Origin: Pseudanabaena frigida | GTDB taxonomy: Bacteria; Cyanobacteriota; Cyanobacteriia; Pseudanabaenales; Pseudanabaenaceae | Assembly (NCBI GenBank): GCA_003242085.1 | Contig: QBML01000010.1 | Span: 1 to 41,982 of the forward strand | Direction of reading: 5' to 3' | DNA length: 41,982 bases | In this document: positions 1-41,982 of the stretch, piece by piece | How the letters are laid out: each line of letters opens with the position of its first letter | Position numbering within the stretch: position 1 is the stretch's first letter | Made by a program: the position numbers and the translations under genes | The notes under the pieces: model-generated | What the model saw: the letters and a program-made list of their open reading frames with translations, nothing else | What the model was told of the DNA's origin: nothing | Databases searched by the model: none

Positions 1-8
1 ACATCGTT

Positions 9-27
9 GGCTGAGCGGAGTAGAAGC
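9..27. repeat. Short dispersed motif, copy 1
   Basis: The motif GGCTGAGCGGAGTAGAAGC closely resembles AGCTGAGCGTAGTCGAAGC at 20888-20906. A shorter relative, TAGCTGAACGAAGC, lies at 29291-29304. All three copies are intergenic. Nothing else was recognised in bases 1-100, which lie downstream of the minus-strand mnmG gene. Confidence 0.4.
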
Positions 28-102
28 CCTATTTTTCCTATTTGAATTGTCTATATTTCAAATTACATAGCAATGAAACAGATAGCTAGGACAAATCAAA
101 AT

Positions 103-147
103 CCAAAACACAAGTGGCGGCGCAAAGCGCCGCCACTTGTGTTTTGG
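103..147 (-). terminator. Perfect 21-bp hairpin downstream of mnmG
   Basis: The arms 103-123 and 127-147 are perfect reverse complements around an AAA loop, with a GGCGGCGC neck. It lies about 80 bases past the mnmG stop and reads into a TTTTG arm on the minus strand, so it could terminate mnmG. The block to its left (CATAGCAATG at 66-75, GCTAGGACA at 85-93) recurs beside the hairpin at 5602-5656, so this may be a mobile palindrome rather than a dedicated terminator. Confidence 0.6.
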
Positions 148-227
148 GTTAAGTAACCCTTTCATTGATGTAGGTTTTGAGTTCTTTAAATGATGCTACT
201 ATTTGTAGAACTGTTATAACTTTTCAT

Positions 228-2174
228 TTATTTTGTTCTTGCCGTAAGGCGATGCTGAATCTCCAGATAGACTAGCAATGCATTCACATCTGCAGGGTTG
301 ACCCCACCGATACGACTAGCCTGTCCAATGGTCATCGGACGGATTTTACTTAACTTCTCTCTCGATTCTTTAGAAAGAGTCTCGATCGAATTGTAATCAA
401 TATCAGTTGGTAATTTGCGATCGCTATGTTTAGCAACCTCCTCGATCTGATGCTCTTGACGTTGGATATAGCCCACATACTTCACTTCAATTTCCGCAGC
501 CAAACGTTCAAAGCGATTCAAATTTGGATCGGCTAAACCATAGTAAATCAATTCCGCATAGTTAAACTTAGGACGACGTAACAGATCCGAAAGCGAAATT
601 GCTCCACGAATTATTTCTCCTGTCTCGGCGGTGATTCTTTGCCCAAGTTCATCTTTCTCTTTAACGCGAGTTCCATTCAGACGTTCCACTTCAGCATAAA
701 CGCGCTCTTGCTTGTCGCAGAACAATTGCCAACGGCGATCGTCTACTAATCCGATCTCGCGTCCAATCGGAGTAAGTCTGCGATCGGCATTGTCCGATCG
801 CAAAATCAAGCGATATTCAGAACGACTGGTCAACATCCGATAGGGTTCGCGCAATTCCTTCGTGCAAAGATCGTCGATCAGTGTACCGATATAGCTACTA
901 GCGCGAGGTAATACCACCATCTCTTTACCCTTCGCAAATAGGGCCGCATTCATCCCCGCAATCAATCCCTGTGCGGCGGCTTCTTCGTAACCAGTAGTTC
1001 CATTAATCTGACCCGCACAAAACAGCCCTTCAATCAACTTCGTCATCAAAGTGGGATAGCACTGAGTCGCAGGAATATAGTCATATTCAACCGCATAGGC
1101 AGCACGAAGCATATGACAATTTTCTAACCCAGGGAGAGTTCTCAACATTTGCAATTGAATATTCTCAGGCATTCCCGTTGAGAAGCCTTGAATATAAAGC
1201 TCAGGAATCGTCCGACCTTCTGGCTCGATAAAAATTTGATGACTCTCTTTATCGGCAAAGCGCACAATTTTATCTTCGATGCTCGGACAATAACGCGGCC
1301 CCTTTGCATCGATAAAGCCACCATAGACAGGCGTAAGGTGCAGATTCTCACGAATGATACGATGGGTTTCGGCAGTAGTACGAGTTAAATAGCAATTCAT
1401 TTGCTCGCGTTCTACCCATGCACTCGGATCGAAACTGAACCAGTTATGCTCAGTATCCGAAGGTTGCACTTCCATTTTGCTATAGTCTACGCTGCGGCGA
1501 TCGACTCTTGCTGGTGTGCCTGTTTTGAGGCGATCGGTGACAAATCCCAAGGCATTAAGAGTTTCTGTAAGTCCCGCAACCGCAAACTCACCAGCCCGAC
1601 CGGCGGACATGGAGCGATTGCCTACCCAGATTTTGCCATTAAGAAATGTGCCTGTGGTCAGGATGACGGCTTTGCAAGCATAACCAACACCAAACTGAGT
1701 TTCAACGCCGATAATTCCTTGGTTCGCGTCCAGCAAAACATTAATTACCGTTCCTTCACGAACGGAGAGATTTGGCTCATTCTCAACTACCTGCTTCATT
1801 TCCGCAGCATATTCGCGCTTGTCGGTTTGCGCTCGCAATGCCCAGACTGCAGGCCCCCTCGAACTGTTGAGGATGCGTTTTTGTAAATAGGTGCGATCGG
1901 TGATTTTGCCAATTTCGCCGCCGAGGGCATCGACTTCATGGACGAGTTGTGATTTGGCGGGCCCCCCAACGGCGGGATTACAGGGTTGCCATGCAATGCG
2001 ATCGAGGTTGAGGGTGAGGAGTAAAGTTTTGCAGCCCATTCTTGCCGAGGCGAGGGCGGCTTCACAACCTGCATGTCCTGCACCAACGACAACCACCTCA
2101 AACTCATCAAGGAATTGCACTTGATTGGGTACTTGATTAGCTGAATTGATTACACCCTGTATATTCTCGCTCAT
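228..2174 (-). CDS. mnmG: tRNA uridine-5-carboxymethylaminomethyl(34) synthesis enzyme MnmG
   Basis: MnmG (GidA) is the FAD protein that, with the GTPase MnmE, installs the carboxymethylaminomethyl group on wobble U34 of certain tRNAs in the cytoplasm. The 648-residue product is close to the usual family length. An N-terminal FAD/Rossmann motif [12 protein letters not shown] lies near residues 30-41. The family signatures [29 protein letters not shown] and the C-terminal [19 protein letters not shown] are all present. The ATG at 2174 is the only early start that includes the full N-terminus. The first 20 or so residues before the FAD fold form a short extension. It stands alone, with a hairpin at 103-147 beyond its 3' end. 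No frameshift or missing motif was seen. Confidence 0.97.
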
Positions 2175-2305
2175 TGTTTGACAGACCAGACCAACAAAAC
2201 TCTATTCTATAGCGATCGCTCGTAAAGTTGTACTAAGTATAAGTAAACTTAAAACCTAGAACCATTTACCGAGCTAATTAATTGCCAGAATAGGCGTTAC
2301 CAAAA

Positions 2306-2350
2306 TAGATTAGTTAAAAGTTTTGCCAAGCAAAACTTTTAACTAATCTA
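2306..2350 (-). terminator. Perfect 21-bp hairpin, terminator of the 2358-3362 gene
   Basis: The arms 2306-2326 and 2330-2350 pair perfectly around a CAA loop. The hairpin begins 7 bases after the stop of the minus-strand gene at 2358-3362 and lies between it and the mnmG promoter region. The minus-strand copy ends with AACTAATCTA rather than a T-run, so intrinsic termination is likely but not textbook. Confidence 0.6.
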
Positions 2351-2357
2351 TTAATCT

Positions 2358-3362
2358 TCATTTCTCTGCAAAGCGTTGTAAAGTTTTGGCAATCCTCTGT
2401 GCATTTTCGACATCTCCCCGATCGCGATACAACCCTTCTGCTCGACGATAGGCATTTACGAACTCTTCTTCAGAAGAATTCTTCTGCAATGCTGATAACA
2501 TTGCAAATTGTTCCCATGCCTTGGGATCTTCTGGAGATTCACGGATTTTCTCCCGCCAAATTGCTAGCTCTTCCTGCCTAGTTTGGTCGCTAGAAAATAT
2601 CATCTTTCCTACGGTCTTCAGCATATCTTTCACTTCTGATATTGCCTCTGCTTTTTGTTGCTGAATTTCTGATTCCGTTGGAATCCGAAATTCTTTTAGC
2701 CACTTATCAATATCATGAGTTGATAAGCCCAAAATCTCTCTAATAGAACGTAAAAGTTCTTGATGATGTTTTAACGCAGTTAAATTTGCAACGGTTTTAT
2801 AATGTTCTGAAGAGAATCTACTCAAGGTAATGGTTTCTTGCTGCGAAAATCCTAAAATTTTTTGTTTATCTAAAAGAAGACTAAGCGTCATCGTAATTCC
2901 ATCACCTTCATATTCTTGCAACTTAACTTCTTGAATCCTTTCAAAGGGAATCATCCTTACAGACTTGCGCCCAAAAACATTCATTGTGTGAATTACAAAC
3001 TGTCTCTGAAGGCGATCGAAAGTAAAAGTTGTATAACCGCTTACCCAAGCCGCTTTTCCTGTAAAACAAGCGATCGATACCGCGCACAATCCCCAAATCG
3101 CAGCAATAACAACTTTGGTAATCCAATGATTCTGTAATAATGGCGCAGTTGTACTTAAAGCCGCCAAAATGCAGAACATGATGAGGAAAGCTAGAAAAAT
3201 AGCTAAAAGTAGACTTAAAATCGCAAATATGACTAATCCTAACCAAGCTGTGCGCATTGATTGTTTGCGAGAACAGATTGGTTGTAAAACTAACTCGGTT
3301 GAGGTTGTCGCTACAATGCCATATACCGAATCATTTCTGCCCGACGTACTATTCTCCATCAT
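2358..3362 (-). CDS. Membrane protein with two N-terminal helices and a TPR-like C-terminus
   Basis: This 334-residue protein is not recognised as a named family. After a short polar N-terminus there are two strongly hydrophobic segments (about residues 40-70 and 82-108). A basic, beta-like domain follows (FTFDRLQRQFVI, MIPFERIQEVKL) that resembles the bacterial PH-like fold seen after paired helices in other membrane proteins. The last 100 residues are charged and helical and read like one or two TPR-type helix pairs (ESPEDPKAWEQFAMLSAL, EFVNAYRRAEGLYRDRGDVENAQRIAKTL). It is divergent from the kinase-GUN4 gene across a 340-base gap, so shared regulation is possible. The start could be the first or second of two adjacent ATGs. 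PH-like and TPR assignments are inference from residue pattern. Confidence 0.7.
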   Translation of the reverse strand: MMENSTSGRNDSVYGIVATTSTELVLQPICSRKQSMRTAWLGLVIFAILSLLLAIFLAFLIMFCILAALSTTAPLLQNHWITKVVIAAIWGLCAVSIACFTGKAAWVSGYTTFTFDRLQRQFVIHTMNVFGRKSVRMIPFERIQEVKLQEYEGDGITMTLSLLLDKQKILGFSQQETITLSRFSSEHYKTVANLTALKHHQELLRSIREILGLSTHDIDKWLKEFRIPTESEIQQQKAEAISEVKDMLKTVGKMIFSSDQTRQEELAIWREKIRESPEDPKAWEQFAMLSALQKNSSEEEFVNAYRRAEGLYRDRGDVENAQRIAKTLQRFAEK

Positions 3363-3690
3363 GTTATTAAATAGCTAAAAACAACAAACGTCTAAATCTA
3401 TCCTTCCCAAAAAACAAATCAAATTGGCATCTTCCCAAAGTAGTAGTGGTTATTTATACTGATGGCAGCGATTTTCATCAAGCAAAGTTGAGATTGCAAT
3501 ACCTAATAAAATCTTGCTATCTTCAGTACTACCTATGAAATAAGGCTTTTAAATAATTTTTGTGTAAGTCCTGCTTTATAAGTAAATCGATCGCATTCTT
3601 TAGCTTTTAATGTCGGATTCACTAAATAAACACAAATATATAGGAAAACTTGCCATAAAATAGAACATACGCTTAGCACCCACTCTAATT

Positions 3691-3696
3691 TATAAT
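3691..3696 (+). promoter_or_regulatory. Candidate -10 box TATAAT just before the kinase start
   Basis: A consensus TATAAT ends 6 bases before the ATG at 3703. If used, transcription would begin at or very near the start codon and give a leaderless message. No clear -35 box at the usual spacing and no Shine-Dalgarno sequence were seen. The rest of the 3363-3702 gap is AT-rich and holds no ORF or repeat that I could support. Confidence 0.35.
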
Positions 3697-3702
3697 GCCA
3701 CC

Positions 3703-5247
3703 ATGCTAGGCAAGCTCCTCGACCGAAGATATCGTATTATTAAAGAACTTGCAGAAGGTGGATTTTCACAGACATACCTTGCTGAAGATACGCGCTTGCC
3801 CAAAAATCCACAATGCGTCGTCAAGCATCTCAATCCCACTATTGACGATCCAGTTTTTACTCAAAAAGCTTTGGAACTATTTAAGGCGGAAGCAGAAACC
3901 TTGCAAGAGCTGGGAAGACACGATCTAATTCCTCAGCTTTATGCATATTTTCAAGAGAACAAAGAATTCTATCTAGTTCAAGAATATATTGCAGGGCATC
4001 CTCTTAGTACAGAAATGCCTCCTGGTAGTCAAATGGCAGAAGCCAGAGTAGCCCACATGATCAAAGAAGTTTTAGAAATACTACGATTTGTCCATACATA
4101 CAGCGTAATTCATCGGGATATTAAGCCGAGTAATTTGATTCGTCGTCATAGTGACGGAAAGTTAGTCCTAATTGATTTTGGAACCGTAAAGCAAGTGCAG
4201 ATGGAAGTTGCCAGTGCCCATTATAAAGCTAAGGTGACCCTACCAATTGGCACTCCTGGATATATGTCCTACGAGCAAGAACGCGGACAATCTGTTGCTT
4301 GTAGTGATATCTATTCATTGGGTATGGTTGCTTTGCAAGCACTTACTGGTAAGCATCCTAGTCAATTCCCTAGAGATCGTGATAATGAAATTATTTGGCG
4401 TAGATACGTCAAAGTTGGGCGCGAATTTGCAGCAGTGTTAGATCGGATGACGCGCTGCAATCCTCGCGATCGCTATCAAACCGTTGACGAAGTGCTCAAG
4501 GATATCGCAAAACTCCCCAAATTAAGTACTGACTCTCCCAGAATTACCGACGATCGCATAGATAATCGCCAAAGTAAACCTGCTCTTTGGTTACTACCTG
4601 CGGCGATCTTGTTATTGATACTAGCCAGTGGAATTTACCTGTTTAGTATCGGTTGGAATCCTTTTAAAGAAACTGTACCTAACTCTACGCCGACTTCTAG
4701 TTCTACAGAGCCAACTGCTCTGCCTACACCTATAGTCTCTTCCTCACCGCAGCCTGAATTTACCTCTGTTCCAGAGAATAAAACTAGTTACGATCGACTG
4801 ATTGTCTATTTAAAAGAAAAAAATTGGAAAGATGCGGATAATGAAACGTATCTATTGCTTCTGAAAGCCGCAGGAAAACAATCTTTCAATGATGGAAGTT
4901 TTCATCCTGATGAATTTAATCGAATTACTTGTGCGGATTTAGTTCTAATCGATCAACTATGGACTCAAGCCAGTAACGGTAAGCAGGGATTAACTGCACA
5001 AAAAAAGATTTATGAAGATTCTGGTAAAGATATTCGTAAGACCTATGAAAGCACTGGCTGGTTCAGTTCTTCTGGCGAACTTGCGATCGAGACTGCCTAT
5101 AATCGCCAAACTTCTCGCTGGGATTACATTGAAGGTCGTCAGCCTAACTTCAAATCTCCCCCTATTGGTCATCTGCCTTTTTTGCTCCGAGATCCATTAA
5201 GTAAAAATTTAGAACGCATGACGACTCTATATCGATGTTCATCCTAA
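3703..5247 (+). CDS. Membrane-anchored Ser/Thr protein kinase fused to a GUN4 domain
   Basis: The 514-residue protein joins three parts. Residues 1-270 are a Hanks-type kinase with a glycine-rich loop (LAEGGFSQTYLA), a lysine in CVVKHL, HRDIKPSN, DFGTVK and GTPGYMSYEQ, so it should be catalytically active. Residues about 293-316 form one transmembrane helix, followed by a Ser/Thr/Pro-rich linker. Residues about 363-505 match GUN4: YDRLIVYLKEKNWKDAD, ETYLLLLKAAG, DLVLIDQLWTQASNGKQG and the GHLPFLL stretch. GUN4 binds protoporphyrin IX and Mg-protoporphyrin and activates Mg-chelatase. Here it probably senses a tetrapyrrole or another ligand outside the membrane and signals to the kinase, which is inference. 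The start is ATG 3703, next to a TATAAT. It is monocistronic, with a hairpin at 5308-5338. Confidence 0.92.
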   Translation: MLGKLLDRRYRIIKELAEGGFSQTYLAEDTRLPKNPQCVVKHLNPTIDDPVFTQKALELFKAEAETLQELGRHDLIPQLYAYFQENKEFYLVQEYIAGHPLSTEMPPGSQMAEARVAHMIKEVLEILRFVHTYSVIHRDIKPSNLIRRHSDGKLVLIDFGTVKQVQMEVASAHYKAKVTLPIGTPGYMSYEQERGQSVACSDIYSLGMVALQALTGKHPSQFPRDRDNEIIWRRYVKVGREFAAVLDRMTRCNPRDRYQTVDEVLKDIAKLPKLSTDSPRITDDRIDNRQSKPALWLLPAAILLLILASGIYLFSIGWNPFKETVPNSTPTSSSTEPTALPTPIVSSSPQPEFTSVPENKTSYDRLIVYLKEKNWKDADNETYLLLLKAAGKQSFNDGSFHPDEFNRITCADLVLIDQLWTQASNGKQGLTAQKKIYEDSGKDIRKTYESTGWFSSSGELAIETAYNRQTSRWDYIEGRQPNFKSPPIGHLPFLLRDPLSKNLERMTTLYRCSS

Positions 5248-5307
5248 AATATGCTATTCTGCGTTTATGGGAATAGGCAAATCAAAATTTACTAAATAGT
5301 GATCAGA

Positions 5308-5338
5308 AGGATAGGCGGTGCTTTGCGCGGCCTATCCT
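5308..5338 (+). terminator. Hairpin downstream of the kinase-GUN4 gene
   Basis: AGGATAGGC (5308-5316) pairs with GCCTATCCT (5330-5338). The inner stem continues with one mismatch and one wobble to a TTT loop at 5322-5324. It lies about 60 bases after the kinase stop and is not followed by a T-run. Confidence 0.45.
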
Positions 5339-5536
5339 CTCCCTAATAAATATATATGCATGGGAATATGCGTAACCAATTTCATAATGGAATATTTATG
5401 TCACATTCTGCATATCTTTAGGAATGCTTCTGTTCTGTGCTCCCCCATAGAAAGAAGCAGGTTGTAAGGTGCAGTTATTTATCGCTACATATTTAAAATA
5501 ATTGCGCCTTGCTTTGTTATTACAGTGCTTTACTCT

Positions 5537-5587
5537 CAAGAAATTTTAAGAACCTGTTGCAAAGCAACAGGTTCTTAAAATTTCTTG
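5537..5587. repeat. Perfect 24-bp palindrome with AAA loop
   Basis: The arms 5537-5560 and 5564-5587 are exact reverse complements around AAA. It sits in the 448-base gap between the kinase (+) and the hydrolase (-), which are convergent, so it could act as a terminator for either. A second long hairpin follows at 5602-5656. Apart from these two and the hairpin at 5308 I see nothing else in the 5248-5695 gap. Confidence 0.6.
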
Positions 5588-5601
5588 TAGTTTGGTTTTT
5601 C

Positions 5602-5656
5602 AAAACCCAAATAAATAGAGGTGGCGCTTCGCGCCGCCTCTATTTATTTGGGTTTT
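5602..5656. repeat. 26-bp palindrome with GCGC neck and TTC loop
   Basis: The arms 5602-5627 and 5631-5656 pair except at T5622, which is a U-G wobble in a plus-strand transcript. It lies 39 bases beyond the stop of the minus-strand hydrolase. Its right flank (TGTCCTAAGC at 5659-5668, CATTGCTATG at 5676-5685) is an inverted copy of the block left of the 103-147 hairpin. This suggests a shared dispersed element. Confidence 0.6.
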
Positions 5657-5695
5657 ATGTCCTAAGCAAAACTTGCATTGCTATGTTTCCAAAAT

Positions 5696-6343
5696 CTAGA
5701 AAAAACCAGATAGCTCATACAGACGACGCAAAATAGACATGATTTTCTTGTCGTAGTTAACATCTTCAGCCCATTTGCCTGAAAGTTGACTCAATAAAGG
5801 CGCAGTGCCACGCTTAATTAGGCTGAAGCGTAAATCGACTAGAGGTAATACTAAAGGTTTGGTTGTGGCATATGCTTTGAGATGTTGGATTTGTGCTCTA
5901 ACGCCAATGCGGCGATCGCTAAAACTATCACCACGCGCACCATTGCCAGTTGCTCCAATTCCCCCAAAATTATTTTGTTCGGGTTTGACATCGCCATCAA
6001 ATTGTAAAAATCCTGTTTCTAAACACATTTGACAAAATGCAATGTCATAGTTGACGCCTTCGATCTCCGCCTCTTCGCGATAAATATTTGGCAAGTCTCC
6101 ATAAAGATTTAGAGGCGCATTATTAATACGTAAAAGTCTTAAAAGTTGAACCTCAGAAGCAATACCATCCCGCATGATGCGATCGATCTGACCAGTAAGT
6201 ACCTGCGAGCAGACTTTTTCTCTGCGGGAGTTGGGTGGGACTGAGAGAAATTCCTGAGCACGAACAGCATCTTGGCATATGCGATCGAAGACAAACAGCG
6301 CGATCGCCCCAGATCCAACTTGAAGAAACTGCTTTCTTCTCAT
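5696..6343 (-). CDS. Exported glucosaminidase-family peptidoglycan hydrolase
   Basis: This 215-residue protein has a basic start (MRRKQF) and a hydrophobic stretch (VGSGAIALFVF), followed by a probable cleavage region near AVRAQEF, so it is likely exported. Residues from about 70 on resemble the mannosyl-glycoprotein endo-beta-N-acetylglucosaminidase domain: YREEAEIEGVNYDIAFCQMCLETGFLQF carries the likely catalytic Glu in LETG, then NNFGGIGATG, and GVRAQIQHLKAYAT. It would cut glycan strands of peptidoglycan. The RR near the start is Tat-like, but the residues between RR and FL do not match the strict motif. A hairpin lies 39 bases downstream. Confidence 0.82.
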   Translation of the reverse strand: MRRKQFLQVGSGAIALFVFDRICQDAVRAQEFLSVPPNSRREKVCSQVLTGQIDRIMRDGIASEVQLLRLLRINNAPLNLYGDLPNIYREEAEIEGVNYDIAFCQMCLETGFLQFDGDVKPEQNNFGGIGATGNGARGDSFSDRRIGVRAQIQHLKAYATTKPLVLPLVDLRFSLIKRGTAPLLSQLSGKWAEDVNYDKKIMSILRRLYELSGFF

Positions 6344-6419
6344 AACTGTTCTGCTATTTCTGATAAATAATTGGGTTACAGCAAAAGATTAGGTGTGGTA
6401 AAGCTTTACACTGCCAACC

Positions 6420-6602
6420 TTAATCTTTAACATCGTTGTAATAAACGTTAAGTAAGTTTTGCTGTTTTTGACAAGGGGGATTTGACGGATATTGGGTTCT
6501 GGGATCGCTGCAACTACGAGGATCTTGTGAGTAAGCGGAAACGCTTGTAGTAAAAGGCAATAACAAAGCTGAAGCAGAAATGACCGACAGTAAAAATTTC
6601 AT
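6420..6602 (-). CDS. Small secreted protein of unknown function
   Basis: This 60-residue ORF starts with MKFLLSVISASALLLPFTTS, a convincing signal peptide with likely cleavage after VSA. The mature part is about 37 residues, polar, proline-rich, with two cysteines (RSCSDP, PPCQK) that could form one disulfide. No Shine-Dalgarno is obvious. It follows the hydrolase on the same strand but upstream of it (77-base gap), so co-transcription is possible. I do not recognise the family. The signal peptide is the main reason to call it real. Confidence 0.5.
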   Translation of the reverse strand: MKFLLSVISASALLLPFTTSVSAYSQDPRSCSDPRTQYPSNPPCQKQQNLLNVYYNDVKD

Positions 6603-6739
6603 GTTTTTGAGCTTCTGAATATGTAAATTAATCTGAGTTTTCTGGATTTAAATGCTTATAGAGACTGGATAAACTTCTAGAGCGTTTGATAGGTTTGTAA
6701 ACCAGCCTAGTTAGACGAGATTTATCAGCAATGCTTACG

Positions 6740-7114
6740 CTAGGAAGAACTAGAAGCATCAAGCTCAAGCTGTCTTGGGGAATGCGAGCTGTCTGTATAG
6801 CGTAAGCCTTTAGAAACAGCGGATATTAGTTCTGGATCTTGGATTGACTCTCTCGCTAAATCAAGAAATAAGCTCTCAATCTTCTGCATTGACTCGATTA
6901 CTCGATGTTTGATTTTGAGGTGTTCTGTTGCTAGCCAAAAAGATTTGGTTTCTTCGGCGGAGCATTCTGACATCAAAAGCTCAATTTCATTAATTAAGTA
7001 ATTTAGTCTGGGCTCACTATCTTTATCTTGTGGCTGTTCCAGATGTTGTTGAACTAATCGAGGTTGGAAATGGTGAGAGTAGATTGGCGGTGTAGGAAAG
7101 GCATCACTTTGCAT
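6740..7114 (-). CDS. Small hypothetical protein, paralogue of the gene at 7124-7537
   Basis: This 124-residue soluble protein is unrecognised. Residues about 37-70 (RLNYLINEIELL, then CSAEE, then FWLA) align with the upstream neighbour, with shared E-I-E, C, EE, FW and L positions. That makes the two genes diverged tandem copies. The rest is a polar N-terminus with many His, Gln and Pro and a Ser-rich tail. It starts 9 bases after the stop of its neighbour, with a strong GGAGG sequence directly between them, so the pair is an operon. No membrane segments or catalytic motif were seen. Confidence 0.65.
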   Translation of the reverse strand: MQSDAFPTPPIYSHHFQPRLVQQHLEQPQDKDSEPRLNYLINEIELLMSECSAEETKSFWLATEHLKIKHRVIESMQKIESLFLDLARESIQDPELISAVSKGLRYTDSSHSPRQLELDASSSS

Positions 7115-7123
7115 ATATCCTCC

Positions 7124-7537
7124 TTATCGCTGTAAGGCATAGCGTGGATAGCCGAGACTAGTTTGCTGTGCTCTAGGGTGATTTGGGCGATCGCCTGAAC
7201 GCTCAAATAGATGATTGGATAGGTGCAGCCTAGGGTATGGCAAGTCGGCTAAAACTTCTAAAATGCGACAAAAATCTCTTTGCTGCCGCCTGCCAGTTAA
7301 AAACTGGGGGACTTCTGAAGGATCTGATTTTTGTAAACATTGGCGTAGGGTGCTGACAGCACTCCAAAAGTTGCACATTTCCTCATAAGTGCAAACTAGT
7401 AAAAATGCCTCAATCTCGCTAAGCAATTGTGAAAAACGTTCAGCAATGCTAGGACGCACAGAACATGGTGCGTCTTTATGTGCTGGGCTAGGTAATAAAT
7501 TAAGGTGACGTTGGGGCAAATGATGGGGTGCGCTCAT
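7124..7537 (-). CDS. Small hypothetical protein, first of a paralogous pair
   Basis: This 137-residue protein has a proline- and histidine-rich N-terminus, a helical core at about residues 34-70 (RFSQLLSEIEAFLL, CTYEE, FWSAVSTLRQCL) shared with the downstream gene, and a basic tail. In the 28 best-aligned positions of the core I count 11 identities with its neighbour. Gene order and the 9-base spacing imply joint expression from the AT-rich gap upstream. The function is unknown. The core is too short to assign a fold by eye. Confidence 0.65.
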   Translation of the reverse strand: MSAPHHLPQRHLNLLPSPAHKDAPCSVRPSIAERFSQLLSEIEAFLLVCTYEEMCNFWSAVSTLRQCLQKSDPSEVPQFLTGRRQQRDFCRILEVLADLPYPRLHLSNHLFERSGDRPNHPRAQQTSLGYPRYALQR

Positions 7538-8392
7538 GTTTCAATGCCTCTATTTGTGAGGGTATATGAGGAAAAGTCGTTTTTTGTCGGAAAACATGAC
7601 TTTCCTCTTGCAATATGCACTTACCAGTGATACAAGATTTAAATATTCTTTATGTGAGGGTAAGTGAGTTAAGTGAGTGGCAAAAGGTATTTAAGAGCGA
7701 TTAAATCGAGTAAATAACCTTTGTTGGCAAATAGCATACGGCTTAAATAGTAATTTGCACACCAGAAAAAATAGTATTTTTTGTCAGTAAAGACATGAAT
7801 AGAAGCAAGAACATATTTTATTTGAATCAAAATTTCTGGCTTTTAATTTATGTGCGATCTATAAATAATTTTATTGGTTTGACTCTTGTTGGTTTATAAA
7901 CTTCTATTGATTCAGATAAGAAGATTTATGGCTATTCAAAAACAAGATTTTTAATTGTTTTGTTTGTAAAAACAATAAATCGTGGTTTGACTGACTAGCT
8001 CTAGAGATTGAAAATATATCTGCAAAGGCTTTCTGGAAAGGTTTATCAGAAAAAACAAGAAAAAATTGGTGTATTTATCAATCAATGTCGGACTAAGTCA
8101 GGATCTGGATAAAAGTTTCAAAAATCTATTGCAAGTACAGAAATATATGTTATTTATCTAGCGTGAAAAAACAAGAATATGTCGATTCAAACATCTGAAA
8201 TTGTTGTAATTAACTGCCGCTTATAAATGCTTGAAAGCTAATTAAGTTTTTTGGATTTTATGGGAATCTGAAATAAATAAAAGCCAACTTTATAAGTAAT
8301 GAAATTAACAACGTTTTTAGGTATTGCTAAGACAAGACCGAGACATTCACCGAGACATTCACCGAGACATTACTTTTAGAGGAGTTACGACC
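7538..8392. other. Long AT-rich divergent intergenic region
   Basis: About 850 bases lie between the divergent small-paralogue operon and the NB-ARC gene. No ORF of convincing quality was found. Visible structure: an imperfect inverted repeat GAGGAAAAGTC (7567-7577) with GACTTTCCTC near 7600, two copies of TGTGAGGGTA (near 7554 and 7653), and a 12-base tandem repeat near the right end. HIP1 octamers are absent, in contrast to the genes around it. It probably holds two promoters, but I cannot place them. Confidence 0.5.
8339..8371 (+). repeat. 12-bp tandem repeat upstream of the NB-ARC start
   Basis: CGAGACATTCAC occurs at 8339-8350 and 8351-8362 and partly at 8363-8371. It lies immediately upstream of the Shine-Dalgarno GGAG and the ATG at 8393. 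An in-frame TTG at 8324 would translate it as a repeated RDIH peptide, but that is unlikely. Confidence 0.7.
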
Positions 8393-10510
8393 ATGACTAT
8401 TGAAGACGCGATCGCTATTGTTGATGCCGCACTAGAACACAAGCGTCTTAGCAACGTTCAGGAGCAATTATTCCGCCAAACATGGGAAGGTAAAACTTAC
8501 GCTGAGATTGCGGAGGTATGTGGCTACGATTCTTCCTATATTCGTGATGTAGGCTATCGCTTGTGGCAGTTGCTGACTAAAGGTTTTGGCGAGCGTGTCA
8601 CCAAACATAATTTGCAGGTCGTGGTGCGGACTCATGCCAAAAGATTTCAGGAGAATGTCTCTGAAGCAGGTCAGCCGTTCGCCAATCATCTAATAGCACT
8701 GACTAATCCTCACAACGCTGAGACGAGCAATCCGTCTATGTTAAATGATGGGTTAAATGCGAAGAGATGCGATTGGGGCAATGCGATCGACACTTCGATC
8801 TTTTATGGTCGCACTCAGGAGTTGGCGACAGTCAAGAATTGGGTGATTGGCGATCGCTGTCGCTTGTTGGGTGTATTCGGCATGGGCGGCATTGGCAAGA
8901 CCGCATTTGCCACAAAACTTGCCGAACAGGTGCAGTCGGAATTTACTTTGATTGCTTGGCGATCGCTCCGCAATGCACCAGCCGTCGAAACGATGTTGTC
9001 AGAATTGGTCAGCTTCTTGACTGCTCAAGCGATCGCCAGTTTGCCTCAAGACTTCGATCGTCTACTTGCCATGTTCATCCAAGCTCTGAAGCAATCCTGT
9101 TGCCTGATCGTGTTAGATAATGTGGAATCAATCCTACGCAGTGGTGAAACTACTGGACAGTACAGCGAAGGTTATGAAGGCTATGGCGAGTTGTTCCGTC
9201 AAGTAGGGGAGGTGCGCCATCAAAGTTGCTTGATTTTAACCAGTCGCGAAAAACCTAATGATGTGTTGCCTCCTGACAGTAGCGATTTGATGGTGCGTTC
9301 TCTCCAATTAGCAGGATTAAAAGAAGAAGCCAGACAAATGTTTCGCGAAGAACTGGCGATCGCCCCTGAAACCCGTAAATTGATCGACTTCTATTGTGGC
9401 AATCCCCTCGCGCTGACTGTAGTATCTCGTTCTATCTACAGTATGTTCGATGGCAATATTCAAGAATTTCTCAATCAAGAAACTAATGTATTTGGCGATA
9501 TTCGCCATCTCATCGATCAGCAATATTCGCGTCTTTCCGATCTAGAGCAGCAAGTGATGTATTGGCTAGCGATCGAACGCGAACCGATTACCACCGACAA
9601 CCTCCGTCAAGATATCGTGCCAATGGTATCTAAATCACAAATTCTGGAATCAGTGATTTCTCTACGCTGGCGATCGCTGATCGAGAAAAATGCACATAGT
9701 TTCACGCAGCAACCTGTAGTGATGGAGTACATGACCGATCGCCTGATCGATATGGCTTACAATGCCGCGATCGAGCGTAATCCCGAATTCCTGATGAGCT
9801 ATGCTCTAGTTCAGCATCGCGCCGAAGACTATATTCGTGAAACTCAGATTCGCCAAGTGTTGCAACCACTCACAGATCGACTACTGGCTCATTATGGTAG
9901 TGTCGATACTTTACAGCGTGAATTGCAGAGCTTGCTTGAAACTTTGCGCGATCGTCAAACTACGATCGGCTACGCACAGGGTAATATCATGAATTTATTG
10001 CGAGCTTCCCAAAGCGATCTCACCAAAAGCTTTTGTCGCTTTCCCGAACGTGTAACTGAACATTCCGATCTTCAGATTTTAGAAAGATTACTCGCAAGCG
10101 ATCGCGCTGGTGGTCTGGCAACATGGGATCATCGTATTCCTTGGGCAAATAATCCGCTCGCTCAACAAACTTCTGAATCAAAGACCCAAATCCGTAGCAA
10201 AAATCTTTATTATCAATGGACAGAAGGATCGCTCGAACAGTTGCAACAAGAACTCAAACAGCAATCCAAACTTCGCAAGAAATATCATGCATGGTTAAAT
10301 GATACAGAATTCGCAGCGATCGATGCTGATTTCGAAGCAGTAAAGATCACTGATACCCTCAATCAGCCTGTCGATGCCAGATTGGTATTTATCAATGAAG
10401 TCAACATTGTCGAACCACCCGCAGGATTACCAACCCCAAGCGATCGCCGCGCTCAGGCTCGTAAAAGAAAACAAGAAATGCAAGCCAACCGCTCAAAAAA
10501 GCTTGGTTAA
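8393..10510 (+). CDS. vMAP-type HTH / NB-ARC ATPase with atypical C-terminus
   Basis: This is a STAND-class signalling ATPase. Residues 1-85 match the cyanobacterial vWA-MoxR-associated N-terminal HTH domain (AIVDAALEHKRLSNVQEQLFRQTWEGKTYAEIAEVCGY region). NB-ARC follows: Walker A GMGGIGKT at residues 163-170, Walker B CLIVLDNVES near 240, the GNPLAL motif near 336, then a winged-helix-like part. Relatives known to me continue through GYAxGNIxNLL into WD40 or other repeats. Here GYAQGNIMNLLRASQSDLT (from residue 526) breaks off into about 160 unrecognised residues with a Lys/Arg-rich end, without WD40 repeats. ATG 8393 is chosen for its GGAG and the HTH homology; a TTG at 8324 adds a repeat-encoded extension. 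It likely oligomerises on ATP binding, but the effector is not identified. Confidence 0.85.
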   Translation: MTIEDAIAIVDAALEHKRLSNVQEQLFRQTWEGKTYAEIAEVCGYDSSYIRDVGYRLWQLLTKGFGERVTKHNLQVVVRTHAKRFQENVSEAGQPFANHLIALTNPHNAETSNPSMLNDGLNAKRCDWGNAIDTSIFYGRTQELATVKNWVIGDRCRLLGVFGMGGIGKTAFATKLAEQVQSEFTLIAWRSLRNAPAVETMLSELVSFLTAQAIASLPQDFDRLLAMFIQALKQSCCLIVLDNVESILRSGETTGQYSEGYEGYGELFRQVGEVRHQSCLILTSREKPNDVLPPDSSDLMVRSLQLAGLKEEARQMFREELAIAPETRKLIDFYCGNPLALTVVSRSIYSMFDGNIQEFLNQETNVFGDIRHLIDQQYSRLSDLEQQVMYWLAIEREPITTDNLRQDIVPMVSKSQILESVISLRWRSLIEKNAHSFTQQPVVMEYMTDRLIDMAYNAAIERNPEFLMSYALVQHRAEDYIRETQIRQVLQPLTDRLLAHYGSVDTLQRELQSLLETLRDRQTTIGYAQGNIMNLLRASQSDLTKSFCRFPERVTEHSDLQILERLLASDRAGGLATWDHRIPWANNPLAQQTSESKTQIRSKNLYYQWTEGSLEQLQQELKQQSKLRKKYHAWLNDTEFAAIDADFEAVKITDTLNQPVDARLVFINEVNIVEPPAGLPTPSDRRAQARKRKQEMQANRSKKLG

Positions 10511-10518
10511 GTGGGACT

Positions 10519-10554
10519 GTTAATTCTGCTAAAAGTAGTTTTAGCAGAATTAAC
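10519..10554 (+). terminator. 16-bp perfect hairpin after the NB-ARC gene
   Basis: GTTAATTCTGCTAAAA (10519-10534) pairs perfectly with 10539-10554 around a GTAG loop, starting 9 bases after the stop codon. The next gene is convergent, so it may serve both. A T-run is absent. Confidence 0.6.
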
Positions 10555-10628
10555 GCAATTATGATTCTATTTGTCTCAGCTACATACTTGTTAGTTGCTA
10601 TTGCACATTATTTAACTGCCCGCATTTT

Positions 10629-12305
10629 TTAGGAAAGTCCTACCCGTCCTGCTCTTAGCCCCGTGTAGTTGCTATCAATATTTTCCCAGAGGACTCGATA
10701 TAGCTGTAATGGCTCTTCTTTACCTTTTACTTTGATTGGTTCCAATTTTTCTAAGGGTAAATTATGTGGAGAAACATTTGTTTTAGTACTTTCTGAAATA
10801 TAGATTTCGCCAGCTTTGGCTGCCGTGCAAATTCGGCTGGCAACATTCATTGTGTCGCCGATATTTGTGTACTGAATTAGGTTTTCAGAGCCGATATTAC
10901 CAGAAGCAACCATGCCAGTATTTAACCCAATGTGGATCTGGATTTGGAGATCTCGACCTTGATACGCCCATTGGTCATTTAACTGGCGCATAGCCCATTG
11001 CATAGCGATCGCGGCATTGACTGCCATGATTGCATCATTTTCTTTTTGATAGGGAGAACCCCAAACTGCTAATAGAGCATCAGCAATGTACTTCTCTAAT
11101 GTGCCTCCAAAGGGAAACACGATATCTTCAACCATCACCTTAAAGTATTCATTGAGAAATTCAAGAACCTTGCGGGGCTGCATTGGTGAAGTCATTTCTG
11201 TGAAGCCACTAATATCGGAAAAAAGCGCTGTTACCTCTGTTTCGATAATCCGATTTAAGTCCCAGCCTTCTTCAATTTTTTGGCTGACCGCCGCAGGGAA
11301 AAAACGTTCTAGTTTTGTACGGCGAATTACTTCAGCTTGCATATTGCGATAGAGATTAGCATTTTCGATCGCGATCGCGGCTTGGTTAGCAAGACTACTC
11401 AAAAACTCCAAGTCTTCCTTATGATAAGCATGACCGTGAGAGAGATTATCCACATACAATACCCCGATCGCTTTATCTCTGGGTTTCAATGGCGCACACA
11501 TGGCAGCTTGAATCGATTGTTGAATGATCGATTGAGAACTGTCAAAACGGCGATCGAGAGAAGCATCATCGCTAATGATCGCATCGCCTTGCTTTAATAC
11601 GAAATTAGTGATTTTCCGACTGTAAAAATCAAGGTCAGCAGTTGAATTGGGATTGCTAAATTTATATGCTTTTGGCTCTAGTACTCCTGTTATTTCATTG
11701 ACAAGTAATAACACGGCGCGATCGACTGACATAATCTTTAGCAGTAGATCTAAAATCTTTTCAGGCAAAGCCGAATAAGCTTCAGGAGAAGAAAGTTCTT
11801 GGCTCACCTCTAGTAAAACTCGTAACTTCGCCGAGGTACGCTGTGATTCATCGGTTGCCTGAATCATCAATACCGAACCTGATACAGTTTGCTTCTGTTG
11901 TTTCAGCAAATCTTGCATACTAACACGAGATTTTTCGGGGGAAACCCGCATCAAAATTGATAAGCCAGAACTTGCATTGGTTGGAGCATTAGCAGAATTA
12001 GTAGTTGGTTTATCTTCATCAACTAATCGAAATATCACACTGCCAAATTGCACCAAATCGCTATTATTTAACTTTTGTTGAACGATTTTAGTTTGATTAA
12101 CAAAAGTGCCATTGCTACTATTGAGATCGGTGACGTATATTCCCTTATCATTTACCTGAATTTCGGCATGATGGCGTGAGAGGCTGCGGGCATCATCTTC
12201 AACGACAATACTATTATCTAGACCCCGCCCAATAGTGTTGACACCATGTCTCAGATCGCAGACACGTTCATGGGGAGTTCCTTGATTTTGAATAATGTAC
12301 GGCAT
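10629..12305 (-). CDS. FHA-GAF class III adenylate/guanylate cyclase
   Basis: This 558-residue protein is a likely soluble cyclase with three domains. Residues about 20-95 are FHA (NTIGRGLDNSIVV, SLSRHHAEI, NSSNGTFVN), which binds phosphothreonine peptides. Residues about 165-320 are GAF (LLVNEITG, APLKPRDKAIGVLYVDN, LANQAAIAIENA). Residues about 355-545 are the class III catalytic domain: FSDISGF and KYIADALLAVWG supply the two metal-binding Asp residues, and NIGDTMNVASRI holds the Asn and Arg that stabilise the transition state. The Lys in EKYIAD favours ATP as substrate. The FHA suggests control by a Ser/Thr kinase, and one lies in this window, though a link is speculation. It is divergent from argD across 119 bases. 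Confidence 0.92.
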   Translation of the reverse strand: MPYIIQNQGTPHERVCDLRHGVNTIGRGLDNSIVVEDDARSLSRHHAEIQVNDKGIYVTDLNSSNGTFVNQTKIVQQKLNNSDLVQFGSVIFRLVDEDKPTTNSANAPTNASSGLSILMRVSPEKSRVSMQDLLKQQKQTVSGSVLMIQATDESQRTSAKLRVLLEVSQELSSPEAYSALPEKILDLLLKIMSVDRAVLLLVNEITGVLEPKAYKFSNPNSTADLDFYSRKITNFVLKQGDAIISDDASLDRRFDSSQSIIQQSIQAAMCAPLKPRDKAIGVLYVDNLSHGHAYHKEDLEFLSSLANQAAIAIENANLYRNMQAEVIRRTKLERFFPAAVSQKIEEGWDLNRIIETEVTALFSDISGFTEMTSPMQPRKVLEFLNEYFKVMVEDIVFPFGGTLEKYIADALLAVWGSPYQKENDAIMAVNAAIAMQWAMRQLNDQWAYQGRDLQIQIHIGLNTGMVASGNIGSENLIQYTNIGDTMNVASRICTAAKAGEIYISESTKTNVSPHNLPLEKLEPIKVKGKEEPLQLYRVLWENIDSNYTGLRAGRVGLS

Positions 12306-12424
12306 ACCTTTAACCTGCTGCGCCTTTACTGCAAAGTGTGATTAGCTAATTCCACTACAGAAGTACCTGCGAAAACTCTTATATCATTCATAATGAAATT
12401 AACAGCATTATCACATTTTTATCC

Positions 12425-13690
12425 ATGTCTCCAACTACGCTAGAAGTACAATCTCAAGTTCAGGCAGATAATCACGTTTCACCTGACACGATCGCTGAAT
12501 TTAATCAATATGTGATGAATACCTATGCGCGCTTCCCGATCGCCTTGGAGCGAGGCGAAGGTTGTCGAGTATGGGACAACACTGGCAAAGAGTATTTGGA
12601 TTTCGTCGCGGGCATTGCTACTTGTACGTTGGGACATGCACATCCTGCAATGGTAAAAGCGGTAACCGAGCAAATCCAAACATTGCATCACGCTTCTAAT
12701 TTGTTTTATTTTGCACCCCAAGGTCAATTGGCTAAATGGCTGGTGCAAAACTCTTGCGCCGATAAAGCATTTTTCTGTAACTCTGGTGCTGAGGCTAATG
12801 AAGGTGCAATCAAACTAGCGCGTAAATATGCCCATACCAAGCTAGGCATCGAAAACCCATTGATTTTGACGGCTAATGCCAGTTTTCACGGACGTACTCT
12901 AGCCACAGTGACGGCTACAGGTCAGCCTAAATATCACAAAAACTTTGCTCCCCTTGTCCAAGGGTTTGACTACATTCCTTACAATGACATCGCTGCTCTC
13001 GAAGATGCGGTGAAAAAGTATGAAGGTAGACTCTGTGCGATTATGCTCGAACCGCTTCAAGGTGAAGGCGGTGTTAATCCTGGCGATCGCGCTTATTTCT
13101 CACGGATTCGCGAAATTTGTGATCAGAAAAAAATCCTGCTGATTATTGATGAAGTCCAAGTGGGCATGGGACGCAGTGGAATGCTTTGGGGTTATGAAAA
13201 CCTTGGTATTCAGCCCGATATTTTCACCTCCGCTAAGGGCTTAGGCGGTGGTATCCCCATTGGGGCAATGATGTGCAAGGAATCCTGTAATGTGTTTGAA
13301 CCAGGTGATCACGCGAGTACCTTTGGTGGCAATCCCTTTGCCTGTGCGGTGGCGCTGTCAGTTTGTAACACGATGGTAGCCGATAATTTGATTGGTAATG
13401 CTAGAGAGCGTGGTCAACAACTCCGTACTGGTTTGCAAGCACTATGCGATCGCTACCCACAGCATCTCGCTTCCGTGCGTGGATGGGGTCTAATCGACGG
13501 CTTAGTATTGCAAGAATCCAGCAATATCCAAGCTCGCGATGTGGTTGCCGCAGGCATTGAGCATGGTTTATTGCTAGTCCCAGCGGGTGTTAAGGTTGTC
13601 CGCTTTGTACCACCTTTAATTGTCTCTGCTACAGAGGTCGAGCAAGCCTTAAGTACCGTCGAGCAGGCGATCGCCAGTTTTGAGTCTTAA
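12425..13690 (+). CDS. argD: Acetylornithine aminotransferase
   Basis: This 421-residue class III PLP aminotransferase would convert N-acetylglutamate semialdehyde to N-acetylornithine in arginine synthesis. The motifs are complete: FVAGIATCTLGHAHP, CNSGAEANEGAIKLAR, FHGRTLATVTATGQ, LEPLQGEGGV, IIDEVQVGMGRSG and the PLP-lysine segment TSAKGLGGGIPIGA. The N-terminal 25 residues are a short extension, typical in cyanobacteria. It is the single ATG preceding the conserved region. Orthologues of the same fold (GABA, ornithine or succinylornithine transaminase) cannot be excluded by motif alone. It ends in a terminator hairpin overlapping its stop codon. Confidence 0.93.
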   Translation: MSPTTLEVQSQVQADNHVSPDTIAEFNQYVMNTYARFPIALERGEGCRVWDNTGKEYLDFVAGIATCTLGHAHPAMVKAVTEQIQTLHHASNLFYFAPQGQLAKWLVQNSCADKAFFCNSGAEANEGAIKLARKYAHTKLGIENPLILTANASFHGRTLATVTATGQPKYHKNFAPLVQGFDYIPYNDIAALEDAVKKYEGRLCAIMLEPLQGEGGVNPGDRAYFSRIREICDQKKILLIIDEVQVGMGRSGMLWGYENLGIQPDIFTSAKGLGGGIPIGAMMCKESCNVFEPGDHASTFGGNPFACAVALSVCNTMVADNLIGNARERGQQLRTGLQALCDRYPQHLASVRGWGLIDGLVLQESSNIQARDVVAAGIEHGLLLVPAGVKVVRFVPPLIVSATEVEQALSTVEQAIASFES

Positions 13691-13725
13691 AAAAGAAGGG
13701 GCGCAAAGCGCCCCTTCTTTTTTAA
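13687..13725 (+). terminator. Intrinsic terminator of argD overlapping its stop codon
   Basis: The 18-base arms 13687-13704 and 13708-13725 pair perfectly around AAA, with a GGGGCGC neck and a TTCTTTTTT 3' side. The argD TAA (13688-13690) lies inside the left arm. It is the clearest rho-independent terminator in the window. Confidence 0.85.
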
Positions 13726-13791
13726 GGTTTAGACAGAATGCTAAAATCTAGGTCTTTGAACAATATATTTTGTGGCATGAGAGAATTCCCA

Positions 13792-14340
13792 ATGCGATCG
13801 CTAATATTGACCACAGCCGCGATGATCGCTGCCATTATTGCTGTTGATGCACCCGCGCGATCGCAGCCAACGCAAAGCTCAACGCCAACAGTCGAAATTT
13901 CGCGTCCCGAAAAACCAGAAATTAGTACAGGCAAAAAAGCTAGTTTCGTGCGAATGTTTGAAGATATTGCGATCGCACCAAATTTTTCACCGAAGGCGAT
14001 CGAATTACGGGGAATTAGTGGTGGTACGGTTGAAACCCAAAAAACATCTGGACGCAAATCTACTGAGACAGGCGATTGTATTGGCTTTATTGACTCAGCT
14101 CCCGATCATAAAATTACGCTCACAAAACCATTTCGTTATCTCAAGCTACAAGTTAAAAGCTCTGGCGACACAATCTTGCTCGTGCGCGGTCCCGGTGGTA
14201 GCTGGTGTAGTGATGATGTGAGCGATCGTAATCCAGAGATCAGCGGCGATTGGCTAGAAGGAACCTATGAAGTATGGGTGGGATCGTATGAAGAAAATAC
14301 TTCTTTCCCTTATCTACTACAAGTCACAGAGACTCCTTAA
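13792..14340 (+). CDS. Exported protein with a PPC-like C-terminal domain
   Basis: Read from ATG 13792 this is a 182-residue protein that begins with a signal peptide (MRSLILTTAAMIAAIIAVDAP, cleavage near ARSQ). In-frame ATGs at 13738 and 13777 would add up to 18 residues ahead of the signal peptide and are less likely. The last 100 residues (CIGFIDSAPDHKITLT, FRYLKLQVKSSGDTILLVRGPGGSWCSDD, GDWLEGTYEVWVGSYE) have the beta-sandwich pattern of bacterial pre-peptidase C-terminal domains, with two cysteines. The assignment of the fold is by residue pattern. It lies 101 bases after argD, beyond its terminator, so it is probably transcribed separately. Confidence 0.7.
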   Translation: MRSLILTTAAMIAAIIAVDAPARSQPTQSSTPTVEISRPEKPEISTGKKASFVRMFEDIAIAPNFSPKAIELRGISGGTVETQKTSGRKSTETGDCIGFIDSAPDHKITLTKPFRYLKLQVKSSGDTILLVRGPGGSWCSDDVSDRNPEISGDWLEGTYEVWVGSYEENTSFPYLLQVTETP

Positions 14341-14360
14341 CTAAACTTAACCTATAGAGG

Positions 14361-14389
14361 TTTTCATTTTGCCGTAGTCAAAATGAAAA
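14361..14389. terminator. 11-bp AT-rich hairpin between convergent genes
   Basis: TTTTCATTTTG (14361-14371) pairs with CAAAATGAAAA (14379-14389) around CCGTAGT. It lies 20 bases past the stop of the exported-protein gene and faces the pentapeptide gene. Both arms end in A or T runs, so it could terminate transcription from either side. Confidence 0.5.
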
Positions 14390-14452
14390 CTCAAAAGCCT
14401 CGCTGAGATTGATTTTTTGTTTTCAAATGAGTATCTACTCGTTTAAAAACCA

Positions 14453-14484
14453 CCAAACTTTAGATCGGACAATCTAAAGTTTGG
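14453..14484 (-). terminator. Terminator of the pentapeptide gene overlapping its stop codon
   Basis: CCAAACTTTAGAT (14453-14465) pairs perfectly with 14472-14484 around a 6-nt loop. On the minus strand the stem is followed by TGGTTTTTAAAC. The stop codon at 14460-14462 lies in the distal arm. Confidence 0.75.
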
Positions 14485-15035
14485 CGGCTGTCATTTTTGG
14501 TGAAGGGGTGACTGCCGCTGGCGATCGAGCAGAGATACAAGCGAGTGCGCTCGTCCAAATTACGAACACCTGTAAATTCAGTATCAGCACAAGTTCGTAA
14601 ATTTTTTAAGATTGCACCCCGTAAATTCGTACCGCGTAAATTTGCGCCTTTCATGATCGAACCAGTGAAATCTGACTCAATCAAATTGGCTCCGCTAAAG
14701 TTCGTTACACTGAGATTGGCACGAATAAATTTACTGTTGGATGAATTTGACCAAGTTAAGTTTGCCCAACTTAAATCTGAGTCGGAAAAATTTGTGCCTC
14801 TCAGTAACGCGCCTCTAAGGTTGGTTTCAATCAAGTTTGCTCCCGTCAAATTAGCATCAATCAAATTAGCGCTACTCAGATCGGCTTTGTTTAAAGTAGA
14901 ACCACGCAAATCAATACCAATTAAGTTGACGCTTCGTAGTTGAGCGCTACTGAGGTCTATATTGGAAAAGTTACGTTGTCCCTGTCTGTATAGTTCTAGT
15001 AGTTGAGCTACTTCCAAGGTGGTTACTCCTAACAA
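14460..15035 (-). CDS. Pentapeptide-repeat protein
   Basis: Residues about 24-140 are consecutive A(D/N)LXX-type pentapeptides (LSSANLIDANLTGANLIETN and similar), which fold as a right-handed beta-helix. The C-terminal 45 residues are non-repetitive, with cysteines in CADTEF and LYLCSI. The 191-residue reading begins at a TTG at 15035. A second in-frame TTG at 15017 has GGAG 8 bases upstream, which would give EVAQLLELYRQGQRNFSNIDLS as N-terminus and is the better start by ribosome-site criteria. The role is unknown: members range from structural proteins to gyrase mimics, and no export signal is visible. Confidence 0.85.
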   Translation of the reverse strand: MLGVTTLEVAQLLELYRQGQRNFSNIDLSSAQLRSVNLIGIDLRGSTLNKADLSSANLIDANLTGANLIETNLRGALLRGTNFSDSDLSWANLTWSNSSNSKFIRANLSVTNFSGANLIESDFTGSIMKGANLRGTNLRGAILKNLRTCADTEFTGVRNLDERTRLYLCSIASGSHPFTKNDSRQTLDCPI

Positions 15036-15183
15036 ATGATATGCCTTAACTATCTTGAGTTGCTTCCAATAAAAATAGGGCGATCGCTAACAACTCATAG
15101 TTTTTTAATAACTTAAGTATGGGCTAAAAGTTTATCTTACTTTAAGCTTTCATCTCAAGCCCATCTGTTTTGTTTCAGCAATT

Positions 15184-15298
15184 CTCATTATAAAAATTGG
15201 ATTTTTGCAGGTCAGCCCTAGGCTAGTCTTCAAAAATCCAATTTTGTTGTTTTCACCTCCTACGGCGCTGAAAACAACAAAATTGGTTTCATAATGAG
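15184..15298. repeat. Nested, mutually exclusive inverted repeats upstream of valS
   Basis: Two hairpins share one arm. Hairpin 1 pairs 15193-15207 with 15231-15245 (15 bp perfect). Hairpin 2 pairs 15238-15255 with 15269-15286 (18 bp perfect). Bases 15238-15245 belong to both, so only one can form at a time. An outer pair CTCATTAT (15184-15191) / ATAATGAG (15291-15298) frames them. It could be a miniature element or an attenuator-like leader of valS, whose ATG lies 170 bases downstream. Otherwise the 15036-15468 gap shows no gene. Confidence 0.65.
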
Positions 15299-15468
15299 TA
15301 TTGCTTGGCTTGCCTTGTAGCGATTCCCTGACAAAAATCAATAGGTTTTTCGCAGTATATTTCTATACTTTCTACTCAGATTTGCAGACGGCAAGTCTGG
15401 AAAACGCTATAAGATATACGTTGAATGTAAACTTCAATTAAGCATCATAATCCTTTAAGTAACCTGCT

Positions 15469-18189
15469 ATGAGTACGACCGAACTTCCAAAACAATATAA
15501 TCCTCTCGAATCTGAAGCTAAGTGGCAAAAATATTGGGAGGAAAGTGGCGTATTTGTAGCAGAAAGCCAAAGCGATAAGAAACCCTACTGCATTATGATC
15601 CCGCCGCCTAATGTCACGGGCAGTTTACATATGGGGCACGCCTTTCAAGAGGTTTTGATCGATATTCTGATTCGATATCATCGAATGCGTGGTTTTAATA
15701 CTCTTTGGTTGCCTGGTACAGATCACGCCAGTATCGCCGTACAGACGATTCTCGATAAACAAATTAAATCTGAAGGAAAAACCAACCAAGAAATCGGGCG
15801 GGAAAAATTTCTGGAACGGGCATGGCAATGGAAAGCAGAATCGGGCGGGACAATTGTTTCGCAACTGCGCCGCTTAGGTGTGTCTGCTGACTGGACTCGC
15901 GAACGCTTTACGATGGATGAGGGTTTGTCTAATTCTGTAACCGAATCCTTTGTCAAACTCTACGAAGCAGGTTTGATTTATCGCGGTGAATATCTAGTTA
16001 ATTGGTGTCCCGCCTCTCAATCTGCTGTTTCCGATCTAGAAGTCGATAGCAAAGAAGTCAAAGGACATCTTTGGCATTTTCGCTACCCCTTAGCCGATGG
16101 TACTGGACACTTAGTTGTCGCCACCACTCGCCCAGAAACAATGTTAGGTGATACTGCTGTAGCCGTTAATCCTGAGGACGATCGCTACAAGCATTTGATT
16201 GGTAAAACGATCATGTTGCCAATCATGAATCGCGAAATCCCCATTATTGCCGATCAGTATGTTGATAAGGCTTTTGGAAGTGGTTGTGTAAAAATCACTC
16301 CAGCTCACGATCCTAATGACTTTGAAATGGGTCAACGCCATAGTCTGCCTTTAATCAATATTCTCAACAAAGATGGTTCGATTAATGAGAATGGTGGTGA
16401 ATTCCAAGGACAGGATCGCTTTGTTGCCCGTAAAAATGTTGTTGCAAAGCTTGATGAACTTGGATTGCTTGAAAAAATTGAAGACTATACCCACAGTGTT
16501 CCCTATTCCGAACGTGGTAAAGTTCCTGTCGAGCCTTTGCTGTCAATTCAGTGGTTTGTGAAGATCAAACCTCTATCTGACTTTGCATTAGAACAGTTTG
16601 ACAAACAAAATTCGCCAACTTTCGTACCCGATCGCTGGGGTAAGGTTTATCGTGACTGGCTGATCCGTCTCAAAGATTGGTGTATTTCCCGTCAACTATG
16701 GTGGGGACATCAGATTCCCGCATGGTATGCACCCGACGGTACAATTTTTGTGGCGCGTACTGAGGCTGAAGCTCAAGCCCAAGCTCAAGCGAAATTTGGT
16801 GAAAATGTTACCTTGGAACGCGATCCTGATGTACTTGATACATGGTTCTCATCTGGTCTATGGCCGTTCTCGACTTTGGGCTGGCCAGAAGAAACTCAAG
16901 ATTTCCAGACTTTCTATCCCACGAGTGTTTTAGTTACTGGTTTCGACATTATCTTCTTCTGGGTGGCAAGGATGACGATGATGGCGGGATATTTCACGGG
17001 TAAGATGCCTTTCCATACAGTCTATATTCATGGATTAGTGCGCGATGAGAATAATCAGAAGATGTCCAAATCCAAGAATAATGGCATCGATCCACTAGTT
17101 CTGATTAATAAATATGGAACTGATGCCTTGCGCTATTCGCTCGTAAAAGAAGTGACGGGAGCAGGACAAGATATTCGTCTTGACTACAATCGCAAAACTG
17201 ATGAATCCACAACCGTAGAGACAGCAAGAAACTTTGCTAACAAGCTGTGGAATGCTTCGCGATTTGTGATGATGAACCTGAATGATTTGCAAACTTCCTC
17301 TGGAAGTTTGCAAATCGAAAATCTAGAGCTTGCCGATCGCTGGATTTTGTCGCGTTACTATCAGACAGTTTTGCAAGTGCGCGAACAGCTTGATGCCTAT
17401 AGCATGGGGGAAGCAACCAGAAGCCTGTATGAGTTTTTCTGGGGTGACTTTTGTGATTGGTATATTGAGCTAGTCAAGTCCCGTTTACAAGAAACTGCCG
17501 ATCCCACTTCTCGCGCAACCGTACAGCAAACCCTTGCCTTTGTCCTAGATGGCATTTTACGCCTACTGCATCCATTTATGCCTCATGTCACCGAGGAAAT
17601 TTGGCAATTGTTGACCTATGGTACAAGTGAACCATCAAGCGATCGCCCTGTTCTAGCGATTCAACCCTATCCAGAAATTGATACCACTCATATCAATGAA
17701 GAACTCGAAGAGCAGTTCAATTTGCTAATTGGCACAATTCGTACCATCCGTAACCTTCGTGCTGAAGCTGAGATTAAACCTAGTCTCAAAATCAAAGTGA
17801 TTTTGCAATCGGACAGCGATCGCGAACGCAGTCTCTTAGAAGCTGGAAAAAGTTACGTTCTTGATTTAGCAAGGGTGGAGGATTTGGCAATAGTCGCCTC
17901 TGTTGATGAATCAGCAACCGAAGAAGCGATCGCTGGTGTAGTTGGCACCGTACAGGCGATCGTGTCGCTAGTCGGTGTTGTTGATATTGCTCAATTAATA
18001 GCCAAACTAGAGCGCTCTCTCAAGAAACTAGAAGGGGCGATCGCTGCTTCTCAAGGGCGTTTGAACAACGAAGGCTATGTTAAAAAGGCTCCACCTGAAG
18101 TTGTCGCAACTGCCCGTGTGGAATTGGAAGAATCACTGAAACAGCAGGAGATTCTTAAAGCACGTTTAGCCCAGCTACAAGGCAAATAG
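15469..18189 (+). CDS. valS: Valyl-tRNA synthetase
   Basis: This 906-residue class Ia synthetase charges tRNA-Val. It has the HIGH-type motif in [15 protein letters not shown] near residue 45 and [12 protein letters not shown] near residue 530. The editing domain ([19 protein letters not shown]) lies between them, with [14 protein letters not shown] before KMSKS. The C-terminus ends in the usual coiled coil ([35 protein letters not shown] region). Length is normal for the bacterial short form. A perfect 15-bp palindrome (17284-17316) codes for [12 protein letters not shown] in a loop after the KMSKS region, which is discussed separately. ATG 15469 directly precedes the conserved N-terminus. 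A hairpin with a G-U wobble follows the stop. Confidence 0.97.
17284..17316 (+). repeat. Perfect palindrome inside the valS coding region
   Basis: GATTTGCAAACTTCC (17284-17298) is followed by loop TCT and the exact reverse complement (17302-17316). The segment is in frame and encodes roughly [12 protein letters not shown] between MMNLN and NLELADRW. It resembles the trinucleotide-loop hairpins found between genes in this window. Confidence 0.75.
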
Positions 18190-18190
18190 T

Positions 18191-18228
18191 TGTAACAGAC
18201 AAGGGGCTTAAGCCTCTTGTCTGTTACA
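18191..18228 (+). terminator. 19-bp hairpin after valS
   Basis: The arms 18191-18209 and 18210-18228 are complementary except at G18204, which pairs with U as a wobble in the valS transcript. It begins 2 bases after the valS stop. The TTGTCTGTTACA tail lacks a long T-run. Confidence 0.6.
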
Positions 18229-18242
18229 TATAGAGAAAGGAT

Positions 18243-18410
18243 ATGCCCAAAACTCTCCTTGCTTCCCAATTAAATATTTACGATGTGAAATCGAAATTTT
18301 ATCCGCAATATATTGAGGATGAGAAATTTTTTCGGAATGGACTCACGACTTGCCATAACTTAACTGATTTAGAAAAGTAATGTCTAGATCGGATGAAATC
18401 CAATTGCTTA
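18243..18410 (+). pseudogene. Decayed N-terminal fragment of a cyanobacterial hypothetical/nuclease-like gene
   Basis: From ATG 18243 a 45-codon frame reads MPKTLLASQLNIYDVKSKF, then YPQYIEDEKFF, then LTDLEK, and stops at 18378-18380. Reading through the stop gives CLDRMKSN. From memory, full-length cyanobacterial proteins, which I recall as resembling restriction endonucleases, share this start with FFREW before and LTDLEKQCLDR after. Against that, the DNA here shows a likely one-base loss near CGGAATGG, a compensating shift, and CAA changed to TAA. After about 18410 similarity vanishes. It is therefore an inactive remnant. The family identity is recall and unverified, but the frame breaks are visible in the sequence. 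Confidence 0.55.
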
Positions 18411-18529
18411 AAACGATTCGGTCTGCCAACTCTGACAAGTCAGAAAATCATAGCTTTTGAGCTAGAGTATTATGAGGTAGCTAAAAAGCCATCTTCTCTA
18501 AATTACAATAGTTTACAAAAAACTTTAAT

Positions 18530-18715
18530 ATGTCTACTCCTGAAAATTTGAAAGAACGATTTTTGGCGATCGCAAGTAAGCGTGAACTCTTAGTACAATT
18601 ATCCCTTAAAGATAATCTTGGTACTTTGAGTATTGATGTGATCCAAGCCCTAGAAGAACTTGACGATCTGCTGATCGAAATCAGAAAAATCTTTCCAGAT
18701 TGGCAACAAGATTAA
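18530..18715 (+). CDS. Small acidic helical protein upstream of the CocE-type hydrolase
   Basis: This 61-residue, largely alpha-helical ORF (MSTPENLKERFLAIASKREL, VIQALEELDDLLIEIRKIFPDW) has no signal peptide, cysteine pair or recognised motif. It begins at ATG 18530 and ends 6 bases before the hydrolase ATG, which implies co-transcription and possibly translational coupling. A HIP1-like GGCGATCGC lies within it, as in neighbouring genes. I do not recognise a family; a small partner or regulator of the hydrolase is only a guess. Confidence 0.6.
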   Translation: MSTPENLKERFLAIASKRELLVQLSLKDNLGTLSIDVIQALEELDDLLIEIRKIFPDWQQD

Positions 18716-18721
18716 ATTTCC

Positions 18722-20401
18722 ATGCCTCCCAAATTAACTGCTTTCCATTCCAAAGTTAATGTTCAGCGTCAGGTGAAAATCCCCATGCGCGATCGCATTA
18801 ACTTGACGGCGGATATTTATCGACCTAAAGATGTTGATACACCTCTGCCTGTGTTATTAATGCGTCTGCCCTATGGTCGGGCGATCGCTTCCACCTGCAC
18901 CTATGCTCATCCTAGTTGGTACGCTAGCCAAGGTTATATTGTCGTTATTCAAGATGTGCGTGGCTGTGGAACTTCTGAAGGTGAGTTCTATCCATTTCGT
19001 AACGAATATGCAGATGGATTTGATACGGTTGAATGGTGTGCTAAGGAACTAGAAGGCAGTAGCGGTAAGGTGGGAATGTATGGATTCTCTTACCAAGGTG
19101 TAACGCAGTTTCAAGCGGCTGTACAGCAACCTCAAGGATTAGTTACGATCTGTCCCTGTATGTCAACAGCAGATCTGTATCATGGTTGGTTTTATTTTGG
19201 TGGTGCTGTTTGTCTTGATTTTGATTTGAACTGGGCATTGCAACTAGCCCAAAATCGCGCATGGTATTTAAAGCAAGAACCGCAAGCAACTAGGCTTTTT
19301 GAAGCCCAAAAGCAATCTACGAAATGGCAAGAGTCTTCGCCATTAAGTGAAATAGAACTTTTTAAGAATGAATCTTTTGGAGATTTTGGTTCCTTCTTTT
19401 TTGACTGGATTGGCAATCAGCAAGCTGGTGATGAATACTGGCAAAAGTTAAACCCGCTAAGTTACTTCGATCGCTTTGATTTGCCTGCTTTGCATATTGC
19501 GGGATGGGCGGATATTTTCATCGAAGCCACAATTAATACCTATCATCAAGCCAAATCCGCGACTCAGAAACCTCAACATTTAATCGTAGCTCCTTGGCAA
19601 CATCTACCTTGGTTGCCGAAAGTCGGCGAAATTGATTTTGGTGAAGCTGCTGTTTCTAAGATTGATCAATTGCAAGTGGATTGGTTTGATTTCTGGCTTA
19701 AAGGATTTGACAACGGCATCAGCGATCGCGCTCCTGTCCAACTTTTCCGCATGGGTAAAAATCAATGGGTAGACTTACCCAACTTCCCCCAAGAGACTGA
19801 TACCAAAAAACTTTATCTATCCTCCCAAAATCAACTAAGCGACCAATCACCGATCGCCAATCACCAATTACCAGACATCTACGTCTACGATCCCCGTAAT
19901 CCTAACCCTTCAACTCCCTATGGATTCTACGATCAACGCAACGTCCATCAACGCTGGGATGTGCTGGTTTATCAAAGTGATGAACTAAATGATTATTTAG
20001 CGATCGCTGGCATTCCCGAATTTATCCTCTACGCAGCAACCACTGCCCCCGATACAGATTGGGTGGTGAAGCTATTAGATATTTATCCCGATGGTAAGCA
20101 AATGTTGGTGTCAATGGGTGTTTTGCGGGCAAAGTTCCGTAGCTCATGGACTGAACCTGAATGGATAGAAACTGATGTAGTCAATGAATACTGCATCAAA
20201 TTACGTCCAACTTGTCAGAATTTTGCAAATGGTCATCGTATTGGTATCGCGATCGCTAGTTCAGCGTTTCCTGCGATCGAGCGCCATTCTAATACGCAAA
20301 AATTACCATCAGATGCGACAGTAAGTGACTTGATAGAGGCAACTCAGCAAATCTTTTACGGTGCTGAATATCCTTCCCATTTACGATTACCAATCAAGTA
20401 G
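18722..20401 (+). CDS. CocE/NonD-family alpha/beta hydrolase (X-Pro dipeptidyl-peptidase-like)
   Basis: This 559-residue hydrolase belongs to the CocE/NonD (S15) family, which includes X-Pro dipeptidyl peptidases, cocaine esterase and beta-lactam acylases. The N-terminal half is an alpha/beta fold starting QVKIPMRDRINLTADIYRP. The nucleophile is the Ser in GMYGFSYQGV, with VQDVRGCGTSEGEF before it. The Asp of GWADIF and the His of APWQHLPW complete a plausible triad. The C-terminal jelly-roll (VVKLLDIYPDGKQMLVSMGVLRAKFR, HRIGIAIASSAFPAIERH) is typical. The linker near 19848-19878 holds short direct repeats (CCAATCACC). The true substrate is unknown. No signal peptide, so probably cytoplasmic. 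Confidence 0.9.
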   Translation: MPPKLTAFHSKVNVQRQVKIPMRDRINLTADIYRPKDVDTPLPVLLMRLPYGRAIASTCTYAHPSWYASQGYIVVIQDVRGCGTSEGEFYPFRNEYADGFDTVEWCAKELEGSSGKVGMYGFSYQGVTQFQAAVQQPQGLVTICPCMSTADLYHGWFYFGGAVCLDFDLNWALQLAQNRAWYLKQEPQATRLFEAQKQSTKWQESSPLSEIELFKNESFGDFGSFFFDWIGNQQAGDEYWQKLNPLSYFDRFDLPALHIAGWADIFIEATINTYHQAKSATQKPQHLIVAPWQHLPWLPKVGEIDFGEAAVSKIDQLQVDWFDFWLKGFDNGISDRAPVQLFRMGKNQWVDLPNFPQETDTKKLYLSSQNQLSDQSPIANHQLPDIYVYDPRNPNPSTPYGFYDQRNVHQRWDVLVYQSDELNDYLAIAGIPEFILYAATTAPDTDWVVKLLDIYPDGKQMLVSMGVLRAKFRSSWTEPEWIETDVVNEYCIKLRPTCQNFANGHRIGIAIASSAFPAIERHSNTQKLPSDATVSDLIEATQQIFYGAEYPSHLRLPIK

Positions 20402-20431
20402 AGAAGGAGCAAAGGAGCTTTGCTCTACTTG
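20395..20431. terminator. Bidirectional hairpin between convergent genes
   Basis: GAGCAAAG (20407-20414) pairs with CTTTGCTC (20418-20425) around GAG. The stem extends through CAAGTA (20395-20400) with TACTTG (20426-20431), leaving a 6-nt bulge. It overlaps the 3' ends of both convergent genes. Confidence 0.5.
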
Positions 20432-20793
20432 GTATAAGCTCGCCAACCACCATAGGAAGTGATTTCCTTTTGTCCTTCACATAAAAAGGGTTCGCCTAAA
20501 ACACCTAGAACCTCTTCCCCATTAGCAAGAATAATTTTGCCAATACATAAACCTGCGGGCTCAGACAGTAAAACTTCGCCAAGGGCTGCGGGAGTGATTG
20601 ACCAAATTTCTAAAGCGATCGCTGCTCCATCTTGGCTAACTCTAAGCATGGCAGGATGGCGATCGGCGATCGACCAAAGCCGATAAATGGGTGCAGTGAT
20701 GTCTTCTCTGACAAATACTGCCCCAACTTTTTGCAAATTACCATTTAACTCCAGTCCTCGCATTAAAGTACCATTGACTGCAAAATCAATCAT
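20425..20793 (-). CDS. Allophanate hydrolase C-terminal-domain-like protein
   Basis: This 122-residue protein matches the C-terminal domain of allophanate hydrolase (AtzF): VNGTLMRGLELNGNL, REDITAPIYRLWSI, LEIWSITPAALGEVL, GKIILANGEEVLGVLGEPF and the final ITSYGGWRAY. The fold is related to gamma-glutamylcyclotransferase. In complete enzymes this domain follows an amidase that splits allophanate during urea breakdown; here it stands alone with no amidase beside it. Stand-alone copies in cyanobacteria are annotated as allophanate hydrolase-related. The start ATG 20793 opens the conserved region directly. Confidence 0.85.
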   Translation of the reverse strand: MIDFAVNGTLMRGLELNGNLQKVGAVFVREDITAPIYRLWSIADRHPAMLRVSQDGAAIALEIWSITPAALGEVLLSEPAGLCIGKIILANGEEVLGVLGEPFLCEGQKEITSYGGWRAYTK

Positions 20794-20887
20794 CTTATAA
20801 TCTCCTCATCTTGCCGCTTAATTTTACAATAAGGGACTTGCTATGAATTAAAGGTAAGTCTGGTTTTGACTTCGCACTGATAACGCT

Positions 20888-20906
20888 AGCTGAGCGTAGT
20901 CGAAGC
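20888..20906. repeat. Short dispersed motif, copy 2
   Basis: AGCTGAGCGTAGTCGAAGC is nearly identical to bases 9-27. It lies in the 245-base gap between the allophanate-like gene and the CobW terminator. A TAGGACAT block follows at about 20920. No gene is visible in the gap. Confidence 0.45.
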
Positions 20907-21001
20907 TAAACAACTTGGTAGGACATTTTTTCGTAGCAAGTATCTAACTTTAATTAGGCGATCGCTAAAACTGATACTGCGATCGCCCAATTAGCAAACA
21001 T

Positions 21002-21042
21002 CTAAATAGAGTTGCGCCGCAAAGCGGCACAACTCTATTTAG
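21002..21042 (-). terminator. 19-bp hairpin overlapping the CobW gene stop codon
   Basis: The arms 21002-21020 and 21024-21042 pair around AAA (TTT on the minus strand). The single imperfection (C21015) becomes a G-U wobble in the minus-strand transcript. The stop codon of the CobW gene lies in the first arm. Confidence 0.65.
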
Positions 21043-22106
21043 GCTAAACATAAACGAAAACTATCTCGCAATTTATCAGCATCAAGATGTCTACCGATAA
21101 ATACCAGTTGATTTTTGCGAAGTTCATTGTTCTTCCAAGAGCGATCGCGAGTTGCATCAAACTGCATATGCACACCTTGAAATACCAATCGTTCCTCTGA
21201 ACCAGAAAGATTAATAATCCCCTTAGAACGGAAAATATCCTGACCTTGAGTTTTCAATAGTTCGCTAATCCATGCTTGGAACTTGTAAGGATTGACTGCC
21301 CCTGCTTCCAAAATACTTACAGAACCAACTTCCTCGTCATGAATATGGTGATGATGTTCGTGGTGTTCATGCTCACGATGATCGTCGTGCCCGTGATCAT
21401 GGTCGTGATGATCGTGATCATGCTCTTCATTGACCTGAGCTGCGAGAAATTCAGGATTTTTTTCAAGGATACGATTTAAGTCAAAGCCGCCGACATTGAG
21501 AACTTTATTGATGCTGTTCTCAATATTCTCGGTATTCGTTTGATTTAACTGGACGCGATCGACTCTTGCCAAAACGTTGAGGTGCTTGATTTTAGCTTCA
21601 AGTTCCACTAATTCAGCTTCAGTCACCAAATCAGTTTTATTTAGCAAAATCACATCAGCAAAACCGATTTGTTCGAGAACTTCGCGATCGCCCCAATGTT
21701 GTTGGACATGCTTGGCATCAACTACAGTCACCACTGCATCCAGAGAAACTTGCTTATGAATATCTTCATCCATAAAGAAGGTTTGAATTACAGGTCCTGG
21801 ATCGGCTAAGCCAGTGGTTTCAATTAGTAAATGATCGAACTTATTGCGGCGGCGCATCAAATTTCCGATAATCCGAATAAGATCGCCACGCACTGTGCAG
21901 CAAATGCAACCATTATTCATTTCAAAAATTTCTTCGTCAGCACCGATTACTAGTTGCTGATCGATGCCCACTTCACCAAATTCGTTGACAATTACGGCAA
22001 CCTTTTTGCCATGTTCAGCCGTAAGGATGTGATTAAGTAGGGTGGTTTTGCCTGCGCCAAGGAAGCCTGTAAGGACGGTAGCGGGAATTTGTGATGTTGC
22101 GATCAT
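21039..22106 (-). CDS. CobW/P47K-family metal-chaperone GTPase with His-rich insert
   Basis: This 355-residue G3E GTPase carries Walker A GFLGAGKT (residues 14-21), the metal-binding CICC at C67, C69 and C70, LIETTGLADPGP and the NKTD guanine-specificity motif. Residues about 222-257 are a dense His/Asp/Glu stretch (for example DHDHHDHDHGHDDHREHE), likely binding zinc, nickel or cobalt. The C-terminal CobW_C domain follows (IFRSKGIINLSG, FQGVHMQFD). Family members deliver metal to enzymes, and the COG0523 branch is often zinc-linked. No Zur-like inverted repeat was found upstream in 22107-22194, so the metal is undetermined. It is not in a cobalamin or nitrile hydratase cluster. Confidence 0.92.
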   Translation of the reverse strand: MIATSQIPATVLTGFLGAGKTTLLNHILTAEHGKKVAVIVNEFGEVGIDQQLVIGADEEIFEMNNGCICCTVRGDLIRIIGNLMRRRNKFDHLLIETTGLADPGPVIQTFFMDEDIHKQVSLDAVVTVVDAKHVQQHWGDREVLEQIGFADVILLNKTDLVTEAELVELEAKIKHLNVLARVDRVQLNQTNTENIENSINKVLNVGGFDLNRILEKNPEFLAAQVNEEHDHDHHDHDHGHDDHREHEHHEHHHHIHDEEVGSVSILEAGAVNPYKFQAWISELLKTQGQDIFRSKGIINLSGSEERLVFQGVHMQFDATRDRSWKNNELRKNQLVFIGRHLDADKLRDSFRLCLA

Positions 22107-22194
22107 AGCCTATGCCAATTGCCTGTGATGCTGATTAAAAATTAAAATTACGTATTTCAAATTATAGCGCTAAAAAAACTGCCAAAATATTTCA

Positions 22195-24039
22195 TCAATT
22201 TGTTTTGTCAATTAAAGATGTCGCGGATTGAGGATCTAATGGAAGTGACAAAAGATATCCTTGCGCGTAATTGCAGGAAAGAGATCTCAAGATTTGTTTT
22301 TGTTCTTCAGTCTCAATTCCCTCGGCTACAACATCCATGTTCAGCCCATGAGCCAAATTGATAATTGTTGCAACAATACTATTTTGAGCATTTGCTTCTA
22401 ATTCCTTGACAAATACGCGATCTATTTTCAAGGTGTCAATCGGTAATTCATGTAAGCGACTGAGAGAAGAATATCCTGTCCCAAAATCATCAATGCACAG
22501 CTGGATATCTAGACTTTTCAATTGTTCTAAATTAGACATCTCTGGATCGGCAGAATCCAAAAGGCAACTCTCAGTAATTTCTAGTTTGAGGCAACTGCTA
22601 GGCAAACTCAAGTCATCTAAAACTTGCTTGACATCTTGAGCAAAATTTATTTGCTTGAGTTGGATTGGAGAAATATTAACATTAATCCAAAGGAGCTGAT
22701 CTCTAAATTGTTGATACCAAATCTGCATCTGACTTAAGGATTCTCGCAAAATCCACCAACCTAAAGTATTAATTAATCCAATTTCCTCAGCAATTGGAAT
22801 AAACTGCGTGGGTGATATCGATTTTCCTGAAGAATGATTCCATCTCACTAAAGCTTCAAAGCCATATATCCTATTAGTTTGTAATCCGAAAATTGGTTGA
22901 TAGTACATACAAAGTTCTTTGCGCTCGATCGCGCGTCGCAAATCATTTTCTAGCTCTAATCTAGCGATCGCCACATCACGAATAAGCGGATTAAATACAT
23001 TGTATCTATTGCGACCTTTATGTTTTGCCTGATACATGGCAAGATCCGCATCTCGGAGTATATCTTCAGGCTGTTGGTATTCTTCAGTACCAATGGTAAT
23101 ACCGATACTGATACTAACAAACAATTCATAGTCGTATAATTTGAACGGAGATTCTAATTCAGTTTGAATTAAATCGGCAAGATTAGTTGCTTCTTCTAAA
23201 CTTTCGATATCTTCAAAAAGAATTACAAATTCATCACCACCAAATCTTGCTACAGTAGCTCGTGCTGGGAGAATAGATCTCAGTCTTCTAGTTGCTTGTT
23301 TGAGTAATTCATCACCAACTAAATGCCCAAGACTGTCATTAATTACTTTAAAGCGATCGAGATCGGCGAACAAAACAGCATAAAGCTCTTTTTGAGCGGT
23401 GAGATATTGCAATCGCTGCATTAACCAAGCTCGATTTGGCAAACCAGTTAAAGTATCATGAAATGCATCATAAGCCAGGCGTTGCTCTCTTAGTAATAGT
23501 TGCGCTTGAGCTTTTTGTAAGTCTGAAAGAGCATTTGACAGCTCCATTGTGCGTTCTTTCACTCGACCTTCTAATTCTTGAGTAAAACTTTCTAGTTGGA
23601 GATTTTTTTCCTGTACTTGCTTAGTTAGATATCTAATTTGCAGATGAGTTTTAACTCTTGCAATTACTTCATCTCGATCGAACGGTTTAGTGATGTAGTC
23701 CACCGCGCCTAATTCAAACCCCTTAACTTTATCTAATGTGTCTGATAAAGAAGTCATAAAAATAACTGGGATTTCGCAAGTTTCTGGAGTGTTTTTTAAA
23801 ATCTTGCAAGCAGAGAATCCATCCATCACTGGCATCATGACATCTAAAAAAATCAAATCAGGCTTAATATATATGGCTTGTTCTATAGCACTTTCCCCGT
23901 CTACAGCGACTAGAACATTCCAATTATTACTATCTAAAGTCCTTGATAAAACTTTAAGGTTGTTAGGATTATCATCCACTATCAAAATCTTGCTTTTCGG
24001 AGAAATTACTGGATTCATAGCTTTGTTCTTTTTAATCAA
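22195..24039 (-). CDS. Response regulator with GGDEF and EAL domains
   Basis: This 614-residue protein has a REC domain (residues about 17-135, phospho-acceptor Asp in LIFLDVMMPVMDG), a coiled linker, GGDEF (about 185-345, intact RFGGDEF) and EAL (about 360-605). EAL catalytic residues look complete: YGFEALVRW, WINVNIS, LEITES, CIDDFGTGYSSL, LKIDRVF and VAEGIET. It can therefore both make and break c-di-GMP in principle, with the net effect set by phosphorylation. It lies 70 bases downstream of the hybrid kinase on the same strand, which makes it the likely partner. M7 or M8 in MIKKNKAMNP is an alternative start. Confidence 0.95.
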   Translation of the reverse strand: MIKKNKAMNPVISPKSKILIVDDNPNNLKVLSRTLDSNNWNVLVAVDGESAIEQAIYIKPDLIFLDVMMPVMDGFSACKILKNTPETCEIPVIFMTSLSDTLDKVKGFELGAVDYITKPFDRDEVIARVKTHLQIRYLTKQVQEKNLQLESFTQELEGRVKERTMELSNALSDLQKAQAQLLLREQRLAYDAFHDTLTGLPNRAWLMQRLQYLTAQKELYAVLFADLDRFKVINDSLGHLVGDELLKQATRRLRSILPARATVARFGGDEFVILFEDIESLEEATNLADLIQTELESPFKLYDYELFVSISIGITIGTEEYQQPEDILRDADLAMYQAKHKGRNRYNVFNPLIRDVAIARLELENDLRRAIERKELCMYYQPIFGLQTNRIYGFEALVRWNHSSGKSISPTQFIPIAEEIGLINTLGWWILRESLSQMQIWYQQFRDQLLWINVNISPIQLKQINFAQDVKQVLDDLSLPSSCLKLEITESCLLDSADPEMSNLEQLKSLDIQLCIDDFGTGYSSLSRLHELPIDTLKIDRVFVKELEANAQNSIVATIINLAHGLNMDVVAEGIETEEQKQILRSLSCNYAQGYLLSLPLDPQSATSLIDKTN

Positions 24040-24109
24040 AAAATAATTGATAGTATTGGTCTATGAAAGTAAATCTCATCTTATATGTTACGAAAACATT
24101 TAATGCCGA

Positions 24110-27100
24110 TTATACTGAGTTAACTCGATACGATCTAATAAATTCTTTGATCTTTTTAATTTGAAATTCATTGGCTAATCTCATTATTTCGTTTGTAAAT
24201 GGAACAAAATTAATATCTTGCTTCTCAAGAATCTCAGCACGTTCGGTAATACCGTTAATGTTGCCTTGCATCGCTAAATCAAAGAGGATCTCTATTTCTT
24301 CTGAAGGAGGAGCAATTAAGATGTTTGGGACTTTGATATTTTTGTTAATACTATTTATTTTTGAGGAGGGTGATATATTTGGAGAAATAACCTCTTCATA
24401 GATCCACTCAATCGATAAGTATTTTTCGATTTTAGTTAATAAAACATCGAAATGGATCGGTTTTGGCAAAAAGTCATTACCACCAGTCTCTAAACTTTGG
24501 ATTGCGTCCTTATTAAAGGCACTGGCAGAGGTAACGATGATAATGATATTCTTTAAGTCTGGCGATCGCCTAAATCGTCGCATCATCTCAAACCCATCCA
24601 TTACTGGCATTACTAAATCGGTAATTACCAGATCGGGCTTATTCACAGTGGTTAAATCTAGAGCCTCCTTACCATTACTGGCTTCAATAATCTTAAATCC
24701 AATCTCTTCTAGCAGTTTTACTAATATTGTGCGATTTTCCCACTTGTCATCGACTAATAAAATAGTTCGAGTTTCTCCAGTAAATCCAATGATTTTGCGT
24801 TGAGTAAACTTACTGTTGATTTGCGACCAATCAATAGCTGCTTGTGCCGATTTTAAATTTAAATCGAAACTAAACGTACTACCTTTGTCGATCTCACTTT
24901 TGACTTGAATCACACTTCCCATGATTTCAACAATTTTTTGACTGATTGGTAGACCCAAACCTGTCCCCTCAGCATTGGATTGAGAATTACCTGCTTGCTC
25001 AAACGGAGAAAAGATATTTTCTAATTTTTCTGGACTGATTCCAATACCTGTATCTTCGACTTGAAAGTGGATTTGATGCGTAATATGGTTCTCGCGATCG
25101 CCACTATCGATCTCTGAATCAGCAGTACTAAGTGCGATCGCATCAACCTTAAAAGTAACGCCACCTTCCGAAGTGAATTTGATAGCATTACCAAGAAGAT
25201 TAAGCAGTACTTGCCTCAGTCTTCTTTCGTCAGCTAGTATTCCAATCGGTAAATTAGCTGAGGGTAAGTAAGTAAATGTAATTCCCTTTTGTTCTGCTCT
25301 AACTGCACAAATCTCGACAACCCCTTGTAAAAAATTGGGGAAGTGGAAGTCACTTTCAATCAGTTCCATTTTTTTTGCCTCGATCTTAGAGAGGTCGAGT
25401 ATGTCTGCAATCAAGTTGAGCAAATGATTACCGCATTGTTTGATTACATTAATACCTTCAAGCTGCTTTGTAGTGAGATTGCGATCGCGTTGGAGAATTT
25501 GCACGTAGCCAAGAATGCCATTGAGTGGAGTTCTTAACTCATGACTCATGTTTGCTAGGAATTCACTTTTAGCTTTATTTGCAAAATCTGCGTCTTCTTT
25601 AGCTTTTGCCAGCTCTAACTCAGCTTGCTTGCGTTCGGTAATATCGGTATGGGAGCCGATCATCCTCGTGGGTGTGCCGTCTTTAAAAAGAGCAATTCCC
25701 CTAGCTAAAATCCATTTAAACGCTCCATCTTTACAACGCACGCGATGCTCGGCAATGTAGTGGGGAGTTGCGCCTGACCAATAACTCTCGACGACAGACA
25801 TTACGCGATTAAAATCTTCAGGATGCATTAGCTTCATCCAAGAATCAACGTTTGGAGCAAGTTCGTGTTCTTCATATCCCAACATGGTTTTGTAACGAGT
25901 TGAGAAAAAGACCTCGTTAGTCGTACAGTCCCAATCCCAGATTCCATCGTTATTGCCTTCAAGGACAAGATGCCAACGCTTTTCACTCTCTTTAAGCTGT
26001 TGCTCGGCAAGATTACGGTTATAGGATTCGATCGCTAACACCACTAAATCACCAATCGATCTTGCAAAGCTTTGATCTTCTAAAGTCCATTCTCGTTTAG
26101 AGCCAATATGTTCAATACACAACACCCCGACCGTGTTTGCGTTCTGGCGAATTGGGATTTCCAGCATTGATGAGATGCCATACATTGCTAGATAGTCTAC
26201 TGCAAGTTCACTAGTTCGAGGATCGTTTAGTACATCTACAATCGGAAGAACTAATTCGTTCTGTAAGGCTTCGAAATAATTTGGAAATTGGGCGATCGCT
26301 AGTTCGGGTTCGATGGAATGAATTTCAGAACTTAAGGTAAACTGGTTGAGGCATTCCCAATTATCGCTTTCGGGCTTTGCCATCCAAAGACTGACACGTT
26401 CTACATTAATAGTCTTTGCGACTGCCTCCGTTAAGCTTTTGATATTTGTCCGAAGATCCCCAAGCCTTAACTTCTCATCCCTTGCTAGTTTTGCTAATAC
26501 TTGATTGTGGATGCTAAGTATAGTCGCACGCTTTGTTAACTCTTCTTCATGGTTACGCCGTTCGGTAATATCAGTATGCGATCCAATCATTCGAATTGGA
26601 ACTCCATTCTCATCAAAAAGCGCTTTTGCTCTAGCTAAAATCCATTTGTAAGATCCATCTTTACAGCGCAAACGATGCTCTAAGGAATAGTACGGTATTT
26701 TCTTTTCTAAATAATCGTTTGTAGTCTTTAATGCTAAGTCTAAGTCTTCAGGATGAATTAAGCTATTCCAAGTATTACTCTGTTGAGATAGTTCTGTCTC
26801 TCCATAGCCGAGCATAGTCTGATAGCGCGATGAATAAAACGCTTCATTAGTTCGGCAATTCCAATCCCAGATTCCATCATTGCTACCTTCTAATGCTAAT
26901 AGCCAACGTTCTTCACTTTCCTTTAACTGTTTTTCTGCTAAATTGCGATTACAAGATTCGATCGCAAGTGCGACAAGGTCAGCGATAGAACGAGCAAAGC
27001 TTTGCTCTAATAATGCCCAATTTCTTGGCTCTCCAGTATGCTCTAGAATTAACATTCCTACGATGTCATTATCCTGTCGCAAGGGGATTTCTAAAATCGA

Positions 27101-28894
27101 AGTAATCCCCAACTGAATTAGATAATCATCGGTCAAGTCAAGAGTCCGAGAATCGTTAAGGGCATCGTTGACGGAAATTGCTAATTCAGTTTTTAGCTTG
27201 TTGAGGTGTTTCGGAAAGGAATTAGCAGAAAAATTTGGTGCAATAACATGTTTTTCAGAGCTTAGCAAAAACAAATCAAGGCAAGTCCAGTCAGAAAGTT
27301 CTTTGCTGATTAACCAAACGCTGCTTCTTTCAATATTTAGCGTTTTCGCAACTGATTCAGTTAACTTCTGAACGCTAATGTCAAGCTTGCCTTGACGCAT
27401 GGATTCGTCCTTTGCTAGCTCGTTCAATACGTGATAGTGATGACTAACTAAGACAGCTTTTTCTTGTAATTCTTTTTGGATAGCAATACGATCGCAAATT
27501 TCTTGTTCTAATTCTTTAGTCCTTTCTTCTACTTTAATCTCCAACGATCGCGAGTATTCTTGTAACCGATCGCGCGACTGACTGACTTGGCATTGCATTT
27601 GATTAAAGGCATCAGCGAGTATGCCTAATTCGGTAACCCAAGTCCTAGGAACGGGATTTTCAAAGTTATTAGAAGCGATCGCTAAACTCGCATCTCGTAA
27701 TTGGGCAATTGGCTTGATAATCCATCGAGTAGTTTGGATACCCAAAATAATCAACGAAATAACTACAATAATGCATATCGATATTAGCGAAGCAATATCA
27801 TGATTGGACTGAGATAGAATATCGGACTCTGGAATAACAATAAAAACATACCAATCCAATCCCGCAGAATCGCGATAGGGAAATACCTCAATCAGTTGCT
27901 TCTCAAGCTCGTTAGAGTTATTACTAATTTGACTGGCGCTTACTTTCGATACATAAGCCTCCAATTTCTTGCCCCCTTCGATCTTATTAATCCCACCTAA
28001 TTGCCTATTCACGACAAGTAAGGATTCGCGAATCAGAGGGTTCTTGCTGTCAATTGCACTAACCCTTTGTATTTTGCCGTCCCGATCGATTGTAAATGTA
28101 GGCTCTTTGTTTGAAGTTGCGACTAAAAGCCCTGAGCGCTCGATTACAAAGGCAACACTGGAAGGACTGATTGGGGTTTTTTCAAGAAAATGGCTAATTC
28201 TGTCAAGATTTAAACTGGCTGCGATCGCATACTGCGGATTTCCTTGGCGATCGAAAATAGCTTGAGTTGCTGAAATCCCCAGATCGTTACTGTCAGCAAA
28301 TGTGTAAACATCAGTCCAAGCCAAACTTTTAGTGGCGATCGCTTTTTTGTACCAAGGACGCGATCGGGGATCGTAAGATTTTTCAGTTTTAAATAAATGA
28401 CCTAGGTCTAAATTACCAGTTAAACTAGCTACTGAGTCAAGTTCATACCAATTTCGCTGTGGAAAGTCTTCAGTTAATTTGACTGCCAACGTATTGTCTG
28501 ATTGACGAAGCACCCCAATAAATTTTCCAGAAATATCCCCCAAAAATACTTCTCGGATAGAAGGATATATATTCGCCAGTGTTCTAAACTGTCGAATGAT
28601 TTCTATGGATTTACTCGTGTCAAGTGGCTGCCCTTTTTGTGATTCAGCATTTAGTTTAACTATTTGCATTGGTGTTTGCAAATAGTCATCGATATTATGT
28701 TTTAAAGATTGAACCTCATTAGCTCTTAGCTTATTGCTGAAGTCATCAGCAGTCTTTTTGCTATTTTGAAAAGAGAAATAGCCAATAATCCATACAGCTA
28801 AAATTATTTGAAAAATAAAAGGGAGAATTATGAGAGCCTTAATTGAGACTTTCCTAAATCTCGGTTTCGCTTGACCAGATGAATGTCGAGACAT
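24110..28894 (-). CDS. Hybrid sensor histidine kinase with duplicated GAF-PAS module
   Basis: This 1594-residue kinase begins with a transmembrane helix, an extracytoplasmic Cache-type sensor (LANIYPSIREVFLGD, SYDPRSRPWYKKA) and a second helix. HAMP lies near residues 390-445. Two consecutive modules of GAF plus PAS follow (about 482-790 and 790-1095) and are clearly homologous, sharing DGIWDWxC, LGY, and RMIGSHTDITER. HisKA (FLANMSHELRTPLNGILGYVQ, near 1116), HATPase (VEDTGIGISPEKLENIF, GTGLGLPISQKIVEIMGS) and a C-terminal REC (Asp in VITDLVMPVMDG, near 1421) complete it. The final 120 residues form a helical tail seen in other cyanobacterial hybrids. The next gene (REC-GGDEF-EAL) probably receives its signal. 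Confidence 0.95.
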   Translation of the reverse strand: MSRHSSGQAKPRFRKVSIKALIILPFIFQIILAVWIIGYFSFQNSKKTADDFSNKLRANEVQSLKHNIDDYLQTPMQIVKLNAESQKGQPLDTSKSIEIIRQFRTLANIYPSIREVFLGDISGKFIGVLRQSDNTLAVKLTEDFPQRNWYELDSVASLTGNLDLGHLFKTEKSYDPRSRPWYKKAIATKSLAWTDVYTFADSNDLGISATQAIFDRQGNPQYAIAASLNLDRISHFLEKTPISPSSVAFVIERSGLLVATSNKEPTFTIDRDGKIQRVSAIDSKNPLIRESLLVVNRQLGGINKIEGGKKLEAYVSKVSASQISNNSNELEKQLIEVFPYRDSAGLDWYVFIVIPESDILSQSNHDIASLISICIIVVISLIILGIQTTRWIIKPIAQLRDASLAIASNNFENPVPRTWVTELGILADAFNQMQCQVSQSRDRLQEYSRSLEIKVEERTKELEQEICDRIAIQKELQEKAVLVSHHYHVLNELAKDESMRQGKLDISVQKLTESVAKTLNIERSSVWLISKELSDWTCLDLFLLSSEKHVIAPNFSANSFPKHLNKLKTELAISVNDALNDSRTLDLTDDYLIQLGITSILEIPLRQDNDIVGMLILEHTGEPRNWALLEQSFARSIADLVALAIESCNRNLAEKQLKESEERWLLALEGSNDGIWDWNCRTNEAFYSSRYQTMLGYGETELSQQSNTWNSLIHPEDLDLALKTTNDYLEKKIPYYSLEHRLRCKDGSYKWILARAKALFDENGVPIRMIGSHTDITERRNHEEELTKRATILSIHNQVLAKLARDEKLRLGDLRTNIKSLTEAVAKTINVERVSLWMAKPESDNWECLNQFTLSSEIHSIEPELAIAQFPNYFEALQNELVLPIVDVLNDPRTSELAVDYLAMYGISSMLEIPIRQNANTVGVLCIEHIGSKREWTLEDQSFARSIGDLVVLAIESYNRNLAEQQLKESEKRWHLVLEGNNDGIWDWDCTTNEVFFSTRYKTMLGYEEHELAPNVDSWMKLMHPEDFNRVMSVVESYWSGATPHYIAEHRVRCKDGAFKWILARGIALFKDGTPTRMIGSHTDITERKQAELELAKAKEDADFANKAKSEFLANMSHELRTPLNGILGYVQILQRDRNLTTKQLEGINVIKQCGNHLLNLIADILDLSKIEAKKMELIESDFHFPNFLQGVVEICAVRAEQKGITFTYLPSANLPIGILADERRLRQVLLNLLGNAIKFTSEGGVTFKVDAIALSTADSEIDSGDRENHITHQIHFQVEDTGIGISPEKLENIFSPFEQAGNSQSNAEGTGLGLPISQKIVEIMGSVIQVKSEIDKGSTFSFDLNLKSAQAAIDWSQINSKFTQRKIIGFTGETRTILLVDDKWENRTILVKLLEEIGFKIIEASNGKEALDLTTVNKPDLVITDLVMPVMDGFEMMRRFRRSPDLKNIIIIVTSASAFNKDAIQSLETGGNDFLPKPIHFDVLLTKIEKYLSIEWIYEEVISPNISPSSKINSINKNIKVPNILIAPPSEEIEILFDLAMQGNINGITERAEILEKQDINFVPFTNEIMRLANEFQIKKIKEFIRSYRVNSV

Positions 28895-29101
28895 CTATGA
28901 TTTAACGTTGGATTTGTGGAATCTCAATCAACTATAAGCATCTATTTTGGCTTAAATTATCTAAATATATTAGTTATCTGCGATACCTACACCAATAAAA
29001 CAGAAGTTTCCTAGCAAATTATTTCGGTATCGCTAGAGATAACTGGATTTTAGAGCTAGGACATCTGAGCTTTTCGATCGATATACTTATTTTTATGTAT
29101 A

Positions 29102-29180
29102 TTGAGCGAAATTGTTATGGGGTCTATACTTCGCTCAACAAGTAGAAACTAATAATTGAGCGGAGATAGAACCATAAACA
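29102..29180. repeat. Imperfect inverted repeat in the kinase-thiS gap
   Basis: TTGAGCGAA (29102-29110) pairs with TTCGCTCAA (29130-29138). A second inverted copy, TTGAGCGGAGATAGAACCATAA (near 29156-29177), matches the complement of 29113-29138 with several changes. The gap 28895-29396 holds no convincing ORF; a GCTGAACGAAGC motif lies at 29293-29304. It looks like remnants of small repeats. Confidence 0.4.
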
Positions 29181-29396
29181 TATTGAATGGAAGTTAAGTC
29201 AGCTTGTAGCAATCCTCAATGAGATGTGAGAGGTATCGATACTTTGGCAAACTCAGTACCTCACTTTGCTCGGCTAGCAATAATAATCGTTAGCTGAACG
29301 AAGCTAAGCCCAAGATTCTCATCAATGATTTTGAACTGCTTTTCAAAATCTATGCAGGCGATTTAAACCCAAAATAAGCGATCGCTTTTTGAATAT

Positions 29397-29600
29397 TTAG
29401 CCCCCACCGACGATAGTGACAATTTCTAGGCGATCGCTGTTTTGAATAGTTGTTTTTCCCCAGAGTTGTCGATGTAAAATTTCGCCGTTATGCTCTACGG
29501 CAACTAGGCGGGGATTGAGTCCTAAAAACTCGAGCAATTCGATCATTGTCAGATCTGGCGCACATGTGCGATCCTCTCCATTTACTTGCAGCGTAATCAT
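29397..29600 (-). CDS. thiS: Thiamine biosynthesis sulfur carrier protein ThiS
   Basis: This 67-residue ubiquitin-like protein ends in IVGGG; the terminal glycine pair is adenylated and thiocarboxylated to deliver sulfur for the thiazole moiety of thiamine. The MITLQVNGE beta-strand start, LLEFLGLNPRLVAVEHNGEILHR and the Gly tail are typical. thiG or thiO, often adjacent in cyanobacteria, is not next to it. I saw no TPP riboswitch upstream on the minus strand (29601-29760). Confidence 0.92.
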   Translation of the reverse strand: MITLQVNGEDRTCAPDLTMIELLEFLGLNPRLVAVEHNGEILHRQLWGKTTIQNSDRLEIVTIVGGG

Positions 29601-29767
29601 AAATATAAGTTTAAGTTTTGCGTTCGCTAATTTGATTTCATCCTGAATGGTGAAGCTTTCGATCGCATCTAGCTAAAGAAAACTTCACACAAACATTAAT
29701 TGAGATGTTGTCATTACATCATCTTAGAGGTCTTATACTTCAATAAATAGCTAGGCATAATTAAAAA

Positions 29768-29810
29768 CCAAAACCTGTGGCGCACGCTGCGCGTGCGCTA
29801 CAGGTTTTGG
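29768..29810. repeat. 20-bp palindrome in the divergent thiS / P-type ATPase gap
   Basis: The arms 29768-29787 and 29791-29810 pair around TGC, with one G-U wobble at G29779 on the plus strand. Unlike most hairpins here it lies between divergent genes, so termination of an upstream gene does not explain it. Its left flank (GCTAGGCA at 29750-29757, then AAAAACCAAAACC) resembles those of the hairpins at 103-147 and 5602-5656. It would sit in the 5' leader of the ATPase mRNA. Confidence 0.6.
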
Positions 29811-29857
29811 GGTTCTATATTTAATCGCGCCCAGCTACTTACTAAAATGATACCTGT

Positions 29858-32371
29858 GTGTCTATGCCTCAACCAACATCAGCAAATACGCCAGACTCGC
29901 CAGCGATCGCATCAGCCAATAACGAAATTAATCCCGAAATTGGTCTAAGTGCATCTGAAGTCGCCAATAGAAAGCAACGCGGCGATATCAATGTCGTGGT
30001 TATGCGATCGAGTCGCACCTACAAAGACATCTTCCAAGAAAACGTCTTTACTTTGTTTAACGTTACTTTTGGGTTTGTTTTAGTCTTAATGATGGCGCTC
30101 GGACAGTTTACCGATGCGATCTTTTCAGGATTTTCGGTATTTATGAATATTCTTGTGGGTGTAGCGCAAGAAATTCAGGCAAAGCTAACCCTCGACAAAC
30201 TAGCATTGCTATCGGTGCAAAAGGTCAAGGTACGTCGCGATGGCGAATCACTAGAGATTCCTGTAGGTGAGGTGGTGCGTGACGATCTGATCGAACTTAA
30301 TCCTGGCGATCGCGCTCCTGTGGATGGGGCGGTGCTGATTTCCCAGAATGTGGAAATGGATGAGTCGCTGCTTACAGGAGAGTCCGATCCTGTAGCGAAG
30401 CAGATTGGCGACATTGTGTTGTCTGGTTCTTTTTGTTTGGCGGGCAACTGCGTTTTTAGCGCCGATAAAATTGGGAATGAAAGCTATGCTGTGAAACTAT
30501 CGCAGTCTTCGCGGGTGTATAAGCGCGTCTTTACACCGTTACAGAAAAAAATTGATGTTCTCGTCGAAATTTTAGTCCTCGTACTGATTGTGGCTGCCTT
30601 TTTGCATGTAGCTTCCAGCCTCAATTCAGGGCGGACGATGGTAGATACCATTCGCTATGCCTCAGTAATCATCAATAGTTTTGTACCCGCAGGATTAATC
30701 CTATCGATTAGCGTTGCTTTTGCGATCGGGGCAGTAGAAATCAGTAAACGACGTACCCTGATTCAAAAAATCAATGCTGTCGATTCGATGAATAGCGTAA
30801 GGATTTTATGTACTGATAAAACAGGCACTCTCACTCAAAACAAGCTATTAGTCAAGTCAATTGTGCCTTTAGGTGATACCGACGAAGACTCTTTGCGAGA
30901 ACTAATCGCGCTCTATACAAATCTCATGGGGACTCAAAACAGCAGTGCTAAGGCAATGGCAGCTTTCACTGATAAACCCCGATCGCAGTCCCAATTTGTA
31001 GGCGAGGTTCCTTTTAGTTCTAGCCGTAAATGGGGCGCAATTACCATTGATATTGGTACGACAATTATGGTCGGAGCGCCCGAAATCTTGATTACTAATC
31101 CTGAAATGCTGGAGCAAGCAAAACAATATGGTCGTCAAGGCTTACGCGCGATCGCGGTAGTTACTAGCGAAGAAAATATTGACGTAACTGAGAAAAATCC
31201 TGCGTTACCCAACAATCGACGCGATCGCGGTCTGGTACTGCTAGAAGATAGTCTGCGTCCTGATGTGATCGAGACGATCGCCGAATTACAAAACAAAAAT
31301 ATTCGTCTCAAAGTGATTTCGGGCGATAGTGTCGAAACTGTAGCTTCGATCGCTCGCCAAGCAGGAATTGCGGTTCCCGATGATGCGGTCTTTACTCAAA
31401 AGACCTTAGAAGCTATGGATGCGACTACTTTCAGTCGTTCCGCAGCCTATGGTGCGGTTTTCGGCAGAATTACGCCAGACATGAAGCGTCGCCTAATTTC
31501 GGCAATGGTCAAGCGAGGTGGCTATGTGGGAATGGTTGGGGATGGGGTCAATGATGTTCCTGCCTTTAAGGAGGCACAATTGGCGATCGCTATGAATGAC
31601 GGCGCACAAATCAGTAAAGATGTTGCTGATATTGTCCTACTCGATAACAATCTTTCGGCATTGCCACAAGCCTTTAGCGCAGGTGATGACATCAAACAAA
31701 AGATTCTCTCTTCAGCTTTACTTTATCTCACCAAAAATATCATGGTGATTGTCACAATTTCCTTTGCGGGATTTGTGCAACTTCCCTTTCCCGTTGAGCC
31801 GCGTCATATGACTGTCATAACTATGGCTGTGGTGGGCTTACCGACAATTTGGATTGCCTTTGGATGGATCAAACCGAAGAGGCTTGAGAACTTCCTGCGC
31901 GATGTCTTGGGTTACAGTTGTATTGCTGGGATCTTTGGTGCGATCGCGATGACCACGGGTTATGTGCTGTCTTACTACATCAGTGGTTGGGCATTGCTAA
32001 AGGTTCCTAATGGCTCCTCCATGCTTGATTCAGACACATTTCAAGATATTGCTAGAGGTCAGGCGCAATGTGTGAGTACCTTAATTGGAACGCTCTTCTG
32101 CCTATTTGTGTTTTGGAGCCTTACAAATATCTCTTTGTGGAAAGTACGAACATTTTTTAGGTATTCCACTTCCGCAATTCTCGGTGCTGTCTCAGTAGGT
32201 TTATCTTTTCTGCTAATGTTGCTATTCCCAAAATTTTTCCAAGTTGAAGTTCCCGATCAATTTGGTTGGACGATGATTATCTTTTTACCAACTTCTAGTT
32301 ATTACTTAATGAGAATGTTGCAATCTAGTAAGCTATTTCGCCATTTACCACGCTATCTCAGTCAACCTTAA
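29858..32371 (+). CDS. Cation-translocating P-type ATPase, possibly CtpE-like
   Basis: This 837-residue transporter has the actuator motif TGES (near residue 173), the phosphorylation site DKTGTLT with Asp320, and the hinge GDGVNDVPAFKEAQLAIAM. Membrane helices are seen near residues 65-110, 230-300 and across the C-terminal third. The fourth-helix motif is FVPAGLILSISVAFAIG: PAGL instead of the PEGL of PacL-type pumps, and no CPC, so it is not a P1B heavy-metal pump. The residues after it (IQKINAVDSMNSVRILCTDKTG) resemble the CtpE calcium-ATPase subgroup. No N-terminal metal-binding domain. A GTG at 29858 gives the longest reading; the ATG at 29864 is equally plausible. The ion is not determined. 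Confidence 0.9.
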   Translation: MSMPQPTSANTPDSPAIASANNEINPEIGLSASEVANRKQRGDINVVVMRSSRTYKDIFQENVFTLFNVTFGFVLVLMMALGQFTDAIFSGFSVFMNILVGVAQEIQAKLTLDKLALLSVQKVKVRRDGESLEIPVGEVVRDDLIELNPGDRAPVDGAVLISQNVEMDESLLTGESDPVAKQIGDIVLSGSFCLAGNCVFSADKIGNESYAVKLSQSSRVYKRVFTPLQKKIDVLVEILVLVLIVAAFLHVASSLNSGRTMVDTIRYASVIINSFVPAGLILSISVAFAIGAVEISKRRTLIQKINAVDSMNSVRILCTDKTGTLTQNKLLVKSIVPLGDTDEDSLRELIALYTNLMGTQNSSAKAMAAFTDKPRSQSQFVGEVPFSSSRKWGAITIDIGTTIMVGAPEILITNPEMLEQAKQYGRQGLRAIAVVTSEENIDVTEKNPALPNNRRDRGLVLLEDSLRPDVIETIAELQNKNIRLKVISGDSVETVASIARQAGIAVPDDAVFTQKTLEAMDATTFSRSAAYGAVFGRITPDMKRRLISAMVKRGGYVGMVGDGVNDVPAFKEAQLAIAMNDGAQISKDVADIVLLDNNLSALPQAFSAGDDIKQKILSSALLYLTKNIMVIVTISFAGFVQLPFPVEPRHMTVITMAVVGLPTIWIAFGWIKPKRLENFLRDVLGYSCIAGIFGAIAMTTGYVLSYYISGWALLKVPNGSSMLDSDTFQDIARGQAQCVSTLIGTLFCLFVFWSLTNISLWKVRTFFRYSTSAILGAVSVGLSFLLMLLFPKFFQVEVPDQFGWTMIIFLPTSSYYLMRMLQSSKLFRHLPRYLSQP

Positions 32372-32430
32372 TCTAGGGACTGCTTTGTACTAACTACTAA
32401 TAGCTCTTCTATTTTTATAATCTAAAACTG

Positions 32431-32955
32431 ATGAAATCTAGAATTCCCCAACGCCCGATCGCGATTACGATGCTCGCAACCACAATGGTTGGTATGAGTA
32501 TGATTCTGATTGGCGATCGCATACTTAACTTCTATATCTATCGCTTACTAGAGGGTAACGATCCTATGGTGGGCAGTAATTCCGTTAATCTCCAGTTGGT
32601 ATCAGGGATCGCTTTTTTAGGCTTTGGTATAGTACCAATTTTGTTAGCGATCGGGCTATGGTACTTAAAGTCATGGGCAAGATTTCTGAGTATTTGTATG
32701 TTTAGCTCGGTGATGTTTCCCGCGATCGCTACTTCTTTTAATTGGATTTCCCCACCTTCGGCGACCAAACTTCTAGAAATTCCTAATGTTTTCGATGATG
32801 TTTTTAGTGTGGATACATCAGAGCCAGTCTCACGGCTAATGGTGCTAAATCCATACATCGCCGTTGGCAGTGCGATCGCTATTGCAATTTTGCTCACCCC
32901 TGCGATCGCTAGATCGTTTTATCATCGTCATGGTTCTACGGAGCCAGAAGATTAG
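32431..32955 (+). CDS. Multi-pass membrane protein of unknown function
   Basis: This 174-residue protein has about four hydrophobic segments: AITMLATTMVGMSMILIGD, SGIAFLGFGIVPILLAIGLWY, FLSICMFSSVMFPAIATSF and PYIAVGSAIAIAILLTPAIA. The third and fourth are joined by an acidic loop. It begins 59 bases after the ATPase stop and is on the same strand, so the two may be co-transcribed, but no functional link can be drawn. Its stop lies 15 bases from the convergent cassette gene at 32971. I do not recognise the family. Confidence 0.75.
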   Translation: MKSRIPQRPIAITMLATTMVGMSMILIGDRILNFYIYRLLEGNDPMVGSNSVNLQLVSGIAFLGFGIVPILLAIGLWYLKSWARFLSICMFSSVMFPAIATSFNWISPPSATKLLEIPNVFDDVFSVDTSEPVSRLMVLNPYIAVGSAIAIAILLTPAIARSFYHRHGSTEPED

Positions 32956-32970
32956 ATGCTCGAAATTATT

Positions 32971-33558
32971 TCAAGAAGATCTCAACTTGTCAGGAATTTT
33001 TATTCCATACAAAAACATATGGAGTATTTCTAGCGGTGACATAGGTGGACTATGAATCATAATGTCGTCATGACTGGGATGGAGATGAAAACGAATATTT
33101 CGCTCATCGTTATTATGATCTGGCAGATTGAGATCGATTCTTAGAAAAGGAACTGCAATTTCATCTTCTCTTTTAGGAAACCTAATTTCAAAGTCGAATG
33201 CTATAATTTGAGCGTGTCTAGTGGTTTCATCGATAGTAATGGCAAAATCAAACCAGCAACCGTTATAAAGTTTGAAATGTGGGATATTTAATTCGCGATC
33301 CTGATTTTTATCTCCACCCATAATTTCTTGATAGCCACTTTTTGGGACTTGAGAAGATGGAGACATTTTAACTAACTTTAAAATTTCATCTAGCTTTGCA
33401 TTTAATATCTTGTCGTCACTTGCAGATGTCAGGCATTTTACAATCTCAGCTCTTAAAACTTTTGCACTTTTTACTTCAAGGAGTGTATTGCCAAGAGAAC
33501 GCTCTTGAATCCCCATACACATCTTTTCCCAACTATTTTTGGCGCTCAAGCAAGTCAC
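32971..33558 (-). CDS. Third gene of the overlapping ATPase cassette, unknown function
   Basis: The long reading (195 residues) starts at a GTG at 33558, overlapping the previous gene by 26 bases, but without a well-spaced ribosome site. The ATG at 33522 has GGGAAAAG just before it and may be the true start, giving 183 residues. The protein is mainly polar, with a beta-rich second half (WFDFAITIDETTRHAQIIAFDFEIRFP, FLRIDLNLPDHNND, RFHLHPSHDDIMIHSPPMSPLEILHMFLYG). The H-x-H-x-S-H-D-D cluster could be a metal site. No match to a named toxin, nuclease or antitoxin is evident. It is last in the operon. Confidence 0.75.
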   Translation of the reverse strand: MTCLSAKNSWEKMCMGIQERSLGNTLLEVKSAKVLRAEIVKCLTSASDDKILNAKLDEILKLVKMSPSSQVPKSGYQEIMGGDKNQDRELNIPHFKLYNGCWFDFAITIDETTRHAQIIAFDFEIRFPKREDEIAVPFLRIDLNLPDHNNDERNIRFHLHPSHDDIMIHSPPMSPLEILHMFLYGIKIPDKLRSS

Positions 33559-34135
33559 CTCGATTAAGTAAAATTAGCCACTCCCCATATTCTGGATCGG
33601 TTGGAAGTTGACGATTTTCAGCTAAAGCAATCACTTCGTCATTAGTTTTACCTGTCCATTTTTGTAGTGCTGCTAGACGGCGATCGCATTCTTCATCACT
33701 AAGTATTTCTGCATCTTTTTGTAAGTAATATATTCTTGCACCTAACCAACTCACAAAATTAGGAGCATTATGGAGCATTAAGTAATTAGCTTGCTCTGAA
33801 AGTACGAGTAACCCGCCCTTATTACCTTTATCTAATCGACTTCTCAAAGCATCGAAAATTTTCCATTCATTATTATCCCAATCATCTAATTTCCATAGCA
33901 AAAAATATTCTTCTGATGCTTCACTAATTTGATTAATTAAATCTCTTGCTCCAAACTTACCAGATATAGTAACTGTATTACATTCACTAAAAATCTCGAT
34001 AGTATCTTGCAATTCTGTAACTATCGATTCTATATCATTAATATCAACAACAAGAATCATCCAGATATTTCCATCTGGTCGTGCCCCAATTCTTTGCAAT
34101 AATTCATCTACGGAAGACAGTTTATCGATTAGCAC
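33533..34135 (-). CDS. Middle gene of the ATPase cassette, probably a degenerate ATPase-like partner
   Basis: This 200-residue protein starts at a GTG at 34135, with AAGGAG upstream and a 14-base overlap with the ATPase gene, so it is translationally coupled. Its first 120 residues (IWMILVVDINDIESIV, YFLLWKLDDWDN, KIFDALRSRLDKGNKGGLLVLSEQ) have the strand-helix pattern of a P-loop fold but lack a Walker A. The C-terminal 75 residues (SDEECDRRLAALQKWTGKTNDEVIALAENRQLPTDPEYGEWLILLNRGDLL) form a helical region that I recall from proteins next to similar ATPases in other bacteria, unverified. I do not recognise a named family. Confidence 0.75.
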   Translation of the reverse strand: MLIDKLSSVDELLQRIGARPDGNIWMILVVDINDIESIVTELQDTIEIFSECNTVTISGKFGARDLINQISEASEEYFLLWKLDDWDNNEWKIFDALRSRLDKGNKGGLLVLSEQANYLMLHNAPNFVSWLGARIYYLQKDAEILSDEECDRRLAALQKWTGKTNDEVIALAENRQLPTDPEYGEWLILLNRGDLLERQK

Positions 34136-35345
34136 GTCTCTTTATTCTCCTTGTATTTTCTATAAGTGGAACTAGTATTGGATGAATAGCAAAACGTTGA
34201 CGAGGATATCCATATTCTAAAATATGCCCTGTGAGCATTAATTCAAAATCTTCAGAAGTTCTAGGAGAAAATGATTTTTCAGTCATAACTTTAACAAGAA
34301 TATCTATGCTTAAATCAGCTAACCCAATTGTTTTTGAACGTTCTATAGCTGCAATTGCTTGGTTTGCATGTTGTTCCATAATTAGATCTGAGCCATCCAT
34401 ATAAGCATCTTCAATTGCTGCTTGACTAAGAGACATCAAATCTCGTAAAACCCCTCCAGAATTCAATATTAGTAATTTTCTTGCCCCTTGATTAATGAGG
34501 TTTTCAGGATCTCGTACCTTAAAAACCTCTACAAAAAATTGTCGTGCTTCATCATCTTCTAATACATCTAAATATGGCAAGAAATAAAAATTCTCTGTGT
34601 TTTTTGCAATATTTACCCTCTCCGTGTATAGCGCTACAATAGAACCTACAAGAATTGCTCCAAGTCCATGTTTATTAATTTCAATTACGTCATCAAGAAC
34701 AGGTTTAACAAATGTTTTAGCTTCTCTTAGCCTATCTAGACTATCAAAAAGAAATACAACCTGTTTGGCTAGTTTCTCATTAACGAATGTACTTGTCTTG
34801 ATAAAAGCTTGTAAAACTGAACTTCGATTTTCTCGCGTCTCAGTAGTAGTATATGATTGGGAATTTCCAGTGTTTAGCTTACTCCCTATAGCCCCCATAC
34901 CTTGAGCTAATCTTTGTTGATGGTGCGTAACAATTTCGCTATTTCCATATAGTAATCTCTCAAATATTCTCTTGGAATCATTTAGTTCAGAGGTATTGTA
35001 TCCTTGCAATGTTTTTATTAATTCAAGACCTGTTATTGCAATTAAAGCTCCAGATTGGAGCTCGGAAATATCAGTAAAAAGACTAATATCAACATAGATA
35101 GCTTTAATATCTTCTAACTCATTTAAAGCCTCTTGCGTTAATAGTAATTGTGTTGTTTTTCCCGAACCAATACCACCAAACAATAAATGTACTGAAGAAG
35201 GACGAAGTGCAATTTTACCAGTAATAACTCCTACAGGATTATCGGGCAGATTGACATAAAATCCCCGCTCGACAGCGCGTTGAGGATTAGAAGTACCTTC
35301 AAAAGCTGATATCAGCCTGCGGAAAAGTTTCAGGCGATCGGACAT
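34122..35345 (-). CDS. P-loop ATPase, lead gene of a three-gene cassette
   Basis: This 407-residue protein is an AAA/STAND-like ATPase. Walker A is GGIGSGKT at residues 57-64 (LLFGGIGSGKTTQLLL). Walker B is VVFLFDSLDRL near residue 200. A sensor-like LVGSIVALYTER and LDVLEDDEARQFFVEVFKVRD follow. The last 100 residues look helical and winged-helix-like. The N-terminus (LFRRLISAFEGTSNPQRAVERGFYVNLP) precedes the P-loop without a separate effector domain. It shares its 3' end with the next gene (14-base overlap). The cassette is noticeably AT-rich against its surroundings and holds only one HIP1 octamer that I could see, consistent with acquisition. Confidence 0.85.
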   Translation of the reverse strand: MSDRLKLFRRLISAFEGTSNPQRAVERGFYVNLPDNPVGVITGKIALRPSSVHLLFGGIGSGKTTQLLLTQEALNELEDIKAIYVDISLFTDISELQSGALIAITGLELIKTLQGYNTSELNDSKRIFERLLYGNSEIVTHHQQRLAQGMGAIGSKLNTGNSQSYTTTETRENRSSVLQAFIKTSTFVNEKLAKQVVFLFDSLDRLREAKTFVKPVLDDVIEINKHGLGAILVGSIVALYTERVNIAKNTENFYFLPYLDVLEDDEARQFFVEVFKVRDPENLINQGARKLLILNSGGVLRDLMSLSQAAIEDAYMDGSDLIMEQHANQAIAAIERSKTIGLADLSIDILVKVMTEKSFSPRTSEDFELMLTGHILEYGYPRQRFAIHPILVPLIENTRRIKRRANR

Positions 35346-35427
35346 AACATTTTTAATGAAAGGTTAGTGCTTATATATTAACGGATTAATTGATGAACTG
35401 AAATCATTGAGGATTTATAGCATCCTT

Positions 35428-35604
35428 AGGGGCTTAGCATTTGCGCCACAATTTTTAAACTCACCACAGAAACCTTGATCCGCAAATGCTAAGCCCTCTT
35501 GCCTTCATAGACAAATTGTCCCTGCGTTGGAAGTTTTGAGCTTAGCATTCCCAAATTAAGATGACCTAAGAATTATAGATTGTGGTGGGAATGCTAAGCC
35601 CCTA
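35428..35604. repeat. Tandem pair of hairpin repeats with GCTTAGCATT ends
   Basis: Two adjacent elements of about 65 bases each end in inverted GCTTAGCATT/AATGCTAAGC. The first runs from AGGGGCTTAGCATTTGCG (35428-35445) to CGCAAATGCTAAGCCCT (35481-35497), the second from GAGCTTAGCATTCCCA (35539-35554) to TGGGAATGCTAAGCCCCTA (35586-35604). The 10-mer thus occurs four times in alternating orientation. They fill the gap between the ATPase cassette and the APH-fusion gene. The style matches small dispersed cyanobacterial repeats that I recall. Confidence 0.8.
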
Positions 35605-35638
35605 CATCTCCATCGTATGAACGTGAATAAATAATAAC

Positions 35639-37141
35639 CTAACCTTTCTTCACCAAAAGCAACTCCTCAGCCGTGAAGTCTTCAAAGGCGGCTTGTTGAC
35701 TGGCTAATAGCTCAACTGTTGCATCAGCGATATCATTATTTGCCGCAGCGCGATCGCGTAAACGTTGCTGTAAAACTTCCACAGATGTGGTGCAGTAAAT
35801 GATTTCTACAGGGATGTTTTGAGCTTTAGCGGCGGTGATCGCTTGACTGCGTAAACTAATGCGATCGTACTTCGCATCTAGAATTACGGTGAAACCTTTG
35901 CTAGCTAACAAAGCTCCTAACTCCGCTAATCTACCATAAGTTTTCGCAGTCATCTCTGGCGTGTAAATGTCATCACTACCCCGCTCCATTAACCCAATTC
36001 CCGCAATTTGCTTACGAATTGCATCCGATCGCAGATAAATGGCATCTTGCTCAGAGGCGATCGCTCTTGCGGTTGTGCTTTTGCCAGAGCCAGATACACC
36101 CGACATGATGATCAATTTGCCTTGTTTGGGCTGAGTATATTCCCACGCCAGTTTGTAATACGCCGAAGCTTCTGTTTGAGCATTCGCTTTCACATCCGCA
36201 GAAATATTTGGATCGTCGAGTAAAAAAGAGGTTACTTTAGCGCGAACATAAGCTCGCATACTGCAATGTAAGGGCAATAGTACGGCTCCTTCATAATCGC
36301 CAGTGCGTTCTAGATAGGTATTCAGGAAGATATTTGCTAAATCTCTTCTACCGCGAAATTGTAAATCCATTAATAGAAATGCGGCATCGTACAGGACATC
36401 ACTATTGCGGAATGGTTCATTGAATTCGATACAATCAAAAATCTGGATTTGATCTTGATAGAGACAAATATTTTTTAAATGGACATCGCCATGACATTCG
36501 CGGACTTTGCCCTTGGCAATGCGATCGCTAAATAAGTCAGCATTCTCTGCAAAAAATTTCTCAGTATAGGCATGGGTTTGAGCAAGCTGTTCCTCAGTTT
36601 GAGCAATGCCTACGTATTTCTCTGTAGAAGCGTAGTTATCATTGGCTACAGCTCTCACAGCTTCCGCTGTGCCAAAAGTATTGATATGGTCATTGGTTAG
36701 TGCATTCTGATGGAATACTGCCAACTGTTCGCCGATCTGTTTCACATGGTCAGCCGTCAGCCTGCCCGAAGCAAACATCTCAATGAGCAAATCCTCTTGC
36801 GAGAATTCTGGCATGGCGATCGTGTATTCTACAGGTGTTCCTGTCCCAGTTTTATCGAAGTGATATTTCCCATCTGTTTCGATAATCGGTAAAACTGAAA
36901 GATAGAGGTCAGGAGCTAGACGGCGGTTAAGTCGAAGCTCTTCTTCACAGAAATGTTTGCGCTTTTCCAATGTGGAAAAATCTAAGAAGCCGAAGTTCAT
37001 TGGCTTCTTGACTTTATAAGCGTATGATCCTGTTAGCAGCACAAAAGAAATATGAGTTTGCAGAAGCTGAATTGGCTCGGTGACAGAATGTTCGTAAAAC
37101 TCAGGCGAGAGCATTTGCTCAATGATGGGCGGTAATGACAT
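35639..37141 (-). CDS. Fusion of an aminoglycoside-phosphotransferase-like kinase and a P-loop kinase
   Basis: This 500-residue protein has two halves. Residues about 1-330 resemble the APH/ChoK kinase fold, with HGDVHLKN (near 214) holding the catalytic Asp and IFDCIEFNE the metal-binding one. Residues about 340-490 are a small P-loop kinase, with GVSGSGKST (Walker A, near 350), DAIYLRSDAIRKQIAG and RDRAAANND. The combination is recurrent in bacteria and usually annotated as a bifunctional aminoglycoside phosphotransferase/ATP-binding protein. Its physiological substrate is not established and antibiotic resistance should not be assumed. It sits between two repeat elements (35428-35604 and 37195-37347). 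Confidence 0.85.
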   Translation of the reverse strand: MSLPPIIEQMLSPEFYEHSVTEPIQLLQTHISFVLLTGSYAYKVKKPMNFGFLDFSTLEKRKHFCEEELRLNRRLAPDLYLSVLPIIETDGKYHFDKTGTGTPVEYTIAMPEFSQEDLLIEMFASGRLTADHVKQIGEQLAVFHQNALTNDHINTFGTAEAVRAVANDNYASTEKYVGIAQTEEQLAQTHAYTEKFFAENADLFSDRIAKGKVRECHGDVHLKNICLYQDQIQIFDCIEFNEPFRNSDVLYDAAFLLMDLQFRGRRDLANIFLNTYLERTGDYEGAVLLPLHCSMRAYVRAKVTSFLLDDPNISADVKANAQTEASAYYKLAWEYTQPKQGKLIIMSGVSGSGKSTTARAIASEQDAIYLRSDAIRKQIAGIGLMERGSDDIYTPEMTAKTYGRLAELGALLASKGFTVILDAKYDRISLRSQAITAAKAQNIPVEIIYCTTSVEVLQQRLRDRAAANNDIADATVELLASQQAAFEDFTAEELLLVKKG

Positions 37142-37194
37142 AGTTATATTGATGCTGCGATTGGATAATTCGATCTTTGTAAAGCAAAGCTTAT

Positions 37195-37347
37195 CTAAAG
37201 AAACTATTTAAGAATTACTTTCTGTAGTTAAAAGCTCTAAGAGATCCCCCTCACCCCCCCTTAAAAAGGGGGAAGAATTGATTAACTCTCCCCCCTTTTT
37301 AAGGGGGGCTGGGGGGATCTAGAGAATTCTTAAATAAGTTTATTTGG
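37195..37347. repeat. Approximately 150-bp imperfect palindrome (MITE-like)
   Basis: The outer arms AAACTATTTAAGAATT (37201-37216) and AATTCTTAAATAAGTTT (37325-37341) are inverted repeats with one extra base. Inside, GATCCCCCTCACCCCCCCTT (37243-37262) matches AAGGGGGGCTGGGGGGATC (37301-37319) in inverse, and short AAAAAGGGGG/CCCCCTTTTT pairs fill the centre. This GGGGG/CCCCC element is a pattern I recall from many cyanobacterial genomes. It contains no ORF. Confidence 0.8.
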
Positions 37348-37358
37348 TGCTAGCTATA

Positions 37359-38243
37359 TTAGCTAGGCTTTTTATAGCGCGTTAGCCAAGTGAAGAATAA
37401 AATTGGCATTGAAACTGCCACTAGTGACTCTGCCCAGAAAAATGAGAGGAAATCTGACAATCCACCAAGAGGCGGGACACTAGGCTGAAGATTTCGCACC
37501 GCAGGCAAGGCAAACAACATCCCCGCAATGAGAGTAAACATCCCAAATTCAATTGGACGTGGTTGCCAAACTACAATCATTGTCATCGTAAAAATTACCA
37601 AGCCAATCAACCACATAGCAATCATTAAAAAGATCGAGAAAGACTTGGTAATTACCGATCGCGACACATTTACGCGCAAGCCAATATAGCTATCAGAAGA
37701 CTCAAATTCAGCTTTAGGAATGTAATCAACATCAATGTTATAGCCTGAGATTGCTCCATAAAAATCAACTGACATGGGAATTTCTTCTTTCTCATCTTTG
37801 GGATTGGTGAAAAAGAGAAAGAAATCAGAGCTATGCACATCAAAGGGATAATCACTAACCCTTCCTTTAGCTATAGAGAGTGAGCCTGTCACCGCATCAG
37901 GAATACGATTTTTTTCAAGCGTGGCTTCCGCTTTACCACTTTCGATACCTGTAAAAAACTTCAACTCTTTAGTGAGGCGCGCATCTTTAACATATGTGCC
38001 TTCAGGGATGGGGACAAACCTAAGATTTATCTCTGACTTGATCGGATCGACTCCCAACAGACTAACAGCAACATTGATCCGATTTGGTTCTTTATCATCA
38101 CCAAAGTTCAGATCAGCCGATCGCTGCGTGCGATCATTTTGATAAAAATAGAGAGCACCAGAAAATGCGCCAATAAAAAGTACCAGAAAAAGCAGGATTA
38201 TAAAAATTCGCTTCATCAAAAGCTTGCGATTTGTATCTGCCAT
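37359..38243 (-). CDS. DUF4436-family membrane protein
   Basis: This 294-residue protein has one N-terminal helix (IFIILLFLVLFIGAFSGALYFY), an extracytoplasmic beta-rich domain of about 150 residues (NRINVAVSLLGVDPIKSEINLRFVPIPEGTYV, SDYPFDVHSSDFFLFF) and three closely spaced helices at the C-terminus (SIFLMIAMWLIGLVIFTMTMIVVW, FGMFTLIAGMLFALPAV and ESLVAVSMPILFFTWL). This layout and the central motif fit DUF4436, whose function is unknown. It lies 34 bases downstream of the DUF3598 gene on the same strand, so they may be co-transcribed. Confidence 0.75.
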   Translation of the reverse strand: MADTNRKLLMKRIFIILLFLVLFIGAFSGALYFYQNDRTQRSADLNFGDDKEPNRINVAVSLLGVDPIKSEINLRFVPIPEGTYVKDARLTKELKFFTGIESGKAEATLEKNRIPDAVTGSLSIAKGRVSDYPFDVHSSDFFLFFTNPKDEKEEIPMSVDFYGAISGYNIDVDYIPKAEFESSDSYIGLRVNVSRSVITKSFSIFLMIAMWLIGLVIFTMTMIVVWQPRPIEFGMFTLIAGMLFALPAVRNLQPSVPPLGGLSDFLSFFWAESLVAVSMPILFFTWLTRYKKPS

Positions 38244-38277
38244 ATAATTTCGCCTAAGAGATTAATCACTAATCAGA

Positions 38278-39114
38278 CTACCCCACTTTGCGCTCAGTCA
38301 CTAGGGTGAGGCTTGTCCATCCTCCTTTATCGTCATAGGCTCGGATCATCCGTTGATGCAGGTTTGGCTCTAATAGCCACGATAAAGATAGGCGAAATGG
38401 CTGACGGGTGATTATCGCCTCAGGACAAGTTATCGAAGCCCCATCGGGCAAGAATAGTGTTTGTGTCGGCAATTTATCGCGATCAAAGTGCAATATTTGC
38501 GGATTGATCGCATCAATCGTCGCGATCGAGGTGATGTTTCTTACTCCCATTTGATTCTGCATTTGTAATGACATTATGACAAGATCGCCATCTTTTTTCC
38601 ATTCTGTAATAGTGCAAGAGACTGCTGGTTCGAGCCAATCAGATAAGAGCACAATTGCTTCACCTTCCCATTTACCTAGTAAAGCATCAAGAGTTAAAGC
38701 TGGACGTTCGGGTGTGGCTCTCTGCGGTAAATGTTCGCGTATGAGGACAAATCGCTCCAGTTGACTAGATTGGTTATAAAGCGTGACCAAACGCATACGC
38801 CGATCGCCATAGATCAAGCCCAACTCCGCTCCAAATTCTGTATATGGGGCAAATTGCAAAGCCCCTTGCGAAAAAGCACCACTCTCAAAAAAAACAGTGC
38901 TTTTGTTAAGTGAGCGATATTCTAAAACCAAATCATCGGGATGACCGTCATAAAAGCGGCGCACAACTTGGCGTACTGTTCGATTATCTTCCTTAAGTTC
39001 CAGAGTAGTTTCACTAGGAATATCTTCTAAAATTTCGCCTCTTGTAGATAATCGAGTAAATGAACCTTGCCAACAACCAAGATTTTGCAGCAAACATTCC
39101 CATTGCGATCGCAT
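38278..39114 (-). CDS. DUF3598-family protein
   Basis: This 278-residue soluble protein has the DUF3598 pattern: MRSQWECLLQNLGCWQGSFTRLSTRGE at the start, then repeated beta-strand blocks (TLELKEDNRTVRQVVRRFY, VLEYRSLNKSTVFFESGAFSQG) and a second barrel half beginning at LLGKWEGEAIVLLSDW. DUF3598 is common in cyanobacteria and is thought to be a lipocalin-like (calycin) fold, related by fold to the CpcS/CpeS bilin lyases. A specific ligand is not known. It reads as two calycin-like halves. It is first in a probable pair with the DUF4436 gene. Confidence 0.8.
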   Translation of the reverse strand: MRSQWECLLQNLGCWQGSFTRLSTRGEILEDIPSETTLELKEDNRTVRQVVRRFYDGHPDDLVLEYRSLNKSTVFFESGAFSQGALQFAPYTEFGAELGLIYGDRRMRLVTLYNQSSQLERFVLIREHLPQRATPERPALTLDALLGKWEGEAIVLLSDWLEPAVSCTITEWKKDGDLVIMSLQMQNQMGVRNITSIATIDAINPQILHFDRDKLPTQTLFLPDGASITCPEAIITRQPFRLSLSWLLEPNLHQRMIRAYDDKGGWTSLTLVTERKVG

Positions 39115-39340
39115 AGTTTTTTATTCATTAAAATTAGATTACATATAGCGTCGCCTATTCTAACTTAGACAGTTGTTGTTAACTTGTTAAATCAGACAAA
39201 AAGAGCAAAACCAAAACAACTATTTTTCTTAACTCTCAACTTATATTTTATTTTGAAAACCTTTGTAACACTAGCATTGCAGACAGTTATTTTTAATGCT
39301 AAACAATGTAACTAAAGATTATAAAAAATAAGGTGTTGTG

Positions 39341-39715
39341 ATGGCTGAGGATAATTCAATAGGATTAGCAGAATTAATCGAGCAGGTCAAACAAGAATTG
39401 CTATCAACCTCTATAAATAATAAAACTGAGATTCCCTTTCTTAGTGTAGATTCAGTTGAGTTGGAGCTACAAGTTACGGTGAAGCGAGAGGGAAAAGCAG
39501 GAATCAAAATTCAAATTTTAGAGGCTGGTGGCAGTATAGGTCGAGATGATGTCCAGAAAGTGAAAGTGTCGCTCTCGCCTTTACTCAGTAAAGAGAAACT
39601 GTTGGAAGATTATCAGAAGCGTCATCCTGAGCGAATGCAAAAACTGGCTGACAAAAGTTTAGGGGCATTGTTTAAAAATGTTGATGATGGTAGTTCAGTT
39701 GGTGATCAGTTCTAA
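39341..39715 (+). CDS. Trypsin-co-occurring domain 2 (trypco2)-like small protein
   Basis: Read from ATG 39341 (AAGG 7 bases upstream; a GTG at 39338 adds one residue), the product is 124 residues. An N-terminal helix (GLAELIEQVKQELLS) is followed by a beta hairpin pair SVELELQVTVKREGKAGIKIQILEAGG and VQKVKVSLSPL. This matches the trypco2 pattern as I remember it, a small domain found beside trypsin- and CHAT-like peptidases in predicted conflict systems. The last 40 residues are charged. The gene ends 21 bases before the CHAT-CHASE2 start, so they form an operon. The domain assignment is by recall and unverified. Confidence 0.75.
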   Translation: MAEDNSIGLAELIEQVKQELLSTSINNKTEIPFLSVDSVELELQVTVKREGKAGIKIQILEAGGSIGRDDVQKVKVSLSPLLSKEKLLEDYQKRHPERMQKLADKSLGALFKNVDDGSSVGDQF

Positions 39716-39736
39716 TTTAGGAAAAAGCAAAAGGTT

Positions 39737-41982
39737 ATGGAACTATTCAAACTACGTTTATCTCCTGTAGAGATGGCTAGCCGATTAAAAGCAACGGTAA
39801 TTCATTCTACTGCGGGTGAACAGGAGGATGAATCTTCTTTGCCGTTTATAGATAATGGGAAAGACTGGCGAACTACTTTAATTAAAACATTGGAATCAGC
39901 TAAGTTCAACGCCAATGATTTCCAACAAGATGGAGAGCAGGATTGGATGGTGAAAGCTGGTTTTTTGACGGAAGATCGACAGGCTTTTCATCCAGACTTA
40001 CTTAAAAATATTGGGCGATCGCTATATCAATCCCTTTTTCCCTCAGGGGGAAAGTTAGAGAGTATTTTGAAATCAGCTCTCCACTTTTCCGAATCTAAAA
40101 ACACTAATTTGCATATTCAGTTAACTTTTCAGGAAGACTCGGTAAGCCGTTCGCGCTTTGCTGACTATCCTTGGGAACTTCTGCACGATGGCAAGAATTT
40201 TTTAGCTCATCGGCGGGTTACTTTCTCTAGATACATAGCCTATGAGTCAGTTCCACCTAATCTTCCCGCTACTGAGAAACTCAATGTTTTGCTTGTCTCT
40301 TCTGCGGCTTTTGATGCAGATCAAGGGTTAAAAAAACTATCAAAGCAAGAACAGCAAGCTATTGCGTTAGGTTTAGAGAAAGCACAAACCTATGGACATA
40401 TTAAATTAGTGCAATTAGAGTTTGCAACGCTCCAATGTTTGCGAACATATCTAACTGAACATCAAGGAATTGATACCCCTCATGTTTTGCATTTTGATGG
40501 TCATGGATTGTTCGGTAAGCGATGTCCAAACCCACAGTGTCGAACTATTCATAAAGGAATTAAGGTAGAGCGATGCAAAGTTTGTAGCACTCCTCTACCT
40601 GAAGCTCAAGGGTATTTAGCCTTTGAGACAGATGCAGGTTCACCAGACTATGTTAGTGCAGAGGAACTTGGATTTCTCTTGCAAACAGCAACAGCTACGG
40701 ACGGGGCATCTCAGTCGTTCGGGATTACGTTAGCAGTACTGAGTGCCTGTCAGTCAGGTATGTCTGTAGTTGGCGATTCAGTTTTCAACGGCACTGCTCA
40801 AAACTTGATCAGTCATCGTATACCTGCTGTTGTCGCTATGCAATATTCTGTCTCAGTTGATGGGGCAACAAAATTCGCCGAACAATTTTATAGATCGCTG
40901 GGACAAAAAAACTCTCTTGCCCTAGCAGTAAGTCAGGGACGAGAGGCAATGGGGTTGGCTACCCAGCAATGGTTTCGTCCAGTACTTTACCTCCGTTGGG
41001 GGGATAATGTTGGGGGACAAATTTTCGATATTCTCCCGCCAAGTGATTTACGGCAGTTGCCGAGAAGGAGACTCGTTGGGATAGCTGCTTCAGTTACATT
41101 TTTGATTTTTGTATTACGCATTCTGGGAATGCTGCAAGGTCTAGAACTTAAGGTATATGATCGCTTAATGGGTTTACGGCTTCTTGATGAAGGGCGAGAT
41201 GATAGTATACTAATTGTTCAAATTACAGACAATGACGTAAAAAACCAGAAGACTCAAGAAACTGTTGGGAACCTTCAAAATACAACTTTGAATAGTCTTC
41301 TAGAAAAGTTAGAAGAATTTCAACCTAGCCTTATCGGATTGGACGTATATCGAGATTCCGCAAAAGATACTATTTTGGGAAATCGTCTTAAGGGAGATCT
41401 TATACCTGTTGTGGGTGTTTGTAAGGTTCCATATAGAGATATAAAAGGTGATACCCCTTCTCCTGATATTCCACCAGCAAGAATTGGATTCTCCGATTTT
41501 ACTTATGACAGTGACGATGTTATCCGTCGTTATGTAATGTCAATGGAGACGAAAGAGAATGCTACTTGCACAGCGAAGGAATCATTTAGCCTCGTGTTAG
41601 CAAAGATGTACCTAAAATCAAAAAACTATCAATACAAGAAGCCAATTTACAATCCATACGAAACCTTAAAATTTAATTCCATATCTTTTCTACAAATTCA
41701 AAGCCCAATAGGTGGCTATCAGACAGAAGATATGACAGGGTACCAAGTGCTACTGAATTATCGATCAAGAGGGCCAATTTCAATTGACGGAGATCTATGT
41801 TTTAGCCAGAAAATCGCTAAATGTGTAAATGTAGAGGATATTTTAAATAATAGAGTGGAGGCAGAAAAAATTAAGGGTAAGATTGTATTGATTGGATACA
41901 GTGGTACAAATATTTCAGCAACTCGTGATAGTCACATGACCCCTTATGGAAATATGTCGGGGGTATTGATTCACGCAAATAT
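39737..41982 (+). CDS. CHAT-CHASE2 protein (3' end beyond window)
   Basis: The frame stays open from ATG 39737 to the last base, giving 748 full codons, so the gene is incomplete here. Residues up to about 435 are a CHAT (caspase-like) peptidase: FADYPWELLHDGK upstream, the catalytic-type His in HFDGHG (His256) and the Cys in SACQSG (Cys338). Between them sits a treble-clef-like set of cysteines (C263, C268, C280, C283) likely binding zinc. One transmembrane helix follows (about 446-466), then a CHASE2-type extracytoplasmic sensor (LKVYDRLMGLR, SILIVQITDNDV, SLIGLDVYRD, GKIVLIGYSG). Further helices and any output domain lie outside. It is downstream of the trypco2-like gene. Confidence 0.9.
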   Translation, partial: MELFKLRLSPVEMASRLKATVIHSTAGEQEDESSLPFIDNGKDWRTTLIKTLESAKFNANDFQQDGEQDWMVKAGFLTEDRQAFHPDLLKNIGRSLYQSLFPSGGKLESILKSALHFSESKNTNLHIQLTFQEDSVSRSRFADYPWELLHDGKNFLAHRRVTFSRYIAYESVPPNLPATEKLNVLLVSSAAFDADQGLKKLSKQEQQAIALGLEKAQTYGHIKLVQLEFATLQCLRTYLTEHQGIDTPHVLHFDGHGLFGKRCPNPQCRTIHKGIKVERCKVCSTPLPEAQGYLAFETDAGSPDYVSAEELGFLLQTATATDGASQSFGITLAVLSACQSGMSVVGDSVFNGTAQNLISHRIPAVVAMQYSVSVDGATKFAEQFYRSLGQKNSLALAVSQGREAMGLATQQWFRPVLYLRWGDNVGGQIFDILPPSDLRQLPRRRLVGIAASVTFLIFVLRILGMLQGLELKVYDRLMGLRLLDEGRDDSILIVQITDNDVKNQKTQETVGNLQNTTLNSLLEKLEEFQPSLIGLDVYRDSAKDTILGNRLKGDLIPVVGVCKVPYRDIKGDTPSPDIPPARIGFSDFTYDSDDVIRRYVMSMETKENATCTAKESFSLVLAKMYLKSKNYQYKKPIYNPYETLKFNSISFLQIQSPIGGYQTEDMTGYQVLLNYRSRGPISIDGDLCFSQKIAKCVNVEDILNNRVEAEKIKGKIVLIGYSGTNISATRDSHMTPYGNMSGVLIHAN

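Follow-up and report, generated by a model that had tools for sequence, protein, structure and literature searches.

What is a small Trypco2 gene coupled to when it stands directly ahead of a gene for a membrane-bound CHAT peptidase with a CHASE2 sensor, and what could such an operon do for a cyanobacterial cell? The preliminary description of this DNA singled out the pairing of Trypco2 with CHASE2-type sensing. The two do share one operon here, but Trypco2 is tied to the CHAT part (43 of 47 testable relatives), and CHASE2 occurs in just 4 of 50 relatives. The unusual feature is instead a domain swap, which places a Trypco2-coupled CHAT effector on a CHASE2-DUF928 envelope module. With a probability of roughly 0.55, we read the locus as a caspase-like protease switch, anchored in the membrane and gated by a sensor, of the type seen in bacterial conflict or regulated death.

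The operon and its predicted peptidase

The window, that is, the whole analysed stretch of 41,982 nucleotides, comprises positions 1-41982 of its contig (G000:C1), and the genome was searched beyond the window end. The features of the locus are as follows.

38278..39114, minus strand: DUF3598/BFA1_C gene (Pfam), left flank of the insert, outside the system
39341..39715, plus strand: Trypco2 gene, 124 aa, PF19631 at 66.2 bits
39737..41982, plus strand: window part (748 aa) of the CHAT-TM-CHASE2 gene; whole gene 39737-42310 of the contig (L002 3738-6311), 857 aa
39737..41041, plus strand: N-terminal region and CHAT peptidase domain, aa 1-435, PF12770, AlphaFold2 pLDDT 83.8
40502..40504, plus strand: His256 codon, HFDGHG motif, same in 40/40 aligned members
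40523..40585, plus strand: zinc-ribbon-like insert, Cys263/268/280/283, from cysteine conservation; metal binding putative
40748..40750, plus strand: Cys338 codon, SACQSG motif, same in 40/40
41066..41143, plus strand: membrane helix, aa 444-469, Kyte-Doolittle maximum 2.3
41096..41982, plus strand: window part of the CHASE2 domain, PF05226; Pfam match 41096-42088 in the genome
Overlapping the CHAT-CHASE2 gene end by 4 bp, plus strand: DUF928 gene, 299 aa, 173.5 bits
Contig 43231-47235 (L002:7232-11236), convergent: POTRA-TPR-CHAT gene, 1334 aa, with three POTRA stretches, TPR and a C-terminal CHAT (225.8 bits)

The suspected trypco2-like identity of the small gene was borne out by PF19631, which matches residues 7-80 well over its gathering cut-off (66.2 against 24.2 bits) and finds no other protein in the 5.39-Mb genome. 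The Trypco2 stop codon (39713-39715) lies 21 bp before the CHAT start at 39737, exactly the spacing first described. The predicted structure of Trypco2 was poor (pLDDT 59) and too weak for a fold search; PADLOC gave no match to the protein, and no PDB relative was found by sequence (best E 0.14). The CHAT gene had correctly been recognised as cut by the window end, and its frame, for which a downstream frameshift had been considered, stays open rightwards to its true end at 42310. Extension of the sequence thus yielded an intact CHAT-TM-CHASE2 gene, followed by the DUF928 gene and then the POTRA-TPR-CHAT gene.

The CHAT domain matches PF12770 with 76.7 bits (gathering 24), and the presence of CHASE2 was confirmed by PF05226 with 147 bits on the window part and 183 bits on the genome. 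The single membrane helix of the preliminary description is present in the window (444-469), but a hydrophobic C-terminus (795-844) follows past the window end, and these two segments bound the CHASE2 domain. Residues 1-120 have no Pfam match at E<1. The proposed His256/Cys338 dyad was correctly numbered, and both residues are invariant in the 40 aligned members, as are His252 and the ribbon cysteines Cys263, Cys268 and Cys283; Cys280 is a cysteine in 39 of 40. The zinc-ribbon-like insert directly follows the catalytic HFDGHG motif. The His-Cys dyad is intact, and proteolysis is predicted. The AlphaFold2 model of the CHAT part (window 39737-41059; pLDDT 83.8, pTM 0.86) finds its best predicted structural match in SAVED-CHAT (8tl0; Z 20.0, 2.6 A, 197 residues), followed by Craspase TPR-CHAT (Z 19.5), separase (Z 17.6) and, at lower scores, caspases. 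DdvA, a transmembrane anti-sigma factor of similar fold, is matched as well (8rw5; Z 14.8 over 267 residues). PADLOC reported a partial SAVED_CHAT match (PDLC02016, 173-252 of 498) on the CHAT part alone, which recurs in 39 of 40 CHAT members (best E 3e-10); a SAVED domain was absent from the CHAT-CHASE2 protein in the profile scan.

The CHAT family, its Trypco2 partner and its exchanged tails

Relatives of the CHAT head were sought by a pattern scan of one genome per species (84,980 species). Among the best 80 of 438 matches (78 distinct loci), 47 were cyanobacterial CHATs with at least 41% identity, after which identity dropped to about 33% in Chloroflexi. Together with the window and two genomes missed by the scan (L037, L039), they form a tight family of at least 50 members, all cyanobacterial, with a conserved zinc-ribbon-like insert next to the catalytic His; because the scan missed these two, 50 is no full count. 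The ribbon was rejected as a general CHAT feature, as seven aligned DUF1822-type CHATs are without it. A ribbon-type CHAT also occurs in a Chloroflexi genome (L110:7605-9525), with Trypco2 directly downstream (47.8 bits) rather than upstream.

Trypco2 was counted as coupled when a profile built from a Trypco2 alignment (A2) matched on the same strand at most 600 bp upstream. By this measure, it precedes 43 of the 50 members, or 43 of the 47 with upstream DNA, three genes (L087, L088, L094) starting at a contig end; the gap is 2-44 bp in 37 of the 43 pairs. The four remaining members (L078, L096, L099, L108) have upstream DNA yet no intact Trypco2, which suggests that the CHAT may not always need this partner. 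In L108, only a Trypco2 tail remains (six-frame translation, 18.7 bits) and the CHAT itself is truncated. None of the 31 more distant CHATs among the best 80 of 438, L110 included, has Trypco2 upstream. In a Trypco2 search of 194 genomes of the class, the window CHAT and eight others, 42-65% identical to it, align end to end; these nine close CHATs (601-722 bits) all lie behind Trypco2, and the next match scores 119 bits. Since the nine had themselves built the model, the news is that no tenth without Trypco2 appeared among the 194 genomes. Trypco2 occurs in 18 of these genomes with 21 genes, nine before the ribbon CHAT family, five before a trypsin-like gene (L047-L051, judged by eye from an LTAAH-type motif rather than by profile) and the others cut by contig ends or beside other or barely examined neighbours. 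Past residue 80, Trypco2 has a C-terminal extension in L044 and in the A2 rows linked to CHAT, but not in four trypsin-linked rows or L052. Trypco2 is coupled to the ribbon CHAT family, not to CHASE2 sensing, and its scope is widened from a partner of trypsin to a partner of a defined CHAT family. At L045:7709-9877, a Trypco2 gene is followed by a CHAT-SIR2_2 protein of a different CHAT subtype.

Behind the CHAT head, the tails are swapped. Pfam scans of the C-terminal parts of 31 of the 50 members gave NB-ARC in seven (several with TPR or APAF1_C), CHASE2 in four, VMAP in three (one also with EAD9), EAD9 without VMAP in three (one with TIR) and, below the cut-off, in one further, bDLD3, NACHT and C14 caspase in two each, EAD1, FGE, TPR, HEAT and DUF4062 in one each, and no Pfam family in two. 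A custom CHASE2 profile found no further CHASE2 fusion among all 50 members, the L075 and L076 genes being cut by contig ends. On the CHAT tree, built without the truncated L108 gene, the tail labels are scattered (25 changes against a shuffled mean of 27). The next genes scanned at L038, L040 and L042 encode an AAA ATPase in all three, with bpMoxR below the cut-off in two, accompanied by a vWA and an iSTAND gene at L040 and by an FGE protein at L038 and L042. The scattered tails and conflict-type neighbours suggest that Trypco2-CHAT is an effector plugged into many conflict or apoptosome-like assemblies. For the membrane signal or death-like pathway proposed earlier, the evidence is thus one of association, namely the fusion of Trypco2-coupled CHAT elsewhere to NB-ARC, NACHT, the death-like bDLD3, EAD, TIR and VMAP. 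One ribbon-family CHAT (L093:8001-10052) has TCAD3 at its start, followed by TIR and EAD9; TCAD3 is matched in 7 of 40 aligned members.

Origins of the CHASE2 form, its POTRA neighbour and the insert

The four CHASE2 members belong to the window genome, Nostocales HT-58-2 (L063), Stenomitos rutilans (L065) and Tildeniella nuda (L088), the last with the DNA upstream of CHAT missing. All four have DUF928 downstream and a neighbouring POTRA-TPR-CHAT gene, which in Stenomitos lies upstream and divergent; the neighbour comparison yielded no row for L115. We read the start of the DUF928 protein as hydrophobic and signal-peptide-like. Eight other CHASE2/DUF928 places fetched from the class comprised six with CHAT-CHASE2 followed by DUF928 and two of other layouts; all six operons carry a DUF1822-like gene ahead of CHAT-CHASE2, and four an additional small gene (DUF1822 was called by Pfam in two scanned operons and by a custom profile elsewhere, the weakest at 62.6 bits in L172). 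In a tree of 22 CHASE2 domains, the four window-type domains join the six DUF1822-type ones at 100/98, apart from the N-terminal CHASE2 of cyclases and others, so that derivation from cyclase or GGDEF CHASE2 proteins of the same genome was unsupported. The genome's own DUF1822-type paralogue (L062) sits on a very long branch outside this group, and a tree constrained to keep all CHAT-CHASE2 together was not clearly rejected (p 0.08). A single origin of the four fusions is compatible with both trees (AU p 0.36 for CHAT, 0.26 for CHASE2). The seven DUF1822-type CHAT heads score just 10-14 bits against the Trypco2-CHAT profile. As CHASE2 groups with the DUF1822-type and the CHAT head does not, two sources were joined in one gene. 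On this sequence evidence, the window gene is a chimera of a conflict-type CHAT head, from the Trypco2-coupled effector family, and an envelope-sensor CHASE2 tail, which together with DUF928 derives from the CHAT-CHASE2-DUF928 module of other cyanobacteria.

The shared tail gives some room to a transcriptional switch, in which a CHASE2 ligand would make CHAT cleave a regulator, such as an anti-sigma factor, and alter expression without killing. The CHASE2-DUF928 half is common to the DUF1822-type operons, where the DUF1822-like gene is constant (6/6), a small gene precedes in 4/6, and the small gene, scanned in two operons, matched sigma-70 below threshold in one; moreover, the accessible text of PMC8195603 proposes such a role for EACC2-caspase/ECF-sigma/DUF1822 systems. 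At the window locus, however, the small gene and DUF1822 are both missing, and the CHAT head belongs to another clade. We consider this role possible but rather unlikely here. The DUF1822-type relatives may act in routine gene regulation; the conflict-type protease switch that we prefer for the window derives from its CHAT head.

The neighbouring gene may bear on the envelope. The window POTRA region (aa 70-352) is 71% identical to another protein of its own genome, which its PDB relatives identify as BamA/Omp85 (Alr2269 POTRA 3mc8, E 8.8e-86; BamA chains). The HT-58-2 POTRA is 67% identical to its own Omp85 (3mc8, E 2.7e-136) and 44% to the window POTRA-TPR-CHAT. In a POTRA tree of 30 rows, the window POTRA groups with 23 Omp85 of its genus at 100/100 (its placement inside or beside them is not fixed), and the HT-58-2 POTRA with its own Omp85 at 100/98; one clade of the four POTRA regions was rejected (p 4e-84). 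For the Stenomitos POTRA, identity is 51% with its own Omp85 and 52% with the Tildeniella Omp85; the Tildeniella POTRA reaches 44% with its own Omp85, 46% with the Stenomitos Omp85 and 44% with the HT-58-2 POTRA. Both are long branches that join each other. For the CHAT halves of the four proteins, one origin was not rejected (p 0.22). These identities and groupings indicate that, in at least two of four loci, the POTRA part was either swapped with that of the host Omp85 or acquired from it. Such host matching would not be expected of an old paralogue; functional matching to the host Omp85 machinery, gene conversion or a decoy would fit. Distant CHAT matches were rejected as further POTRA-TPR-CHAT genes, as none of 16 fetched regions had a POTRA part, and a full-length search of 388 genomes, in which G264 is the L088 genome (84/84 60-mers) and G142 the L065 genome (73/73), returned mainly CHAT-only or POTRA-only matches; the POTRA check left out the long open frames of G040, G002, G103 and G269.

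Plant immune receptors carry integrated decoys. By analogy, the four-gene block might be an envelope-guarding death switch whose bait would be POTRA domains acquired from the host Omp85/BamA, a speculative reading that we hold to be unlikely. An attack on, or failure of, outer-membrane assembly would then be felt by the POTRA decoy, a signal via DUF928 and CHASE2 would fire the cytoplasmic Trypco2-controlled CHAT protease, and a move of the block to a new host would be followed by replacement of the POTRA part with that of the new host.

Between the DUF3598 and histidine-kinase-like flanks (window 39114 to contig 47625), 8.5 kb hold the four genes. The flank genes were sought in 20 same-genus genomes, the window genome included, and ten others with both on one contig were fetched. 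In seven of the ten, the flanks lie side by side, 57-136 bp apart; this empty site identifies the four-gene block as an insert. The other three (L191, L192, L196) carry other genes there, with TPR genes in all three, two of them with TPR genes giving NB-ARC matches just below the cut-off, and PDDEXK_2 transposases in two. The site resembles an insertion hotspot. No match to the Trypco2, CHAT-CHASE2 or DUF928 proteins was obtained in any of the ten stretches, Trypco2 was found in none of 15 other same-genus genomes, and no mobile-element ends, target duplication or repeats were recognised at the insert borders. Elsewhere in the window (33533-35345, minus strand), an overlapping gene pair encodes a 407-aa P-loop ATPase, with a weak PADLOC mad8 match (E 9.5e-5) and sub-threshold ATPase_2, and a 200-aa protein without a Pfam family.

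Location on an insert, and a small gene immediately upstream at 2-44 bp in 37 of 43 pairs, would also suit an addiction or toxin-antitoxin-like unit, with Trypco2 as an antitoxin-like inhibitor and no true external signal. We regard this as distinctly improbable, as the sensor or adaptor tails vary yet are nearly always present (2 of 31 have no Pfam family), an argument for gated activation. The least probable role is that of a HetF-like housekeeping regulator in cell division or differentiation: in the available part of PMC8406250, HetF is a CHAT protein attached to the membrane in a filamentous cyanobacterium, and NCBIfam HetF (NF045509) matches weakly, but its 37.4 bits compare with an equivalog cut-off of 1200, and the patchy occurrence (Trypco2 in 0/15 other same-genus genomes) on an insert argues against it.

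Proposed switch and comparison with known systems

In the sensor-gated protease switch that we favour, CHASE2 and DUF928 would lie outside and CHAT inside the cytoplasmic membrane. An envelope event would be sensed by CHASE2 and periplasmic DUF928, perhaps together with the neighbouring POTRA-TPR-CHAT protein; the signal would cross the membrane helix and activate the cytoplasmic His256/Cys338 peptidase, which might then cleave itself or a few host proteins and lead to cell arrest or death, possibly in defence. Trypco2 would be a dedicated peptidase partner that keeps the enzyme inactive or presents its substrate, and the ribbon beside the catalytic His may be part of the Trypco2 control surface. 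In animal apoptosis, death signalling through a membrane receptor is a defining feature. The Trypco2-CHAT effector is attached, within one family, either to internal apoptosome-like NB-ARC/NACHT modules or to an outside-facing receptor, which would allow intrinsic and extrinsic triggering of one effector to be compared. Through the window block, events at the cell envelope may be able to set off a death-type protease; given the host matching of the POTRA domains, what is guarded could be outer-membrane assembly.

In the open-licence PMC literature, we found no description of Trypco2 with CHAT-CHASE2-DUF928 or with the ribbon CHAT family, none of CHASE2 together with 'CHAT domain', and none of the Omp85-like POTRA-TPR-CHAT gene, which was not searched by that name. 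The accessible part of PMC10907252 mentions a DGR locus in which Trypco2 lies near a CHAT-TIR target; thus, Trypco2 near CHAT is not wholly new.

Like HetF, as described in the available text of PMC8406250, the window protein is a cyanobacterial CHAT protein with one membrane segment, but HetF has TPR rather than CHASE2, and the window match is far under the equivalog cut-off. The Trichodesmium metacaspase-CHASE2 protein (PMC2853523) likewise combines a caspase-superfamily peptidase with CHASE2 in a cyanobacterium, but is described as a metacaspase, and Trypco2 is not mentioned in the accessible part of that source. The SAVED-CHAT and Craspase (TPR-CHAT/Csx29) CRISPR proteases, the nearest solved folds to the predicted model, are sensor-gated CHAT peptidases; unlike them, the CHAT-CHASE2 protein has no SAVED or TPR match, no CRISPR genes were seen in its locus, and gating by membrane CHASE2 is predicted.

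The EACC2-caspase systems of Kaur et al. 2021 (PMC8195603), insofar as that source was available, carry CHASE2 tails on caspase heads with DUF1822 and sigma genes beside such heads, and share with the window protein a caspase-type head and a variable C-terminal sensor that includes CHASE2; we take the DUF1822 operons reported here to be these systems. The CHASE2 halves of the window-type and DUF1822-type group at 100/98, but the window CHAT is of a different clade with a ribbon, and Trypco2 replaces DUF1822 and the sigma-like gene; DUF1822 and ECF sigma genes were absent from the window locus, and no EACC2-named model appeared in any scan.

Lastly, Trypco2 owes its name to genes lying beside trypsin-like peptidases in VMAP systems (Kaur et al. 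2020, PMC7159879), and as in the vWA-MoxR (VMAP/iSTAND) ternary conflict systems of that paper's accessible text, Trypco2 stands directly before a peptidase here. MoxR, vWA and VMAP are absent from the window locus, where the neighbours are DUF928, POTRA-TPR-CHAT and then a histidine-kinase-like gene. Elsewhere, the ribbon CHAT head is fused to VMAP (L109, L107, L100) or EAD9 (L102, L105), with iSTAND, AAA and vWA genes following in L102 and AAA and an FGE gene in L109 and L107. The available text of PMC7159879 pairs Trypco with trypsin-like peptidases and caspases with alpha/beta-hydrolase, whereas Trypco2 is paired here with CHAT.
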